Under the pieces are notes generated by a model that saw nothing but the letters and a program-made list of their open reading frames with translations, made no database searches and was not told where the DNA came from. A stretch of DNA of 64,000 nucleotides from NCBI RefSeq assembly GCF_001748145.1, contig NZ_BCQA01000001.1, forward strand, positions 5,730,501 to 5,794,500, read 5' to 3'. Below are positions 1-64,000 of this stretch, piece after piece (the first letter of the stretch is position 1; each line of letters starts with the position of its first letter). A program made the position numbers and the translations under genes. Source of the stretch: Bosea sp. BIWAKO-01. GTDB taxonomy: Bacteria; Pseudomonadota; Alphaproteobacteria; Rhizobiales; Beijerinckiaceae.

Positions 1-2
1 TG

Positions 3-50
3 CGCCTGCCCGAGCCGAGCGCGCCACGACGCTTCAAGACGCCGCGCTGA
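3..50 (+). CDS. C-terminal tail of an upstream gene (partial)
   Basis: An open frame enters from the left edge and ends at a TGA (48-50) that overlaps the ATG of the next gene as TGATG. Only 15 residues are visible, ending in RRFKTPR, so no family can be named. The stop/start overlap suggests that it is the preceding cistron of the same operon. A permease of the following ABC system would be the usual neighbour, but that is a guess. Confidence 0.4.
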   Translation, partial: RLPEPSAPRRFKTPR

Positions 51-1594
51 TGCAGACCTTCACCGTCCGCCGGCCTGCCGTCCATTCGGCCCATGGCCTC
101 GTCGCCGCGCAGAACCGGCACGCCGCCGAGGCCGGCGCGGCCGTGCTCTCACGCGGCGGCAATGCGATAGATGCGGCCGTCGTCACCGCGCTCGTGCTCA
201 GCACGGTCGAGCCCTGGCTCTCCGGCGTCGGCGGCGGCGGCTTCCTCGTCCATGCCGATGGCCGGACGGGGGCGACCGAAACGCTCGATTTCAATGTCCG
301 CGCGCCTGCCGGGATCGACCCGGCAGACTATCCGCTCACCGATGCCCAGACCGGCAACTGGTTCGCCTGGCCGTCCGTGGTGGGGGATCGGAACGTCTCC
401 GGCTATGGTGCGATCTGCGTTCCCGGCGCGATCGCCGGTTTCGCCGCGGCGTTGGAGCGCCATGGCACCCTGTCCTGGGAGGAGGCGCTGCAGCCGGCGA
501 TCGAGCATGCCGAGCGCGGGCTGGAGATCGACTGGTTCGCGGCGCTCTGCATCGCGATCGAAGTCGCCGGCATCGCCCGCGACCCAGTGCTGGCCGCGCT
601 GCTGCTCGACAATGGCCATGCGCCCAAGGCCGGCGCCGATACGCGGCGCTTCAAGCCGATGGTGCAGAAGGCAGCCTTGCTCAGGCGGTTGGCGACGTAC
701 GGCGCGCGCGATTTCTACGAGGGCGAGACCGCGCAGATCATCGCAGCCGATCTGGAGGCCGGCGGCTCGGCCATCCGGCCGGGCGATCTTGCAGCCTATG
801 ACGTCACCTGGGCGCCGCCGCTGACCGGGCGTTATCGCGATTTCGACATCGCCGCCATTCCCGGCCTGAGCGGCGGGCCAAGCTTCCTCGATGCGGCAGG
901 GCGGCTGGCCGCCGGCCCGCTCTCGCCCGAGACGACGCCTGCGCAACGGGCCCTGCTCTATGCCAGCGCCATCCGCGAGGCCTATGCCACGCGCCTGACC
1001 ACGCTCGGCCATGCAGCGACACCGCAGGCGGGCTGCACTTCCCATGTCAGCGTGGTCGATCGCGACGGGACCATGGTCTCGCTGACCAACACCCTGCTCT
1101 CGCGCTTCGGCGCCAAGGTCGCTCTGCCGAATGCCGGCATCATCATGAATAACGGCATGATGTGGTTCGACCCCCGCCCCGGCCAGCCAAACAGCATCGC
1201 GGCCGGGCAGAAGCCGCTCGCCAATATGTGCCCGCTGGTGCTGAGCCAGGACGGGCGACCGGTGCTCGCCATCGGCGCGGCGGGCGGGCGCACGATCTTC
1301 CCGACCGTGCTCCAGCTGATCTCGGGCATCGCCGATCTCGACCTGTCGCTGGAGGAGGCCTTCCATCGTCCGCGCATCGACGCCTCGACACCACGCATCA
1401 AGATCGACGCCCGCGCCGAACCCGATGTCGCCGCGACGGTTGCCACAGCCTTCCCGGTCGAGATCGTCGAGGACACGCTCTATCCCGTGAATTTCTCGAT
1501 ACCCTCGGCGGTGATGACCTCTCCTGCCGGCGGCTTCATCGGCATGGCCCACCCGACCAGCGCCTGGGCGGCGGTCGTCGCGGCGACCGCATGA
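50..1594 (+). CDS. ggt: gamma-glutamyltransferase family protein
   Basis: This 514-residue protein belongs to the gamma-glutamyltranspeptidase (Ntn-hydrolase) family, which cleaves gamma-glutamyl bonds of glutathione and related amides after self-cleavage into two subunits. The N-terminal block with RGGNAIDAAV and the GVGGGGF loop is typical. The predicted nucleophile is Thr330 in the TSHVSVVD motif, equivalent to the TTH motif of E. coli Ggt. No signal peptide is visible, so a cytoplasmic enzyme is likely. It shares an ATGA overlap with the following peptide-type ABC ATPase, which suggests intake and hydrolysis of gamma-glutamyl peptides. The substrate is not shown by the sequence. Confidence 0.88.
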   Translation: MQTFTVRRPAVHSAHGLVAAQNRHAAEAGAAVLSRGGNAIDAAVVTALVLSTVEPWLSGVGGGGFLVHADGRTGATETLDFNVRAPAGIDPADYPLTDAQTGNWFAWPSVVGDRNVSGYGAICVPGAIAGFAAALERHGTLSWEEALQPAIEHAERGLEIDWFAALCIAIEVAGIARDPVLAALLLDNGHAPKAGADTRRFKPMVQKAALLRRLATYGARDFYEGETAQIIAADLEAGGSAIRPGDLAAYDVTWAPPLTGRYRDFDIAAIPGLSGGPSFLDAAGRLAAGPLSPETTPAQRALLYASAIREAYATRLTTLGHAATPQAGCTSHVSVVDRDGTMVSLTNTLLSRFGAKVALPNAGIIMNNGMMWFDPRPGQPNSIAAGQKPLANMCPLVLSQDGRPVLAIGAAGGRTIFPTVLQLISGIADLDLSLEEAFHRPRIDASTPRIKIDARAEPDVAATVATAFPVEIVEDTLYPVNFSIPSAVMTSPAGGFIGMAHPTSAWAAVVAATA

Positions 1595-2571
1595 GCACGA
1601 GCGACACCCCCGTCCTGGCGATCGAGGATCTCGTCGTCGAGATCGACGGCAACCGCATCATCGACCAGGTCTCGCTTTCGGTCGGCGCCGGCCGGATCCT
1701 CGCGATCGTCGGGGAATCCGGCTGCGGCAAGAGCCTGACCGCGCTTTCCGTGCTCGGCCTGCTGCCGAAGGCGGCACGGTTTAAGGGTGGGGCGATCCGG
1801 CTCGACGGGCGCGACCTGACGGGGCTTGGCGAGGCCGCGCTCTCCGATGTCAGGGGCAATGAGGCGACGATCATCTTCCAGGAGCCGGTCGCCTCGCTGA
1901 ACCCGCTGATGCGTGTCGGCGAGCAGGTCGAGGAGGCGCTGATCCTGCATCGCGGCCTCTCGGCCAGGGCCGCGCGCGAGGAGGCGATCGCGATGATGAC
2001 GCGCGTCGGCATCCCCGATGCAGGCCGGCGCGCCCGCCAATATCCGTTCGAGCTCTCGGGCGGGATGTGCCAGCGCATCATGATCGCCTCGGCACTGATC
2101 TGCCGCCCCGCCCTGCTGATCGCCGATGAGCCGACGACAGCGCTCGACGTGACGATCCAGGCCCAGATCCTCGACCTGATGCGGCGGCTCCGCGAGGAGG
2201 TCGGCACCGCGATCGTGCTGATCACCCATGACATGGGCGTCGTCGCCGATCTCGCCGATGATGTCTGCGTGATGTATGGCGGGCGCATCGTCGAGAGCGG
2301 CGCCGTCGAGCCGATCTTCGCCGCGCCGCGCCATCCCTATACCAAGCTGCTGCTGGCCACGATTCCGACGCTGCAGGGCCAGCGCAAGGCCGTGCTGCGC
2401 ACGATCGAGGGCATGGTGCCGAGCGCCGGTTCCTGGCCCGATGGCTGCCGTTTCCGGACGCGCTGCCCGCTGGCCGACGAGGCCTGCCTGGTGCCGCCGC
2501 CACTCGCCTCCGTCGGAGAGAGCCATCGCGCCGCCTGCTGGCATTCGGACCATGTCGAGGCGCTGGCATGA
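1591..2571 (+). CDS. peptide ABC transporter ATP-binding protein (DppD/OppD type)
   Basis: The 326-residue ATPase has Walker A GESGCGKS at residues 41-48, the signature LSGGMCQR, Walker B LLIADEP and a C-terminal Oligo_HPY region with the Cys-rich FRTRCPLADEAC stretch of DppD/OppD/GsiA ATPases. The ATG at 1591 overlaps the stop of the gamma-glutamyltransferase gene (ATGA), and its own stop overlaps the next ATPase, so the three are translationally coupled. The frame is open further upstream, but the conserved fold begins just after this ATG. It should power a PepT-family importer whose permeases and binding protein lie outside the window to the left. Confidence 0.92.
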   Translation: MSTSDTPVLAIEDLVVEIDGNRIIDQVSLSVGAGRILAIVGESGCGKSLTALSVLGLLPKAARFKGGAIRLDGRDLTGLGEAALSDVRGNEATIIFQEPVASLNPLMRVGEQVEEALILHRGLSARAAREEAIAMMTRVGIPDAGRRARQYPFELSGGMCQRIMIASALICRPALLIADEPTTALDVTIQAQILDLMRRLREEVGTAIVLITHDMGVVADLADDVCVMYGGRIVESGAVEPIFAAPRHPYTKLLLATIPTLQGQRKAVLRTIEGMVPSAGSWPDGCRFRTRCPLADEACLVPPPLASVGESHRAACWHSDHVEALA

Positions 2572-3539
2572 CCGGATCGCCCCTTCTCCAGGTCCGCGAC
2601 CTCAAGGTCCATTTCAAGCTGCGTCGCGGCGTCGGTGTGCCCGGCGGCGTGGTCAAGGCGGTGGACGGCGTCTCCTTCGACGTCTCGGCCGGCCGCACAT
2701 TGGCGTTGGTCGGCGAATCCGGCTGCGGCAAATCCACGACCGCCTATGCGGTCATCGGCCTCGAACAGGCGACGGGCGGCACGGTCCTGTTCGACGGCCG
2801 CGACATCACCGGCCTAAGGGGGCGCGAGCGGGCGCAGCTCGCCCGGGAAATCCAGATCGTCTTCCAGGATCCGAGCGCCGCGCTCGATCCGAAGATGAGC
2901 ATCGAGGCCAGCATCAGCGAGCCGCTTGCCATTGCCGGCTGGACGCGCGGCGACAGGCGCAAACGGGTGGCCGAGCTGCTCGACCGGGTCGGCTTGCCCG
3001 CAGCCTTCGCGGAGCGCCTGCCAAGCGCGCTCTCGGGCGGACAGCGCCAGCGGGTGGTGATCGCCCGCGCGCTGGCGCTATCGCCGCGCCTGCTCATCCT
3101 CGACGAGCCGGTCTCGGCACTCGACGTCTCGATCCGCTCGCAGGTGCTGAACCTGCTGCTCGATCTGCAGCGCGATCTCGACCTGGCCTATCTCTTCATC
3201 TCGCATGACCTCTCGGTGGTCAGGCATATCGCCGACGAGGCGATGGTGCTCTATCTCGGCACGGTCATGGAAAGCGGGCCGATCGACACGATGTTCGAGG
3301 CGCCGCAGCACCCCTATACGCAGGCGCTGCTCTCGGCGATCCCGCTTCCGGACCCCATGCTGCAACGCCGGCGCGAAAAGATCATCCTGACCGGAGACCT
3401 GCCGAGCCCGCTCTCGCCACCGCCTGGCTGCCCCTTCGTCAGCCGCTGCCCGGTCCGGATCGAGCCCTGCAGCGCGGCCCGCCCGCCCCTGCTGGAGACC
3501 GCGGCGGGGTCACGCGTGGCCTGTCTCCTGAGAGGCTAG
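2568..3539 (+). CDS. peptide ABC transporter ATP-binding protein (DppF/OppF type)
   Basis: The 323-residue partner ATPase has Walker A GESGCGKS, signature LSGGQRQR, Walker B LLILDEP and a C-terminal Oligo_HPY segment GCPFVSRCP. DppD/DppF-type ATPases form a heterodimer on the permease pair. It starts at an ATGA overlap with the preceding ATPase and is the last gene of the operon. Next to a gamma-glutamyltransferase, a glutathione or gamma-glutamyl-peptide importer (Gsi-like) is the likely identity, but other di- and oligopeptides cannot be excluded. Confidence 0.92.
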   Translation: MTGSPLLQVRDLKVHFKLRRGVGVPGGVVKAVDGVSFDVSAGRTLALVGESGCGKSTTAYAVIGLEQATGGTVLFDGRDITGLRGRERAQLAREIQIVFQDPSAALDPKMSIEASISEPLAIAGWTRGDRRKRVAELLDRVGLPAAFAERLPSALSGGQRQRVVIARALALSPRLLILDEPVSALDVSIRSQVLNLLLDLQRDLDLAYLFISHDLSVVRHIADEAMVLYLGTVMESGPIDTMFEAPQHPYTQALLSAIPLPDPMLQRRREKIILTGDLPSPLSPPPGCPFVSRCPVRIEPCSAARPPLLETAAGSRVACLLRG

Positions 3540-3756
3540 CGGCCGGCTCCCGGAGGCCGCGACCGGGCTGGCCCGATCCCGACGTTTGAAACGCCCGCTT
3601 CCAGGCGGTTCCGTTCTGCGATCGGGCGCGCGGGTGGAATTGACGCAACGGGATATCGGCATCGTTCAAGCTGCCGGTCTTTGATTGGGGGTTGAGCTAC
3701 CGCAAGGAATGCTACAGCCGACGCGCCGATAGTCGCGCCAGGATGTGGAGGTAGCC

Positions 3757-4143
3757 ATGCAAATCGTTGAATCGATTCGCCAGTGGTGGCGCGTTCAAGT
3801 GTTCCTGAGAAAACTCGAGGCACTGGGCCAGGTGACGACCGCCGAACTGGCCCGAGACAATGCCGTCTCCGAGGCCGATTTCCGCCGGCTCGCCTCCCTT
3901 GACGACACCGACTCTGCGCTGCTTCGCCGACTGCTTTGGCGCCTGGGATTCGACCCCGAACAGCTGAACCGCAGGCACGCGGGTGTCATGCGGGATATGG
4001 CGGTCGTTTGCGCGGGATGCACGATGAGGCGTCGATGCCGTAGCGACCTGGACCTGCAGGGTGTCCCCCTGCGTCACGGACGATACTGCCCGAACACAGG
4101 AACCATCAGGGCGCTAAGCCAAGGTTCCGGACCGAGATCGTAA
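3757..4143 (+). CDS. DUF6455 family cysteine-rich protein
   Basis: This 128-residue protein matches the DUF6455 pattern seen in many Rhizobiales and Rhodobacterales: an N-terminal helical part, then a C-terminal block with CAGCTMRRRC and a later YCPN motif, giving four closely spaced cysteines. The spacing suggests metal or disulfide chemistry, but the function is unknown. I chose the ATG at 3757 because GGAGGT (3747-3752) lies four bases upstream; an in-frame GTG at 3745 lies before that Shine-Dalgarno. The gene stands alone between a transporter operon and a PLP enzyme. Confidence 0.75.
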   Translation: MQIVESIRQWWRVQVFLRKLEALGQVTTAELARDNAVSEADFRRLASLDDTDSALLRRLLWRLGFDPEQLNRRHAGVMRDMAVVCAGCTMRRRCRSDLDLQGVPLRHGRYCPNTGTIRALSQGSGPRS

Positions 4144-4263
4144 CGGCAGCCGGGCCTTGAACATGGCTGATCGGGACGTCGCACATGTCGGGGCTTTACC
4201 CCGGAGGCGAACCGCGGCCAGATGCCGAGCTACAGTCTGCCAGCCGACGAGCGGAGCGTTCAC

Positions 4264-5382
4264 GTGAAAGGCGAACCGAACAGAAGCGCGACAGCGACGG
4301 CCCGCGACTGGGTCGACCGTGCGATTGCGTTGATCGAGGCCGATCAGCGCCGCTCCGCCGATACGCATCTGTGGAAGCTCGACACGCCCGCGCTGGCTGG
4401 AATCGACCTTTACCTGAAGGATGAATCCACGCATCCGACAGGAAGCCTGAAACACCGGCTGGCGCGCTCGCTGTTTCTCTACGCGCTCTGCAACGGCCAT
4501 CTCCGCGAGGGCACGGCGGTGGTCGAGGCCTCGTCCGGCTCGACGGCGGTGTCGGAGGCGTATTTCGCCCGCATGATTGGCGCGCCGTTCTTCGCCGTCA
4601 TGCCACGCGTCACCTCGCCGGAAAAGATCGCGGCGATCGAACATTATGGCGGCCTTTGCCATTTTATCGACGATGGCGAACGGATCTATGCCGAGTCTGC
4701 CGAACTGGCCGCGCGATTATCCGGCTATTTCATGGATCAGTTCACCTATGCCGAGCGGGCGACCGACTGGCGCGGGAACAACAACATCGCCGAGTCGATA
4801 TTCCAGCAACTGGCGAGCGAACGTTACCCGATACCATCCCGGGTCGTCATGAGCGCGGGCACCGGCGGCACCACTGCCACGATCGGCCGCTACATCCGCT
4901 ACAAGCGCCACGCGACATTGCTGTCGGTGGCCGATGTCCAGCACTCCGCCTTCTTCGAGGGGTTCTCCACCCGAAATCCCACATGCAGATGCGATCGCCC
5001 CTCGCGCATCGAAGGCATCGGGCGGCCGCGTGTCGAACCCTCCTTCGTGCCGGGCGTGATCGACAACATGCTGCGTGTGCCCGACGCAGTCTCGCTGGCG
5101 GCCATGCGTGTGCTGTCGCGTCGGCTCGGGCGACGCGTGGGCGGCTCGACCGGCACGAACTTCGCCGCGATGTGCTTCCATGCGGCGCGCATGGCGACCG
5201 TGGGCGAGGCAGGTTCGCTGGTGACTCTGATCTGCGACTCCGGCGATCGCTATTCCAAGAGCTACTACGACGACGCCTGGCTGGAGGCCAACGGGCTCGA
5301 TCCCTCGCCCTTCGAGCCCGCCTTCGAGGCCTTCCTGCAGGGCGGCAGGCTAGATCTCGACCTCGAGGAATGCCGCGGCTGA
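4264..5382 (+). CDS. PLP-dependent cysteine synthase / desulfhydrase family protein (Cds1-like)
   Basis: A fold-type II PLP enzyme of 372 residues. The Schiff-base lysine lies in [10 protein letters not shown], the substrate loop is [10 protein letters not shown] (in place of SGNTG), and the phosphate-binding glycine loop is SAGTGGT. The family includes mycobacterial Cds1, an L-cysteine desulfhydrase releasing H2S, pyruvate and ammonia; the sequence itself does not separate desulfhydrase from synthase activity. GTG at 4264 has GGAG seven bases upstream and begins just before the conserved RDWVDRAI segment; an ATG at 4222 is in frame but lacks a good ribosome site. It is monocistronic and convergent with the Usp gene. 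Confidence 0.82.
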
Positions 5383-5399
5383 CGCAGCCAGCGAAATGC

Positions 5400-5422
5400 G
5401 GGCGTCGTCGTAGGGGACGCCC
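5400..5422. terminator. hairpin between convergent genes
   Basis: GGGCGTC (5400-5406) pairs perfectly with GACGCCC (5416-5422) across a nine-base loop. It lies between the stop of the PLP enzyme and the stop of the convergent universal stress gene. There is no T-run, so intrinsic termination is only a possibility. Confidence 0.35.
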
Positions 5423-5515
5423 TCCTCCGCGAAACGACGGGGGCGCGAGAACTCGCTCTCGGCCTCGCAGGACCGACATGCCGAAGATGTGTCACAAACC
5501 GGAAGAGATCGTCGC

Positions 5516-5962
5516 CTACCGGATCACCAGAACGGGGATTGTCGTATTTGCCAGAACCTCTGCTGTCTGACTGCCGAGCAGCACCTTCTGCACGCCACGC
5601 CGACCATGAGAGGACATCACGATTAGATCACAGCCATTGAGCTTGGCCGATCGGACGATTGCCTCGGCAGGCGAGTCATCAATTTCGTGCTCCAGATCGA
5701 CCGTAACGCCGTGTTCGGACGCGTGTTGTTCGATGGACGCAAATCGTTCCTTCATGAGCGCGTCAATCTGGTGGTCGTAGCCCCCGATGGGATCACCGAC
5801 GCCGCTCAGTCGGGCTGCGCGTGCCATCTCCGCACTCAGGGGCGCCGACACGGTCAGAACCGTGACTTTCGCGCCGAGCGGCTTGGCGAGTGCCAGGCCG
5901 TGCGCGAGTCCCTTGCGAGCAAGTTCGGAGCCGTCCGTGGCGATGAGAATGTGTTTGTACAT
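5516..5962 (-). CDS. universal stress protein (UspA family)
   Basis: A single-domain UspA protein of 148 residues. The N-terminus is MYKHILIATDGSELA and the C-terminal nucleotide loop is SHGRRGVQKVLLGSQT, fitting the GX2GX9GS pattern of ATP-binding Usps. The frame is open further upstream, but the ATG at 5962 follows GAGAGG and starts exactly at the family's first strand. Such proteins respond to starvation, oxidative stress or low oxygen. It sits in a cluster of small stress-type genes about 16 kb from the cbb3 oxidase. Confidence 0.9.
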   Translation of the reverse strand: MYKHILIATDGSELARKGLAHGLALAKPLGAKVTVLTVSAPLSAEMARAARLSGVGDPIGGYDHQIDALMKERFASIEQHASEHGVTVDLEHEIDDSPAEAIVRSAKLNGCDLIVMSSHGRRGVQKVLLGSQTAEVLANTTIPVLVIR

Positions 5963-6194
5963 TTGCCTCTCCGTCAGCAACCGCATCGGCATTCTGGACG
6001 AGGGTGATCCAAAGACAAGCGTACGCGGCCAGGCTTCGTGACGCTCGTGCGATGCGCTCATATCGAGCCCCAGCGGAGACGTTCGCCGAGTGTGTTGCCG
6101 CGATCAGTTGAGCCCACCACCCATTGCGGAAGTTCAACATCAGCCACGCGCAATTGGCCTACGTGTTCTCCATTGTATGGCTTAGGCTCACCGC

Positions 6195-6752
6195 ATGGGA
6201 CTATTGACCTTCAGCATCAACGTCACCCTGGACGGCTGCGTCGACCACCAGGAGGGAATTGCCGACGACGAGACGCACGCCTTCTTCACCCGCCTTATGG
6301 ACGAGGGCGGGGCGATGCTGTGGGGGCGCGTCACCTACGAGATGATGGAGAGCTACTGGCCGGCAGTCGCCCGCGGCGACGAGGAGGCGCCACCGGCGAT
6401 ACGCGAGTGGGCGGTCAAGCTGGAGGCCAAGCCGAAATACGTGGTGTCGTCGACGCGAAAGGCCTTCCCGTGGACCAACAGCCACCATATCGCCGGCGAC
6501 CTGCGCACGGGCGTGCAGAGGCTCAAGGACGCGACACCGGCCGGCGTGCTCCTGGGTAGCGGCAAGCTCGCGACCGAACTGGACCGGTTGGATCTGATCG
6601 ACGAGTACAATCTCCTCGTCCACCCCAGGATCGCCGGCCACGGCCCAACCCTCTACCAGAGCGGGCTGCCCGGCACGCGACGGCTCGAGCTGATCTCGGC
6701 CACGCCGCTCCGCAATGGCGCCGTCGCCATGCGTTACCGGCGCGCCCGCTAA
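6195..6752 (+). CDS. dihydrofolate reductase / RibD C-terminal family protein
   Basis: The 185 residues show the RibD_C/dihydrofolate-reductase-like fold: an N-terminal strand TFSINVTLDGCV, the LWGRVTYEMM motif, and the late nucleotide-binding LLGSGKLATELDRLDLIDEY segment followed by HP in VHPRIAG. These stand-alone YyaP/YwjB-like proteins are NADPH-binding reductases of unknown substrate and are not the essential folA or ribD enzymes. The gene is monocistronic with no clear Shine-Dalgarno. Confidence 0.8.
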   Translation: MGLLTFSINVTLDGCVDHQEGIADDETHAFFTRLMDEGGAMLWGRVTYEMMESYWPAVARGDEEAPPAIREWAVKLEAKPKYVVSSTRKAFPWTNSHHIAGDLRTGVQRLKDATPAGVLLGSGKLATELDRLDLIDEYNLLVHPRIAGHGPTLYQSGLPGTRRLELISATPLRNGAVAMRYRRAR

Positions 6753-6902
6753 TCCAGAGCAGCCGCTTCGCGCTCAGCTCGCTCGTCTGCGCGCCATAGG
6801 AAGCCTTCTCGCCGCGCAACGGCATACCCGCTGCTGCTGCCGAATCCGGTCGCGCCGCTCGGACGGAGTTCCTCGCAGGCGTCCACAAGGGTCGGCAAGG
6901 CC

Positions 6903-7778
6903 TTAGTATGCCCCCGGCCCATCCGCGACGGCGTACGATCCGGTCCGGAGGTGCTGGCGATCGAGGGCCAGGGCGAGAAGGTTTGCGATGATTTCGACAA
7001 GGGTGCCGGGTTGCGGCGGGCGCTCTTGGGGATCGAACGCCAGCCCGATGACGGCGCGGCTTCCCACTGACGTCATCACCGGCCAGAAGTCGAAGCGCGA
7101 GCCGTTGAAGGGGTAGACGTCGGCCACAGAAACCGTGCCACTGGTCAGCGACCACCGCGCCGCGTCGATATCGACCTCGCGGGGCTCGATGGCGCCGCGT
7201 CTCTCGACGAGATCGCCCAGGGGATCGGACATCAGCATCACGATGACCGGAACCTGGAAGAGGGTTTCGAGCGCATTGGCGGTGCGGGAGAAGACCGCCC
7301 TGGGATCGCCGGCCGCGACGATGTCCCGGCTATAGGACCGCACCAGCGCGGCCTGCCGCCGCGCCAGCGCCGCATCGCCTGCCCGGCGGCGGGCGGTCGA
7401 GGCCACGGCGCTGGTGATCATCCCGACGACGAAGAGCAACCCGATTGCCCAGATATTGGCGGGATCGTCGACGCGCAGCGTGAAACGCGGTTCGGTCAGG
7501 AAGAAGTTATAGGCCAGCGCCCCGAGGACCGCCGCGCAGAGCGAGGGGCCCAGCCCGAAGAAGACCGCCGCGATCACCACCGGGACGACAAAGACGAGCG
7601 ACAGGTTCGGGATCGTCACCGCGTTGTCGAGCCCGACCGCCACCACGATTGCGATGACGGTCATCGCAACCGCCAGGACATAGCGGACCACCATCGGAGC
7701 CTTGAAGAGCTGCAAGGCCGTCAGCGTATCGGGGTCCGGCAGAAGCTCGAACTCACCCGGAGACCTGAGGGTGCTCAT
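6903..7778 (-). CDS. DUF4118 membrane sensor protein without kinase domain
   Basis: This 291-residue protein carries the DUF4118 four-helix membrane module found in KdpD (about residues 28-125, including LTEPRFTLRV) followed by a GAF-like domain (about 150-285). The histidine-kinase HisKA and HATPase domains of KdpD are absent and the protein ends after the GAF region. The ATG at 7778 has GGGAGAT upstream and is preferred over an upstream in-frame ATG. It may pass a signal to another kinase or be a decayed sensor. The 56-residue membrane peptide gene just upstream on the same strand may be in the same operon. Confidence 0.75.
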   Translation of the reverse strand: MSTLRSPGEFELLPDPDTLTALQLFKAPMVVRYVLAVAMTVIAIVVAVGLDNAVTIPNLSLVFVVPVVIAAVFFGLGPSLCAAVLGALAYNFFLTEPRFTLRVDDPANIWAIGLLFVVGMITSAVASTARRRAGDAALARRQAALVRSYSRDIVAAGDPRAVFSRTANALETLFQVPVIVMLMSDPLGDLVERRGAIEPREVDIDAARWSLTSGTVSVADVYPFNGSRFDFWPVMTSVGSRAVIGLAFDPQERPPQPGTLVEIIANLLALALDRQHLRTGSYAVADGPGAY

Positions 7779-7859
7779 GGCAATCTCCCTGATGCCGGTG
7801 GGCATGCCCACCATATGGTGCGCCAATCCTGCATCGGCAGCCGCGCTTCCGGCCTGCGC

Positions 7860-8030
7860 CTAGTGCGGTGCCGTAAAATTGATCCGGACCGCCAGAATGC
7901 AGGCCAAGAGCAGCAGCAGGACAAGCGACTGCAACAGGTCGCGCGCGATCCCGCCGAACGGCTGATGACGGCGAGCGGCGCGATAGACTGCTTCGCGTCG
8001 CCGCCTCAGCGATGCCTCATAGGTGACCAT
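7860..8030 (-). CDS. small single-span membrane protein, unknown
   Basis: A 56-residue frame beginning MVTYEASLRRRREAVYRAA, with a basic N-terminal half and one hydrophobic helix (LLQSLVLLLLLACILAV) near the C-terminus. The ATG at 8030 has GGAGG five bases upstream, so I prefer it to the more distal in-frame starts at 8045 and 8099. It precedes the DUF4118 gene by about 80 bp on the same strand, recalling small Kdp-type accessory peptides, but it has no recognisable KdpF similarity. Confidence 0.5.
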   Translation of the reverse strand: MVTYEASLRRRREAVYRAARRHQPFGGIARDLLQSLVLLLLLACILAVRINFTAPH

Positions 8031-8174
8031 GTTCGCCTCCGTCATGCGAAGAGCAGATGATCGGCCGTCTCCTCGTAAGCTCGCTATGCGAGCCGTCATC
8101 CGGCGGCATAAAGCAGGCGTAAGGGGCTACCCCCGGCACGGTGCTCCCTTCAGAGACAGGGCTGGGTTCCGCGC

Positions 8175-9095
8175 CTAGGCTGCGGAACGCTGGCCGGCCG
8201 CGCGGCCGCTGATCGGCCGGGGCAGATCGTCGAGCGCATAGGTCAGGTCCTCGATGAGAGACGCTGCCGCCGTGACCAGGGGCAGCCGACAGGCGGGGCT
8301 GATACCGGGATGCTGGAGCGACAATGCCAGTTTGATGGCGACGGGGTCCGGCTCCCTGGCGGTGAGGCCGAGCAGCGGGACCAGGCGGCGTTGCAGGATC
8401 TGCGCCTGCTCGAAGGAGCCGATGCGGCAGGCCTCCCTGATCCGGCCCAGCAGGCGCGGCGCCAGATTGCCGATGCTGGTGATCGCACCACAGCCACCGG
8501 AGGCAAGATAGGCGGGGATGGTGTCGCCGGCACCGGTCAGGCGCATGAAGTGCCGGCTGCAGCTGCGCATGATCCGGTCGCAGCGCGCGACATCGCCGCG
8601 ACGCTCGAGCACGCCCATGATGGTCGGCGTCGCCGCCAGATCGGCCAGTGTTTCGGGCGCGAGCTCGACCGCGCAGCGCTCGGGATCATTGTCGATGATC
8701 AACGGCAGGGAGGTCGCAGCGGCAACCGACAGGATGTGCTGGACGAGGCCGGCCTGGGTCGGCCTGTTGTAATACGGCAGACGCAGCAGGATCGCATTGG
8801 CTCCCGCCGCGGTGGCGTTGCGGACATCCGCGACGCTCTGCGCCGTCGCGTTCGACCCGGCCGCCGCGATCATGGGATAGACTGGCCCGGCAGCAGCCCG
8901 CGCCAGTCTGAGCAGGCGCATGCGCTCCTCGTCCGTCAGCGTCGAGCCTTCGCCGCTGGCAGAGCCGAGAACGATGCCGTCCGCCCCCTCCTGGATCTGC
9001 CAATCCACCAGCCGCAGGAAGGCTGGTTCGTCCAGCGCGTTGCCGCTGAAGGGCGTCACCAACGGGGTGAACATCCCGCGAAGCCAGTGATCCAT
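8175..9095 (-). CDS. DapA-family protein lacking the catalytic lysine
   Basis: The 306 residues align with the dihydrodipicolinate synthase / N-acetylneuraminate lyase TIM barrel: MFTPLVTPF at the N-terminus, GADGIVLGSASGEGSTLT in place of the GTTGE region, and PYYNRPTQAG with the conserved Tyr109. The Schiff-base lysine expected after the sixth strand (GIKE pattern) is Leu163 in IMGVLERRGD, so normal aldolase or lyase chemistry should be lost. The ATG at 9095 starts directly at the family N-terminus. The gene stands alone, and a non-enzymatic or altered function is likely. Confidence 0.75.
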   Translation of the reverse strand: MDHWLRGMFTPLVTPFSGNALDEPAFLRLVDWQIQEGADGIVLGSASGEGSTLTDEERMRLLRLARAAAGPVYPMIAAAGSNATAQSVADVRNATAAGANAILLRLPYYNRPTQAGLVQHILSVAAATSLPLIIDNDPERCAVELAPETLADLAATPTIMGVLERRGDVARCDRIMRSCSRHFMRLTGAGDTIPAYLASGGCGAITSIGNLAPRLLGRIREACRIGSFEQAQILQRRLVPLLGLTAREPDPVAIKLALSLQHPGISPACRLPLVTAAASLIEDLTYALDDLPRPISGRAAGQRSAA

Positions 9096-9629
9096 CGCAA
9101 ACCTCACCCTGTCAGACCATCGATCGTGGCGCGGAGCTGCGGGCCATCGTCCCGGCAGGCATGTCCCGCTCGGGAGGATGGTCAGGCGCAACCACCTTCA
9201 AAGTCTCGGCTGGTTCCGCATAAGGTTTCGATGCGGATCGGCATGGGGCTCACGTAAGGGCGCCGCGTGTCCGGGAGCGCCCGGCCGGGCTCGCACCGAC
9301 AAGCCCAGACCCGACTGACATGCCCGGCGCAGAACCGCCCGGCGGGCCAAACGCCTCGACGCTCATCTCACGCGCGGCGTGGAGCAGCATGGCCGCTTCC
9401 TGATGACCAGACCGAAGCCATGAGCATCGCCGACACGATCGCCGTGATGAAGGCCGGTCAGCTGCAGCAGGGCAAGGCGATCGGCCTTGCCCCGAAGCGG
9501 GCCGGGCTGACCTGGTACGCGAAGAGCTGAGTCGACAGTCCGCCATCGCGTGCGGCTGGGCAAAAGCAGCCCATCCGCGGACGAAGACATGGGGGCACCC
9601 GCAAGCGGCCACCCGATGCCGGATTGACC
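9096..9629. other. 534-base gap with little coding content
   Basis: Between the DapA-like gene and the exported small protein, the only recognisable content is a 23-codon ABC-ATPase fragment (9402-9470). No intact frame with family similarity or a good ribosome site was found on either strand. Confidence 0.5.
9402..9470 (+). pseudogene. fragment of an ABC transporter ATPase (H-loop region)
   Basis: The frame here reads DDQTEAMSIADTIAVMKAG followed by QLQQ. This is the post-Walker-B segment of MalK/UgpC/PotA-type ATPases, normally THDQTEAMSIADRIAVM with a GxxxQ end. The switch histidine is replaced by Asp. Nothing upstream in this frame resembles the rest of an ATPase, and the frame ends at 9530 after unrelated residues. 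It is best read as a relic of a deleted sugar-type ABC transporter operon. Confidence 0.6.
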
Positions 9630-9983
9630 TCAGGTCTTGGTCAGCCCGAGAGCGATGGCGCAGGCTTTGGCGACATCGGAATCGGGCGACGTGCTGCCCG
9701 GCATTGTCGCCCATCCCCCCTTCGCGATGAAATCGCCCTGCTGCCAGGAGCCGACCTTCTTCAGCTCGACAAGCTGTTCGGTCGCGTTGGCCTGCTGCTG
9801 GAACCTGACCACGCAGATCGGCGAGAGGGCGGCGATTACCGCCGTGCTGGAACGCGCCGTGGCGTCGCGCTCCGCCCTGCCCTGCGTGACCCAGCCGCCC
9901 CAGCTGAAGCCGATAATTGCAAGCGCGACAGCTCCGCCGACGGCGCCCCAGGCGGCCGGTTTCAGTTCTGCTGGAATTTTCAT
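9630..9983 (-). CDS. membrane-anchored or exported small protein, unknown
   Basis: A 117-residue protein with a short basic start (MKIPAELKPAAWG), one N-terminal hydrophobic helix (AVGGAVALAIIGFSWGGWV) and a soluble remainder containing SWQQGDFIAKGGWATMPG. Similar small proteins with this layout occur widely in Rhizobiales without an assigned role. The helix could be an uncleaved anchor in the inner membrane. It is monocistronic and divergent from the cold-shock gene region. Confidence 0.6.
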   Translation of the reverse strand: MKIPAELKPAAWGAVGGAVALAIIGFSWGGWVTQGRAERDATARSSTAVIAALSPICVVRFQQQANATEQLVELKKVGSWQQGDFIAKGGWATMPGSTSPDSDVAKACAIALGLTKT

Positions 9984-10538
9984 GAGTTTTATCTTTCCTC
10001 ATCGGAAGAAAAATCGTCCGACGACCAACAGTATCACCTTTTTCGACCGCACAACTTCTTTTCGCCGCAGTGCCCTTCTCTGCTGTTTTTGAAATCTACA
10101 CTGAGATCTCGTCAACTTACGAGCCAGCCCGTGCTCTCCGTCAGCGAGCGCGGCGGTTCGAGCGGGCGCTCAGCCAACCTCAGATCATCCTGAGGCGGGC
10201 TCTCAGCCTTCCGGGCTGTCTCGGCAATTTCGGCATCATCGGCACCGATATTTTGCATCATGACGAACGGACATCGCTGAACAGGGTCCATTCCTTCTCA
10301 AGTATTTTAATTTCTTCGAAAAATTATTGAAGATCAGCACCCTGTGCTTTGATTTTATCCGCAATGAAACTTATTGTTTACTTTTTCGGCAATTCGTTTA
10401 TTGTCCGATTGTCGATCATTTGTTGGCAGTTTTCTACGCGTCTCTTTGCCCGACTGACGAACCCCCTTCGAAAATCGTGGTGAACCCATCGGGCATTCGC
10501 TCGGTGGCCAAGAAGTATTGCCAGAAGGAGAGTTCGTA
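9984..10538. other. 555-base intergenic region, AT-rich toward the cold-shock gene
   Basis: No convincing gene is present. From about 10240 to 10440 the base composition becomes clearly AT-rich compared with the surroundings, with long T and A runs such as TATTTTAATTTCTTCG. This is consistent with a promoter and a long 5' untranslated leader for the downstream cold-shock gene, as in cspA-type genes, but no specific RNA structure was established. Confidence 0.4.
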
Positions 10539-10748
10539 ATGAGCACCGGCACAGTAAAATGGTTCAATTCCACCAAAGGCTTCGGCTTCATTCAGCCGGA
10601 TGACGGCAGCCAGGACGTCTTCGTCCATATCTCCGCCATCGAACGCGCTGGTATGCGCGAGATCGTCGAAGGCCAGAAGCTCGGCTATAAAGCGGTCCGC
10701 GACACCAAATCCGGCAAGATGGCCGCCGAGCAGCTGCAAGCCGCGTAA
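10539..10748 (+). CDS. cold-shock protein (CspA family)
   Basis: A 69-residue single cold-shock domain. RNP1 is KGFGFIQ and RNP2 is VFVHISAI, the two aromatic motifs that bind single-stranded RNA and DNA. The ATG at 10539 follows AAGGAG and matches the family start [10 protein letters not shown]; an upstream in-frame start at 10518 would add seven residues without a good ribosome site. It acts as an RNA chaperone and is followed by a strong intrinsic terminator. Confidence 0.95.
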
Positions 10749-10810
10749 TCGATATTCAGCCTCGCCGATAGCCACGGATGTACTGGTGTCGGTCATGAGG
10801 TTGGAAGGAA

Positions 10811-10837
10811 GGGCCAGGTTCAACGCCTGGCCTTTTT
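10811..10837 (+). terminator. intrinsic terminator of the cold-shock gene
   Basis: GGCCAGG (10812-10818) and CCTGGCC (10826-10832) form a perfect seven-base stem with a seven-base loop, followed at once by five T residues (10833-10837). It lies 60 bases after the cold-shock stop codon. This is a textbook Rho-independent terminator. Confidence 0.88.
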
Positions 10838-10883
10838 CATATCCGCTGGCCCGTATTGGCTCAGCGCCCATCAGGAGAAGCCG

Positions 10884-11096
10884 CTGTCCGAGAAAACCAG
10901 AGCCCGCGTTCAGGCAGACGCCGCATCCCTCAGGACGCTAACCGGATCCCTGTCGCGCAACCGGATCAGCGCGGAGACTGAAGCGGTCATTCGAGCACGC
11001 GAAGCCAACTCCGCCAGACTCAGGGATCAACGGCTGAACAAGGAGGCGCTCGACCGCGCCGCTGCGGCGGCAGCTCCCGGTACGCCGCTCCCATGA
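10884..11096 (+). CDS. small charged protein with possible CTG start, coupled to the GH13 gene
   Basis: An open frame of 70 codons from CTG at 10884 (LSEKTRARVQADAASL) is very rich in Arg, Ala and Glu, predicted largely helical, and ends PGTPLP. Its TGA (11094-11096) overlaps the ATG of the glucosidase gene (ATGA), the usual sign of translational coupling. AGGAG at 10872-10876 is seven bases before the CTG, and there is no in-frame ATG, GTG or TTG. Either CTG is used or this is a decayed gene. No family is recognised. Confidence 0.4.
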   Translation: MSEKTRARVQADAASLRTLTGSLSRNRISAETEAVIRAREANSARLRDQRLNKEALDRAAAAAAPGTPLP

Positions 11097-12691
11097 CCGC
11101 GCCCTGGTGGCAGAGCGCCGTGATCTACCAGATCTATCCCCGCTCCTTTCAGGATGGGAATGGCGATGGCATGGGCGATCTCGGGGGTATCGGGCAACGG
11201 CTCGATTATCTCGCCGGCCTCGGGATCGACGCGATCTGGATCTCCCCGATCTACCCCTCGCCGATGGTCGATTTCGGCTATGACGTTTCCGACTACTGCG
11301 ACATCGATCCGCGTTTCGGCACACTCGCCGATTTCGACGCTCTGCTCGCCCAGGCCCATGCGCGCGGCATCAAGGTCCTGCTCGATTTCGTCCCGAACCA
11401 CAGCTCCGACCGACATCCCTGGTTCGTCGAGAGCCGCGCCTCGCGCAAAAATCCGAAACGCGACTGGTATCTCTGGCGCGATGCCGCCGCCGATGGCGGC
11501 CCGCCGAATAACTGGGTGAGCGATTTCGGCGGTTCGGCCTGGGAATGGGACGAGGCCACCGGCCAATATTACTACCACGCCTTCCTGACGCAGCAGCCGG
11601 ACCTCAACTGGCGCAATCCTGCCGTCCAGGCTGCGATGTTTGACGTGATGCGCTTCTGGTTCGACCGGGGCGTGGACGGTTTCCGCATCGACGTGCTCTG
11701 GCACCTGATCAAGGCAGAGAGCTTCCCGGACAATCCGCCGAACGCGGCCTATCACCCCGCGCTCGGCGAGATGCACCGCGTGCTTCAGCTCCATTCGACC
11801 GACCAGCCCGAAGTCCATGCGATCGCCGCCGAGATGCGCGCGATTGCCGACAGTTACGGCGCGACCGGGCGCGGTGATCGCCTGCTGATCGGCGAGATCT
11901 ATCTGCCGGTCGATCGCCTGATGCACTATTACGGCCGCGAAAGGCCGGAAATGCATCTGCCCTTCAATTTCCAACTGATCGATGCCGTCTGGGAGGCGCG
12001 TGCGCTGGCCGCGCTCATCTCGACCTACGAGGCGGCACTTCCGCCGGGCGGCTGGCCGAACTGGGTGCTCGGCAACCATGACCGGCCCCGCGTCGCCACC
12101 CGGCTTGGACAGGCTCAAGCCCGCGTCGCGGCCATGCTGCTTCTGACGCTGCGGGGCACTGCAATCCTCTATTACGGCGACGAACTCGGCCTGAGCGATG
12201 TCCCGATCCCGCTCGAACAGGAGCGCGACCCGCGCGGCTTGCGTGAACCCGGGCTCCGCCTGGGCCGCGATCCGGTGCGTACGCCGATGCCGTGGGATGG
12301 AAGCGTCCATGCCGGCTTCAGCACGGCCCAGCCCTGGCTGCCACTCAATGCGGACTGGCCGACGCGAAATGTCGCGCGGATGATGCAGGAGCCTGCCTCG
12401 ATCCTGCGGCTCTATCACCGGCTTTTGGCCATCAGGCGTGCCCATCCGGCCTTGGCGATCGGGGATTTCGCGCTGCTGGAAGCTGACGGCGATGTCCTGG
12501 CCTATGAGCGGCGCGAAGGGGCGCAGCGACTGATCATCGCGCTCAATCTCGGCGGACACCCGCAACGCCTGGCGTTACCCAGGGACACAACCGATTGCCG
12601 TTTGCTGCTTTCGACGCTCGCCGCGGCGCCCCTCATCGAGAGCGATGGGCTGCTGCTCCGGCCAGACGAGGGCGTCATCCTTGCCGCCTGA
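11093..12691 (+). CDS. GH13 alpha-glucosidase family protein
   Basis: The 532-residue enzyme is a GH13 alpha-amylase-superfamily hydrolase. It opens with WWQSAVIYQIYPRSF and the DGNGDGMGDLGGI calcium-type loop of oligo-1,6-glucosidases and alpha-glucosidases. The catalytic triad is Asp200 (GFRIDVLW), Glu268 (LIGEIYLP) and Asp330 (LGNHDRPR). There is no signal peptide, so it acts in the cytoplasm on small alpha-glucosides such as maltose, sucrose or isomaltose; the linkage cannot be read from the sequence. A GT4 glycosyltransferase follows 22 bases later, probably in the same transcript. Confidence 0.92.
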   Translation: MTAPWWQSAVIYQIYPRSFQDGNGDGMGDLGGIGQRLDYLAGLGIDAIWISPIYPSPMVDFGYDVSDYCDIDPRFGTLADFDALLAQAHARGIKVLLDFVPNHSSDRHPWFVESRASRKNPKRDWYLWRDAAADGGPPNNWVSDFGGSAWEWDEATGQYYYHAFLTQQPDLNWRNPAVQAAMFDVMRFWFDRGVDGFRIDVLWHLIKAESFPDNPPNAAYHPALGEMHRVLQLHSTDQPEVHAIAAEMRAIADSYGATGRGDRLLIGEIYLPVDRLMHYYGRERPEMHLPFNFQLIDAVWEARALAALISTYEAALPPGGWPNWVLGNHDRPRVATRLGQAQARVAAMLLLTLRGTAILYYGDELGLSDVPIPLEQERDPRGLREPGLRLGRDPVRTPMPWDGSVHAGFSTAQPWLPLNADWPTRNVARMMQEPASILRLYHRLLAIRRAHPALAIGDFALLEADGDVLAYERREGAQRLIIALNLGGHPQRLALPRDTTDCRLLLSTLAAAPLIESDGLLLRPDEGVILAA

Positions 12692-12713
12692 TCCAGAAGG
12701 AAAGGACGATCGC

Positions 12714-13724
12714 TTGCGTATCGCCATGCTGGCGCCGATCTCCTGGCGGACGCCGCCCCGCCATTATGGTCCATGGGAACTGGTCACCAGCCTCCTGACC
12801 GAGGCCCTGCTGGAGCGCGGCGTCGATGTCACGCTCTTCGCCACCAGGGACAGCCAGACCTCGGGCACGCTGGCGGGTCCTTGCCCGGCGCCCTATTCCG
12901 AGGACCCTGCCATCGACGCCAAGGTCTGGGAGATGCTCCACGTCGCCCATGTCTTCGAGCGCGCAGGCGAGTTCGACCTGATTCACAATCAGGCGGATTT
13001 CGTGCCGCTCGCGTTCTCCAGGCTGGTCGAGACGCCGGTCGTGACGACGATCCACGGCTTCTCGTCGGACCGCATCCTGCCGGTCTTCAAGGCCTATGAA
13101 GATCGCGTCCATTATGTCGCGATCAGCGCGGCCGATCGGCATCCGGACCTGCGCTATGCGGCGGTGATCCATCACGGTATCCGGCTCGAGGATTTTCCCT
13201 TCGACCCCGATGGCAGCCAGGACCTGCTCTTCTTCGGCCGCATCCACAGGGACAAGGGCGCGGCCGAGGCGATCGCGACGGCACGCCGGGCGGGTCGGCG
13301 GCTGGTCATGGCGGGCATCGTCCAGGATGAGGGCTACCATGCGGCGCAGGTCGTTCCGGCACTCGACGATCGGTCGGTCACCTATCTCGGTCCGGTTGGC
13401 GGGGCGCTGCGCATGAAGACCCTTGGCTCGGCGCGCGCACTGCTTCACCTCATCAACTTCGAGGAGCCCTTTGGGTTATCAGTCGTCGAGGCGCTTGCCT
13501 GCGGCACGCCGGTCATCGCCTTCAACCGCGGCTCGATGCCGGAGCTGATCGAGCACGGCGTCACGGGCTTCCTGGTCGACAGCGTCGATGAAGCCGTCAC
13601 GGCTGTCGACCGCATCGGCGAGATCGATCGCGCAGCCTGCCGGGCGTCCATCGCGGAACGTTTTACGGTGGAGCGCATGGCCGATCGATACTTGAATCTG
13701 TACCGATCCATCCTCGGTCGCTAG
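12714..13724 (+). CDS. GT4-family glycosyltransferase
   Basis: This 336-residue GT-B enzyme starts LRIAMLAPISWRTPPRHYG, the N-terminal strand and substrate loop of GT4 transferases. The C-terminal nucleotide-sugar site EPFGLSVVEALACGTPVIA carries the EX7E motif, and the start of that domain is LLFFGRIHRDKG. TTG at 12714 lies eight bases after an AAGGA site and is preferred; an ATG at 12726 would cut into the first strand. Donor and acceptor are unknown. Pairing with a GH13 enzyme suggests handling of a small glucoside or stress sugar. Confidence 0.85.
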   Translation: MRIAMLAPISWRTPPRHYGPWELVTSLLTEALLERGVDVTLFATRDSQTSGTLAGPCPAPYSEDPAIDAKVWEMLHVAHVFERAGEFDLIHNQADFVPLAFSRLVETPVVTTIHGFSSDRILPVFKAYEDRVHYVAISAADRHPDLRYAAVIHHGIRLEDFPFDPDGSQDLLFFGRIHRDKGAAEAIATARRAGRRLVMAGIVQDEGYHAAQVVPALDDRSVTYLGPVGGALRMKTLGSARALLHLINFEEPFGLSVVEALACGTPVIAFNRGSMPELIEHGVTGFLVDSVDEAVTAVDRIGEIDRAACRASIAERFTVERMADRYLNLYRSILGR

Positions 13725-13755
13725 CGCAGGATGGGGCGGCGCCCGACAGGGCGAC

Positions 13756-13774
13756 CGCGGTCGACGAGACCGCG
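13756..13774. terminator. hairpin after the glycosyltransferase gene
   Basis: CGCGGTC (13756-13762) pairs with GACCGCG (13768-13774) over a five-base loop, 31 bases after the stop codon and before the convergent CGNR gene. There is no T-run. Confidence 0.3.
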
Positions 13775-13942
13775 AATGGCAGCGCGCCTTCGCCTTTGAA
13801 TGGCGCGCCGAAGGGTCAGACCACTGCCGCGCTTTGGCCCGAGCGCCAGCCTTAGTCCAACGATCCTGTCGGAATTCCAGGCCCGATGGCTTGAACGACG
13901 CGCCGGAAGGATCGGACTGACAAGCCCATCGTCCGTCGAGCC

Positions 13943-14581
13943 TCACCCGCGCGCCTTGCGGCGCGCGTAGTGGGCGCGCGCCTTCGCGCGGTTGCCGCAG
14001 CCCTCCATTGAGCACCATTGGCGTGACTGGTTGCGCGTTTCGTCCAGGAAGACCCAGCCGCAGCTCGGATCGGCGCAGCGGCGCAGGTGATATCGCCTGC
14101 GCGACGCCACCAGTTCCAGCACCGAGACCGCGACCGGCAGCAGCGGCAGCCGCAGATCCGGCGGGGATCCGCTGGGGTGCCAGTGATGGATGCGGGCTGC
14201 ACCAGTGTCGACGAGCTGCCCCACGCGTTCGATGTCGCGCAGCAACGCCTCGGCCTCGACAAGCCGCGCCAGGCCCGCATGCGCCGGATCGAGGGCTTGT
14301 TCGATCTCTCCCCGCAATCGCAGCGCCAAACCATGGACCTGCTCTGCTGCCCGGACTTTCGCCTCGGCCTCATCCAGAAGCAGCGCGGCGGAGCGCGTGT
14401 CGATGAGCTCCAAGCCGGTAGCCCAATGCACCAGTTCGGCATAGTCGTGCAGCCGCTCTGCGCTTCGCGCCGGGTCGCCCCGCCAGGCCGTCGTGTTGAT
14501 GAAGTCGAGACAAAGCGCTCCCCCCAACGCTAGCGGGGGATGGGTCGCATAGGAGCGCGGGTCGGTGGCCGGCTGGATCAA
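13943..14581 (-). CDS. ABATE / CGNR zinc-finger transcriptional regulator
   Basis: The 212-residue protein has an N-terminal ABATE stress-sensor-like domain (LDFINTTAWRGDP near residue 25) and a C-terminal CGNR zinc finger with ligands in CADPSCGWVF and WCSMEGCGNRAKARAHYAR. Members are predicted DNA-binding repressors. The start is TTG at 14581, with AAGGGAAG about seven bases upstream; no suitable ATG exists. It diverges from azlCD across an 88-base gap holding a perfect inverted repeat, so autoregulation and control of azlCD are likely. Confidence 0.85.
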   Translation of the reverse strand: MIQPATDPRSYATHPPLALGGALCLDFINTTAWRGDPARSAERLHDYAELVHWATGLELIDTRSAALLLDEAEAKVRAAEQVHGLALRLRGEIEQALDPAHAGLARLVEAEALLRDIERVGQLVDTGAARIHHWHPSGSPPDLRLPLLPVAVSVLELVASRRRYHLRRCADPSCGWVFLDETRNQSRQWCSMEGCGNRAKARAHYARRKARG

Positions 14582-14609
14582 ACCAGACTTCCCTTCTTGC
14601 CGGACGTAC

Positions 14610-14637
14610 TTGACAGCTGCGATGGCTGCTCGACAAT
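14610..14637 (+). promoter_or_regulatory. sigma70-type promoter candidate for azlC
   Basis: TTGACA (14610-14615) is followed by a 16-base spacer and GACAAT (14632-14637), matching four of six -10 positions. The azlC ATG is 33 bases further on, and the inverted repeat at 14639-14658 would cover the transcription start. Confidence 0.5.
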
Positions 14638-14638
14638 A

Positions 14639-14658
14639 CTAACCTTCTAAAAGGTTAG
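14639..14658. promoter_or_regulatory. operator-like inverted repeat between CGNR regulator and azlC
   Basis: CTAACCTT (14639-14646) and AAGGTTAG (14651-14658) form a perfect eight-base inverted repeat with a four-base spacer, immediately after the candidate -10 element and 11 bases before the azlC start. It is the natural binding site for the divergently encoded CGNR regulator. Confidence 0.6.
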
Positions 14659-14669
14659 AAAGGGTTGAC

Positions 14670-15392
14670 ATGGCATCGGGTGCGCGACCGCCTTTCACCC
14701 TCGTCGGCTTCAAGCACGGCTTCGTCCGCGCCCAGGCCTTGGCTCCCGGCGTGCTCCTCTATGGCGTCGTGTTCGGCATCCTGGCGACGGAGGCACGGCT
14801 TTCCGCGCTCGAATCCGTCCTGACCAGCATCTTCATCTATTCCGGTTCGGCTCAGATGGCGGCTCTTCAGGTCTGGCGGGACGGGGCGCAGCTGCTGCCA
14901 TTATTCGCCGCTATCGTGTTGATGAACGCGCGCTACGTGCTCTATGGCGCGGCGCTGCGCCCCTGGCTCGCGGGAACGCCGCCGCTCGCGAGCTACGGAA
15001 CCCTGTTCTTCCTCGGAGATGGCAACTGGGCGCTGGCGATGGCCGAGCGCGAACGCGGTCAGGACGATGCGGCCTTCGTGCTGGGTTCGGGGATCGCGAT
15101 GTTCGCGCCCTGGATTTTCGGCACCTTGATCGGCCGCCTCAGCGGCGGCCTGATCGGCGACCCGGCGCGCTACGGCCTGGACTTCATGCTGATCGCCTTC
15201 TCGGCAGCGCTCCTCATCGGGATGTGGAAGGGCAAGGCCGATCTCGGACCGGTGCTCGCTGCCGGCCTTGCGGCTGCGATGCTCGCTCCCTTCGTCTCCA
15301 GCGGCTGGATCATTGTCGCCGGCGGACTTGCCGCAGCCGCAGCCGGCGCCCTGCTCTTCCGCAATCCAGCCCCGAGCGAGGCCCTGCCGTGA
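14670..15392 (+). CDS. azlC: AzlC family branched-chain amino acid exporter subunit
   Basis: The 240-residue polytopic membrane protein has the AzlC features GVLLYGVVFGILA, an early SGSAQMAAL motif, the MNARYVLYGAALRPWL segment and FLGDGNWALAM. AzlC and AzlD together export branched-chain amino acids or toxic analogues. The gene overlaps azlD by GTGA and is divergent from a CGNR regulator. Confidence 0.9.
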   Translation: MASGARPPFTLVGFKHGFVRAQALAPGVLLYGVVFGILATEARLSALESVLTSIFIYSGSAQMAALQVWRDGAQLLPLFAAIVLMNARYVLYGAALRPWLAGTPPLASYGTLFFLGDGNWALAMAERERGQDDAAFVLGSGIAMFAPWIFGTLIGRLSGGLIGDPARYGLDFMLIAFSAALLIGMWKGKADLGPVLAAGLAAAMLAPFVSSGWIIVAGGLAAAAAGALLFRNPAPSEALP

Positions 15393-15694
15393 GCCTCGAC
15401 CAGCGCTTCGCGATCGCGCTCGTGGTGATGGCGGCGGCCTCCTATCTCTGCCGCGCCGGCGGGTTCTTTTTCATGCGCTTCGTTGCTTTGACGCCCAGGC
15501 GCGAAGCGGCGCTGCGCGCCCTCCCCATTGGCGTCATGACGGGCATCATGGCGCCGGCCGTACTCCAGGGACGCGTCCCGGAATGCGCAGGTCTCGCCGT
15601 GACCATCCTGGTCATGAAAGCGAGCGGCAGCGACCTTGCGGCAGCGCTCGCCGGGGTCGCCGTCGTCGCGCTCCTGAGGCAAAGCCTCCAGTAG
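15389..15694 (+). CDS. azlD: AzlD family protein, partner of AzlC
   Basis: A 101-residue membrane protein with three or four helices and the AzlD motif SYLCRAGGFFFMR followed by LRALPIGVMTGIMAP. The start is GTG at 15389, overlapping the azlC stop as GTGA, which implies coupled translation. The frame is open further upstream inside azlC, but the family begins here. Confidence 0.88.
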   Translation: MSLDQRFAIALVVMAAASYLCRAGGFFFMRFVALTPRREAALRALPIGVMTGIMAPAVLQGRVPECAGLAVTILVMKASGSDLAAALAGVAVVALLRQSLQ

Positions 15695-15908
15695 AAGTTG
15701 CGTCCATACCGGTGCAGCCTCGCCTTTCCCAGGTTGCGCCGCGTCGGGTACAATCGTCGATCTGAGCAAAAGCCTGTTCCCGACACGGGAGGTCGCTGCC
15801 CATGGTCATGTCGCCGTCACCGTCCCCGGCAGGCCCGAGCCAGCCGCCGTTCGTCCCGACGCATTGCCACTGTCCGCCTTGCCGCCCAGAACCGGAAGGG
15901 ACCGATCG

Positions 15909-16916
15909 ATGGAACGCAGAGATCTGCTGAAGGCGATCGCGCTCGCCTCCTCCGCCGGCGCGGCCAGCGGACTCTCACTGGCTGCGGAAGCCCAGGCCCA
16001 GACGGCCAAGCGCGGCATCGGCACCCGGGACATCACGCCGCTCAGCCCGGATTATTTCATCCCGGAGCGCTTCAAGGGCAAGACGCTCATCGTCACCGGC
16101 TGCGCCCGCGGCATGGGCGCACTCGCAGCGCTTCGCGCCGCCCGCGAAGGCGCCAATGTCGTCGGCGCCGACTGGCTGCAGGAACTGGGCTCCGAACATA
16201 TGAATGCCATCGCAAAGGCCGGCGGAAAGGCGGAATTCGTCTTCGGCGATATCTCCGACACCGAGACCTGCGAGGAGATGGTGAAGGTCGCGGTCGCTCG
16301 CTTCGGCCAGCTCGATTACGCCATCAACAATGCCGGCGTCATGGACGGCGTCTATTCCGGCGCTCCGATCGAATACGAGCGGCAAAAACACCTGCTCTTC
16401 GCGCCGATCCATGAGGCCACGGACGCCTACTGGGACAATGTCATGCGTACCAACGCGACCGGCGTGTTCAAGTCCATGCGCGCCGAACTCAAGCAAATGG
16501 TGAAGCAGAATCTCGGCGGCGCCATCGTCAATGTCGGCTCTGTCACCGGCTTGACCGGGTTTGGCGGAACGCCGGCCTATGTCGCGAGCAAACATGCGGT
16601 GACCGGCCTCACCCGCTCGGCCGCGATCGACTATGCCGCCTATGGCATTCGCATCAACTCGGTGAACATGGCGCAGACTGCAACTCCGATGGTCGAGCGC
16701 GCACTGGAGCTCGTGAGCAGGAAGGTGCAGGACACCGGTGGCGGCCCGAGCATGGGCATGTTGAAGACCGACAGCCTGCTGCAGGCGGCCGATTCCCATA
16801 AGCGCGACGCGACGCCGGCGGAACAGGTCGCCATCATGCTCTTCCTGCTCTCGAATGAGGCTTCCAACCTGACCGGCGGCACCTACGCCACGGATGGCGG
16901 CTGGACGGCCTACTGA
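15909..16916 (+). CDS. Tat-exported short-chain dehydrogenase/reductase
   Basis: The 335-residue protein starts MERRDLLKAIALASSAGAA, a twin-arginine-like signal (RRDLLK) with cleavage expected after AEAQAQ. The rest is a classical SDR with cofactor loop TGCARGMG, NNAG motif and catalytic YVASK in the GGTPAYVASKHAV stretch, so it should be active. An SDR bearing a Tat signal is unusual because NAD(P)H is cytoplasmic, and the signal may be non-functional. It is monocistronic, with an ATG at 15909 that begins the signal. Confidence 0.82.
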   Translation: MERRDLLKAIALASSAGAASGLSLAAEAQAQTAKRGIGTRDITPLSPDYFIPERFKGKTLIVTGCARGMGALAALRAAREGANVVGADWLQELGSEHMNAIAKAGGKAEFVFGDISDTETCEEMVKVAVARFGQLDYAINNAGVMDGVYSGAPIEYERQKHLLFAPIHEATDAYWDNVMRTNATGVFKSMRAELKQMVKQNLGGAIVNVGSVTGLTGFGGTPAYVASKHAVTGLTRSAAIDYAAYGIRINSVNMAQTATPMVERALELVSRKVQDTGGGPSMGMLKTDSLLQAADSHKRDATPAEQVAIMLFLLSNEASNLTGGTYATDGGWTAY

Positions 16917-16939
16917 GAGGGGCAGGGGGAATTGGCCGG

Positions 16940-16962
16940 TCCTTCCGCGATCCACGGAAGGA
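16940..16962. terminator. bidirectional hairpin between convergent genes
   Basis: TCCTTCCG (16940-16947) and CGGAAGGA (16955-16962) form a perfect eight-base stem with a seven-base loop. It lies between the SDR stop and the stop of the convergent substrate-binding protein gene. There is no T-run on either side. Confidence 0.5.
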
Positions 16963-16990
16963 GATCAGCCGGGGACGGGCATGGCGCCCG

Positions 16991-17974
16991 TCATTCGATG
17001 ATCTCGTCTGCCAGCAACAGGAATTCGCGAGGGATGGCGAGCCCGAGCTCTCTCGCGGTCTTGAGGTTCAGGACGAATTCCAGCTTTGCCGGCTGCTCCA
17101 CCGGCAGCTCGGCCGGGTTGGCCCCTTTCAGTATCTTGTCGACATGTGTGGCGGCACGCCGGAAGAGATCGGGCTGGCTTGCCCCGTAGGACATCAACCC
17201 ACCATCCAGAACAAATTCCCGTGCAGCGTACATGGCAGGAAGCCGGCTCTTCGCGGCCAGCTCCACAAGCCGCTTGTGCTCGCCGAACAACATCGGGCTG
17301 GGCAGGAGGATGACGGCATCGGCACGTTCCTTGGCGATTGCGAGGAACGCTCCATCAAGGTCGTCCGGGCCATGGGCCGGCACAAGGCGAAGTTGCAAGT
17401 TCAACATCTGGGCCGCAGCCTGGGCCTCCCGCAACATGCCTTCCATCGTCGTCTTGCCGTAGGCGCCGGGATGCCAGAGCGCGGCGACGCGGGAGAGCCC
17501 GGACATCGCGTCCTTGAGCAACTCAAACCGCTTGGCGATCAAATCCGGGCCCAGAAACGTAGTTCCAGTCAGGTTCCCGCCTGGCCGGGACAGGCTGATG
17601 ATCAGGTCGTCGCCAACGGGATCGGCCATGCCGCCCACGACGATAGGAACGGTGCTGGTCGCTTGCTTGGCAGCGCGAGCCGGCGACGTACTCACCACAA
17701 CGATGACATCAACCTTGAGCCGAACCAGATCGGCCGCGAGTTCCTTGAACCGGTCTGCCCGCCAATCGCCGTAGCGGCGCTCGATGGCGATGTTCACCCC
17801 CTCGGTGTAGCCGAGCTCGTGCAGCCCCTTGTAGAAGCCGAGAACGCCCGGGTTATCGCTCGCGCCCGGATTCAATATGCCGATAAGCGGGAGCTTACGC
17901 TTCTGCTGGGCGCCCGTGGCGAGCGGCCATGCGGCTGCCGCGCAACTGAGGGAGATGAACTCGCGCCGATTCAT
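16991..17974 (-). CDS. ABC transporter substrate-binding protein (ABC_sub_bind family)
   Basis: The 327-residue protein begins MNRREFISLSCAAAAWPLA, a Sec or Tat-like signal ending near TGAQQ. The mature part has the IGILNPGASDNPGVLGFYKGL opening and GYTEGVNIAIERRYGDWRAD, both hallmarks of the ABC_sub_bind (Pfam PF04392) proteins abundant in Bradyrhizobiaceae. Relatives bind aromatic or amino-acid-like ligands. No permease or ATPase gene is adjacent, so it is an orphan binding protein. Confidence 0.85.
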   Translation of the reverse strand: MNRREFISLSCAAAAWPLATGAQQKRKLPLIGILNPGASDNPGVLGFYKGLHELGYTEGVNIAIERRYGDWRADRFKELAADLVRLKVDVIVVVSTSPARAAKQATSTVPIVVGGMADPVGDDLIISLSRPGGNLTGTTFLGPDLIAKRFELLKDAMSGLSRVAALWHPGAYGKTTMEGMLREAQAAAQMLNLQLRLVPAHGPDDLDGAFLAIAKERADAVILLPSPMLFGEHKRLVELAAKSRLPAMYAAREFVLDGGLMSYGASQPDLFRRAATHVDKILKGANPAELPVEQPAKLEFVLNLKTARELGLAIPREFLLLADEIIE

Positions 17975-18158
17975 AGCCAGCTCCCGAGTTCGGGATTTGG
18001 CATCTTAGTGGTTCAGGCCGGTCCATAGATAGAGGCCAAGGTCGGCAGCAAGTGCAGCGCCGGCGGGCCGCACAGGACAATCCGGTTATGCCCGGACGGT
18101 GCGCGGCGCCGAGGGGCCAGCTCTTCTCATGAACAGGAAGCCCTCCTATCCTGGCGCG

Positions 18159-18764
18159 ATGCGCTTCAAGGCGGTGATGGTCGATGTCGACGGTGTTCTG
18201 ATCGTACACCCCGATCCAAAGGGGTGGTCGGCCCATCTCGAACGCGATCTCGGCCTGTCCAGGGACCGCTTGCAGGCTGAGTTCTTCGCGCCGCATTGGC
18301 CCGACATCATCCATGGACGTGCCGATCTCCACGCGCGACTTGGCCCCGCCCTGGCGACAATGGGGGCGCCCGTGAGCGCCGACACGCTTGTCCGCTACTG
18401 GTTCGAACGGGATGCCCATGTCGACCGGGATCTGCTGGGGCAATTGGCCGAGCTACGGGAGCGCGGCCTCGCCTTGCATCTCGCAACGGTGCAGGAGCAT
18501 GAGCGGGCCCGGTATCTCTGGCATACGCTCGGCTTCGAGCACCATTTTGACGCCATTCACTACGCGGCTGCGCTGGGCTGGGCGAAACCGGCCCAGGGCT
18601 TCTTCGCCGCGATCGAGGCGCGAACAGGCTTTGCGCCTCGCGAGCTGTTCTTCATCGACGATGCGCCCGCGAATATCGAGGCCGCCATCGCGCGGGGCTG
18701 GAGCGCGGCTCTGTGGACCGGGAAACGCCGGCTTGCCGACCTGCTGATGGAGTCCGGTTCGTAG
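18159..18764 (+). CDS. HAD-superfamily hydrolase
   Basis: This 201-residue HAD protein shows motif I DVDGVL with the nucleophile Asp, a Thr in HLATVQEHE as motif II, Lys in GWAKPAQGF as motif III and FIDDAPANIEAA as motif IV. The helical cap after motif I fits haloacid dehalogenase/epoxide-hydrolase-like members. The substrate is unknown. The start is uncertain: ATGs at 18129 and 18159 are both in frame without a clear ribosome site; I chose the one at the first strand. Confidence 0.8.
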   Translation: MRFKAVMVDVDGVLIVHPDPKGWSAHLERDLGLSRDRLQAEFFAPHWPDIIHGRADLHARLGPALATMGAPVSADTLVRYWFERDAHVDRDLLGQLAELRERGLALHLATVQEHERARYLWHTLGFEHHFDAIHYAAALGWAKPAQGFFAAIEARTGFAPRELFFIDDAPANIEAAIARGWSAALWTGKRRLADLLMESGS

Positions 18765-18791
18765 GTCGGCATGGGGGTCGAACCGGCAAGG

Positions 18792-18817
18792 CCGGGATGC
18801 TGGCCCTTTCATCCCGG
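18792..18817. terminator. hairpin between HAD and CBS genes
   Basis: CCGGGATG (18792-18799) pairs with CATCCCGG (18810-18817) across a ten-base loop between two convergent genes. There is no strong T-run. Confidence 0.4.
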
Positions 18818-18898
18818 GCGCCTTCGGGCCAGGAGGTGGAGCGTCGCCCACCGCCTCTCGGTCCAGGCCCGGAGGAACACCTTTCATCGCCTCGACAG

Positions 18899-19345
18899 TT
18901 AGTGCGCCATGGGTGCCGCAGCGTGACGCGATGCGTCACGTGCAACCAGCCGCGTAACCTCGCCGAACAGGTCCTTCGGCGCTCTCAGCGCCAAATCCGA
19001 CAGCGAGAGGATGCCGGTCATCCGCTTCTGCTTGTTCATCACCGGCATGTGATGGATCTGCTTCTCGCTCATGCGGCGCGTCGCATCCCTGATGTCGTCG
19101 TCCTCGAAGCACCAGGTGATGCCCGCCGTCATGACCTTTCTCGCCCTTGTCGTGTTGGGATCGGCCCCTTCGGCGCAGCCACGGCAGGCAAGATCTCTAT
19201 CGGTGATCATTCCGATGAGACGATCATTTTCTCCGACTGGCAGGCATCCGATATCCGCGTCGCGCATCTTGCGCGCGACCTCGGCCAGGGTGATGTCCGG
19301 AGAGATCCATTCCGCATGCGCGGTCATAGCGTCACGAACGAGCAT
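18899..19345 (-). CDS. CBS-domain pair protein
   Basis: A 148-residue protein made of two CBS motifs: the first MLVRDAMTAHAEWISPD... to GMITDRDLACRG, the second KVMTAGITWCFEDDD to GILSLSDLALRA. Such stand-alone Bateman modules bind adenine nucleotides and act as energy or redox sensors; in some rhizobia they are induced at low oxygen. GGAGGTAGCC precedes the ATG, a good ribosome site. It has no fused effector domain. Confidence 0.9.
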   Translation of the reverse strand: MLVRDAMTAHAEWISPDITLAEVARKMRDADIGCLPVGENDRLIGMITDRDLACRGCAEGADPNTTRARKVMTAGITWCFEDDDIRDATRRMSEKQIHHMPVMNKQKRMTGILSLSDLALRAPKDLFGEVTRLVARDASRHAAAPMAH

Positions 19346-19760
19346 GGCTACCTCCTGCTCTGCGTGGCTTCAGATCCGAAGCATGTCACTCGCCGCGGGA
19401 TTGCCTGGTGGTCTCCATGTAGCACCGGAATGCGCTGCGACCAGCCGAGTACGCTTGCGGGATAATGGCCCCGCGCGCCGAAAGCGTGGTCTGGGAGAGG
19501 ACTTTGGCGAGGGCCCGCCCCAAGAGCGGCATGCGCTGGGATGATAGCGGATCATCGCGGGGCCGGCCAGTATCCTGTGCTGGCCAGCCGGAAATCAGAC
19601 CCTGCCGCGGCTGGATATGTGATTTTCAAACGGGGGAAAACCGCGGCTGGCGGGCATTCCTGCAGATTGCGAGGAAGGCGGATTTGCATCCCCATCCTGC
19701 GCATCACGCCTTCTCCTGGGCTATGATGCAGATGATGGGTCCGACCAGCAGGAGCGGAGC
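19346..19760. other. 415-base gap without a recognisable gene
   Basis: Short frames exist on both strands but none has a good ribosome site, coding-like composition or family similarity. The region should hold the promoters of the CBS gene and of the small gene at 19761. Confidence 0.4.
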
Positions 19761-20093
19761 ATGATCCACGCGACATGCCACACAGCCGATGAGGCGATGC
19801 GGGCCGAGTTCGACGCAACCCCTTGGTTCGAGGAGGCCGACCTGGCCACCATTGCGCTTCTCGCCAAACGGGGCTGGTCGGCGCCGTGGGTCGCCGACGC
19901 CCTCGAGCGCCGGGCCGGATATGAAGCGCTCCGCGACCTGATCCGCTATGCGCGGGACCGGCTGGAACTCGAGTCGCGGGAGGATCCGTCCTGGCCGACC
20001 TTCGAGTGCCGCGTCGATGGCGCCGAGGCGACGGCATGGCTCGATCGGCACCGCCCGGATATCGCTGCGGACGTCCGCCGCGCCGCTTCCTAG
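19761..20093 (+). CDS. hypothetical protein
   Basis: A 110-residue soluble acidic protein, MIHATCHTADEAMRAEFDAT at its start, with amphipathic helices and several Trp residues. The ATG at 19761 has AGGAGCGGAGC directly upstream, a strong ribosome site, and the stop is at 20093. I recognise no family. The position-specific GC pattern looks coding. Confidence 0.6.
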   Translation: MIHATCHTADEAMRAEFDATPWFEEADLATIALLAKRGWSAPWVADALERRAGYEALRDLIRYARDRLELESREDPSWPTFECRVDGAEATAWLDRHRPDIAADVRRAAS

Positions 20094-20153
20094 ATTGGCA
20101 TGGGCGTCCACCGCCGCGGTCTGGCGCGACGGTCGATCATCGCAAACCGAGAT

Positions 20154-20798
20154 TCATTCCGGGTTTGGGGCGGCCCCGTCGCGCCAACTCAGCCGCGCCA
20201 ACTCGAGACTCACGAAGGCGAGCATAGCGGCGAACATAAGCTTGATGGAGACCGAATTCAGAAGAAATGCAAAATTGAATGGCGCTATATAATCCCCATT
20301 AAAAACAACGGTCCATCGCACGGGCTTCTCACCGAAATTGATAAACTGATCGTTGCTTAACGAGTACGCGATCCACCCGGCCACGAAAGCCGCGCAGAAC
20401 GCATATGTGATTGCCCACTCCGGACGGCTGCTGGTGTGCGGGCGCAGCACCTTTCCGGACAAGATCCCGGATTGCGCGAACAGAAGGACTGCGATCAGGG
20501 CCGTGGCGACGAACGCTACGAGGCCAGTCGCCGCGAGGTCGGTGTGCAAGGCCGCGAAACACTCCGAAGACAACCGCCGCAAGGTCTGCACATCGCGCCA
20601 CGCTGCCGGGAAATAGGCCTGCAACCAGGTTTCGCTCGTCGCACGATCCCAGGGCAAAGCGAGGCCGCAGCGCTGCTGCTTGAGCGCTCGCGCCGCCTTG
20701 ATTCCAAAAACGCTTGTGAACGCAAACGAGACGAGGATCGGAACAACCATAGCCCATCCAAAACGGGCCCTTGCCTTACTCTCGGTTATCTCGCGCAT
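20154..20798 (-). CDS. hypothetical inner-membrane protein
   Basis: A 214-residue protein with about four hydrophobic helices: one near the N-terminus (AMVVPILVSFAFTSVFGI), a second around residue 90, a third WAITYAFCAAFVAGWIAYSL, and a C-terminal one. A loop with two cysteines (QQRCGLALP and SSECFAAL) follows the first helix and would be periplasmic. No family is recognised and there is no operon partner. Confidence 0.5.
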   Translation of the reverse strand: MREITESKARARFGWAMVVPILVSFAFTSVFGIKAARALKQQRCGLALPWDRATSETWLQAYFPAAWRDVQTLRRLSSECFAALHTDLAATGLVAFVATALIAVLLFAQSGILSGKVLRPHTSSRPEWAITYAFCAAFVAGWIAYSLSNDQFINFGEKPVRWTVVFNGDYIAPFNFAFLLNSVSIKLMFAAMLAFVSLELARLSWRDGAAPNPE

Positions 20799-21059
20799 GA
20801 ATCAGTGCTGCCATAAGCGGAATTCGGTGCCAAGGGCTCCGAGCATCCCACTTTCCGCTAGGTCTCCTCTCGCACGGCGCGTGGCACTTTCTCATTGGCG
20901 TAGCCGATTTAGCGCTGCGGCGAACCAGTCGCGTTGCCTGTGGGCCCGGACCGATGGAACCGCTCGATTGTCCTCTCGGACCATCGCTCAAATTCGACCC
21001 TTCCCATTTACGAAACGCTCGTCCTTTGGCGCGACCCTCTCCGCTCCACGGAGGCGGCC

Positions 21060-21278
21060 ATGAACAGCAATTACCCACTGGCCCGGGCCTATCTCATCAA
21101 CGCCTTCCTGACCCTGGACGGGAACAACCCCGAGGATGACCGCCTCAGGCGCGCCGTCGAATTACTCCTCGAGGCGGTGGGCCGCGCCCAGCGCAGCAGC
21201 GCGTACTCCAACGTCGTGCGCTTTCCAGGCGCCGGGCCCATCCTGCCAGGAGACCCGCCGCCACGATCGGGACCGTAA
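21060..21278 (+). CDS. small protein of an unknown family, copy 1
   Basis: A 72-residue protein whose core reads AYLINAFLTLDGNNPEDDRL followed by RRAVELLLEAV and SNVVRFPG. A second copy lies at 56393-56608 with the same core, including identical PEDDRLRRA, AFLTL, LLEAV and SNVVR. The ATG at 21060 has GGAGG seven bases upstream. Predicted structure is two helices followed by a flexible Pro-rich tail. The family is unknown to me; the preserved pair argues that it is a real gene. Confidence 0.72.
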   Translation: MNSNYPLARAYLINAFLTLDGNNPEDDRLRRAVELLLEAVGRAQRSSAYSNVVRFPGAGPILPGDPPPRSGP

Positions 21279-21321
21279 AGCAACAGGCTCAACGCGGGCT
21301 TGATCCTGTGGCGTTCAGATT

Positions 21322-21534
21322 TCAGCCACTGCTGCCCGCCTTGGCCTCGGGTGCGGTCGCGGACTGGCTCCCGGTGGCGCGATCGAGGCACTCGGCCATC
21401 TCCGAAGTGCCCCATTTGTGCTTGGAACACTGCGCCGTACCCTGCGTCAGGTCGCGGGCGACGCCGCGCGGTTGCTGGGAGCCGCTGCAGCCGAGCAGGG
21501 AAAGAGCGACAAGGGCGAGCATCAATGATCGCAT
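21322..21534 (-). CDS. small putative lipoprotein
   Basis: A 70-residue protein starting MRSLMLALVALSLLGCSGSQ: a short signal peptide ending in the lipobox LLGC, so Cys16 would be lipidated. The mature part has two further cysteines (AQCSKHKWG and ECLDRA) and no known domain. The ATG at 21534 follows GGAGG with a six-base spacer. The frame is open upstream but the signal peptide fixes this start. Confidence 0.65.
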   Translation of the reverse strand: MRSLMLALVALSLLGCSGSQQPRGVARDLTQGTAQCSKHKWGTSEMAECLDRATGSQSATAPEAKAGSSG

Positions 21535-22048
21535 CTGGTTCCTCCATTGAACGCGCCAGACGGGAGCATGCCGGTTGGGCAAGAATGTGAGGCGGAAGCG
21601 AAACTGCCAATATCGACTACGATCGATAGCGGTTTGCGCTCCGTCGCTGCTGCACAGCACATGCCCGCGATAGCCATCGACCGACGCCTCCAGCCATTTG
21701 CCGGCTGAGCTTCGACGTTGGAACCAAGCCGATTCGGCTGATGGCAATCAACCAGCGAATAACCGCTGCTGCCCCGGGGCGCATGCGCTTCGAACCGCCG
21801 ACGCCATGCAGGCGCTCGATCATCATTCGAACGACCAACTTGCGCGGCTCGCATGCGCCCGGCCGTGGTGCGGCGATTGCGTATCTCGCCGTCCTGCATA
21901 TTAATGGGTGCAAGTTCTTCACAATGCCGACGGCCCATCTGGCGGCTCTCGACAAGTATTCACTGGCTGACGCGGTCCGGGTTGCGACCTTCCGGTCCCT
22001 CTCTCGAGCACCGCGAGCCGCGCTGTGTGATGACCGGGGGGAGAGCGA
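21535..22048. other. 514-base regulatory region upstream of ccoN
   Basis: No gene with support was found here. It carries the FixK/FNR-like box at 21738-21751 and presumably the cco promoter and leader; a GGGGAGAG ribosome site lies just before the ccoN ATG. Confidence 0.5.
21738..21751. promoter_or_regulatory. FixK/FNR-type box candidate (anaerobox)
   Basis: CTGATGGCAATCAA matches the TTGAT-N4-ATCAA consensus at nine of ten defined positions. It lies 297 bases before the ccoN start, further than usual, so a long leader would be required. FixK-type control is known for cbb3 operons of Rhizobiales; its use here is inferred. Confidence 0.4.
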
Positions 22049-23710
<1,662 letters not shown>

Positions 23711-23714
23711 GACC

Positions 23715-24449
23715 ATGGCAGAGTTCTTCCATCGCAAGTTGGAACGCAGCGCCATCGGCTTCGTGCTGGCCATCATCGGCGTCTCGGCGATCGGCGGGTT
23801 CGTCGAGATCGCGCCGCTCTTCACCATCCACGAGACGGTCGAGACCGCGCCCGAGATGCGCGTCTACACGCCGCTCGAAACGGCCGGGCGCAACATCTAT
23901 ATCCGCGAGGGCTGCTATGCCTGCCACAGCCAGATGATCCGGACACTGCGCGACGAGGTCGAACGCTATGGCCCCTATTCGCTCGCGGTCGAGTCGAAAT
24001 ACGATCATCCGATGCTGTGGGGCTCGAAGCGCACCGGCCCGGACCTGGCGCGGCTCGGTGGCAAGTACTCCGACGCCTGGCATGTCGCGCATCTGATCAA
24101 TCCGCGCGAGGTGGTGCCGCAATCGGTCATGCCGAAATATGGCTGGCTGATGCGCAACGAATTGCGGACCGAGGATCTCGGCCAGCACCTCGCCGCACTG
24201 CGCGTTGTCGGCGTGCCCTATACCGATGCGATGATCGCGAATGCGAGCGCCGATGCCTATGGCCAGGCCAACCCCGACAGCCCCTATGCCAGCGGCGTCA
24301 GCGAGCGCTACGGCGAGGCCACCACCATGCGGGCGTTCGACGGGCAGCCAGGCCGCCTGACGGAGATGGACGCGGTGGTTGCCTATCTCCAGGTCCTGGG
24401 CCGCCTGACCGATGCGGCGCATCGGCTGCCGGCGTCCACGGCAAGGTGA
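23715..24449 (+). CDS. ccoO: cbb3-type cytochrome c oxidase subunit II
   Basis: A 244-residue monoheme cytochrome c with an N-terminal membrane anchor ([19 protein letters not shown]) and one heme site CYACH in [15 protein letters not shown], the exact ccoO motif. The axial Met is expected in [13 protein letters not shown]. It passes electrons from CcoP to CcoN in the periplasm. Confidence 0.96.
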
Positions 24450-24453
24450 GGCG

Positions 24454-24624
24454 ATGGACATCGATCATCAATCGCTCGTCGGATTCGCCAAGAGTTGGGG
24501 CCTTTTCTACCTGATCGCGCTGGCGGCTGGCGTGCTGATCTATGCTCTGTGGCCCTCGAACCGGGCCCGCTTCGACAGAGCCAGGAAGAGCATTCTCGAC
24601 AAGGACGACAGGCCGGGGGACTGA
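24454..24624 (+). CDS. ccoQ: cbb3 oxidase small subunit CcoQ
   Basis: A 56-residue single-helix protein, MDIDHQSLVGFAKSWGLFYL at its start and ending with a charged tail DKDDRPGD. CcoQ stabilises the cbb3 complex. The ATG at 24454 lies five bases after the ccoO stop; the frame is open further upstream into ccoO but the family begins at MDIDH. Confidence 0.9.
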   Translation: MDIDHQSLVGFAKSWGLFYLIALAAGVLIYALWPSNRARFDRARKSILDKDDRPGD

Positions 24625-24627
24625 AAC

Positions 24628-25506
24628 ATGGACCAGGCGAAGCGGGACCCCGTCACGGGACAGTTGACGACCGGTCACGAGTGGAACGGCATTGAGGAAC
24701 TCGACACGCCGATTCCGCGCGTGGTGCTGTTCTTCCTGGCGGCCTCGACGCTGTTTGCGGTGATCTATTGGCTGCTGATGCCGGCCTGGCCGCTCGGCTG
24801 GACCTATACGAAGGGTCTGCTCGGCAACGACCAGCGCCAGATCGTGGCCCGCCAGGTCCAGGATGCGGTGGCCGAGCGCGCCGCCTGGACCGACCGCATC
24901 GCCAAGGCCTCCTTCGCGGAGATCGCCGCCGATCCCGCGCTGATGCGCCATGTGCGCGACACCGGGCGGACCCTGTTCGGCGACAACTGCGCCGTCTGCC
25001 ATGGCAGCGATGGCAAGGGCGGACCGGGCTTCCCCAATCTCGCCGCCGGCTCCTGGCTCTGGGGCGGCGAGCCCGAGGCGATCGCCGAGACCATCCGCGT
25101 CGGCATCAACGGAACGAGCGCGCAGACGCGCGCCGCGCAGATGCTGGCCTTCGGCCGCGATGGCATGCTCACCCGCGAGCAGGTGTCAAACGTCGTTGCC
25201 TATGTCCTCTCGCTTTCCGGGCAGCCGCTCTCGGAGGCGGACCAGGCGCGCGTGCCCGCCGGCAAGCAGGTGTTTGCAACAACCTGCGTCGCCTGCCACG
25301 GCGAGGACGGCAAGGGGCGGCACGATCTCGGCGCGCCGGACCTCACCGATGCCGCCTGGATCTATGGCAGCGATCCGCAATCGGTCTTCGACAGCGTCCA
25401 TTACGGGCGCCAGGGCCATATGCCGAGCTGGGAGGGCCGCCTTTCACCGACCGACATCAAGCTGCTTGCGCTCTATGTCGGGACGCTGCGGGATGGCGCA
25501 CGATGA
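24628..25506 (+). CDS. ccoP: cbb3-type cytochrome c oxidase subunit III
   Basis: A 292-residue diheme cytochrome c. It has the N-terminal segment GHEWNGIEELDTPIPRVVLF and one membrane helix, then two periplasmic heme domains with CAVCHGSDGKGG and CVACHGEDGKGR. CcoP receives electrons from soluble cytochrome c. The stop overlaps the ATG of the next small gene (ATGA). Confidence 0.96.
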   Translation: MDQAKRDPVTGQLTTGHEWNGIEELDTPIPRVVLFFLAASTLFAVIYWLLMPAWPLGWTYTKGLLGNDQRQIVARQVQDAVAERAAWTDRIAKASFAEIAADPALMRHVRDTGRTLFGDNCAVCHGSDGKGGPGFPNLAAGSWLWGGEPEAIAETIRVGINGTSAQTRAAQMLAFGRDGMLTREQVSNVVAYVLSLSGQPLSEADQARVPAGKQVFATTCVACHGEDGKGRHDLGAPDLTDAAWIYGSDPQSVFDSVHYGRQGHMPSWEGRLSPTDIKLLALYVGTLRDGAR

Positions 25507-25709
25507 GCCCCTCGGGCAACGGGCGAGCGCGGCGACCCGCCAGCCGGCGGGCGCTCTGGCTGGCACTGCTGGTCGCAGGAGTGGCGCTCGTCGCCGTCGC
25601 CAACGCGCATCTGGTCTTTGTGGCGATCGGCTCGCAGCCGGACTGCGTGCCACATGCGAAATCGGCGGGCGAGGCAGGCATGTTTCGTGCCGCCCGCCCG
25701 GCCTGCTGA
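25503..25709 (+). CDS. small membrane protein in the cbb3 cluster, unknown
   Basis: A 68-residue protein with a very basic start (RARRPASRRALW), one helix (LALLVAGVALVAVANAHLVF) and a short periplasmic tail containing two cysteines (PDCVPH and the C-terminal Cys). It overlaps the ccoP stop by ATGA, so it is co-translated with the oxidase. It is far too short for CcoH (about 150-170 residues) and has no CcoG-like iron-sulfur motifs. The Cys-bearing tail could take part in assembly or copper handling; this is inference. Confidence 0.7.
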   Translation: MSPSGNGRARRPASRRALWLALLVAGVALVAVANAHLVFVAIGSQPDCVPHAKSAGEAGMFRAARPAC

Positions 25710-25725
25710 AGCGGGGAGGAGCATC

Positions 25726-26526
25726 ATGGGCACGATCGAAAACGGCCAGATCGAAAGCGGCCAGGACATGCCGCTGCCCCTCGCCGCACAGCGACGGCGC
25801 AACCTGCCGGCGGGCACGGCTTTCGCCTGGCTCGGAGCGGGCTGGCGCGATCTCTGCCACAGCCCCGTGCCGAGCCTGCTCTACGGAACAGCGGTGTTCC
25901 TGGTGTCGCTCGGCATCGTCTGGGGGCTGTTCCGCTACGAACTCGACTACATCCTGCTGCCCGCTCTCGCCGGCTTCATGGTGGTCGGGCCGATCCTGGC
26001 GATCGGCCTTTACCAGAAGAGCCGCGACATCGAGGCCGGCCACCCCGTCAGCCTCGCACGCATGATCTTCGTCAAACCGGCCTCGGGCGGCCAGGTCTGG
26101 TATACCGGCGCCATCCTGTGCCTGTTGATGCTGGTCTGGATGCGGGCCGCCGTGATCATCTATGCGCTGTTCTTCGGCTTGCGACCTTTCCCCGGCCTCA
26201 ACGATGTCCTCGCCATGCTGGTCTCGACGCCGGAAGGCTGGGCGATGCTGCTCGTCGGCACGGTGGCGGGCGGCCTGTTCGCGGCCTTCTCCTTCGCGAT
26301 CAGCACCTTCGCGATCCCGATGCTGCTCGACGAGAGGGTCGACGCCTTCACGGCGATGGGCACCAGCATCTCGCTCGTCTGGAACAACCTGCCGGTGATG
26401 CTCGCCTGGGGCGCGATCGTGCTCGCGCTCTTCCTCCTGAGCGTCGCGACCGGACTGCTCGGTCTGATCGTCGTCTTCCCGCTGCTCGGCCACGCGACCT
26501 GGCATAGCTATCGAGCGGTCAGATGA
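25726..26526 (+). CDS. DUF2189 membrane protein in the cbb3 cluster
   Basis: A 266-residue protein with about six membrane helices and the DUF2189 pattern: WLGAGWRDLCHSPVPSLLYG at the start of the domain, GFMVVGPILAIGLYQKSRDIE in the middle and a FAISTFAIPMLLDERVD segment late. GGGGAGGAG precedes the ATG at 25726. It sits exactly where ccoG and ccoH normally lie, and its stop overlaps ccoI (ATGA). DUF2189 proteins have no assigned function; a role in cbb3 maturation is suggested only by position. Confidence 0.85.
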   Translation: MGTIENGQIESGQDMPLPLAAQRRRNLPAGTAFAWLGAGWRDLCHSPVPSLLYGTAVFLVSLGIVWGLFRYELDYILLPALAGFMVVGPILAIGLYQKSRDIEAGHPVSLARMIFVKPASGGQVWYTGAILCLLMLVWMRAAVIIYALFFGLRPFPGLNDVLAMLVSTPEGWAMLLVGTVAGGLFAAFSFAISTFAIPMLLDERVDAFTAMGTSISLVWNNLPVMLAWGAIVLALFLLSVATGLLGLIVVFPLLGHATWHSYRAVR

Positions 26527-28778
26527 GCTGCTGCGCGCCGCCGTTCGACGTCTCCGGCACGTTCGACGGTTCCGCGGCCCGGCAGGAAATCCGGCTCGCC
26601 AGCCGCGAACTGGGCGACGGCCTCAGGCAGGCCGATCTCTCCGTTCCGGGCGTTCACTGCGCAGCCTGCATCCGCACGATCGAGACCGGCCTGATGCAGG
26701 TTTCCGGCGTCGAGAACGTCCGGGTCAACCTGTCGACCCGGCGTGTCGCCGTGAAGTGGCGCGGCGAGGAGGCTCCCGACCTGCTGGCGGCACTGGCCCG
26801 GCTCGGCCATCCCGGCCACCTCTTCGAGAGCGAAGCGGACCGGTCCGATCCGGAGCTCGCCCGCCTGATCCGGGCGCTCGCGGTCGCCGGCTTCTGTTCG
26901 ATGAACATCATGCTGCTTTCGGTCTCGGTCTGGTCCGGGGCCGAACGGGAGACCCGGAGCGCCTTCCACTGGATTTCGGCCGCGCTGGCCCTGCCCTGCC
27001 TCATCTATTCCGGCCGCGTCTTCTTCGACTCGGCCTGGTCGGCGCTGCGCCACGGTCGCACCAATATGGACGTGCCGATCTCGATCGGCATCTGCCTCGC
27101 CTTCGGTCTCAGCCTTTACGACACGCTGCATGACGGCCCGCATGCCTATTTCGACGCTGCGACCTCGCTGATCTTCTTCCTGCTGATCGGGCGGACCCTT
27201 GACCATCTCATGCGCGAGAAGGCGCGTGCCGCGGTGCGCGGCCTGATGCGCCTGTCACCGCGCGGAGCCATGGTGCTGCGGGCCGATGGCAGCCGCGACT
27301 ATCTTCCACTTGCCGAGATCGAGCCGGGTATGCGCGTCGTGCTCAACGCGGGCGATCGCATCCCTGTCGATGGCGTGGTCGAGGAGGGAGCCTCCGAGCT
27401 GGATTGCGCCATCGTCAGCGGCGAGAGCGCGCCGCGCTTCGTGGCCGTGGGTGCCACAGTGCGGGCGGGAACGCTCAACCTCTCCGGTCCGCTGACCATT
27501 GCGGCAACCGCAAGGGCCGAGACCTCCTTCCTTGCCGAGATGGTCCGGCTGATGGAGGCTGCCGAGGGCGGGCGCGCAGGCTATCGGCGCATCGCCGACC
27601 GGGCGGCCGCGCTCTATTCGCCGGTGGTCCATGCCACGGCCTTCCTCACCTTTCTCGGCTGGCTGATGGCAACGGGCGACTGGCATCGTGCGATCACCGT
27701 CGCCATCGCCGTGCTGATCATCACCTGTCCCTGCGCGCTCGGGCTCGCCGTGCCGATCGTGCAGGTGCTGGCGTCGCGGCGCCTGTTCGAGAACGGCATC
27801 ATGGTCAAGGACGGTTCGGCCATCGAGCGCATGGCCGAGATCGACATGGCGGCCTTCGACAAGACCGGCACCCTGACACTCGGACAGCCGCGCCTCGTCA
27901 ATGGCGGCGGCATCGCCCCGGCGGATCTGGCGATCGCGGCCGAGATCGCCCGCCGCTCCAGCCATCCGCTCTCGCGCGCGATTGCCGCTGCAGCGCCGGC
28001 CGGCGGCCACACGCTGTCGGACCTTCGGGAATATCCCGGTTTGGGCATCGAGGGGCGGCTGCAGGGGCAGCTCTACCGGCTCGGCCGGGCCGAATGGGCG
28101 CTTGCCGCAGACGTCTGCGGGCACGAGGCCGGTACAGTGCTCAGCCGTGACGGCAAGTGGCTCGCCAAGTTTGCATTCGAGGAGGCGCTGCGTCCGCAGG
28201 CGAAGGCCGCGATCGCTGCGTTGCGCAGCGAGGGCATCGCAATCGCACTGCTCTCCGGCGATTCCGAAGCCTCCGTGCACAGCATTGCCGCCAGGCTCGG
28301 CATCGGCACGGTCGCCGCAGGGTTGCTGCCGGCGCAGAAGGTCGAGCGGCTCGCCGCCCTCGCGGCCCAGGGCCGCAAGGTGCTGATGATCGGCGATGGC
28401 CTCAACGATTTACCCGCGCTCGCCGCGGCGCATGTCTCGATGGCGCCGGCCTCGGCCGCCGATATCGGCCGCAATGCAGCCGATTTCGTCTTCCTGCATG
28501 ATGGACTCGACGCGGTCCCGACCGCACTCGAGCTCGCGCGCGGCTCCGCCCGGCTGGTGCGGCAGAATTTTGCGCTCGCGATCCTCTACAATGCCGTCGC
28601 ATTGCCGATCGCGATTGCTGGCTATGTCACCCCGCTGATCGCGGCGCTCGCCATGTCGCTGTCCTCCGTCCTCGTCGTCGCCAATGCGCTGCGTCTCAAG
28701 AGCGGATCATCCGTTTCTCCTCAGCCAGCCGGAACGATCTCGGCAAAACCGGCGCTGGTCGCGGAGCCGGGCCAATGA
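26523..28778 (+). CDS. ccoI: copper-exporting P-type ATPase CcoI/FixI
   Basis: The 751-residue P1B-type ATPase supplies copper for cbb3 assembly. An HMA domain with GVHCAACIRTIE lies near residue 45, followed by membrane helices, the transmembrane copper motif CPCALGLA, phosphorylation site DKTGTLT, nucleotide-site His in SSHPLSRAIA and hinge GDGLNDLPAL. The extra cysteine-rich start MSCCAPPF is common in FixI. It begins at an ATGA overlap with the DUF2189 gene and overlaps ccoS at its end. Confidence 0.96.
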   Translation: MSCCAPPFDVSGTFDGSAARQEIRLASRELGDGLRQADLSVPGVHCAACIRTIETGLMQVSGVENVRVNLSTRRVAVKWRGEEAPDLLAALARLGHPGHLFESEADRSDPELARLIRALAVAGFCSMNIMLLSVSVWSGAERETRSAFHWISAALALPCLIYSGRVFFDSAWSALRHGRTNMDVPISIGICLAFGLSLYDTLHDGPHAYFDAATSLIFFLLIGRTLDHLMREKARAAVRGLMRLSPRGAMVLRADGSRDYLPLAEIEPGMRVVLNAGDRIPVDGVVEEGASELDCAIVSGESAPRFVAVGATVRAGTLNLSGPLTIAATARAETSFLAEMVRLMEAAEGGRAGYRRIADRAAALYSPVVHATAFLTFLGWLMATGDWHRAITVAIAVLIITCPCALGLAVPIVQVLASRRLFENGIMVKDGSAIERMAEIDMAAFDKTGTLTLGQPRLVNGGGIAPADLAIAAEIARRSSHPLSRAIAAAAPAGGHTLSDLREYPGLGIEGRLQGQLYRLGRAEWALAADVCGHEAGTVLSRDGKWLAKFAFEEALRPQAKAAIAALRSEGIAIALLSGDSEASVHSIAARLGIGTVAAGLLPAQKVERLAALAAQGRKVLMIGDGLNDLPALAAAHVSMAPASAADIGRNAADFVFLHDGLDAVPTALELARGSARLVRQNFALAILYNAVALPIAIAGYVTPLIAALAMSLSSVLVVANALRLKSGSSVSPQPAGTISAKPALVAEPGQ

Positions 28779-28993
28779 GCAGCCTCGTTTTCCTTGTCCC
28801 ACTGGCCCTCCTGCTCGGCGCCTCGGCGCTCGCCGCTTTCCTCTGGTCCCTCAAGAGCGGGCAGTACGAGGATCTCGACGGAGCGGCCGAGCGCATCCTG
28901 CTCGATGACAAGGACGACCGGATTGCAACAGAACACCAGGACGACGTCGCCCCGCTCGAGCGGACCACGCCGCAGAACATCCCAATGAAGTGA
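28775..28993 (+). CDS. ccoS: cbb3 oxidase maturation protein CcoS
   Basis: A 72-residue single-helix protein with the CcoS signature FLWSLKSGQYEDLDGAAERI directly after the helix. CcoS is needed to insert cofactors into CcoN. It overlaps ccoI by ATGA and ends the cluster. Confidence 0.93.
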   Translation: MSSLVFLVPLALLLGASALAAFLWSLKSGQYEDLDGAAERILLDDKDDRIATEHQDDVAPLERTTPQNIPMK

Positions 28994-29060
28994 AGGTATT
29001 CGCGGCCGATCAGGCGAAGGGTAAGCCAGGGGCTGACACGGGATTGGCTATTCCTCGCCG

Positions 29061-29480
29061 CTATGAGCGTCCGCGCGCGATGCAGAGGTCGGTCGCCCAG
29101 CCGAGCGCGATGCCGGCCGCGTAGGCCACCAGATTCCAGGGCGAGAAGACGCGCCCGAGCAGCAGCGCACCTGGCGTCGTCAGCCTGAAGGAATCGAGCC
29201 AGGGCGTGTGATAGAGGCGGCTGAGCTCGACGCAGAGCGCGACCAGCGCGGCAAGGATTGCAAGCCAGGATGCCGGCCGACGCAGGGCGATGATGGTCAT
29301 CAGCCAATAGACCATCGTCCCCCAGAGCAGCGAGCCGCCATGTTTCACCACGCCGAACGGCAGGCCGAGGCCCATCCCGAACCGGCGCAGGAGCAGCCCC
29401 GCAGCGATCGTCGCGAGGCAAAGGGCGATCATGGTCCCGCGCGAGCGCAGGTCCGCCTCAGGCACATTCGTCTCAGACAC
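29061..29480 (-). CDS. DUF2809 membrane protein
   Basis: A 139-residue protein with four helices and the DUF2809 features GLPFGVVKHGGSLLWGTMVY and VELSRLYHTPWLDSFRLT near the third helix. GTG at 29480 overlaps the end of the histidine kinase gene by eight bases, making it the last gene of the two-component operon. An upstream extension in the same frame lies within the kinase gene and is not needed. The function is unknown. Confidence 0.8.
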   Translation of the reverse strand: MSETNVPEADLRSRGTMIALCLATIAAGLLLRRFGMGLGLPFGVVKHGGSLLWGTMVYWLMTIIALRRPASWLAILAALVALCVELSRLYHTPWLDSFRLTTPGALLLGRVFSPWNLVAYAAGIALGWATDLCIARGRS

Positions 29481-31026
29481 GGGTTTCCGCCTCGGTCGCC
29501 CGCTGGAATGCCAGAGCGAAGGTCGTGCCGGGCGCGCCCTCGAGCAGCGCGATCGAGCCGCCATGCGCATTCAGCATGGAGCGGACGATGGACAGCCCCA
29601 TGCCGGTCCCGCCGCTATCGCGGCGCGTCGTGAAGAAGCTGTCGAAGATCCGCACCCGATTGTTCGGCGACACACCGCTGCCATTGTCGCTCAGGGTGAG
29701 GCGCAGCAGGTCCGCCTCGACGTCCGCGACGATCTCAAGCTCGGTTGCGCCGTGGCGCTCCGCGTTGTCGGCGAGATGGCCGAGGACGATACGCAGATTC
29801 TCGGCGGAGATGCGGATGGCGCTGTCGAGCGCGCCCTCGGCGCGTATCCGGATGCCGGGACAATCCCGCTGCAGATCGGCGATGGCCGGAGAGAGGCTGG
29901 TCGTGCCGCCGGTTGGCGTGCTTTCGGCGCGGGCGAGTTCGCGCAGGCGGTTGGTGATCGCGGTCAGGCGATGCGTGTCGGCGATGATGTTGCCGAGGAA
30001 ATGGCGGCGCATCTCCTCGCTCATCGCCGGACCGTCGCCGGCGCCATCGTCGCGTAGCAGCTCGGCGGCGCCCTCGATCGAGGTCAGCGGCGATTTCAGC
30101 TCGTGCGAGACATGGGCCGCGAAGGTCGCGATGAAATCCGAGCGGTTATTCAGGCTGCCGGCCATGTCGAGAAAACTCTGCGACAGGCGCGCGAATTCGG
30201 CCGTGCCGTGGTTTTGCAGCGGCCGCATGGCGCTGCGGTCGCCGTGACCGATGGCGGTCGTGCGCGCGATCAGGCCCTGCACCGGGCGGGTGATGGTGCG
30301 GTGAAAGGCAAGCCCGATCAGCAGGGTGAGCGCTGCGACGGAGAGGCCGGCAAGCACGACCTTGCCGCGCTCCTCATAGAGATGGCGGAAGACGTTGCTT
30401 GGCGTGCGCGAGGCGTAGAGCACGCCGGCGACGCGATCGCGCAGGATGACCGGCGTCGCCGTGAAGATGCGGATGCTGGTGCCGCGGCTGAGCGAGTAGA
30501 GCGGCGGCGGCGCATGGCTGGACACACGCTGCCGAAGCGTCGCGGCAAAACGCCCCTGCAGCGCCTGCCCGACCTCCTCGACATGGGCGAGCGACAGGCC
30601 GATCTCGTCTCGGCCCGCGATCACCACGCCGCGGGGGTCAAGCAACCGGAACCCGGCGAGCGTGTTCTGCTGCGTTTCCAGCAGCAGCGGCGACAGCCGC
30701 TCGCCGGCAGCCTTGAAGGCCGTATCAGTGGGCTGAGAAGCGGCCCGCGCGTCCGGCCTGCGGCCGAGCAGGTTGTCGCGCGTCAGGTCGAGACTGGGCA
30801 GGATCGGCCTGAACGGCTCGTCCGCCGGCGAGGACGGCGTTGCCGAAACGTGAGCCCCCAGCGCGGCGTCGGCCGGCAGGTTGCTCTCGAAGTCGCGCCG
30901 GATGGCGGCTGAGAGCGCCACGCTCTGGGCGATCAGCTCGGCCTCGGTCTGGTGGACGAGCTGGTTCTCGTAGATCCGGAAGAAGAACAGCCCGACGAGA
31001 GGCAAAGCCAGCACCGCCGTCAGCAT
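29473..31026 (-). CDS. membrane sensor histidine kinase (CreC-like)
   Basis: The 517-residue kinase has an N-terminal helix, a periplasmic sensor of roughly 250 residues, a second helix (VLAGLSVAALTLLIGLAF), a HAMP segment with TRPVQGLIARTTAIGHGD, HisKA with the phospho-acceptor in HVSHELKSPLTSIEG, and HATPase motifs LADNAERHG, DNGSGV and GTGMGLSI. Codons before the ATG at 31026 still read as helix (KWRPNLSLIVFL), but no ATG/GTG/TTG exists there, so the N-terminus is uncertain. It follows the response regulator in one operon. Confidence 0.9.
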   Translation of the reverse strand: MLTAVLALPLVGLFFFRIYENQLVHQTEAELIAQSVALSAAIRRDFESNLPADAALGAHVSATPSSPADEPFRPILPSLDLTRDNLLGRRPDARAASQPTDTAFKAAGERLSPLLLETQQNTLAGFRLLDPRGVVIAGRDEIGLSLAHVEEVGQALQGRFAATLRQRVSSHAPPPLYSLSRGTSIRIFTATPVILRDRVAGVLYASRTPSNVFRHLYEERGKVVLAGLSVAALTLLIGLAFHRTITRPVQGLIARTTAIGHGDRSAMRPLQNHGTAEFARLSQSFLDMAGSLNNRSDFIATFAAHVSHELKSPLTSIEGAAELLRDDGAGDGPAMSEEMRRHFLGNIIADTHRLTAITNRLRELARAESTPTGGTTSLSPAIADLQRDCPGIRIRAEGALDSAIRISAENLRIVLGHLADNAERHGATELEIVADVEADLLRLTLSDNGSGVSPNNRVRIFDSFFTTRRDSGGTGMGLSIVRSMLNAHGGSIALLEGAPGTTFALAFQRATEAETRV

Positions 31027-31097
31027 CAGGAAGACGATGAGGCTGAGATTGGGCCGCCATTTCGCGGCGACCCGGGCCGGGAATGAGCCAGGCGCGT

Positions 31098-31808
31098 TTA
31101 ACTCCCGGCCTCGCAGCGCCCAAGCCTGAAGCCGACGCCGTGCACGGTGTCGATGGCGCTGCCGCAGCCCGATGCCGCGAGCTTGGCGCGGATGTTGCGG
31201 ATATGGCTGTCGATCGTCCTGTCGGCGACATGGATCGCGCCGCCATAGGCGCTTTCCAGGATCTGCTCGCGGCTGAAGACTTGGCGGGGACGGGCCGCAA
31301 AGGTCTTCAGGATCGCGAATTCGATCCCGGTCAGCGGCAGCGCCCTGCCCGCGAAGCTGGCCTGATGCGACTCGGGGTCGAGCCGCAGCGCGCCCCAGGA
31401 GAGCGGCTCGGCCGCTGCGGCGGCAGCCGGGCGGCCTGGGCGCGTGCGCCTCAGGATGACGGTGACGCGCGCCACGAGCTCGCGCGGGCTGAACGGCTTG
31501 GTGACATAGTCGTCGCCGCCGATCTCGAGGCCGAGCACCCGGTCGATCTCCTCGTCGCGCGCCGAGAGGAAGAGGATCGGTGCATCCGAGGATCTGCGCA
31601 GCTGGCGGCAGACCTCGAGCCCGTCCATCTCGGGCATGCCGATATCGAGGATGACGAGATCGGCCGGCTGCCGCCTGAAGCTATCCAGCGCCTGCACGCC
31701 GTCCCGGGCGATGGTCGTCGTCATCCCGGCCTTCTCGAGCGCGAAACAGATGACCTCGCGGATATGGCTGTCGTCATCGACCACAAGAATGCGGGGCGCC
31801 ATCGTCAC
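31098..31808 (-). CDS. OmpR-family response regulator (CreB-like)
   Basis: A 236-residue regulator with a receiver domain (acidic pair DDD at 11-13, phospho-acceptor Asp55 in LVILDIGMPEMDG, conserved Lys in YVTKPFSPRE) and a C-terminal winged helix ending HVADRTIDSHIRNIRAKL and TVHGVGFRLG. It binds DNA when phosphorylated, most likely by the kinase encoded next. The gene starts eight bases after the DUF4153 stop. Confidence 0.93.
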   Translation of the reverse strand: MTMAPRILVVDDDSHIREVICFALEKAGMTTTIARDGVQALDSFRRQPADLVILDIGMPEMDGLEVCRQLRRSSDAPILFLSARDEEIDRVLGLEIGGDDYVTKPFSPRELVARVTVILRRTRPGRPAAAAAAEPLSWGALRLDPESHQASFAGRALPLTGIEFAILKTFAARPRQVFSREQILESAYGGAIHVADRTIDSHIRNIRAKLAASGCGSAIDTVHGVGFRLGRCEAGS

Positions 31809-31815
31809 GTGCCTG

Positions 31816-33444
31816 TCACTGGCCGGCTGGGGCCGGGCTGCTCGTGCCCCCGAGCGGGGCGGTGGGAGTGTTAGCCAAGTAGCGCGACAGGCGCCACGCC
31901 CGAAAGCCCCAGGCCCGCCAGTCCGCCTGCTGCCAGCGGTGACGATCGACCATGCTCACGCGACTGCCCGGCATGTATTGGCTGCCCGCCCAGATCGAAC
32001 CTACAACCGTCGGGCCGACGGCGGCGATGCGCGGCGTATAGCGGTCGAAGGCCGGGATCACCTGGGGACCGAGCGATCTCAGATAGGCGGCGTCGAGTCG
32101 CGAGCCCGTGCCGCGCAGCTCCTGGGAATGGCGGAAATTGTAGTTGGCGATCACCGCCGGCGTGTTGACGAAGCAGAAGGCGTAGAGCGCCAGTGCGAGC
32201 GCGGTGGCATTGGCCGTGACGAGCCAGTTGACCGATTTCCGCCGGACGATCTGGACGATGATCAGCACGAGGCCGAGCGCGACAAGCAGCATCCAGACGA
32301 AGGCGACGAGCCGGAGCCAGGTCAGCGAATAGGCTTCGACATAGAGATCGAGCCGGAGCAGCGACGAGACCATCAGCATGATGTTCTGGCCGACCCAGAC
32401 GAGGACCAGCGGCCGAACCAGGCGATGGCGCTCCGATGCACCGGCCGGCCGCATCGCGAGCATGACGAAGACAGCCGCCAGCAGCGCCGTGACGACGAGC
32501 GGATAGGCGCCGCGATGGGCGTAAGCGGCATAGCTCATGCCGTCCGGAAGCGCGACGCCGCCCCAGAGATAGGCGATGTCGAGCAGGGTCTGCACGGCAA
32601 AGAGCGCGTTGAACAGGACAAGCGAGCGCAGGATCGCCGTGTCTCCGAAGAGCCCGTGGCGATCAGGCCCGGTCACGGTCACAGGTGTAGCCGGGCTCGC
32701 CTTCGCCTTGCGCTTGCGGGCGAGCCGGACATGGAGCATCGGCCAGACCAGGCAGAGCATCATCAGCCAGAAGGCGGCGCGCCAGGGCGAGGCAAGGTCG
32801 AGCAACAGCCTGAGGTCGATGCGGTTCAACCAGATCTCGACGAGCGGATTGGCTGAGGCAAACAGCGTCGTGAACACGCCGACAAGCACCAGCGGCACGA
32901 TCCAGCTGATGAGCCAGGCGCTGCCCGAGGACTGGCGCGGCCGCCGCGCCGCGAGGCGACCGACACGGGCGAGATCCCGCATCAGCCTGCCGGCGCCGGC
33001 AAGCAGCATCAGCCGCGCCTGCCGGAAAAGCTCCTGCCAGCGCGCCTGCTGCTGCTGGCGGAGAATGACGGCAAAGGCCGCCGTGCAGAGAATGGCGACC
33101 AAGGCGGAGAGCAGGCTGACGTCTTCAGCGATGGCGAGCAGCCCCGCCCCCAGCACCAGGAGTGCCAGGGCACGCCTGCGGCCGCTGGCGCGGATAGGGT
33201 TCGCCCAGAGCGAGGCGATCGCCAGCACACCAAGGAAATAGGCGAGCGAGATGCCGAGCCCATGACCGTAGAACAGGATATCGGCCAGCAGCACCAGGCC
33301 GGAGGCGAGTGCGAGCCGGAGGTTAAGCCAGCGCGTCGCGCGGCGCGCGGAGGAAGCGGCCGTCAGCTCGGCTGACGGGGCGGACACGGGCTCTGTGGGC
33401 ACTGCTGAAGCGGAGGGCTCTGCTGAGAGTGAAGACATGGGCAT
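31816..33444 (-). CDS. DUF4153/DUF4173 polytopic membrane protein
   Basis: The 542-residue protein has about 11-12 membrane helices and a C-terminal soluble tail rich in Trp and Arg. The LVLFNALFAVQTLLDIAYLW and AYAHRGAYPLVVTALLAAVF segments are typical of DUF4173, a family of unknown function in bacterial inner membranes. ATGs at 33444 and 33438 are equally possible. Its position before a CreBC-like pair recalls CreD, the membrane protein of E. coli creBCD, although the families differ; it may be the output or sensor partner. Confidence 0.8.
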   Translation of the reverse strand: MPMSSLSAEPSASAVPTEPVSAPSAELTAASSARRATRWLNLRLALASGLVLLADILFYGHGLGISLAYFLGVLAIASLWANPIRASGRRRALALLVLGAGLLAIAEDVSLLSALVAILCTAAFAVILRQQQQARWQELFRQARLMLLAGAGRLMRDLARVGRLAARRPRQSSGSAWLISWIVPLVLVGVFTTLFASANPLVEIWLNRIDLRLLLDLASPWRAAFWLMMLCLVWPMLHVRLARKRKAKASPATPVTVTGPDRHGLFGDTAILRSLVLFNALFAVQTLLDIAYLWGGVALPDGMSYAAYAHRGAYPLVVTALLAAVFVMLAMRPAGASERHRLVRPLVLVWVGQNIMLMVSSLLRLDLYVEAYSLTWLRLVAFVWMLLVALGLVLIIVQIVRRKSVNWLVTANATALALALYAFCFVNTPAVIANYNFRHSQELRGTGSRLDAAYLRSLGPQVIPAFDRYTPRIAAVGPTVVGSIWAGSQYMPGSRVSMVDRHRWQQADWRAWGFRAWRLSRYLANTPTAPLGGTSSPAPAGQ

Positions 33445-33871
33445 GGGGTTTCGCTGATCGAGGATTCGGGTGCGCGGGGACCACGCGGCGGAGCGGGAAA
33501 AGCCAGGATGGCGGTCTCGGCAGGCAGCGATCTCGCCACGAGCCACCAGCCGTCACCGGCGAGTCGGCGCGGCAGCCTTGATGCGAGGGAACGGGGAGCG
33601 ATGATCTCTGCCATGCGCCAGAGATGCGGCAGCCGATTGCAGCGCCGGTCCGCAGAACGCTCAGGATTTCAGGATTGTTGTGCAGTTTTTGTGCAGGAAA
33701 CAGCCCCTGCACGGGAAGCGGCCGATCGTCGACCCTGATGACCGACAGTGTCGCTTGGCGGGGCAAGCCTCGGTGCTTCCGATACCACGATCGGTTTATT
33801 CCGCTTCAACCGCCCCGCCCGGCCTGCGACGTCTGCCGACGACGTTTCAAAACCCGCAGGGATCGATCATC
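33445..33871. other. 427-base divergent intergenic region
   Basis: Between the DUF4153 gene and the SDR gene only short frames without support are present. It should contain both divergent promoters; no clear operator repeat was seen. Confidence 0.4.
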
Positions 33872-34606
33872 ATGGATAAGGCGCTCGCGCATAAGAAGGT
33901 TCTCATCGCAGGAGGCGCATCTGGAATGGGCCTGGCGCTGGCGCGGCACTGCCTCGACGCTGGCGCCGAAGTCATCATCGCCGGACGCAATGAAGCCCGG
34001 TTGCGGGCTGCCGAAGAGGCTCTTGGCTTTCCCGCGGCGCTCACCGCCGTCGTTACAGATGTGTCCCGCGAAGAGCAGGTGGTGAAGCTCTTCGAGCACG
34101 TCGACGGGCTCGACCATGTCGTCTGTACCGTGGCTGATATCGAGGGCGCTTACGAACTCCTGCCGGCACTCGACCTGACGGCCGTCCAGAGAGCCGTGGA
34201 CAGCAAGATCTATGCGCCACTTCTGCTGGCCAAGCATGGCGTGTCGAAGATCGGTCGCGATGGCTCGCTCACCTTCACCTCCGGTATCGCGGCCTACAGA
34301 CCCTCGGCCCGCGGGGCTGCGGTGGCCGCCGTGAACGCGGCGCTGGAAGGGCTGGTCCGGGCGCTTGCGGTCGAGCTGGCGCCGATCCGCGTCAATGCGG
34401 TGTCGCCGGGCTGGGTCGACACGCCGATCTGGGCCTTCGTCGCCGGCGACCGGAAGGACGAGGTGCTGGGCGCCATGGCCGAGCGCCTGCCGGTCGGGCG
34501 GATCGGTCAGCCCGACGACATTGCAGACGCGGTTCGGTTCCTGATGGGCAATGGCTTCACGACGGGGACGGTATTGCATGTCGAGGGCGGACACCGGCTG
34601 ATCTGA
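33872..34606 (+). CDS. SDR-family protein lacking the catalytic Tyr/Lys
   Basis: The 244-residue Rossmann protein has the cofactor loop GGASGMG (residues 14-20), NAVSPGWVDTP and the C-terminal GTVLHVEGGH of classical SDRs. The expected YxxxK is replaced: Val151 and Asn155 occupy the Tyr and Lys positions in the AAVAAVNAALEG stretch, while Ser137 remains. A subset of SDRs with this change is known from annotation. It may bind a cofactor without normal catalysis. ATG 33872 begins the fold. Confidence 0.78.
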   Translation: MDKALAHKKVLIAGGASGMGLALARHCLDAGAEVIIAGRNEARLRAAEEALGFPAALTAVVTDVSREEQVVKLFEHVDGLDHVVCTVADIEGAYELLPALDLTAVQRAVDSKIYAPLLLAKHGVSKIGRDGSLTFTSGIAAYRPSARGAAVAAVNAALEGLVRALAVELAPIRVNAVSPGWVDTPIWAFVAGDRKDEVLGAMAERLPVGRIGQPDDIADAVRFLMGNGFTTGTVLHVEGGHRLI

Positions 34607-35494
34607 TCGGTTCGAAGCTGTCGCTGGCGGCCAGAAAATGCTTGAGCGCCGCGGGCTGGATGCGGCGGCGGCGCCATATCATCGAGAGCGAGGGCGGCGG
34701 CCCGGGCCATGGTGCTCCGGCAATCTCGCCGCGCTCCAGGGCCTCGGCGACGGCAAAGTGCGGGACGAGGCCGATTCCTGCCCCGCTCGCCACCAGGCGC
34801 ACGATCATGGCGATGCTGCCGACCTCGGCCGCGGGGCTTGGGCATGCGAGGCCCGCCTGAGCGAAAGCCTCGTCGAACAGACGCCGATAGACGCATCCGA
34901 CTTCGGTGACGATGAAGCGCGCGCCTGCGAATGCAGCAAGATCCCCGGCGAGCGCGCTGCGTTTGTCGGGCGATGCGATGATGACGAGGGGCGCCGCTGC
35001 TATCGGACGCCGGGCCAGACGTTCATCGAGGTCCGGCGGGTCGAAACGGAAGGCGACATCGATGTCTCCATCCGCCAATCGCCTCATTAATTCGCCGCTG
35101 CTCGCGATCTTGATCGTGAGCGTGATCTCGGGATGCTCGCGCGAAAAGCCTGCAAGCCATTGCGGGAGCTTCGCCGACGCGATGGTCTCCAACGCGCCGA
35201 TGGTGACCGATCCGGCAGGGCGCGCCGCGATCGCGCCCATCGCCGCCCGCGCTTCATCCGCCAGCTGCATCAGCTCCTCGGCATAGGGCTGGAGAACTTT
35301 TCCGGCAGGCGTCAGCTCCAAGCCAATCCTCGAGCGCGTGAAAGGGCAGCGCCGAGTTCGGTTTCCAGGGCCTGGATCTGGTCGCTCACGCTCGACTGCG
35401 CGAGATGAACCTCTTCGGCGGCGCGGGTAAAGTTCAGCGTTCGCGCCACGGTCAGGAAGGTCTTGAGCGATCTTGTAAGCATGACGCAGTCCAC
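34557..35494 (-). pseudogene. LysR-family regulator with a frameshift
   Basis: The first part (from 35494, or an in-frame ATG at 35482) encodes the LysR winged helix FLTVARTLNFTRAAEEVHLA then QSSVSDQIQALETELGAAL, and then runs into a premature stop. The next frame continues FTRSRIGLELTPAGKVLQPY and the full effector-binding domain down to 34557. The break is at a three-T run (minus strand, 35341-35343); one extra T restores LETELGAALFTRSRIGLELT. It is a single-base deletion or a sequencing error. The 3' end overlaps the convergent SDR gene by 50 bases. Confidence 0.85.
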
Positions 35495-35645
35495 GATTTT
35501 GCGTCGATACGCTACGCGGCGGGCCGCCCTCTGACCACCCGCCGCGCTCCTCCGAGCACTCGCAAACGGACAGGCTGCACCGCTCTTCCCGGCAGCGAGG
35601 ACCGCCGTGGGCGGTGTCGCCCATCCGATTCAATCCACGCGACTG

Positions 35646-36173
35646 CTAAGCCGGCTCCTGGGCCAGCGTTCGCGTCTGCAGGATGCTGACCGGCGGCCAG
35701 GACACGCAATCCACCAAATCGAAGGTGAGAGCAAAGGGCGCAAAGGGCCGCTTGGCCAAGTCGAGAGCAGCCTCACGCTTCGGGCCACTGATCGTCATCG
35801 CGATCGTCAGATGCGGCCACCAGTGCTCCGGCAGGTAGTGCGGGTCGCAGAGCGCGGGATCGACGCGTGCATGGAGTTTTGCGTGAGCCTCGATCAGGCG
35901 CTGAACGGGGCTGGGCTTCAACCAGAGCACCAGCGGCTCGGTATCGAAGAATGCCATCCGCTCGAAGGTCAGCGCGAAGGCCGGCTCGCCCTTGAGCGCC
36001 TCCGCGGCGGCGGCGAGGCTGGATGTCCCGATCGCCCGGTAGCGCGCCAGCGTGATGTGGGGGAAATAGCCGAGCGCGCGGATCGAGGGCGCGGTCTCGA
36101 AGGCCGAAGCCTTGTCGACCAGCTCCCAGAAGGGGGTTGCAGGATCCTGCGTGCGCAAGGTGATGCCGAACAT
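35646..36173 (-). CDS. 2'-5' RNA ligase / 2H phosphoesterase family protein
   Basis: A 175-residue protein with both HxT motifs of the 2H phosphoesterase fold: PHITLAR and PHLTIAM. It begins MFGITLRTQDPATPFWELVD, the first strand of the LigT/ThpR family. Members hydrolyse or ligate 2',3'-cyclic or 2'-5' phosphate bonds; the physiological substrate is unknown. Frames extending upstream of 36173 are low-complexity and were rejected. Confidence 0.82.
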   Translation of the reverse strand: MFGITLRTQDPATPFWELVDKASAFETAPSIRALGYFPHITLARYRAIGTSSLAAAAEALKGEPAFALTFERMAFFDTEPLVLWLKPSPVQRLIEAHAKLHARVDPALCDPHYLPEHWWPHLTIAMTISGPKREAALDLAKRPFAPFALTFDLVDCVSWPPVSILQTRTLAQEPA

Positions 36174-36348
36174 GAGGCAGCCTGTGTGCCCCGCCTCGCC
36201 CCTTCCTGCAACGGCAGAAGCGGGTGGCGCACCGCCGTGATCTCCGGCCCCTCCCCGGCAGCCTCGGCCGCGCGCCGATCCAGCCCCGATCTTCACCAGG
36301 TGCTGCGACCTGCACGGCCGGGCTTAGGGATGACCGGCGCGCACTCCG

Positions 36349-36738
36349 TCACCCACCCTTCTTTCCGCTCGCATCGAACTGCTTGAGGAAGGCCAGGAGA
36401 TCGGCGATCCGCTTCTCGTCCTTCAGGCCGGCATAGATCATCTTGGTGCCCGGCACCTTTGTGCGCGGGTTCTGGATGTAGTCGGCGAAGGTCGCGTCGT
36501 CCCAGGTCAGGCCGGAATCCTTCATCGCAGTGCTGTAGCCATAGCCTTCGCGGGTTCCGGCCTTTTGCCCGATGACCCCGTTGAGGACCGGCCCGACCGT
36601 GTTCTTTGCGGTCTCGCCGAGCTGATGGCAGGCGCGGCACTGGGCATAGACCTTCTCGCCGGCGGCGGCATCCTGCGCGCGGGCGGGCTGGGCGGCGGCC
36701 GCGAGCAGCGCGGCGCCCATGAGGTAGGCAAGCTTCAT
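36349..36738 (-). CDS. class I soluble cytochrome c (c2/c550-like)
   Basis: A 129-residue periplasmic monoheme cytochrome. The signal peptide ends near ARAQD, the heme site is CRACH in AQCRACHQLGETAKN, and the methionine ligand is expected in VPGTKMIYAG. It is the last gene of the sulfite-oxidase cluster and probably carries electrons to a terminal oxidase. Confidence 0.92.
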   Translation of the reverse strand: MKLAYLMGAALLAAAAQPARAQDAAAGEKVYAQCRACHQLGETAKNTVGPVLNGVIGQKAGTREGYGYSTAMKDSGLTWDDATFADYIQNPRTKVPGTKMIYAGLKDEKRIADLLAFLKQFDASGKKGG

Positions 36739-36750
36739 ATCGTTGGAATC

Positions 36751-37104
36751 CTATGGTTTTGGCGCGAAGGGGCTGACCCAGCCGCCGCTCTGGGCCGGAG
36801 CCTTGGGCGGAAAGGCCTGGGCGAGATAGTCGAGCAGGATCGCGCGCATCTCGGCGTCGGGGGCCGGCATGCTGTGCTTCTCGGTCATCCAGTTCAGGGT
36901 TTCGTCCCAGCGGACGCGGTCCATGCCCTGGCGGCCGACGACCTTCATCGAATGGCAGCCGATGCAGTAGCCGAAGGTCTCGTCGCGGCCGCGGAAATCG
37001 GGCAACGACTCGGGCGTCTCCTCCTGGGCGAAGCTGCCGGCGGGGGCGAGGAGGATGGCCGCAAGAGCGGCCATCCGGAGCGAGTGAAGACCAGCCATCG
37101 TCAA
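36751..37104 (-). CDS. SorB-like c-type cytochrome subunit
   Basis: A 117-residue protein with a cleavable signal (to about FAQEE) and one heme motif CIGCH in FGYCIGCHSMKVVGRQGMDR, plus a Met in EKHSMPAPD. The spacing resembles the cytochrome subunit of sulfite dehydrogenases. Its start overlaps the stop of the molybdoenzyme gene (ATGA), so they are translated together and likely form a complex. Confidence 0.85.
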   Translation of the reverse strand: MTMAGLHSLRMAALAAILLAPAGSFAQEETPESLPDFRGRDETFGYCIGCHSMKVVGRQGMDRVRWDETLNWMTEKHSMPAPDAEMRAILLDYLAQAFPPKAPAQSGGWVSPFAPKP

Positions 37105-38450
37105 CCGACCAGGATCGCGGTGCGGTGGAACGGGTTGGAGCCGTAGCCCTGCGGGTTCCAGTTGGTCGCGACATGCGGCTGGGCGACCCCGCGCGAATCC
37201 GTGGCGCGGACCCAGAACTCGAAATAGCCCTCGCTCGGCAAGGTCACCGCGCCGGTCCAGCGCACCCAGTCATAGCGGTTCTTCGGCTTGGCCAGCGTCA
37301 TCGCCTGCCAGCGCTGGCCGGCATCGAAGGAGACCTCGACCTTGGCGACATCATGATCGCCGGCCCAGGCAGCGCCGCGCAAGGGCACCTCTCGCGTCGT
37401 GGCCGGCAGGCGCGTGCCATTGGCGGGCGCCGTGATGATCGAGCGCACCGGCATCGAGGTCATGTCGGTGAAATTGGTCTTGCCGTCGGCATTCGAGCCC
37501 GGAATCAGCGGCACGGTCGGGATGCGGTAGGAGGTTCCGCCCATTCCCTGCCCGTCATGCGGGGTCGCGCGCACCAGGATGCGGTTCAGCCATTTCGACG
37601 AGAGCGAGGCCGGCCAGCCCGGGACGAGCAGGCGCAACGGGCCGCCATGGATATGCGGCAGCGGCTCGCCATTCATCGCCCAGACGATCAGCGAATGCGG
37701 CTCGAGCGCCTTCTCGATCGGCATGCCGCGCGAGATCGCATCGCGGGTGGTGTCGCCGGAGAGATGCGGATCGGCGCCGAAATGGCCGGTGAACTTGGCG
37801 CTGGCCTTGAGGCCCGCGGCCTTCAGCACATCGGCGAGGCGCACCCCGGTCCATTCGGCGCAGCCGGCGCCGCCATTGGTCCATTGGTTGCCGCGCCCGG
37901 CCGGCTGGTAGAAGGAGCGGCCATTGCCGCCGCATTCCAGCACCATCCGGAAGGTCTGCGCCGCGAAACGGGATTTCAGCTCGGCCAGCGTCAGGGTCAG
38001 CGGCTTCTCGACCTCGCCCTCGATCTTCAGCTGCCAGGTCTCGGCATTCGCCACCGGCTCGGGGATCTGGCCGTTATTGCGAATGAAGAATTTTGAGATC
38101 GGCGTGGTGTCGTCATTGAGCAGGCTTTCCGGCGTCTCGGCGACGAGCGGCCGGTCTCCGAGCAGCACCAGGCCCTTGTCCTTGCCCGGGAAATCGAAGG
38201 GCTGCGGACCCTTTGGCGGAGCGGCTGCGGGCGCGGCAGCCGGTGCGCCCTGTGCGGCGGCCGGCGATATGATCGAGAGGCGCGGCAGGCCGCCAAGTGA
38301 GGCGCCGAGCGCTGCCAGGCTGCCGCCGAGCAGGAGGCGTCGCGATGCGCGTGGAGCGGTGGAGCGTTCGGGGATTGTATCGTGATGCGGTTCGGCGGCG
38401 GCATCCCGCGCCTGGACGTCTTCCAACATGGTGTTTTCTCCCGAGGACAT
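37101..38450 (-). CDS. sulfite oxidase-type molybdopterin enzyme (SorA-like)
   Basis: The 449-residue enzyme has a twin-arginine signal (RASRRLLLGGSLAALGASLG near residue 35), a molybdopterin domain with the Cys ligand in RMVLECGGNGRSFYQP, the HIHGGPLRLLVPGW motif, and a C-terminal Mo-co dimerisation domain. It would oxidise sulfite to sulfate in the periplasm and pass electrons to the adjacent cytochromes. The start may be 38450 or the ATG at 38429. It follows an ECF sigma/anti-sigma pair in the same direction. Confidence 0.9.
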   Translation of the reverse strand: MSSGENTMLEDVQARDAAAEPHHDTIPERSTAPRASRRLLLGGSLAALGASLGGLPRLSIISPAAAQGAPAAAPAAAPPKGPQPFDFPGKDKGLVLLGDRPLVAETPESLLNDDTTPISKFFIRNNGQIPEPVANAETWQLKIEGEVEKPLTLTLAELKSRFAAQTFRMVLECGGNGRSFYQPAGRGNQWTNGGAGCAEWTGVRLADVLKAAGLKASAKFTGHFGADPHLSGDTTRDAISRGMPIEKALEPHSLIVWAMNGEPLPHIHGGPLRLLVPGWPASLSSKWLNRILVRATPHDGQGMGGTSYRIPTVPLIPGSNADGKTNFTDMTSMPVRSIITAPANGTRLPATTREVPLRGAAWAGDHDVAKVEVSFDAGQRWQAMTLAKPKNRYDWVRWTGAVTLPSEGYFEFWVRATDSRGVAQPHVATNWNPQGYGSNPFHRTAILVG

Positions 38451-38529
38451 GTTCCTCGCTGGAGACGACGCCGGGCCGATGCGATTTATTCCAGGTCGAG
38501 AAAAATATTCTGGCGGAGCGAAAGAACCG

Positions 38530-39336
38530 TCAGCCGACGCAAGCCGGGCGGAGGCTGCGCGCCTCGGCCAGCGCCGCGATCTGCTCGCGCGGGATGCTGC
38601 GCTCGTCCTCGGTCAGCCTTGCGACGAGGGCGGCAATACCGTCGAGGCGGGCGGGATCGATGCCCTGCCCGATCAGGGCGTAGCTCGCATGGTGGCCGTG
38701 CCAGGCGCGGATCGCGAAACCGTCGCGATCCTGGACGGCTGGCCGCGCCGGCAGGCTGTCGTCGATGGCAGAGATCCACAGGCCGACGCGGCAGCCATTG
38801 GGCCCGACATAGCCGGCAAGCACGCCGCCGCCGCGCCGCACGGCGGGGTCGAGCGAGAGATGGACGAGGCGCAGCGAGGCGAGCGACAGATCCGGCAGGG
38901 CGTCGACTTTGGCGCCCGCCAGTTCGACGCCGAGGCGCGGCGCCGCGGACCCATGGCCGGCCGGCCCTTGCGCGAGCCAGAGCCGATGGGCGGCAACCGC
39001 CGCGGACAGCGGCGGTTCTGCCGGGTCCGCGCGATACAGGCCGAACCAGGCCACGCCCAGTCCGCAGGCGATCAGCAGCGCGGCCGCCACCTGCAGCCAG
39101 GGCCGGGGGTTCTGTCGCGTCGGCGGCAGGGCTTCCGGCAAGGCGAAGGCCGGCGCCTCCTCCTGCGGGGATACGGCGCGCATGGTGGCGCGCAGATGCG
39201 TCAGCGTCGCGACCTTGGCGGCGATCTCACGATCGACCGCGATCGCGGCTGCGACCTTGGCCGTCTCGCCCGGCTCCAGCTCGCCATCGACATAGGCGTT
39301 GAGCAGATCCCAGGAGATGGTTTCGCGCCCGGTCAT
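38530..39336 (-). CDS. membrane-bound anti-sigma factor
   Basis: The 268-residue protein has an N-terminal anti-sigma-like helical region (ISWDLLNAYVDGELEPGETA), one membrane helix (WLQVAAALLIACGLGVAWF) and a periplasmic domain of about 170 residues. No HxxxCxxC zinc motif is visible. It directly follows the ECF sigma gene: ATG 39336 is next to the sigma stop, and a GTG at 39345 would overlap it. The periplasmic domain may sense envelope or oxidative stress. Confidence 0.82.
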   Translation of the reverse strand: MTGRETISWDLLNAYVDGELEPGETAKVAAAIAVDREIAAKVATLTHLRATMRAVSPQEEAPAFALPEALPPTRQNPRPWLQVAAALLIACGLGVAWFGLYRADPAEPPLSAAVAAHRLWLAQGPAGHGSAAPRLGVELAGAKVDALPDLSLASLRLVHLSLDPAVRRGGGVLAGYVGPNGCRVGLWISAIDDSLPARPAVQDRDGFAIRAWHGHHASYALIGQGIDPARLDGIAALVARLTEDERSIPREQIAALAEARSLRPACVG

Positions 39337-39337
39337 G

Positions 39338-39859
39338 TCAGCCACCCACCTGGCGGCGCCGCAGCGGGAGAACGCGAAGATTGCCGCCCTCGACCGCCTC
39401 CAGCAGCGCTGCGCGCGCCCGGCTGATCCGGCTCATCACGGTCCCCTGGGGGATGCCGAGGATCTCTGCCGCCTCGCCATAGCGAAAGCCGGCGAGATCG
39501 ATCAGTTCGAGGATGTCGCGATGCGACGGATCGAGGCGTTCGAGCGCCTGGCGCACGGTGATCTCGGCGATCAGGCTGTCATGATGGCGCCAATACCCGC
39601 CCTCGGGCGCGTCCGCCTCGGTGGCGGCAACCTCGGAAGCCTGCTCGCGGCGATGCTCGTCGATCCAGAGATTGCGCAGGATCGTGAACAGCCAGGGCCG
39701 GAGGCGCTCGTCCTCCTCGGGCGGCGCCCCCGCGAGCGCCTTCATGGCGCAGGATTGCAGCAGATCGGCCGCCGCGTCCCGGCTGCCGCTCAGCCGCAGC
39801 GCATAGAAGAACAGGCGGTCCCAGTTCCGGCGCAGGGCACGCTCGACGACGATACGCAG
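39338..39859 (-). CDS. ECF sigma factor with no standard start codon
   Basis: The protein shows sigma region 2 (LRRNWDRLFFYALRLSGSRD, then PWLFTILRNLWIDEHRR) and region 4 (LDPSHRDILELIDLAGFRYG, then PQGTVMSRISRARAAL). The first ATG (39745) would remove half of region 2. The frame is open up to a TAG near 39893, but it holds no ATG, GTG or TTG before that. GGAGGGG (39866-39872) is suitably placed for CTG at 39859 or ATC at 39862, so I set the start at 39859, giving 173 residues. Confidence 0.75.
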   Translation of the reverse strand: MRIVVERALRRNWDRLFFYALRLSGSRDAAADLLQSCAMKALAGAPPEEDERLRPWLFTILRNLWIDEHRREQASEVAATEADAPEGGYWRHHDSLIAEITVRQALERLDPSHRDILELIDLAGFRYGEAAEILGIPQGTVMSRISRARAALLEAVEGGNLRVLPLRRRQVGG

Positions 39860-40162
39860 GATGAGCCCCTCCGCGATGGCTTTCAGGCCCTATCCTATCG
39901 CAGAGGCTCCCGGGCTTCTCAAGGCTCGGCCAGGGGTTTCCGGCCCCGTCCGCGGATGTCGCGACCTCCAGCCAGGCGCAGCTTGCGTCGCTGCATGCCG
40001 CCGCTTGCGCGGGAGCCGATGCTGCAGCCCCGCCCGTGACGAGATACGGGCGGCCTGTCTCAACAAATCTTAATTCCTTTCTCCCACACCAGAGGAACCA
40101 CGCTGCCATAAAGGACTCTCCGGACCTCGCCTGAGGCACTGCTGCCCAGGCCCACTCACGCG
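39860..40162. other. 303-base divergent intergenic region
   Basis: Between the sigma-factor gene and the diguanylate cyclase no further gene is seen. An autoregulated ECF promoter would be expected here but no -35/-10 pair could be assigned with confidence. Confidence 0.35.
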
Positions 40163-41335
40163 ATGAACATGGACCTGCCGACCCTCTGGTACCTGACCGT
40201 TGGAACATCGCTGGTCGCCACAGCCATGACGCTGTGGGAGCGCAAGGCGCATGGCCAGCGCTCACGCCCGCTCGGCATCTGGGCTGCGAGTTATGTCGTT
40301 TTCGCCGTCGGCTGCCTGCTCGCCATGAGGCGTGAGGCGTTTCCCGGCATCATAGGCCCGGCGCTGACCAATATCGTCATGGTTCTCGGCTACCTCCTGG
40401 TTCTCCAGGGCGTCAGATGCCTCGACGAGCGCGTACGCATCGGCCGCTGCGCCGCCGTGCTCATTGTCCTGGCTGCGGCGTGGGCCATCGGTGGCGAAGC
40501 GTTTCCGGTGTTCTTCTGGACCTATGTCGCCTCGCTGCCGATTGCCGCGATCTGCGGCCTGACCGCGCTTGTCCTGTTGCGCAGCCGCGCGGTGAAGCCT
40601 CTGCGATCCCGACCGATCGCCGTCGCGGTCTTCGTCTGCCACGGCCTGTTCTATTCCCTGCGCGCGACCCTCGCGCCCCTGCTCGTGGAACTCTACGGCG
40701 AGCATCTGCTGCCGGTTCTCGCCAAGGCCACGATGTACGAGGCCGTGCTCTTCATGATGGCCATGCCAATGGCCTTGCTGGCGCTGATCCGCGAAGAGTA
40801 TCAGGCGCAGCTCCTGGCGGATTCCCGCACGGATTTCCTGACCGGGCTGCGCAACCGGCAGGGGTTTTTCGAGCACGGCGCCAAGGCGCTAAGGAATGCG
40901 GACGCGCAACAGCCGGTGTGCCTGCTTGCCTTCGATCTCGACCACTTCAAGGCGATCAATGACCGTTACGGCCATGACGCGGGCGATGCGGTGCTCAAAC
41001 TCTTCGCCACGGTGTCGCGCGAGATCGCCGACGCCGACGGAATCATCGGCCGCTTGGGCGGAGAAGAGTTCGCGCTCCTGCTGCCCGGCCAGAACAGCAC
41101 CGCCGCAGGCCGGATCGGCGAGGCCGTCGCCAGGGCATTTGCCGAACGCGCAGCGCGAAGCGACGGCTTGAACCTGACGGCGACCGTCAGCATCGGGCTG
41201 GCCGAAGCGCAATCGAACGCGACCGCCCTCGCCGAGCTGCTCTCGGCGGCCGACCTCGCGCTTTACAAGGCCAAAGCGCTTGGAAGGAACCGCATTCAGA
41301 TGGCCGGCGCGACGGGGGTTTCCGAGGCGGCCTGA
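40163..41335 (+). CDS. membrane diguanylate cyclase (GGDEF protein)
   Basis: A 390-residue protein with about six N-terminal membrane helices (residues 8-210) and a C-terminal GGDEF domain. The active site is GGEEF at 299-303 in GRLGGEEFALLLPG, with substrate residues in FDLDHFKAINDRYGHDAGD. The RxxD inhibitory site is missing: the corresponding residues are DADG. It should make cyclic di-GMP without product inhibition at that site. It is monocistronic. Confidence 0.93.
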   Translation: MNMDLPTLWYLTVGTSLVATAMTLWERKAHGQRSRPLGIWAASYVVFAVGCLLAMRREAFPGIIGPALTNIVMVLGYLLVLQGVRCLDERVRIGRCAAVLIVLAAAWAIGGEAFPVFFWTYVASLPIAAICGLTALVLLRSRAVKPLRSRPIAVAVFVCHGLFYSLRATLAPLLVELYGEHLLPVLAKATMYEAVLFMMAMPMALLALIREEYQAQLLADSRTDFLTGLRNRQGFFEHGAKALRNADAQQPVCLLAFDLDHFKAINDRYGHDAGDAVLKLFATVSREIADADGIIGRLGGEEFALLLPGQNSTAAGRIGEAVARAFAERAARSDGLNLTATVSIGLAEAQSNATALAELLSAADLALYKAKALGRNRIQMAGATGVSEAA

Positions 41336-41485
41336 CGCCGATCGAACGCCCCGATCGCGACAAGCCGCGCCGCCTTCCGGACGGCCAGGCGGAAGGGCGA
41401 GACATGACCTGCGCGGACGGCGGCTGCCGTCGCAGAAGCAGCCTCGAATGGCCGTTCCGTCCGCTTTGCCGCGGCTCGCTGGAAC

Positions 41486-42532
41486 TCACACAACCTGGCG
41501 TTGCAGACGCTTCTCCAGCGCACGGCTGTAATGCGAGATGAAGGAGCAGAACGCGACATAGAGCAGAGCGACGAAGAGGTAGCCTTCGAGCGAGAAGCTG
41601 CGCCATTGCGGATCGCCCAGCGCCTGCTTGGTTGCGAGCAGGAGGTCGGTCAGGCCGACGATGCCGACGAGGGACGTATCCTTGAACAGGCCGATGAACA
41701 GGTTGGCGATCGCCGGAACAGCAAGGCGGAGCGCCTGCGGCACGACAACCAGCAACGATGTCTGCCAATAGCCGAGCCCGAGCGCCTTGGCCGCCTGCTC
41801 CTGTCCCGCGGGCACGGCCTGCAGGCCGCCGCGGATGGCTTCCGCCAGATAGGCCGCGCTGAACAGCGTGATGGCGATGAGTGCACGCAGCAGAGCATCG
41901 ATCTGCAGCTTTCCCGGCAGGAAGAGCGGAATCATGAACGAGGCCATGAACAGCACGCTGACCAGCGGCACGCCGCGGACCATCTCGATGAAGATGACGC
42001 AGACGCCCCTGATGATGCCGAGCTGCGAGCGCCGTCCGAGCGCCAGCGCAATGGCGAGCGGGAATGCGCCGAGGATGCCGCCGACCGCGAGGAAGACCGT
42101 CAGCGGCAGCCCGCCCCATAGATCGGTCGCCACGAAGGACAGGCCGAGCACGCCGCCACGCATCAGGACGATCACGGCGGGGATCCCCAGCAGCCAGCCC
42201 GCGATGACGGCCCGCGCCCCAAAGCGCAGCGAGCAGCTCGCCAGCACCAGCATGATGGTCAGCAGCAAGGCTGCGAAAGGTCGCCACTGCTCCTCGAACG
42301 GGTAGCGGCCGAACAGGATCAGCCGCAATTTCTCATGGACGAAGGCCCAGCAGGCCCCGCCCATGGCGCGACAGGTCGCCGGAGACGCCGCCCACCAGGT
42401 TGCATCGAACACCGCCCAGCGCAGCAGCGACGGGAGATAGGTGACGAAGAGGCCGAGCATCGCGACCGTCAGCAGCGTGTTGCCGACGCTGCCGAACAGG
42501 CGTTCCCGCACCGAAGGGGCCGCGGCGCTCAT
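41486..42532 (-). CDS. aapM: general L-amino acid ABC transporter permease (AapM-like)
   Basis: The 348-residue inner-membrane permease of the HisM/GltK family has the EAA-like loop EAIRGGLQAVPAGQEQAAKALG and a long N-terminal extension typical of AapM. It overlaps aapQ by ATGA. It forms the channel with AapQ for uptake of many L-amino acids. Confidence 0.9.
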   Translation of the reverse strand: MSAAAPSVRERLFGSVGNTLLTVAMLGLFVTYLPSLLRWAVFDATWWAASPATCRAMGGACWAFVHEKLRLILFGRYPFEEQWRPFAALLLTIMLVLASCSLRFGARAVIAGWLLGIPAVIVLMRGGVLGLSFVATDLWGGLPLTVFLAVGGILGAFPLAIALALGRRSQLGIIRGVCVIFIEMVRGVPLVSVLFMASFMIPLFLPGKLQIDALLRALIAITLFSAAYLAEAIRGGLQAVPAGQEQAAKALGLGYWQTSLLVVVPQALRLAVPAIANLFIGLFKDTSLVGIVGLTDLLLATKQALGDPQWRSFSLEGYLFVALLYVAFCSFISHYSRALEKRLQRQVV

Positions 42533-43704
42533 GACGCCCCCTTGAGCGCGACGCGGCTATTGTACCAGTTCATGAAGGCCGAGATCGCGAGGCTGATCGT
42601 GAGGTACACGCTCATCAGGATCGCGATGACCTCGACCGCCTGGCCGGTCTGGTTGATGATCGTGTTGCCGATCGACATCAGGTCGGGATAGCCGATCGCG
42701 ATGGCGAGCGAGGTGTTCTTGGCCAGATTGAGATACTGGCTGGCGAGCGGCGGCACCGCGACCTTCATCGCCTGCGGGATCACCACCAGGCGCAGCGCCT
42801 GGCCCCGCGTCAGCCCCAGCGCGGCGGCGGCCTCGAGCTGGCCGCGGCTGACCGACAGGATTCCGGCACGCAGGATCTCACCGATGAAGGCGGCGTTGTA
42901 GAGCGACAGCCCGATCAGGAGCGCCGTCAGTTCCGGCGTGATCATGCCGCCGCCGGAGAAACCGAAGCGGGTCGGCCGCGGCATGTCGAAGGAGGTTGTC
43001 GCGGCGAGATCGAGCGCCACGGCGGCAAGCGGCAGCAAAAGCAGCAGCAACCCGGGCCAGAGCTTCGCCGGCGCGCCGGTCAACTCCGCGCGCCGGCGGG
43101 CCCACAGGCCGTGGCCGGCGAAGGCGACGAGGCCGACAAGCGCCGCCACCAGGATGAGGCCGGCGCCATGCTGCAGCACCGGGAAATGCAGGCCGCTCTT
43201 GGCGAGATAGACCCCGGGAAGCAGTTGCGGCGCGGCCGATGCGGCCGGCAGCATCTGGGTCAGCACCGCATACCAGAGATAGAGCTGCAGCAGCAGCGGC
43301 GTGTTGCGGACAAGCTCGACATAAAGCCTGGCCAGCGGGCTGACGAGGGGATTGCGCGACAGGCTGGCGATGCCGATGACGAAGCCGGCAAGCGTCGACA
43401 GCACGATGCCGAGCACGGCAACCACGAGCGTGTTGAGCAGACCGACCAACAGCGCCCGGCCGAAACTGGCGCTGGCGCCGTAGGCGATGAAGCTCTGGCC
43501 GATCTCGAAGCCGGCCGCCTGCCAGATGAAGCCGAAGCCCGTCCGGATCGAGCGCGCCTCCAGATTGCCGACGAGGTTCGTGGCCAGGAATGCGACGGTG
43601 CCCGCCAGCACCGCCAGCACGATCACCTGCGTCGCCAGGGCGCGAAAGGACGGGTCGTTCCAGCCTCTCGCCACGCGCGTCGGCGCGATCGCGACGACGC
43701 TCAT
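42529..43704 (-). CDS. aapQ: general L-amino acid ABC transporter permease (AapQ-like)
   Basis: The 391-residue permease carries the EAA loop GEILRAGILSVSRGQLEAAA and the large insert after the first helices that marks AapQ. The ATG at 43704 lies just after the aapJ stop; the longer upstream frame is inside aapJ and not needed. It pairs with AapM. No aapP ATPase gene is found downstream. Confidence 0.9.
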   Translation of the reverse strand: MSVVAIAPTRVARGWNDPSFRALATQVIVLAVLAGTVAFLATNLVGNLEARSIRTGFGFIWQAAGFEIGQSFIAYGASASFGRALLVGLLNTLVVAVLGIVLSTLAGFVIGIASLSRNPLVSPLARLYVELVRNTPLLLQLYLWYAVLTQMLPAASAAPQLLPGVYLAKSGLHFPVLQHGAGLILVAALVGLVAFAGHGLWARRRAELTGAPAKLWPGLLLLLLPLAAVALDLAATTSFDMPRPTRFGFSGGGMITPELTALLIGLSLYNAAFIGEILRAGILSVSRGQLEAAAALGLTRGQALRLVVIPQAMKVAVPPLASQYLNLAKNTSLAIAIGYPDLMSIGNTIINQTGQAVEVIAILMSVYLTISLAISAFMNWYNSRVALKGAS

Positions 43705-43705
43705 C

Positions 43706-44767
43706 TCAGCGCGTCGGCATGGCGTACATCTGCCCGCCCTTTGTCCACAGCGCGTTTGCACCGCGCTCCATGCGCAGGGCTGTCCTGGGGCCGACATTGC
43801 GTTCGAAGATCTCGCCGTAATTGCCGACCCGCTTGATTGCGCGATAGGCCCAGCCCGGGTCGAGGCCGAGTCTCTGGCCCATGTCGCCGGTGAGGCCGAG
43901 CAGGCGCTTGATCTCCGGGTTCGCGCTCTCCTTCATCTGGTCGACATTGGCGGCAGTGATGCCCTTCTCCTCCGCCTCGATCAGCGCCATCAGGACCCAT
44001 TTGACGGCGGTGAACCATTCGAGGTCGTTGCGGCCGACGACCGGGCCGAGCGGTTCCTTCGAGATCATGTCAGGCAGGATCTGCCATTCATCGGGATTGG
44101 GTGCGTCGGAAGCCCGGACCGAGGACAGATATGACATGTCGGCAGAGAAGGCCTGGCAGCGGCCACTGAAGAAGGCGGCGCGCGCCTCGTTCTGGGCCTC
44201 GAACACGACGGGCGTGAATTTCTTGCCGTTGGCCCGGAAATAATCGGCGAGATTGAGCTCGCTCGTCGTGCCGGTGGCCGTGCAGATGCTGGCGCCGTCC
44301 AGTTCGAGTGCGCTCTTCAGGCCGAGCGATTTCGGCACCAGGAAGCCCTGGCCGTCGTAGAAATAGACGCCGGCATAGAGCAGGCCGAGCGAGGCGTCGC
44401 GCGTCAGCGTCCAGGTCGCGACGGTGGTGAGCATGTCGATCTCGCCCGACTGCAGGGCCGTGAAGCGTTGCTGCGGGCTGAGCGGGACGAACTTCTCCCT
44501 TGCGGCATCGCCGAGCACCGCCGCCGAGACCGCGCGGCAGAAATCGGTCGTCAGTCCGGTCCAGCGGCCAGAACTATCGGCGATCGAGAAGCCGCCGATG
44601 CCGGTGCTGACCCCGCAGGTGACTTCGCCGCGCTTGCGGACGGCATCGAGTGTCGGCCCGGCCTGGGCCGCGGCGGAGAATGTCGCGGCCGCCGCCAGCA
44701 CGGCCGCGGCGAGGCCCGATCTGACGAGGCCTGATTTGACGAGTCCCGACTTGAACAGAGTCTTCAC
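43706..44767 (-). CDS. aapJ: general L-amino acid-binding protein (AapJ-like)
   Basis: The 353-residue periplasmic binding protein has a signal peptide ending near AAAQAGPTLD. The mature sequence GEVTCGVSTGIGGFSIADSS and TGLTTDFCRAVSAAVLGD is the AapJ/BztA signature. The signal peptide holds three tandem five-residue units (KSGLV KSGLV RSGLA, residues 6-20), an expanded start. It delivers L-amino acids to AapQM. Confidence 0.93.
   Translation of the reverse strand: MKTLFKSGLVKSGLVRSGLAAAVLAAAATFSAAAQAGPTLDAVRKRGEVTCGVSTGIGGFSIADSSGRWTGLTTDFCRAVSAAVLGDAAREKFVPLSPQQRFTALQSGEIDMLTTVATWTLTRDASLGLLYAGVYFYDGQGFLVPKSLGLKSALELDGASICTATGTTSELNLADYFRANGKKFTPVVFEAQNEARAAFFSGRCQAFSADMSYLSSVRASDAPNPDEWQILPDMISKEPLGPVVGRNDLEWFTAVKWVLMALIEAEEKGITAANVDQMKESANPEIKRLLGLTGDMGQRLGLDPGWAYRAIKRVGNYGEIFERNVGPRTALRMERGANALWTKGGQMYAMPTR
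44708..44752 (-). repeat. three tandem 15-bp repeats inside aapJ
   Basis: Three imperfect 15-base units encode KSGLV, KSGLV and RSGLA at the beginning of the AapJ signal peptide. The units differ by a few substitutions. They lengthen the signal-peptide n-region without breaking the frame. Confidence 0.8.
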
Positions 44768-44890
44768 GTGTCCCTCCCCTGGAACCGCCGCTCGCCGCTG
44801 CGACCGGCTTGCGGACTTGCGCTCTTGTTGACCGGCGCATGCGCGGGCTTCGCCGGCTGCGCTCTTGCTGTTGGCCGTGTCGCGGCGTCG

Positions 44891-46153
44891 TCAGGTCACG
44901 GCGCGCCGTTTGGCGAAGCGCTCGTCGCGCCAGATCCCCGAGGTCATGACGTCGTTGAAGGCATCAGCGGCGCGCTCGATATCGCCATAGCCGAGATAGG
45001 CGGGCGCGAAGCCGAAGCGCATCATGTCCGGCGCCCGGAAATCGCCGATGACGCCGCGCGCGATCAGGGCCTGTACGACGGCATAGCCGTTGTCGAAGGT
45101 GATCGAGACCTGGCTGCCGCGCGCGGCATGGGCGCGCGGCGTGACGATGGCGGCGCCATGGGCGCGGCAGACCGGTTCGATCAGCTCCATGAACAGATCG
45201 GTCAGCGCGAGACTCTTGGCCCGCAGCGCGGACATCTCGACATCCTCGATCGCGGCGAGGCCGGCGTCGACGACGCGCATGGACAGGATCGGCTGAGTTC
45301 CGCACAGCAGGCGCTGGATGCCGCCTGCCGGCCGGTAGCCGCGCTCGAAGGCGAATGGTGCGGCATGGCCCCACCAGCCGGAGAGCGGCTGCGACAGGGC
45401 ATCGTGATGACGCGCCGCCGCATAGATGAAGGCCGGCGCGCCTGGTCCGCAGTTCAGATATTTGTAGGTGCAGCCGATCGCGAGGTCGGCTCCCGCGCCG
45501 TCGAGATCGACCGGCACGACGCCGGCGCTGTGGCAGAGATCCCAGACCGCGACGGCGCCCTTGGCGTGGATCAGCCGGTTGAGCGCCGCCATGTCGCGCA
45601 GCTCCCCGGTCTTGTAGTCGACATGGTTGACCAGCACGACCGCGGTGCGCTCGTCGATCAGATCCTCGATCCGCGGGCCGTCGACGCCCTCGAGCTTCAG
45701 GACGAGATCGGGCCGCCCGGCCGCCACGCCTTCGGCGACATAGAGATCGGTGGGGAAGCTGCCGCCTTCGGCGACGATGACATTGCGGTCGGGACGCAGC
45801 GCGAGCGCGGCATGCAGCGCCTTGTAGACATTCACCGACACGGAATCGCAAACCACCGTCTGTCCCGGCGCCGCGCCGATCAGCCGTCCCAGACGGTCGC
45901 CCAGCGTATTGACCAGCGCAAACCAGCCGGCGTCGTTCCAGCTGCGCACCAGCCCCTCCGCCCATTCCTCGCGCATGGCGACCGCCATGTCGCTGAAGGC
46001 GGCCACCGGCGCCGGGCCGAGCGAGTTGCCGGCCAGATAGATCGCGCCCGCGGGCAGATGGAAACGGGCGCGCAGGTGCCCCAGCGGATCGGCGGCATCG
46101 CGCCGCGCGATCTCGGACGCCACCCCTGCCCTGTCCAGCGATGCCAGGTTCAT
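44891..46153 (-). CDS. kynU: kynureninase
   Basis: The 420-residue PLP enzyme splits kynurenine into anthranilate and alanine. The signature is the Schiff-base lysine in CTYKYLNCGPGAPAF, with the AVWDLCHSAG aspartate upstream, YLAGNSLGP near the N-terminus and GWWGHAAPF after the lysine. ATG 46153 is preceded by GGAGGCGAG; an in-frame ATG at 46168 is possible. It is divergent from an FCD regulator, and together with the arylformamidase-like gene at 48821 forms a tryptophan/kynurenine catabolic locus. Confidence 0.94.
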   Translation of the reverse strand: MNLASLDRAGVASEIARRDAADPLGHLRARFHLPAGAIYLAGNSLGPAPVAAFSDMAVAMREEWAEGLVRSWNDAGWFALVNTLGDRLGRLIGAAPGQTVVCDSVSVNVYKALHAALALRPDRNVIVAEGGSFPTDLYVAEGVAAGRPDLVLKLEGVDGPRIEDLIDERTAVVLVNHVDYKTGELRDMAALNRLIHAKGAVAVWDLCHSAGVVPVDLDGAGADLAIGCTYKYLNCGPGAPAFIYAAARHHDALSQPLSGWWGHAAPFAFERGYRPAGGIQRLLCGTQPILSMRVVDAGLAAIEDVEMSALRAKSLALTDLFMELIEPVCRAHGAAIVTPRAHAARGSQVSITFDNGYAVVQALIARGVIGDFRAPDMMRFGFAPAYLGYGDIERAADAFNDVMTSGIWRDERFAKRRAVT

Positions 46154-46227
46154 CTCGCCTCCACTCATGGCCGATGCCGCCAGCGCGGCCCGTCTGTCGG
46201 GGACTATTGGGACGGATATCGAAGATG

Positions 46228-46278
46228 TCAAATGATATATATATTTTTGCCAATCATGCGGTATTATATATATTGCCG
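46228..46278. promoter_or_regulatory. AT-rich operator/promoter region between kynU and its regulator
   Basis: A very AT-rich stretch stands out in GC-rich surroundings and contains two related blocks, ATATATATTTTTGCC near 46238 and TATATATATTGCC near 46265, in direct orientation about 27-32 bases apart. It sits between divergent kynU and the FCD regulator gene, where the regulator would bind. Confidence 0.45.
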
Positions 46279-46296
46279 GCACGATGCGAGGATCCG

Positions 46297-47043
46297 ATGG
46301 ACGAAACCGACGTCGCCACCAAGACCGAAACCGCCTACCGGACGCTGCGCCAGGAGATCCTCGAAACGCGGCTGAGGCCGGGTGCTCCGCTCAAGCTCGG
46401 CGCCATGCGGGAGGCCTACGGCATCGGCTGGACCCCGCTGCGCGAGGCACTGTCTCGCCTCGAGGCCGAGCGCCTGGTCACGTCCAGCGCCAACAAGGGT
46501 TACACGGTCGCGCCCGTCTCGCTGGAGGAGTTGAGCGACCTGACCAGGGCCCGGCGCCTGGTCGAGCTGCCGATGCTGGCGGAATCCATCGCCAATGGCG
46601 ACGAGGCGTGGGAGACCGCGCTGGTCGCCGCCCATTTCCGGCTCTCGCGCTGCACGCCGCCGGTGGAAAAGCCGGAAGAGCTGGTCATCAGCGATTGGGA
46701 AGAGCGGCACGAGGCCTTCCATCTGGCCCTGCTGGGCGCCTGCACGTCGCGCTGGCTGATGCGCTTCTACGTTCAGATCAAGGATCAGCTGCGCCGGCAT
46801 CACCGCATCCTGTCGATCGCGCCCGCGCTTTCGCACACCGAGGCGGGCACGCCATGGCAGGACAGCCCCGCCTTCACGGCCTTGCGCGATGCGCTGGCGC
46901 TCGAGCCGCATACCGCCTTGATGAATGCGGCCCTGGACCATGACGTCGATCGCGCCGTCAGGCTGCTCGACGAGCATATCGAATTCACCCGCAAGGTCTT
47001 CGTCGCCTCCGACCTGGACGGCGCCCCCGGCCCCGCTTCCTGA
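46297..47043 (+). CDS. GntR/FCD transcriptional regulator
   Basis: The 248-residue regulator has an N-terminal GntR winged helix (YRTLRQEILETRLRPGAPLK, then WTPLREALSRLEAERLV) and a C-terminal FCD ligand domain with the His-rich EERHEAFHLALLGACTS motif. GAGG precedes ATG 46297. Its position, divergent from kynU and upstream of the amidohydrolase gene, suggests control of the kynurenine locus with a pathway intermediate as ligand. Confidence 0.9.
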   Translation: MDETDVATKTETAYRTLRQEILETRLRPGAPLKLGAMREAYGIGWTPLREALSRLEAERLVTSSANKGYTVAPVSLEELSDLTRARRLVELPMLAESIANGDEAWETALVAAHFRLSRCTPPVEKPEELVISDWEERHEAFHLALLGACTSRWLMRFYVQIKDQLRRHHRILSIAPALSHTEAGTPWQDSPAFTALRDALALEPHTALMNAALDHDVDRAVRLLDEHIEFTRKVFVASDLDGAPGPAS

Positions 47044-47117
47044 CCCTTCGCGCATTCTCGTCCTTCCCGCCCGTCGCCGGTCACACCGGGCCCAGACAAG
47101 CCTTGATGAGGATATCC

Positions 47118-48809
47118 ATGCCGTCCGCTCTCCCCGGCGCCAGCCCGTCGCTCGTTCTGGTCAATGGCCGGATTCTCGGTGAAGCGGGGCCCTGCGAGGC
47201 CCTGGCCATCGCCGGCAACCGTATCGTCGCGCTTGGGAGCTCCAGCGAGATCGCCGCCCTTGCCTCGGCCGGGACAGAGCATGTCGATCTCGCCGGCAGG
47301 ACCGTCACTGCCGGCCTCATCGATGGCCATGCCCATCTCGACCGCGAGGGCCTGAAGAGCGTGCTGCCCTCGCTCGCCGATTGCCGTTCGATCGAGGACA
47401 TCGTCGCGCGCATCGCCGAGATCGCCCGGCAGAAGAAGCCGGGCGAGTGGATCATCACCATGCCGATCGGCATCCCTCCCAGCTATGAGAGCGTGCTGGC
47501 CGGAATCGCGGAACATCGCTTCCCCGACCGCTGGGACCTTGACCGCGCCGCGCCGGACAACCCGGTCTATATCCGTTCGATCTGGGGCTACTGGCGCTCG
47601 ACCCTGCCGCTGGTTTCGATCGCCAACAGCCGCGCCCTGCGGTTGGCCGGCATCGATGCCTCGACGATGCCGCCGGCCCCGTCGATCGAGATCTGCCGCG
47701 ATGCCGCCGGCGAGCCGAACGGCATCTTCGTCGAGACCAACAAGATGCCCGTGGTCGAACTCAGCCTGATGCGCCGGGCGCCGCATTTCTCGGCCAGCGA
47801 GCGCGCCGGCGCGCTCGCCGCATCGATGAAACTCTACAACCAGGCGGGCACCACCAGCGTGTTCGAGGGCCACGGCATTGCCGCCGAGGTGCTGGACGCC
47901 TATCGGCAGGTCCGGTCCGAGGGCCGCCAGACCGTGCGGGCATCGATGATCTTCAGCCCGGCCTGGCCCTCGACATCGGGGGAGGATTGCCGGGCCCTGC
48001 TCAAGTCCTGGGGACATTGGCTCGCCGGCCGGGGACTGGGAGACGCCTGGCTCGGCATGGCAGGGCTCTACGGCGAAATCGACGATTCCGCCGAGAGGGA
48101 GCTGCGCAGCGCAGCCTTTCCGCAGACGGGCTGGGCCGGCTTCCACTATAATTCGTCGTTGCCGCGCGACGCCCTGAAGACGGTGCTGATCGAAGCCGCG
48201 CGCAATGGCATCCGGGCGGTCGGCATCCTGCCCAATATGCTCGACCTCTTCGCCGAGGTGGACAAGATCGCCCCGCTCGCCGGCCAGCGCTGGGTGCTCG
48301 GCCATGTCGTCAGCCTGACGCCGGACCAGGTGAGGCAGGTTGCCGGTCTCGGGCTGGCCGTGACCACGCATCTGACCGCCTATATCTACAAGCGCGGCAG
48401 CGAGCTGGTCGAGAAGCTCGGGCGCGAGCGGGCTGGCGAGATCGTGCCGCTGCGTTCCCTGCGCGAGGCCGGCGTGCCGATTTCGTTCGGCAGCGACAAC
48501 GCACCGCTCAGCCTGTTCCACTCGATCGCCCATGCGGTCAACCGACGCGACCGGACAGGCGCCGTCATCTCCCCCGAACAGGCCCTGACACGCGAAGAGG
48601 CGCTGGAATGCGCGACGCTCGGCGGCGCGAGGCTGACCTTCGCGGATGGCGAGATGGGCAGCATTGCCATCGGCAAGCTCGCTGATCTGGCCGTGCTCTC
48701 GGCCGACCCGCTGCGCTGCGCGCCCGACGAGCTCGCCCGGATCGAGTCGCTGTTGACCGTCGTCGACGGGCAGATCGTCCATCGCGCGGACGCCGGCGGC
48801 GGGCGCTGA
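47118..48809 (+). CDS. amidohydrolase (YtcJ-like)
   Basis: The 563-residue metal-dependent hydrolase has the opening VLVNGRILGEAGPCEALAIA, the first metal site GLIDGHAHLD and late FGSDNAPLS with the catalytic Asp, as in YtcJ-type amidohydrolases. ATG 47118 follows GAGG with a six-base spacer; an in-frame TTG at 47103 precedes it. Its substrate is unknown. The location between the regulator and the arylformamidase-like gene suggests an N-acyl aromatic amide. Confidence 0.85.
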   Translation: MPSALPGASPSLVLVNGRILGEAGPCEALAIAGNRIVALGSSSEIAALASAGTEHVDLAGRTVTAGLIDGHAHLDREGLKSVLPSLADCRSIEDIVARIAEIARQKKPGEWIITMPIGIPPSYESVLAGIAEHRFPDRWDLDRAAPDNPVYIRSIWGYWRSTLPLVSIANSRALRLAGIDASTMPPAPSIEICRDAAGEPNGIFVETNKMPVVELSLMRRAPHFSASERAGALAASMKLYNQAGTTSVFEGHGIAAEVLDAYRQVRSEGRQTVRASMIFSPAWPSTSGEDCRALLKSWGHWLAGRGLGDAWLGMAGLYGEIDDSAERELRSAAFPQTGWAGFHYNSSLPRDALKTVLIEAARNGIRAVGILPNMLDLFAEVDKIAPLAGQRWVLGHVVSLTPDQVRQVAGLGLAVTTHLTAYIYKRGSELVEKLGRERAGEIVPLRSLREAGVPISFGSDNAPLSLFHSIAHAVNRRDRTGAVISPEQALTREEALECATLGGARLTFADGEMGSIAIGKLADLAVLSADPLRCAPDELARIESLLTVVDGQIVHRADAGGGR

Positions 48810-48820
48810 GGGAGGCTGCC

Positions 48821-49681
48821 ATGACCGAACTGCCGACGAAACCCGTCTTTCTCGACTATGATCAGGCCCGGCTCGACCTGAACTACAATCAGGGCGCCTG
48901 GGCCGCCAACGCAGACGAGATCATCGCCTGGTACCGCGAGGCGAGCCTCATTGCGCATCGAAACCTGGCCTGCCGCTCGCTCGCCTATGGCGAGGGACCG
49001 TCCGAGCGGATCGACTTGTTCCCGGCGGCCTCGCCGCGGGCGCCCCTCGTCGTCTACGTCCATGGCGGCGCCTGGCGCATGCTCGACCGCATGGACAGCG
49101 CCTTCGCGGCGGAAGCCTTCGTGCGGGCGGGGCTGAACTTCGCCGTGCTCGACTTCGCCAGCATTCCCGCCGTCCGGCTGCCCGAGATGGTGATGCAGGT
49201 CCAGCGCGGCATAAGCTGGCTCGCACTGCGCGCGACCGAGCTGGGTTTTGACCCCGGACGCCTGTTCGTGATCGGCCACTCCTCGGGCGCGCATCTCGTC
49301 TCGGCCGCGCTCACCGCCGAGACGCCGCATCGCATCGCGCCTGGCATGGTCGCCGAGGCCCTCTGTGCGAGCGGCGCCTATGATCTGGAAGGGCCGATGC
49401 TCAGCGCGCGGGGGCGCTATCTCGACCTGACCGCAGCCGAGATCGCGGCGTTCAGCCCGATCCGCCATGTCGAAGCGCTGACCTGCCCCGTTCTCGTCGC
49501 CTATGGCGAGGCTGAAACCGACGAGTACCGGCGCCACGCCACGACGTTCCACGCAAGCCTGCGGAACGCGGGAAAGGCAACGCAGTTGCTGCGCGCCGAA
49601 GGGCAGAACCATTTCGAGGTCAGCCGCATGCTGGCCGCGCAGGATAGCCCGATCTTCGACGCGCTCATGAAGGCCGTCTGA
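48821..49681 (+). CDS. alpha/beta hydrolase, arylformamidase-like
   Basis: The 286-residue esterase-type hydrolase has the oxyanion motif VYVHGGAWR, nucleophile elbow GHSSGAH with the catalytic Ser, and a late NHFEV His. The N-terminal FLDYDQARLDLNYNQGAWA segment is characteristic of kynurenine formamidase relatives. It would convert N-formylkynurenine to kynurenine, the substrate of the neighbouring kynureninase. It begins 11 bases after the amidohydrolase stop. Confidence 0.85.
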   Translation: MTELPTKPVFLDYDQARLDLNYNQGAWAANADEIIAWYREASLIAHRNLACRSLAYGEGPSERIDLFPAASPRAPLVVYVHGGAWRMLDRMDSAFAAEAFVRAGLNFAVLDFASIPAVRLPEMVMQVQRGISWLALRATELGFDPGRLFVIGHSSGAHLVSAALTAETPHRIAPGMVAEALCASGAYDLEGPMLSARGRYLDLTAAEIAAFSPIRHVEALTCPVLVAYGEAETDEYRRHATTFHASLRNAGKATQLLRAEGQNHFEVSRMLAAQDSPIFDALMKAV

Positions 49682-50165
49682 AGCGGCCTAATTCCGGGCG
49701 TACGGTCCCATTGCGGGAAGGTCGCCAGCCGCATTCGGGGGCGACGGTATCCGCGCTGCCCCCGCCCTTGCTCTCGTGGCGTCAACGCGCCTGGCGGCGT
49801 CCAGTGCTGCCCCACGCACCGGCAATTGTGGCCAGGCTTCGGCCGGAAGCGACCTCAACAGGACGGCACCAACGCCGCCAGTTTCGAGCGAGACGAAACA
49901 TTTCAAAGTCACGACCTGACGACCGGAATTGGCCCTTTTGTATGGACCGGCTGCGTTTCACAACGGTTGGGCGCGATAACGGAAGTCGCTCATATGTATC
50001 CGGCCTACTGATCGGCTCGCGGGCCGTGGCCTCGTTGGGAATACGCGCGCACCTTTGGCCTCATTACCAGATCGGCCGTTCAGCGGCCAAAAGGGCCACC
50101 AGGCTCTGGGTGCGCATATTGAATCCGTTCCATGCCTGCTCCGTCGCGAACTCCTTGGGAGGCTG
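49682..50165. other. 484-base region downstream of the IS110 transposase
   Basis: No gene is supported. The part next to 50165 should include the right end of the IS110 element, whose edge I cannot fix; a short palindromic stretch (CGGCCGTTCAGCGGCC) lies near 50080. The rest is unassigned and does not continue the gene interrupted on the other side of the IS. Confidence 0.4.
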
Positions 50166-51227
50166 CTAGATGGCGAGCGCCTCCTCGTGTGTGTCGAACG
50201 ACCGTCCGTTGCGCAAAACGCTCCAGCTGATGCGAGCGAGCTTGTTGGCAAGGGCTGTCGCAAGCTTGTTGCGGTGAAGCCGCGGAGCCGCCTCCTTCAA
50301 CCAGGTTCCGAAGCTGAACTTCTCCCAGTTCTGCGGTCTCATGATGATGACCTTCGCGGCTTGGATGAACAGCATTCTCAGATAGGTGTTGCCCTGTTTC
50401 GAGATGCGCCCGAGCACGGTTCTCCCGCCGGTGCTGTATTGCCGCGGGACGAGACCGAGCCAGGCGCCAAAATCGCGGCCTCGGTCGAAGGCTTCACCGT
50501 CGCCGATCGCGGCGACCAGCGCCGTCGAGATGATTGGCCCGACACCTGGAACGCTCATGAGCCGTGTGCAAGCAGCCTGCTCGGCCGCGATCTTCTCGAT
50601 CTCGGCGGTGATCGTCTCGATCCGCTCGTCGAGCCACAGCCAGTCCTCGTAGAGGCCGACGATCAGATCGCTCATACGAGGCGAGATCTCATCGGCACGG
50701 TTCTTCAGGATGTCGAAGAGCGAGGTGCGCAGGGCCCGCAACCCCGGCCGAATGGCGATACCCTGCTCGATCAGGAACGCCCGGATCTGGTTGACCGTTG
50801 CGGTTCGGCGCGAGACCAGCCGCGACCGGATGCGGTGGTAGGCCTGCAAGTCGAGTTCGTCCTGCGTCTTCTCCCGCACCACCCGCAGGTTCGGTCGCAG
50901 CGCGGCCTCCGCGATGGCCTCGGCATCGTTGTAGTCGTTCTTCTGCCCCTTCGCGAAAGGCTTGGCGTACTTCGCCGGAATGATGCGGGGCTCATGGCCG
51001 AGCCTGCGCAGCGTACGGGCAACGAAATGCGCACTTAGGCACGCCTCCATTCCGACGATGCAGGCAGGAAGGATCTTGAAGGTCTCTTCGAGCGCCAAGC
51101 GTCGGATCTTGCGCCGGAAGGCGATCTTGCCGTTCGCGTCGAAGCCGACGAGGTGAAAGACGTCCTTGCCGATATCGATGCCGATAACGGTGAGTTCTGC
51201 TTCAGTGTTCGAAGTCGTCCTGGTCAT
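50166..51227 (-). CDS. IS110-family transposase
   Basis: The 353-residue transposase has the N-terminal DEDD domain (GIDIGKDVFHLVGFD, then GMEACLSAHF and KNDYNDAEAIAEAAL) and the C-terminal Transposase_20 domain (SVPGVGPIISTALVAAIGD, then FGAWLGLVPRQYSTGG with its serine-rich continuation). It is intact, with both catalytic parts present, so the element may be active. It works with a bridge RNA in characterised members. Confidence 0.95.
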   Translation of the reverse strand: MTRTTSNTEAELTVIGIDIGKDVFHLVGFDANGKIAFRRKIRRLALEETFKILPACIVGMEACLSAHFVARTLRRLGHEPRIIPAKYAKPFAKGQKNDYNDAEAIAEAALRPNLRVVREKTQDELDLQAYHRIRSRLVSRRTATVNQIRAFLIEQGIAIRPGLRALRTSLFDILKNRADEISPRMSDLIVGLYEDWLWLDERIETITAEIEKIAAEQAACTRLMSVPGVGPIISTALVAAIGDGEAFDRGRDFGAWLGLVPRQYSTGGRTVLGRISKQGNTYLRMLFIQAAKVIIMRPQNWEKFSFGTWLKEAAPRLHRNKLATALANKLARISWSVLRNGRSFDTHEEALAI

Positions 51228-51413
51228 GGGGCTGCTCCGGCTTGACGGTAAGGCCGCAGCTTACGCGGCCGCGGGAGCAGCCGGTCCATCCCATTACCCG
51301 ACATCCAGGGAGTCTGCTTTCGGGCAGTCTGAACCGCCTTCGAATTTCGCGCCTCCGACGAGGATCATAGCTCCGGACAATCGTGCCATCTCGGTCCGAA
51401 GCGCGGTCCATTG
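51228..51413 (-). ncRNA. candidate IS110 bridge RNA region
   Basis: In IS110-group elements the non-coding left end upstream of the transposase encodes a bridge RNA of about 180 nt. Here the same interval is about 186 bases. It contains a perfect nine-base stem GGCTGCTCC/GGAGCAGCC (51230-51238 with 51274-51282) enclosing a six-base GGCCGC/GCGGCC hairpin, directly before the transposase start. The assignment is by position and structure only. Confidence 0.35.
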
Positions 51414-51533
51414 GCGGCGGGTCGGATGGTTTCGTAGGAGCACCCGCGTCACCACGGCCCCGACGACAGCAAGGATGCCGGTCGAGACGATCGGGTCGCT
51501 GAGCAGCGCGACGATGTCGCTATAGCTCGTCAT
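51294..51533 (-). pseudogene. 5' fragment of a membrane-channel-like gene cut by IS110
   Basis: The first 40 codons (MTSYSDIVALLSDPIVSTGI, then a helix and VLLRNHPTRR) resemble the N-terminus of MscS/cyclic-nucleotide channels of Rhizobiales. After residue 40 (position 51414) the sequence becomes unrelated and ends at 51294 inside the insertion element. The rest of the gene was not found on the far side of the IS, so it was probably deleted. The family call is tentative. Confidence 0.45.
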
Positions 51534-51551
51534 GGCCAGCGCGGAGGGCGT

Positions 51552-52520
51552 TCAGCGGCGTTCCGGCAGCCATATGGTCATCCCCGGTTCGAGCCCCTCG
51601 CCGCTGCCTTCCGGGTCGAGACGGAGGCGGAAGGCGTTCAGGTCATGGTCGCCTGCGGCGCGCGCGGCCCGCCAGGTCGCGAACTCGCCGAGCGGAAGCA
51701 ACTCGGTCACGCGCGCCGGAAGCTTGCGTCCGCCCGCGACCGTCAGCGTCAGGCTACTGCCGATGTCGACGCCGCCCAGCGCGTCTTCCCGCAGGGTGAA
51801 GGCGAACCATCGGTCGCCGTCGACATTCAGCGTCAGCACCGGCTTGCCCGGGCCGATGATTTCGCCGGTCTCGGCGACTCGGATCCCGACCGTCCCGTCG
51901 GCCGGGGCCGTCAGCCGGGTCTTGGCGAGCCGGGCCTGGGTCTCGGCCAGCGTCGCATCCGCCAGGGCGACCCTGGCATCCGCCAAAGCGCGCTCCTCCG
52001 CAGTCGGGCCGGCCCGCGCGAGCGCGGCCTGCGCGGTCTTGGCGTCGAGATCGGCCTGCGCCTTAGCGAGCGAGGCCGTGCTCTCGTCGAGTTGCCGCTG
52101 GCTTGCGAAGCTGTTGTTCGCCAGCGCGGCAGCGCGCTCATATTGTTGTTTCGCCAGGAGCAGGTTGGCCTCTCCGGTCTGCACCGCCTCTGCCGCGATC
52201 TGAACCTGCTCCTCGCGCACACCGGAATTAACCCTGTCGCGATCGGCCCGGGCACTGTCGGCCGCAGCCTTCGCCTCGCCGAACTGGGCGACCAGGTCGG
52301 GATTGGCGAGCACCGCTAGGAGATCGCCCTTGCGGACCCTCTGCCCGGGGGCAACCGCAATGCTGGCGAGGCGCCCGGTGGTGTCGGATGCGACGCGGAT
52401 TTCGGTCTGCCGCACCATGCCGGCGATCTGCCCCCGTGACGGCTCGCTGCGCCTCAGCCATAGGCCGAGGCCGGCCGCCGCGATGGCAAGCACTGCGGCG
52501 AGCAGAAGAAGTCTCCGCAT
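51552..52520 (-). CDS. HlyD-family membrane fusion protein
   Basis: A 322-residue periplasmic adaptor: an N-terminal anchor (RRLLLLAAVLAIAAAGLGLW), a biotinyl-lipoyl half (GRLASIAVAPGQRVRKGDLL), a long coiled coil of about 110 residues (AKAAADSARADRDRV onward) and a second half-lipoyl ending TLNVDGDRWFAF. ATG 52520 begins the anchor and overlaps the stop of the permease gene. It links an inner-membrane exporter to an outer-membrane channel. Confidence 0.88.
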   Translation of the reverse strand: MRRLLLLAAVLAIAAAGLGLWLRRSEPSRGQIAGMVRQTEIRVASDTTGRLASIAVAPGQRVRKGDLLAVLANPDLVAQFGEAKAAADSARADRDRVNSGVREEQVQIAAEAVQTGEANLLLAKQQYERAAALANNSFASQRQLDESTASLAKAQADLDAKTAQAALARAGPTAEERALADARVALADATLAETQARLAKTRLTAPADGTVGIRVAETGEIIGPGKPVLTLNVDGDRWFAFTLREDALGGVDIGSSLTLTVAGGRKLPARVTELLPLGEFATWRAARAAGDHDLNAFRLRLDPEGSGEGLEPGMTIWLPERR

Positions 52521-52521
52521 T

Positions 52522-54858
52522 CTAGCCACTAGACGCCTCCCTTCTCCCGGAAAGCCGCACGCCCAGAATGGCGAGCACGGCATAGAGCCCGGCCAGGCTC
52601 CAAAGGCGGACCCAGTCCCTGAAGACATCGACGAAGGCGGCGCCCATCTGGTTGGCCCGGACCAGCGCATCGATGCCCGAGGTGCTCGGCAGGGCAAAAC
52701 TGGCGCTGCGCAACAGCGGCGGGATCGCCTCCGGCGGCCAGGCCACGCCGACAAGGAAAAAGAGCGGCAGACTGATTGCGATCAGCAGCAGCACCGCCGT
52801 CTCGCGATGCTCGAACCAGCTCCCGACGAACTGCCCGAGAAAGCTCACCGAGAGGATAAAGGGGATCGCCAGCACGAGCAGGTCGAGAACGCGATCGCTG
52901 GCTGAAAAGCCATAGAGCCGCGGCAGGACGATCAGATAGAGGGCGAAGCCGGGCAGCGCCAGCAGGAGATGGGCGAGCCCCTGCCCAAGCACTGCCGTGA
53001 CGGCGGCGCGGTTGCGTCTGGCGCCATGCCCGCCGCGCTCGAAAGCGACCCCGCCCAGCGTCGCCGCCCCCATCAGCAGTGTCTGCTGCAGAATGAGCAC
53101 GAAGGCTGCTGGCACGATGTAACTGCCATAGCCCCCGGTGGGATTGAACAAGGGCTGGTTCAGCACGGCGACCGGCGAGCCGCCGGCCAGGGCGGCCAGG
53201 GCGAGGCTGCCATCAGGGCGGGCGCTGCCTGCGCTCAGGTCCGAGCGCACCGTGGCTACTCCCTCCTGGATGCCTTGCAGCGTGCGGCTATAAAGCAGGA
53301 AATAGGCGGAATCGACGAAGGCCGGCAGCCGCGCCTGATTGCCCTTTAGGACCTCCCGCTGCGTGCCGGACGGGATGGTGAGGATGCCGAACACCTCTCG
53401 GCGCGCTAGTGCCTGCTCGGCTTCGGCGAGGCTCGCCGGCCGGGCGGCGACGGCAATGGCCTCGTGCGCATCGAGCGTCTGCAGGATTCGGCGGCTGAGG
53501 TCGGTATAGTCGTCGTCGACGACCGCAATCGGGATATCCTTGACGAGCTGGCCCAGATAGGGCTGCGGATAGAACAGCCCGTAGATGATCGGCGCCAGCA
53601 CGATGAGGCTGAAGACGCCGCGATCGCCGAGGACGCGGCGATACTCCGCGGCGAAGGCGGCGACCAGCCCCGGTCCCGCCGCAGCGTGGGGCGCGGCTTC
53701 CGCCGCAAGGCCGGGCAGCCCCGCCCGCGCCAGCGCGCGCAGCCGCAGCCAGGCCAGGGTGAAGTAGAGCGCCGCCAATCCGGACAGGATGACGAAGGGA
53801 TAGACCGAGGCCTGGACCGGGACGCCACGCGCCGCTTGGTCGAACAGGAGCTGGATGTACCAGCGCAGCGGCAGCACGCTGCCCCAGGCCTGGGCGAAGG
53901 TCCCCATCGCCAGCGCCGGAAAGCCTACGCCCGCGAAGCCGAAGGCCGGCGAGCATACGATGCCACTCAACCCAAGGCCGGTGGGCAGGTCCTTGACCAG
54001 CAACTGCAGCAGGGCGCCAACCGACAGATACCCGATGATCAGGAGAAAAGCGGAGGCGACCATCATGCCGGGATCGCCGCGAAACGGGATATCGAGCAGG
54101 CCGTGGATGATGCCGAGCTCCACCGCCATCACAGTGATGAAGATGCAGACATAGGGGATCAGCTTGCCGACCAGCGCCGTCAGCGGTCTGCCTCCGGCGG
54201 CGGCGAGCCATTCCGCCAGATTGCGCCGCCTGAACTCCGAGCCGACCGCATAGCCGGCCGCGATCGTGACCACCACATGGAGCACCGTCGGCAGCACCGC
54301 CCGCAGGAGGAACTGCACGTAGTTCAGGGCCGGATTGGTCAGGACATATTGCTCGACGACAAGCGGCCCCGGAGCATAGGCCCGGTTGCCTCGGCTGCCC
54401 TGCAGCCGGGCGATGGCGTCCGAGAGCGCCGACTGCAGGGAGCTCGACACGGCATTGCCCGGGGTGAAGAACTGCTTGTTGTAGAAGATCACGACCTCCG
54501 GCCGCCGGCTGGCCAGCAGATCGCGTTCGAAATTCCTCGGAATGTAGACAGCCGCGAGCACCGAGCCCGCGCGGATTGCATGCATCGCGCTGCTGAGATC
54601 GGCCGAGCGCGTCGCCACCAGAACGCCCGGCGCGGCATTGATCGCCTGCACGAAGTTCTGCGAGCTTTGGGAGTGATCCTGGTCGACGATATCGACCCTG
54701 AGATCGCGGATCACCGCATTGCCAAAGGTCGCCGCCAGCAGCGCGAAGGCGATCAGGGGAATGCCGATCACCAAGAGCAGCGCCACCCTGTCGCGCCGGA
54801 TCCAGCGAAGCTCCCGCGTGGCGACGGCCAGGACGCCGACGGCGGGCCGGGCGGCCAT
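52522..54858 (-). CDS. tandem (fused) ABC-2 type permease
   Basis: The 778-residue protein consists of two ABC-2 permease units (about residues 1-385 and 395-778), each with a first helix, a large periplasmic domain and five further helices. The first contains IRRDRVALLLVIGIPLIAFA and the second begins EYRRVLGDRGVFSLIVLAPI. It resembles a fused YbhS/YbhR pair. No nucleotide-binding domain is included or encoded adjacent. It overlaps both neighbouring fusion-protein genes. Confidence 0.88.
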   Translation of the reverse strand: MAARPAVGVLAVATRELRWIRRDRVALLLVIGIPLIAFALLAATFGNAVIRDLRVDIVDQDHSQSSQNFVQAINAAPGVLVATRSADLSSAMHAIRAGSVLAAVYIPRNFERDLLASRRPEVVIFYNKQFFTPGNAVSSSLQSALSDAIARLQGSRGNRAYAPGPLVVEQYVLTNPALNYVQFLLRAVLPTVLHVVVTIAAGYAVGSEFRRRNLAEWLAAAGGRPLTALVGKLIPYVCIFITVMAVELGIIHGLLDIPFRGDPGMMVASAFLLIIGYLSVGALLQLLVKDLPTGLGLSGIVCSPAFGFAGVGFPALAMGTFAQAWGSVLPLRWYIQLLFDQAARGVPVQASVYPFVILSGLAALYFTLAWLRLRALARAGLPGLAAEAAPHAAAGPGLVAAFAAEYRRVLGDRGVFSLIVLAPIIYGLFYPQPYLGQLVKDIPIAVVDDDYTDLSRRILQTLDAHEAIAVAARPASLAEAEQALARREVFGILTIPSGTQREVLKGNQARLPAFVDSAYFLLYSRTLQGIQEGVATVRSDLSAGSARPDGSLALAALAGGSPVAVLNQPLFNPTGGYGSYIVPAAFVLILQQTLLMGAATLGGVAFERGGHGARRNRAAVTAVLGQGLAHLLLALPGFALYLIVLPRLYGFSASDRVLDLLVLAIPFILSVSFLGQFVGSWFEHRETAVLLLIAISLPLFFLVGVAWPPEAIPPLLRSASFALPSTSGIDALVRANQMGAAFVDVFRDWVRLWSLAGLYAVLAILGVRLSGRREASSG

Positions 54859-55916
54859 CAGCGCACCCTGGTCCAGTCGGCATAGGCGCTCATGCCGGGG
54901 CGAAGCAGCGGCACCTTTTCGACCGGATAGGCCCGGACCTCGAAGGTCCTGAGATCGAAATCCCCTGTCGCCCGCGTCGCCCGCCAGCCGGCATATTCCC
55001 CGCGCGTGGCGATGGTGCGCACCTCGACCATCACGGGCTTGTCGCCGAGCGCCGGGATCTTCACGGCGAAACGGTCTGCGACCTTCAGGCCCTTCACCAG
55101 ATCCTCGCGCATGTCGAAGCGCAGCCAGACATCGCTCAGATCGACGAGGGAGAGCAGCGCCACGCCTGGCGAGACATATTCCCCGAGCTCGATGCCGAGC
55201 TGATAGACCTGCGCCGCGACCGGCGCCTTGACCGCAAGTTCCGCCACCTGCGCGCGCAGGGTCTCGATCGCCGCCTCGGCCTTGACGACGGCCGCCTTGG
55301 CGACGGCGCGCTCCTCCGGCGTATAGCCGGCGACGGCTTCGTCATAGGCAAGCTTCGCCTGCTGGGCGCTGCGCTTGGCGACATCGAGGGTGGCCGTCGC
55401 CTCGTCGAGCCTCTGGACCGAGGCGAAGTCGCGCTCCGACAGGCGCTTAGTGCGGTCGTAATTCTGCTGCGCCAGCGTCAGATTGGCCTCGCTCGAGGCG
55501 ACGGCTGCCTTGCGTTGCGCCACCACCTCGGAGCGCGTGCCGACTTCGATGCGCGCCAGATCGGCCAGCGCGACCTGCTTTGCCGCCTCGGTCTCGCGTA
55601 GCTTGGTCAGCAGTTGCGGGTTGTCGATCTCGACCAGAAGCTGGCCGGCCGCAACATTATCCCCACGCGCGAGCGGACGCTTGCCGACGCGGCCATCCAC
55701 CCGCGCTGCGACGTCGATCCGCGTGGCGTCCGCCTCGCCCTGGATCAGAAGCGGCTGAGGCTGGGCGAGATACCAGAGCGAGAGGCCGACGATCGCCGCC
55801 ACCGACACCGCAACCACCGCTGCCGCGCCGCGCGACGGCCCGGGCGGCTCGGGAGCGGGAGGCGGCGCCTCCGCGGCGTCGACCCGTTCAGATCGAAGCG
55901 ACCCCGTCACAGCCAT
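54858..55916 (-). CDS. HlyD-family membrane fusion protein
   Basis: A 352-residue adaptor with an N-terminal helix (AAVVAVSVAAIVGLSLWYLA), lipoyl half GRVGKRPLARGDNVAAGQLL, coiled coil with NLTLAQQNYDRTKRLSERDF and a C-terminal beta-barrel part. GGAGGGCGCAGG precedes ATG 55916, the first gene of the three-gene operon. Its stop overlaps the permease ATG. Two adaptors flanking one permease is unusual. Confidence 0.88.
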   Translation of the reverse strand: MAVTGSLRSERVDAAEAPPPAPEPPGPSRGAAAVVAVSVAAIVGLSLWYLAQPQPLLIQGEADATRIDVAARVDGRVGKRPLARGDNVAAGQLLVEIDNPQLLTKLRETEAAKQVALADLARIEVGTRSEVVAQRKAAVASSEANLTLAQQNYDRTKRLSERDFASVQRLDEATATLDVAKRSAQQAKLAYDEAVAGYTPEERAVAKAAVVKAEAAIETLRAQVAELAVKAPVAAQVYQLGIELGEYVSPGVALLSLVDLSDVWLRFDMREDLVKGLKVADRFAVKIPALGDKPVMVEVRTIATRGEYAGWRATRATGDFDLRTFEVRAYPVEKVPLLRPGMSAYADWTRVR

Positions 55917-55990
55917 CCTGCGCCCTCCCTCAGAGGCCCCGCGCCCTATCATAGGCATCGCGCCGGCCTGCTGTCACGGCGAGGCGCGGA

Positions 55991-56233
55991 ATGGAGACTG
56001 CGCCGGCGCTCCTCGCCCGCGACGGGCGCGAGTGGGAGCTGGACAAGCGCAGCATCACCCTGGGGCGCGATTCCACCCGACTTCCGCCGCGACGCGCCCA
56101 CGGTTCCCCGCAGCCAGGCATGCGCCGAACTAGCGCAGCGGAATGCCCAACGTCGACTCGCGGTCACATTGCAAAAGGGCACTTGAAGGCTGAGGCGGAG
56201 AAGCGAACTGGGCGCGCCAAGAGGTGCCTCTGA
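55991..56233 (+). pseudogene. FHA-domain remnant
   Basis: The start METAPALLARDGREWELDKR and SITLGRDS resembles the first strands of an FHA domain (the GRD of the phosphothreonine-binding loop). After about 30 residues the frame becomes low-complexity and basic and loses similarity. It is divergent from the efflux operon. A truncated regulator is likely. Confidence 0.35.
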
Positions 56234-56392
56234 AACACGGCGGCTACACAGCGATGCCGCATAAATTTGGGGCTCATCCGCGAAATGAAGATGCTTAGCG
56301 AATTGGTGGACTAAGAGTGAACTATGCCTGTGGATCGAATTGCGATGAATCACCTTGCCGGGCATTCATCTCTCGGCGCCATCTTGCCCACC

Positions 56393-56608
56393 ATGAGCAA
56401 CTATCGCCAATGCAGAGCCTTCCTGATGCACGCGTTCCTTACACTTGAGGATGACTGCCCAGAAGACGATCGGCTGCGGCGCGCTATCGAGATTCTGCTA
56501 GAGGCGGTGGCCCTCACCGAACGAGCCGCAAGGCCTTCGAACGTTGTGCGGCTTCCGACTCGACCGAGCGTCTCGAATGCATTGCGCCCTCGAACTCCGG
56601 GAGCCTGA
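56393..56608 (+). CDS. small protein of an unknown family, copy 2
   Basis: A 71-residue paralogue of the protein at 21060-21278: core AFLMHAFLTLEDDCPEDDRL followed by RRAIEILLEAV and SNVVRLP. In-frame ATGs at 56324 and 56345 precede it; I chose 56393 because it aligns with the start of copy 1, though the ribosome site is weak. The unrelated flanks of the two copies argue against a recent tandem duplication. Confidence 0.65.
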   Translation: MSNYRQCRAFLMHAFLTLEDDCPEDDRLRRAIEILLEAVALTERAARPSNVVRLPTRPSVSNALRPRTPGA

Positions 56609-56646
56609 CGGAGGTTTGCCGCCTCTGGCTAGCCGGTTGGGGTCTT

Positions 56647-56676
56647 TGGTGCGGCGGCGGGAGTCGAACCCGCCCG
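56647..56676 (-). other. tRNA 3'-end-like remnant
   Basis: On the minus strand the sequence reads GGCGGGTTCGACTCCCGCC, a T-arm with TTCGACT loop, followed by GCCGCACCA, an acceptor strand with CCA. No matching D-arm or anticodon arm was found in the expected position, so it is not a whole tRNA. Such pieces are typical scars of integrative elements. Confidence 0.45.
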
Positions 56677-56803
56677 ATGAATGCGCGATGCAAGCCAAAT
56701 TTGGATCGGTCGCCCGACGCCGCGTCAGATCGTTCATGAACTGGAGCGAGATGGTGGGGCCAGCCTGGATGCTTCTGCATCGGCTCGATAACTCCCGCTC
56801 TCC

Positions 56804-57052
56804 TCATCCGCGTGGTTGAAGGCCGTTTTCCAAGACAGTCCGTGCGGCCACAAACACCTCCCGCTTCACCGCTAGGCTGCCCTGCTGCTGCTCCAGAAGC
56901 AGGAGCGCGGTTTCGTAGATCTCGCGAATGTCATCCGGTTCCAGTACACCTTTTTGTACAAGACATCGCAGCAGACCCGCCATTGTCGATGTCGAGATGA
57001 GATTTCCGGCCGATGCCGCGTCTGACGGATGGAGAGACATGCCGCTGCTCAT
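56804..57052 (-). CDS. hypothetical protein coupled to the HTH gene
   Basis: An 82-residue helical protein with KGVLEPDDIREIYETALLLL followed by EQQQG. It overlaps the stop of the preceding Fis-type gene (ATGA), so the two are translated as a unit. No family is recognised. Confidence 0.6.
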   Translation of the reverse strand: MSSGMSLHPSDAASAGNLISTSTMAGLLRCLVQKGVLEPDDIREIYETALLLLEQQQGSLAVKREVFVAARTVLENGLQPRG

Positions 57053-57276
57053 TGCGCCGCTGGCTGCGGCGGGTCGGGCACGTCATGGCCCTTGGCGGAA
57101 TACGCGCTGATCTTGTTGCGCAGCGTGCGGATAGCGATGCCGAGCATGTTCGCCGCATGGGTGCGGTTGCCACCTGTCTCCCGCAGCGTCGCCAAAATCA
57201 GGTCACGCTCGACGTCGGCAACAGGCAGGCCGACGAGCTGCTCAACGACGGCGTGATCCAGGTCTAGGTCGGGCAT
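57049..57276 (-). CDS. free-standing Fis-type HTH protein (FlbD/NtrC C-terminal-like)
   Basis: A 75-residue protein that consists almost only of the DNA-binding end of an NtrC-family activator: VGLPVADVERDLILATLRET then GGNRTHAANMLGIAIRTLRN. There is no receiver or AAA domain. ATG 57276 follows GAGAGG. The match to flagellar regulator FlbD is close in pattern, but with no AAA domain it could only bind DNA, for example as a competitor or nucleoid-like factor. Confidence 0.7.
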   Translation of the reverse strand: MPDLDLDHAVVEQLVGLPVADVERDLILATLRETGGNRTHAANMLGIAIRTLRNKISAYSAKGHDVPDPPQPAAQ

Positions 57277-57944
57277 GGTCACGGTCCTCTCCGAGCCCCC
57301 AGCTCTGATGGACGACGACAAGGGGGCGCCCTCAAGGTTAAGAATTGGTGAATTCGAGCAGGGGCGGCGGAACTGTGACCGCGCTGCTGCGGGCCTAAAG
57401 GCCATTAGTTCCCGACGCTTTCTCAACTCGCGCAGCAGGGCATTCAGTGCCCGCAACCCCGTCCGGTGATCGGCTTTGACGGGGCGCTCCGAAGGACTTC
57501 AACCGGGGGCGCAGCGAGGCGCGCCATTGACCTCCTCGCTCAATTCCACGAGCATTCTCACTCGAGGCCTACCGCGCCGGTTTCTCCTCCCCGGCCCGCG
57601 CGTGACTGGCCGGGCGGTTGTTAGCAGATGGCCGCCCGGCCTCCTTCCGCGACGGAAGGTTCGTTTCTGCAAAAGCGCCCGCCCGCGGTCCCCTCGCGTT
57701 GTCGCGTTCCTCAAGACCAACGCCGCCACGCGGCCAACGTCCAACTTGGGTCGGGACCTGGCTTTAATCCGTCCAGGAATGTCCAGTTGCGGGCAACGAG
57801 CCAACGTCCGGAAGTGGCGCACCGCAGACCAAGGCGTGGCACAGGTGGAGGTCAGGTCAGGCATCCCCGGTCATCTCAGACATTCGCGACGACGCGCCTG
57901 CCGGTCTAATCGACCCCTTCGCGGCCCCGACAATCTCGCCCCCC
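57277..57944. other. 668-base gap without a recognisable gene
   Basis: Frames on both strands here are Arg- and Pro-rich, lack ribosome sites and show no family similarity. The interval marks the end of the accessory segment; no repeat or RNA gene was identified. Confidence 0.45.
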
Positions 57945-58652
57945 TTACCCCGCAAACACCGACCGCTCCGCAAACCCCGTATGCCGCCGCATCATCCGGC
58001 CCACGACCCGGTCGCGCGAGGTGCGGATGTGGCGCGCCACCGCTTCGCGGGCGGCTGACGCATCCCTGCGCGCCAGCGCCTCGATGATCTCGTCATGGTC
58101 GTGGCGGACCTCCTCGCCATCCTCGGCCGCGCCGAGATCGGCGAAGAGTAGGCGCTGCATCTCGTCCATGGTCTGGGCGATGCCGCGCAATAGCCGGGCG
58201 TTGTCGGCAATGGTCGCGATCGCCTCGTGAAAATCCTGGTTGGCGCGCATGAAGGCGCGGTAGCTCGCCTGGTCGCCGATGCGCAGCTCGACGGAGGATA
58301 GCCGGCGCATCATTTCGACATGGCTGTCGGTGATGCGCGGGGCGGCGAGTTCGGCTGCGGCGCATTCGAGGATCAGCCGCATCTGGATCAGCTCGTGGAA
58401 ATCGCGGAGCGACAGCTCGGTGACGCTGTAGCCGCGGCGCGGAATGACGCGGACCAGCCCGTCCTGCCGCAGCCGTGACAAGGCCTCGCGCAAGGGCGAA
58501 GTGCTGACCTTGAAGCGTGCGACGAGATCCGATTCGTTGAAGACCGCCCCTTGCGCGATCTCGCCAACGATGATCGCGGCGCGGAGCTCCTGATAGACGC
58601 GCTCGGCCAGCGAGAGCTTGGCATCCTGTCCTGCTTCGGCCTTGGCCGGCAT
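57945..58652 (-). CDS. GntR/FCD transcriptional regulator
   Basis: A 235-residue regulator: GntR helix (LAERVYQELRAAIIVGEIAQ, then STSPLREALSRLRQDGLVRV) and FCD domain with LIQMRLILECAAAELAA and the metal-site histidines in ANQDFHEAIATIADN and AVARHIRTS. It lies about 90 bases after the MFS gene on the same strand and probably controls it and the divergent CapA gene through the ACATCA repeats near 60.1-60.3 kb. Confidence 0.9.
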   Translation of the reverse strand: MPAKAEAGQDAKLSLAERVYQELRAAIIVGEIAQGAVFNESDLVARFKVSTSPLREALSRLRQDGLVRVIPRRGYSVTELSLRDFHELIQMRLILECAAAELAAPRITDSHVEMMRRLSSVELRIGDQASYRAFMRANQDFHEAIATIADNARLLRGIAQTMDEMQRLLFADLGAAEDGEEVRHDHDEIIEALARRDASAAREAVARHIRTSRDRVVGRMMRRHTGFAERSVFAG

Positions 58653-58740
58653 TGTTCAAGCCCTTCGTGAAAAAGGTCGCGGCGCCTGATGCGCCGCGAC
58701 CGCTCCCTGCCCTATTGGTCGGCGGGTTCGGCAGGCCCCG

Positions 58741-60069
58741 TCAAGCCCGCCGACCAGCGAAGAAGCGCTGGACGACGACGAGGATGATCAGCGCTGCGAG
58801 CGCTTCGACGAGCGCGACCGCAATCAGGCCTGGCGCGATCTGGCCCGTGGCGTCCTTCAGCAGGCCAAGGCCATAGGGCGCGAGGAAGCCGCCGAGATTG
58901 CCGAACGAGTTGATGATCGCGATGCCAGCCGCAGCCGCCGTGCCGGCGAAGAGCCGGTTGGGCAGCTGCCAGAACACGGGAATCGCGCCATAGGCCCCGG
59001 CCAGCGCCAGCGAGAACAGCACGACGACCATCTGCGGCGAGCCGTGCAGGGCAAAAGCGACGCCGGCGAGGCCGAGCGCGCCGACGATCAGCGAGCCGAC
59101 GCATTGCAGCAGCGGGCGTCCCGTCCGGTCGGCCATCAGGCCGTTGCCGATCATCACCGCGGAACCGACGAGCGAGGCGCCCGAGACCAGCCAGCCGATG
59201 GTCGCGACATTGCCGAAACCGGCCTCGCGCATGATCGTCGGGCCCCAGAAGGCGACGGTCGCGTTGGCGACGATGATGCAGAAATAGACCAGCGTGAAGA
59301 TCCAGAGCCGCGGATCGCGCAGTACCATCGACAGGCCATGCTCGCGCGGACCGAGCACCCTCGCGTCGCGCTCAAGATCGTCGCGGACCGCGCTGCGCTC
59401 GGCATCCGAGAGCCAATGCGCCTGTTCCAGCCGGTCGGTGAGCCAGGCGAGCGCAAAGAGCCCGATCAGGATCGTCGGAATGCCCTCGACGATGAACAGC
59501 CATTGCCAGCCCGACAGGCCGCCCAGGCCCTGCATCCCGGTCATGATCTGGCCGGCGAGCGGGCCGCCAATGACGCCGGACAAGGCGACCGAGGACATGA
59601 AGATGCCAAAAACCTTGGCCCGGCGCTCGCTCGGGAACCATTGCGTCAGGAACAGGATGACGCCCGGAAAGAACCCGGCCTCGAAGGCGCCGAGCAGGAA
59701 GCGCAGGATGTAGAAGGTGGTCGGCGTCGTCGCATAGGACATCAGCGCGCAGATCGTGCCCCAGCCGATGGCGATGCGGGCGATGGTCTTGCGCGCGCCG
59801 ATGCGCTGCAGCAGCAGGTTGCTCGGCACCTCGAACAGGAGATAGCCGATATAGAAGATGCCGGCGCCGAGCCCATAGACGGCCTCGGAGAAGCGCAGCT
59901 CGTCGGCCATCTGCAGCTTGGCGAAGCTGATATTGACGCGGTCGACCCAGGCCAGCACCCAGAGAACCATCAGGATCGGGATCAGGCGCCAGAAGATCCG
60001 GCGATAGGCGGTGTCGAGCAGCGTCGCGGTCGCGCGGGCGGCCGCGCCCGGTAGCGATGTATCGGTCAT
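58741..60069 (-). CDS. MFS transporter, anion:cation symporter (tartrate/glucarate-like)
   Basis: The 442-residue protein has 12 helices and the ACS-family features VDRVNISFAKLQMADEL after the first helix and FEVPSNLLLQRIGARK with the conserved RIGAR loop. Such carriers take up organic acids such as tartrate, galactarate or phthalate. ATG 60069 starts the family; an upstream frame was not used. The divergent gene is a CapA-type protein. Confidence 0.9.
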   Translation of the reverse strand: MTDTSLPGAAARATATLLDTAYRRIFWRLIPILMVLWVLAWVDRVNISFAKLQMADELRFSEAVYGLGAGIFYIGYLLFEVPSNLLLQRIGARKTIARIAIGWGTICALMSYATTPTTFYILRFLLGAFEAGFFPGVILFLTQWFPSERRAKVFGIFMSSVALSGVIGGPLAGQIMTGMQGLGGLSGWQWLFIVEGIPTILIGLFALAWLTDRLEQAHWLSDAERSAVRDDLERDARVLGPREHGLSMVLRDPRLWIFTLVYFCIIVANATVAFWGPTIMREAGFGNVATIGWLVSGASLVGSAVMIGNGLMADRTGRPLLQCVGSLIVGALGLAGVAFALHGSPQMVVVLFSLALAGAYGAIPVFWQLPNRLFAGTAAAAGIAIINSFGNLGGFLAPYGLGLLKDATGQIAPGLIAVALVEALAALIILVVVQRFFAGRRA

Positions 60070-60125
60070 GTCAGAATCCCCTCGGCGGCCTTCGACCAGC
60101 ATGAGCGAAGTCGTGGCTCGATTTG

Positions 60126-60295
60126 TGATGCATCAATAAAACATCATAAACGAAACGAGCCTGTCAACAGGCACGGTCGGGGCTATGACGAGGCCGATCG
60201 GTTGAACGCGCCCTCTCCCGCCATCCCAACGTCGACCCCTTGACCGCTGGCACTAACTGCGAGCAGTAATTGAAACATCAAAAAAACATCTAAGG
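60126..60295. promoter_or_regulatory. repeated ACATCA-type operator candidates
   Basis: A perfect palindrome TGATGCATCA (60126-60135) is followed by AAACATCATAAA (from 60138), and AAACATCAAAAAAACATC occurs just before the CapA gene (60273-60290). The repeated motif in the 227-base divergent gap fits binding by the neighbouring FCD regulator. Confidence 0.5.
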
Positions 60296-60296
60296 G

Positions 60297-61379
60297 ATGA
60301 GCATGTCCATTCTGACACTCGGCGCGGCCGGAGATATCGTGGTCCGCGAGCGGCTCTATGCCAGCGACGCGCTAATCGATGAGGGTTACGGCGAGACGCT
60401 GGCCTATCTCCGGCAGAGCGATCTGGTCTGGGGCTCCTGCGAGGTGCAGTTCGCTCGCCAGGGCTATCGCAGCGATGCGCCGATCGCCTATCTCGTCGAC
60501 CCGACGGTGGCCGGCGATCTCGGCCGGGCCGGATTCGGGCTGATGACGGTCGCGACCAATCACACCTGCGATTTCGGCCCCCATGCCTTCCTGGAGACGC
60601 TCGACCATCTGCACGCGGCCAGTGTCGACACGGTCGGGGGCGGCAAGGACCTTGCCGCCTCACTCGTGCCGGATCTGCGCGTGATCAATGGCTGCAGGTT
60701 AGGGACCATCGCAGTCTCCTGCCTGCTGCCGCCGGACTATGCGGCGACGGAGACGCGGCCGGGCATCGCGCCGCTCGCAATCGAGCAATGGCCGGAAATC
60801 CACCCTGTCCTGCTCGCGACCGAGCCCGGTGCGCCGATGCGGATGCGCAGCCGGGTGCGCGAGAGCGATCTCGCGCGGTTGTGCGGTCAGATCGCCAGCT
60901 TGCGGTCCCATGTCGACGTGCTGATCGTCAGCGTGCATTGGGGCTATGGCCGTGGCGACCCGCTGGCCGAATACCAGCGACCGCTAGGCCAGGCCCTGAT
61001 CGATGCCGGCGCCGACATGGTGCTCGGCAACCACGCCCACAGCCCGGCCGGCGTCGAGACCTATCGGGGCAAGCCGATTCTCTACAGCCTCGGCAACCAC
61101 ATCGCCCAGCAGGACTGGGACAACGCCACGCCCGACCAGAAAGCGATCTTCTCGCAGATCGACCCCTGGTCGCTGGTCTGCCGCGTCGGCATCGGCACCG
61201 GCGGTGTCGAGACGATCGAATTCCGCGCGACCGAGTGCAACGCAAACGGGATGCCGGTGCTGATCCAGGAGCCGGCCCGCGCCCTGCCCGTGCTCGACCG
61301 CTTCGACCGGCTCTCACGCGGCATGGGCACGGAAGCTGAGATCGACGGCGCGCGCCTCACGACCCGGTTCTCAGGCTGA
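60297..61379 (+). CDS. CapA-family (PGA_cap) metallophosphoesterase-like protein
   Basis: A 360-residue protein of the PGA_cap fold: GAAGDIVVRERLYA with the first metal Asp, CEVQF, VATNHTCDFG with the NH motif, VSVHWGYGRGDPLAEYQRPL with the VHWG motif, and VLGNHAHSPAGVETYRGKPI. CapA relatives act in polyglutamate capsule synthesis, but most stand-alone members are unassigned. No signal peptide is seen. It starts at ATG 60297, with a second ATG at 60303. Confidence 0.82.
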   Translation: MSMSILTLGAAGDIVVRERLYASDALIDEGYGETLAYLRQSDLVWGSCEVQFARQGYRSDAPIAYLVDPTVAGDLGRAGFGLMTVATNHTCDFGPHAFLETLDHLHAASVDTVGGGKDLAASLVPDLRVINGCRLGTIAVSCLLPPDYAATETRPGIAPLAIEQWPEIHPVLLATEPGAPMRMRSRVRESDLARLCGQIASLRSHVDVLIVSVHWGYGRGDPLAEYQRPLGQALIDAGADMVLGNHAHSPAGVETYRGKPILYSLGNHIAQQDWDNATPDQKAIFSQIDPWSLVCRVGIGTGGVETIEFRATECNANGMPVLIQEPARALPVLDRFDRLSRGMGTEAEIDGARLTTRFSG

Positions 61380-61392
61380 GAAGCGAATTGCG

Positions 61393-61422
61393 GCGGCGTG
61401 GATGCGAAAGGCGCCACGCCGC
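61393..61422. terminator. bidirectional terminator between convergent genes
   Basis: GCGGCGTGG (61393-61401) pairs perfectly with CCACGCCGC (61414-61422) over a 12-base loop, midway between the CapA stop and the permease stop. There is no T-run. Confidence 0.5.
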
Positions 61423-61436
61423 TGGCGCGAATCCCC

Positions 61437-63110
61437 CTAAAGTAGCGCGCGCTCGTCGCGGCCGAGCAGGCGGAAGGCGAGATAGATCGCGCCTGCGCTG
61501 AGCACGAGCAGGATCGTCGAGAGCGAAGCGGCGGTGCCGTAGTCGCCGTCATTGATCGCGATATAGATCTTGACCGGCATGGTGATGGTGCCGCCGACAT
61601 AGAGCACGAGCGACGAGGAGAGTTCGTTCACCGCCGTGACGAAGGAGAGCATCGCGCCGGCGATGATGCCGGGCAGGATCAGCGGGATCGTCACCCGCAT
61701 GAAGGCCTGGACCGGGCTGTAGCCCAGCGAGATCGCCGCCTCCTCCATGCTCGGACCGACCTGGCGCAGCGCGGCGGCCGAAGAGCGCACCGCATAGGGC
61801 AAGCGCCGGATGAAGACGGAGAGGATGATGATCGCCGCCGTGCCGGTCATCACCAGCGGCGGCGTGTTGAAGGCGGCGATGAAGGCGACGCCGACGACGA
61901 TGCCGGGCATGACATAAGGCACCATCAGGGTGGCATCGAGCAGCGAGGTCTGGGCGGTGTTGCGCCGCGCCACCAGGCAGCCGATCAAGGTGCCGATGAC
62001 CACGATCAGCAGGACCGATGCCCCTGAGAACAGCAGCGAATTCCACACGACATCGCCCAAAGTCGCGATGATGCGGCGATAGCTGTCGAGGCCGAAGCCC
62101 GGCTGGAAGACCGGCCCGTTCGTCTTCCTGACCGAATAGATCGCCGCGATGATCGCCGGCATCGCCCCGCCAAGCGCGATGAAATAAACCGCGGCATGGG
62201 CCGCGACATTGGCAAAACCGCGCAGCCTGACCTTCTCCGGCCGGTTGATCAGGGTGCTGTGATAGACGTTTTTCCGCGACATGAAGCGCTGGATGAAGAC
62301 GAAGACCATCGACATCAGGATCAGCGCCAGGCTGAGCGTGGTCGCCATGCCGAGATTGGAGCCGATCTCGGCGGAATAGGCGGTATAGGCCTCGGTCGCC
62401 AGCACATTGAAGCCGCGCCCGAGCAGCCGCGGCGTGCCGAAATCGGCGATGGCGTGGATCAGCGCGAGCAGGCCGCCGGCCGAGAGCGCCGGCAGCACCA
62501 GCGGGAACGAGATCTGCAGCACGCGCTGGAACGGCGTCAGCCCGAGATTCTCCGCCGCCTCCTCCAGCGAGCGGTTGACATTGGCGAGCGCGCCCGAGGT
62601 CAGCAGATACACATAAGGATAGAACTTGAAGGCGAAGACGATGAGGATGCCCCAGACGCCGTAGATCGGCGGCATGAAGATGCCCCAGGACATCAGAGTC
62701 TGGCGCACGAGGCCGCCCGAGCCGAACAGCACGATCCAGGAATAGGCGCCGATGAAGGGCGGCGAGACCAAGGCCAGGATCGCCAGCATCGAGACGAAAC
62801 GGCCGCCGGCGATGTGGATTCGGGCCGTGCAGAAGGCCATGATCGAGCCGAGCAGCAACGCGCCGGCGAGCCCGCCGAAGCCGACGATCAGCGTGTTGAT
62901 GAAGGCGTTGAAATAGCGCGTGCTGCCGAACAGCCTTTGCCAATTGGCGATAGTGAGCTGGCCGCTCTCGTCGCGGAAGCTGGACACCAGGACGAGCCCG
63001 AGCGGGATCAGCAGCAGCACGATCAGGATCGCCCAGGCCCCGACCGCGACCAGCGTCCAGAAATCCGGGCGCCAGCTGCGGCGCGTGGCTGGCACGGCAA
63101 CAGTGCTCAT
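61437..63110 (-). CDS. ABC transporter permease, Fe3+/FbpB type (two-domain)
   Basis: The 557-residue fused permease has about 12 helices and two EAA loops: SLEEAAENLGLTPFQRVLQI in the first half and SMEEAAISLGYSPVQAFMRV in the second. This duplicated layout is that of FbpB/PotBC-type iron or putrescine importers. Its ATG overlaps the stop of the ATPase gene (ATGA). The binding protein is presumably to the right of the window. Confidence 0.93.
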   Translation of the reverse strand: MSTVAVPATRRSWRPDFWTLVAVGAWAILIVLLLIPLGLVLVSSFRDESGQLTIANWQRLFGSTRYFNAFINTLIVGFGGLAGALLLGSIMAFCTARIHIAGGRFVSMLAILALVSPPFIGAYSWIVLFGSGGLVRQTLMSWGIFMPPIYGVWGILIVFAFKFYPYVYLLTSGALANVNRSLEEAAENLGLTPFQRVLQISFPLVLPALSAGGLLALIHAIADFGTPRLLGRGFNVLATEAYTAYSAEIGSNLGMATTLSLALILMSMVFVFIQRFMSRKNVYHSTLINRPEKVRLRGFANVAAHAAVYFIALGGAMPAIIAAIYSVRKTNGPVFQPGFGLDSYRRIIATLGDVVWNSLLFSGASVLLIVVIGTLIGCLVARRNTAQTSLLDATLMVPYVMPGIVVGVAFIAAFNTPPLVMTGTAAIIILSVFIRRLPYAVRSSAAALRQVGPSMEEAAISLGYSPVQAFMRVTIPLILPGIIAGAMLSFVTAVNELSSSLVLYVGGTITMPVKIYIAINDGDYGTAASLSTILLVLSAGAIYLAFRLLGRDERALL

Positions 63111-64000
63111 GCCGCACGCTCCGCGCCGACGCGCCGCCCCTGCGCATCGAAGGGATGGAGATCGGCCCTGTCGAAGCTCAGGCGGATCTGCCGGCCGGCC
63201 TCGATCGCGAGATCGGGCGGCGGCGAGCCGATCTGCGCGACGAGCCGGTGCCCTTGCGCCTGGACGGTGAGATGCGCCTCGCGGCCGAGATAGCTGAAAT
63301 GCTCGACCGTTCCGGCAATGCTCGCGGCGCCGTTCTCGCTTCCCCCTTCGCTAGCCCCCGCCTCGGCGAGGCGCAGACGCTCGGGCCGCAGCGCCCATTG
63401 CGCGACGCCCGGCACGTCAGGCAGGCCGAAGGCCGAGGGCGCGAGCAGGTTCATCGTCCCGACGAAGGAAGCGACGAAGCGCGTCGCCGGTTTCCCGTAG
63501 ATCTGCTGCGGCGTGCCGATCTGCTCGACGCAGCCATGGTCCATCACGCAGATCCGGTCGGAGATTGCGAGCGCCTCCTCCTGGTCATGCGTCACATAGA
63601 TCGCAGCAATGCCGATGGTGCGCTGGATGGCGCGGATCTCGTCGCGCAGGTCGACCCTGAGCTTGGCGTCGAGATTGGAGAGCGGCTCGTCCATCAGCAA
63701 CAGCCGCGGCTTCACCACCATCGCCCGGGCAATGCCGATGCGTTGCTGCTGACCGCCCGACAGCGCGGCGGGCAGCCGGTCGGCCAGCGCCGCCAGCCGG
63801 ACCGTCGCCAGCGCCTCCGCGACCCGCCCGCGGATTTCGGAGGTCGCGACCTTGCGGGCTTTCAGCCCGAAGGCGACGTTCTCGGCCACCGTCAGATGCG
63901 GGAAGATCGCATAATCCTGGAAGACCATGCCGATATCGCGCTTGTGCGGCGGCACCGCCAGCAGGTCCTGGCCGGCGAGATCGACCCTGCCCTCGGTGAG
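63107..64000 (-). CDS. ABC transporter ATP-binding protein, Fe3+/polyamine type (partial)
   Basis: The visible 297 codons lack the N-terminus and Walker A, which lie beyond the right edge. Present are VPPHKRDIGMVFQDYAIFPH (Q-loop), signature LSGGQQQR, Walker B LLLMDEP, H-loop THDQEEALAISDRI and a C-terminal TOBE-type domain from WALRPERLRL. It energises the adjacent permease, probably importing Fe3+ or a small organic ligand. Confidence 0.93.
   Translation of the reverse strand, partial: LTEGRVDLAGQDLLAVPPHKRDIGMVFQDYAIFPHLTVAENVAFGLKARKVATSEIRGRVAEALATVRLAALADRLPAALSGGQQQRIGIARAMVVKPRLLLMDEPLSNLDAKLRVDLRDEIRAIQRTIGIAAIYVTHDQEEALAISDRICVMDHGCVEQIGTPQQIYGKPATRFVASFVGTMNLLAPSAFGLPDVPGVAQWALRPERLRLAEAGASEGGSENGAASIAGTVEHFSYLGREAHLTVQAQGHRLVAQIGSPPPDLAIEAGRQIRLSFDRADLHPFDAQGRRVGAERAA

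Follow-up and report, generated by a model that had tools for sequence, protein, structure and literature searches.

The window, the whole 64,000-nucleotide stretch of DNA analysed here, carries a cbb3 oxidase gene cluster on its plus strand between positions 22049 and 28993, in the order ccoN-ccoO-ccoQ-ccoP-(68 aa)-DUF2189-ccoI-ccoS. The first gene, ccoN (22049..23710), encodes a 553-aa protein of a lineage that we call type 2 and scores 643 bits against TIGR00780, above the equivalog cut-off of 583 bits. It is followed by ccoO (23715..24449; PF02433 and TIGR00781), ccoQ (24454..24624; PF05545, 58.6 bits) and ccoP (24628..25506; TIGR00782, 299.6 bits). The next open reading frame (25503..25709) encodes a 68-aa protein, here called mini-CcoH, in which a CcoH-like membrane segment, recognized by profile comparison, precedes a tail with two invariant cysteines. 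Downstream lie the gene for a DUF2189 integral membrane protein of the type-2 subfamily (25726..26526; PF09955, 131 bits against a cut-off of 26.2), a gene for a copper P-type ATPase (26523..28778; TIGR01511, 522 bits), which we named ccoI from its position, and ccoS (28775..28993; TIGR00847, 78.6 bits). ATGA overlaps join ccoP to the 68-aa ORF (25503-25506) and the DUF2189 gene to ccoI (26523-26526), and ccoI and ccoS are joined in the same way. The family matches and coordinates bear out the gene order and the first two overlaps as given in a preliminary description of this DNA. The nearest named relatives belong to Bosea.

CcoG and CcoH are usually regarded as standard parts of cbb3 biogenesis. 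The preliminary description stated that both of their genes are absent from the window, which is so; the genome does have them. Our genome-wide search (7.33 Mb, two contigs) located the only ccoG (C1:4599298-4600644) and the only ccoH (C1:4598745-4599197) outside the window, inside a complete canonical ccoNOQP-GHIS cluster at 4.60 Mb on C1, 1.15 Mb from the window operon. Absence of the two genes from the organism is thereby ruled out. The same description had named their presence elsewhere in the genome, together with a dispensable DUF2189 gene, as evidence against its proposal, and the first of these two is what we found. The canonical cluster is preceded by an Fnr/FixK-type gene, and its examined stretch contains no DUF2189 gene. 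By itself, this genome is no proof that ccoG and ccoH are dispensable; the evidence that they may be comes from other genomes.

A third DUF2189 copy in this genome lies on the 494-kb second contig (approximately 8761-9603 of locus L007), where it is fused behind a cytochrome-like fragment and lacks the conserved WMRAAVIIYALFFG block. It adjoins genes that resemble, by eye, those for pseudoazurin and NosR/NosZ, and it looks like a decayed type-2 remnant.

Distribution of the type-2 operon and of ccoG, ccoH and ccoI

When named genomes were scanned with an alignment of DUF2189 proteins, 122 relatives came up, the best 80 of which were taken as loci; because these were chosen by DUF2189, its presence in them proves nothing. 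We also searched with the window's CcoN a set of 389 genomes of the same class that had been picked without regard to DUF2189 (the class draw). In eleven genomes besides the window's own, CcoN identity was 72-83%, whereas the best match beyond these reached 62%; the loci fetched from these eleven brought the number of type-2 loci to 91. In a draw of 396 genomes from the phylum, CcoN at 69% identity or more occurred in 10 genomes, including the window's, all of them in the window's class. Judged from sequence, type-2 cbb3 is a distinct lineage, met only inside this class in the genomes drawn. A tree built from 100 CcoN rows placed type 2 on one side of a branch with an SH-aLRT of 97 and a length of 0.47, and thirteen fixed differences separated it from the canonical lineage. 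Twenty-six His/Tyr columns, including H122, H237, H271, H321, H322, H409 and H411, were kept in more than 97% of both lineages.

Among the 80 loci, nearly all those on long enough contigs showed ccoN-O-Q-P-(68 aa)-DUF2189 in the same direction, usually followed by ccoI and ccoS; the gene caller overlooked single genes in some of them. Using tblastn, we found the 68-aa gene in 90 of the 91 type-2 loci (79/80 and 11/11), and the contig of the sole exception, L070, begins 81 bases before DUF2189, too late to show it. A DUF2189 gene was likewise present in all 11 fetched class-draw loci, on the opposite strand in L222. Conservation of the neighbourhood in relatives, a check that the preliminary description had named, is thus evident.

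Several individual loci deserve mention. Genome G870, the one further member of the window's genus listed with a match in the phylum draw, contains a CcoN match of the canonical type only (58% identity); even inside this genus, then, the type-2 operon has a patchy distribution. L223 (G492:C1:34000-48000) holds a deeper-branching ccoNOQP with 62% CcoN identity, a divergent DUF2189 gene and, close by, a distant heme-copper-oxidase-like gene; no 68-aa gene was found there. L034 and L070, from metagenome-assembled genomes titled Arenimonas and Bacteroidetes, respectively, carry alphaproteobacteria-like type-2 genes, which are probably binning contamination.

Fifty of the 80 DUF2189-chosen genomes, mostly isolates, were tested for ccoG, ccoH and ccoN. 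Type-2 ccoN was present in all 50 (only partially in G235 and G238), and ccoG, ccoH and canonical ccoN (at least 714 bits; split pieces in G212) occurred together in the same 31. The remaining 19 had no canonical ccoN, ccoG or ccoH, nor any CcoG homologue at E 0.001 (0/19). They include Labrys sp. KNU-23, whose record is titled complete, Kaistia, Chelatococcus asaccharovorans, Bosea robiniae and Afipia massiliensis; most genomes without ccoG and ccoH are draft assemblies. On a tree of the 50 type-2 CcoN proteins, ccoG status switched at least six times on well-supported branches. In the class draw, ccoG at E 1e-20 was found in 0/6 type-2-only genomes, 6/6 genomes with both types and 158/161 canonical-only genomes (Fisher p 2.5e-9, kinship ignored). 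Two of the three canonical-only genomes without ccoG (G305 and G524) had just weak or partial ccoN matches. Separately, locus L224 (G578:C7) contains ccoNOQP of the canonical type with ccoS and DUF2189 behind it but no ccoG, ccoH or ccoI in the stretch, and its genome lacks any ccoG match.

The question raised earlier, whether genomes with the DUF2189 operon lack ccoG and ccoH elsewhere, thus receives a divided answer: 19 of the 50 lack both, but 31 have both. An alternative maturation gene set does exist, because type-2-only genomes lack ccoG and full-length ccoH (19/50; in the class draw, ccoG is missing from 6/6) and the neighbourhood is strongly conserved.

The gene ccoI was linked downstream in 63 of the 91 type-2 loci by tblastn; outside these 63, gene calling revealed it in L060, L085 and L088 as well, and two of the rest lie near contig ends. 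With L085 counted as linked, ccoI was absent from the type-2 operon in 15 of the 31 genomes with a canonical cluster and in none of the 19 without one; an independent-pairs test of this pattern was not significant, with too few differing pairs. Since the 80 loci were chosen by DUF2189, gene retention after ccoI loss was judged from the class draw alone, where, of the 11 fetched loci, the three that have no downstream ccoI (L219, L221 and L222) keep the 68-aa gene and DUF2189. We read this as suggesting that one CcoI can serve more than one enzyme, which is less true of mini-CcoH and DUF2189.

The 68-aa and DUF2189 proteins

In 78 of 89 measurable loci, the 68-aa gene has an in-frame start codon that would overlap ccoP by exactly 4 bases; our script chose the start codon nearest this overlap, so it is a possible rather than a proven start. 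A start giving the same overlap between DUF2189 and ccoI is available in 32 of the 63 loci with linked ccoI. The dN/dS of the 68-aa gene had a median of 0.34 (0.14-0.61) over 36 pairs from nine close sequences. Searched with the 68-aa profile, the 389 genomes yielded 12 strong matches, exactly the 12 genomes with type-2 ccoN, and three weak ones (E approximately 0.001), two of which, from one genus, fall on the CcoH helix right after ccoG; at the locus fetched for the third (G406) there is no cbb3 gene. Conservation in the loci, the class-scan matches, the shared start position and the dN/dS rule out a spurious ORF.

N34, H36, C48 and C68 are invariant in all 91 aligned rows of the 68-aa family, A33 and P46 are kept in 99%, and H51 is near-invariant. 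C68 is the final residue in 62 of 90 relatives, the rest running slightly longer; the relatives have a median of 70 residues (60-118 as called by the script) compared with 174 for the genome's own CcoH. Comparison by hhalign of the 68-aa profile (91 rows) with a CcoH profile (60 rows) gave probabilities of 90.9-94.6, with E values of 1e-6 to 7e-8 for one comparison. The alignment places helix on helix and continues to the [ST].P after the helix. Controls with CcoN, CcoG, CcoI, CcoS, CcoQ, the N-terminal parts of CcoP and CcoO, and DUF2189 did not exceed 5.2; reversing the profile gave 0.2, and none of 40 block-shuffled profiles scored above 15. FixH (PF05751) is the only Pfam match of the window protein, below the cut-off (11.9 against 23 bits, E 0.23), and the commonest one in the family (3/27 members, best E 0.043); a PDB sequence search with the 68-aa profile had a best E of 0.13, to an unrelated protein.

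These results suggest that the 68-aa protein, which falls outside Pfam FixH membership, is a CcoH reduced to its membrane helix and a two-cysteine tail, although the homology covers approximately 46 residues, mostly one helix. The preliminary description, which treated it as a stranger in place of ccoH, must be corrected on this point. Like CcoH/FixH, the protein has an N-terminal helix with an N..A..[ST].P pattern and the corresponding gene position; unlike them, it has no periplasmic domain, carries the two-cysteine tail and scores below the Pfam cut-off. The arginines before the helix suggest that the N-terminus lies inside and the cysteines outside. Published work tentatively locates the helix of CcoH beside TMH9 of CcoN (PMC7876108), and CcoH is said to bind CcoP via its membrane domain (PMC8267372, citing Pawlik 2010) and to remain in the mature cbb3 complex (PMC8267372 and PMC7876108). 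A CcoH cut to its helix makes sense given this helix placement and the binding of CcoP through the membrane domain.

The window's DUF2189 protein has a full PF09955 domain match with the HATWH end motif, and type-2 rows form one group in the DUF2189 tree (SH-aLRT 96). C132 is the sole near-invariant cysteine, there is no paired-Cys motif, and the HxxxH is also common to copies not linked to cbb3. W35, G54, Q123, R140 and F149 are common to type-2 and canonical-linked copies but mostly missing in 30 unlinked ones. DUF2189 genes lie beside 30 of 65 non-type-2 cbb3 clusters, 29 of them within 500 bp counted between open frames, and 25 of the 30 clusters have both ccoG and ccoH in the stretch; in the stretches of the other 35 of the 65, DUF2189 is missing. 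The control genome Caulobacter, which possesses ccoN, ccoG and ccoH, gave no DUF2189 match. The earlier proposal that DUF2189 stands in place of ccoG and ccoH is therefore not supported in that plain form, and a role existing only as their stand-in is ruled out, since the gene also flanks clusters that keep both. One search returned 4259 relatives of the window's protein, some of which databases label 'cytochrome c oxidase subunit I'; part of the relatives are probably real cbb3 partners.

An AF2 model of the window's DUF2189 protein (pLDDT 87) gave nothing at E 0.001 in Foldseek. The fold is tentatively CysZ/CTL-like: the CysZ sulfate permease and SLC44/PNS1 choline-transporter-like proteins share 8-13% identity with it (Foldseek E 0.57), and helical models can reach the Z scores of such matches without kinship. 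Among the structure matches listed, no copper transporter was noticed, which does not imply that there is none. The titles and abstract beginnings listed, from coverage that mostly leaves out subscription journals, contained no report of this operon, no on-topic mention of 'DUF2189' as judged by title, and none of 'COG5473'.

Proposed assembly route and alternative explanations

Directly after ccoP, type-2 loci encode the reduced CcoH-like protein (one helix and a tail with C48, H51 and C68), then DUF2189 and usually CcoI and CcoS. We consider it likely from these sequences that this is a self-contained operon for a ccoG-free cbb3 system of a distinct alphaproteobacterial lineage, using a minimal CcoH, DUF2189, CcoI and CcoS. 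Mini-CcoH would be made coupled to CcoP, insert with its N-terminus inside and cysteines outside, and pack its helix against CcoN/CcoP in the manner of CcoH, thereby serving as both assembly factor and small subunit. The CcoH periplasmic domain and the cupric reductase CcoG would be dispensable for the type-2 enzyme, and CcoI would export Cu(I) for CuB; in Campylobacter, loss of ccoG is reported to lower activity without abolishing it (PMC8267372). For type-2 oxidases and many, though not all, canonical ones, DUF2189 would be a partner in the membrane that either helps assembly or is an accessory subunit. The weakest step of the proposal is that a disulfide or Cu(I) may be held by the cysteine tail. 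Against this reading, we count the canonical ccoG and ccoH of the window's genome, which could also serve the type-2 enzyme. A broader version has slightly less than an even chance: DUF2189 would be an unrecognised cbb3 partner in Alphaproteobacteria, and type 2 would be a ccoG-free form with a one-helix, cysteine-tailed CcoH, possibly fitted to nitric-oxide-rich, denitrifying conditions.

An alternative to this ccoG-free assembly route is that neither protein is a maturation factor and both instead belong to the oxidase as accessory subunits or link supercomplexes. The published persistence of CcoH in the mature enzyme agrees with this, and both genes remain in the three class-draw loci where ccoI has been lost, as expected of subunits; their position before ccoI and the coupling to it suggest biogenesis instead, and we regard a purely structural role as possible without favouring it. 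The preliminary description suggested an alternative assembly or copper-delivery module; on this view, CcoG and CcoH would give way to a new copper-delivery module made up of DUF2189 and an unrelated copper protein of 68 aa. The type-2-only genomes without ccoG and full-length ccoH fit such a replacement, as do the invariant C48 and C68 and the near-invariant H51, and DUF2189 could still do CcoG's job in type 2. This version is nevertheless improbable, given the kinship of the 68-aa protein with CcoH, the DUF2189 genes adjoining clusters that retain ccoG and ccoH, and a DUF2189 cysteine and histidine pattern offering one near-invariant cysteine and an HxxxH shared with unlinked copies. Less probable still is a relic, a degraded operon that lost ccoG and truncated ccoH because a canonical cluster supplies both. 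Such a cluster is indeed present in the window's genome and in 31 of 50 others, but the 19 genomes without one contradict a relic, provided that their cbb3 is active. In addition, purifying selection acts on the 68-aa gene among close relatives, and the CcoN His/Tyr columns are kept in both lineages.

The flanking genes raise a further explanation, in which the type-2 oxidase is tied to nitric oxide or denitrification and its extra proteins serve that role. Among 143 type-2 flank proteins scanned were 19 Rrf2-family regulators (beside the operons of L019, L021, L023, L025 and L028, for example), 5 NapC and 3 NnrS proteins. The 103 flank proteins of other clusters included 9 DsbD-like proteins (DsbD_2 family, loci among L223-L286) and 8-9 Crp-type proteins, and Rrf2 was not among the 25 families listed for them, a listing that reaches single members. 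Neighbours of this sort are common for type-2 operons. Genes like napC/napB adjoin type-2 ccoN in L013 and L016-L018, and nor-like genes, divergent from the operon, do so in L012 and L014. An exact FNR-type box (TTGA-N6-TCAA) lies upstream of ccoN in 11 of 85 type-2 cases and in 31 of 64 canonical ones, each gene being assigned to a type by its best match; it directly precedes ccoN of the canonical cluster in the window's genome, and a search of the window for it found none. However, the scanned flanks of the window operon contain no denitrification gene, the two Rrf2 proteins scanned score approximately equally as RirA and NsrR, both below the cut-offs, and although NorQ has a Pfam match, NorB and NorC were named from position, with weak or no curated matches. 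A DUF6522 gene follows the operon in L016, L017 and L021, and a gene after several type-2 operons (L021), a globin by eye, matches no Pfam or NCBIfam model. Type 2 may be connected with nitric oxide or denitrification, although we consider this rather doubtful as an explanation of the extra proteins.

Comparison with known systems

Our comparative data indicate that a ccoG-free cbb3 system exists and is widespread in the class, with CcoH apparently shrunken rather than replaced, and that DUF2189 is a wider cbb3 neighbour. A lineage without CcoG and with CcoH trimmed to its helix marks what may be dispensable in cbb3 biogenesis and points to the CcoH membrane helix as the part under selection. 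In type-2-only genera such as Labrys and Kaistia, nature offers a direct way to see which components of cbb3 assembly are needed, and the type-2 operon gives a domain of unknown function a concrete genomic context.

Campylobacter jejuni ccoX, ccoY and ccoZ, described as unknown genes between ccoP and ccoH that are essential or important for activity (PMC8267372), are also extra genes after ccoP; they belong to a different bacterial group and are likened here by description only. The canonical ccoNOQP-ccoGHIS (fixNOQP-fixGHIS) arrangement and the type-2 operon share ccoNOQP, the order of ccoI and ccoS, and a gene for a CcoH-type helix between ccoP and ccoI. In contrast to the canonical arrangement, the type-2 operon has no ccoG, its CcoH is cut to 68 aa, DUF2189 stands before ccoI, the FNR box is rarer, and CcoN and DUF2189 each group apart.
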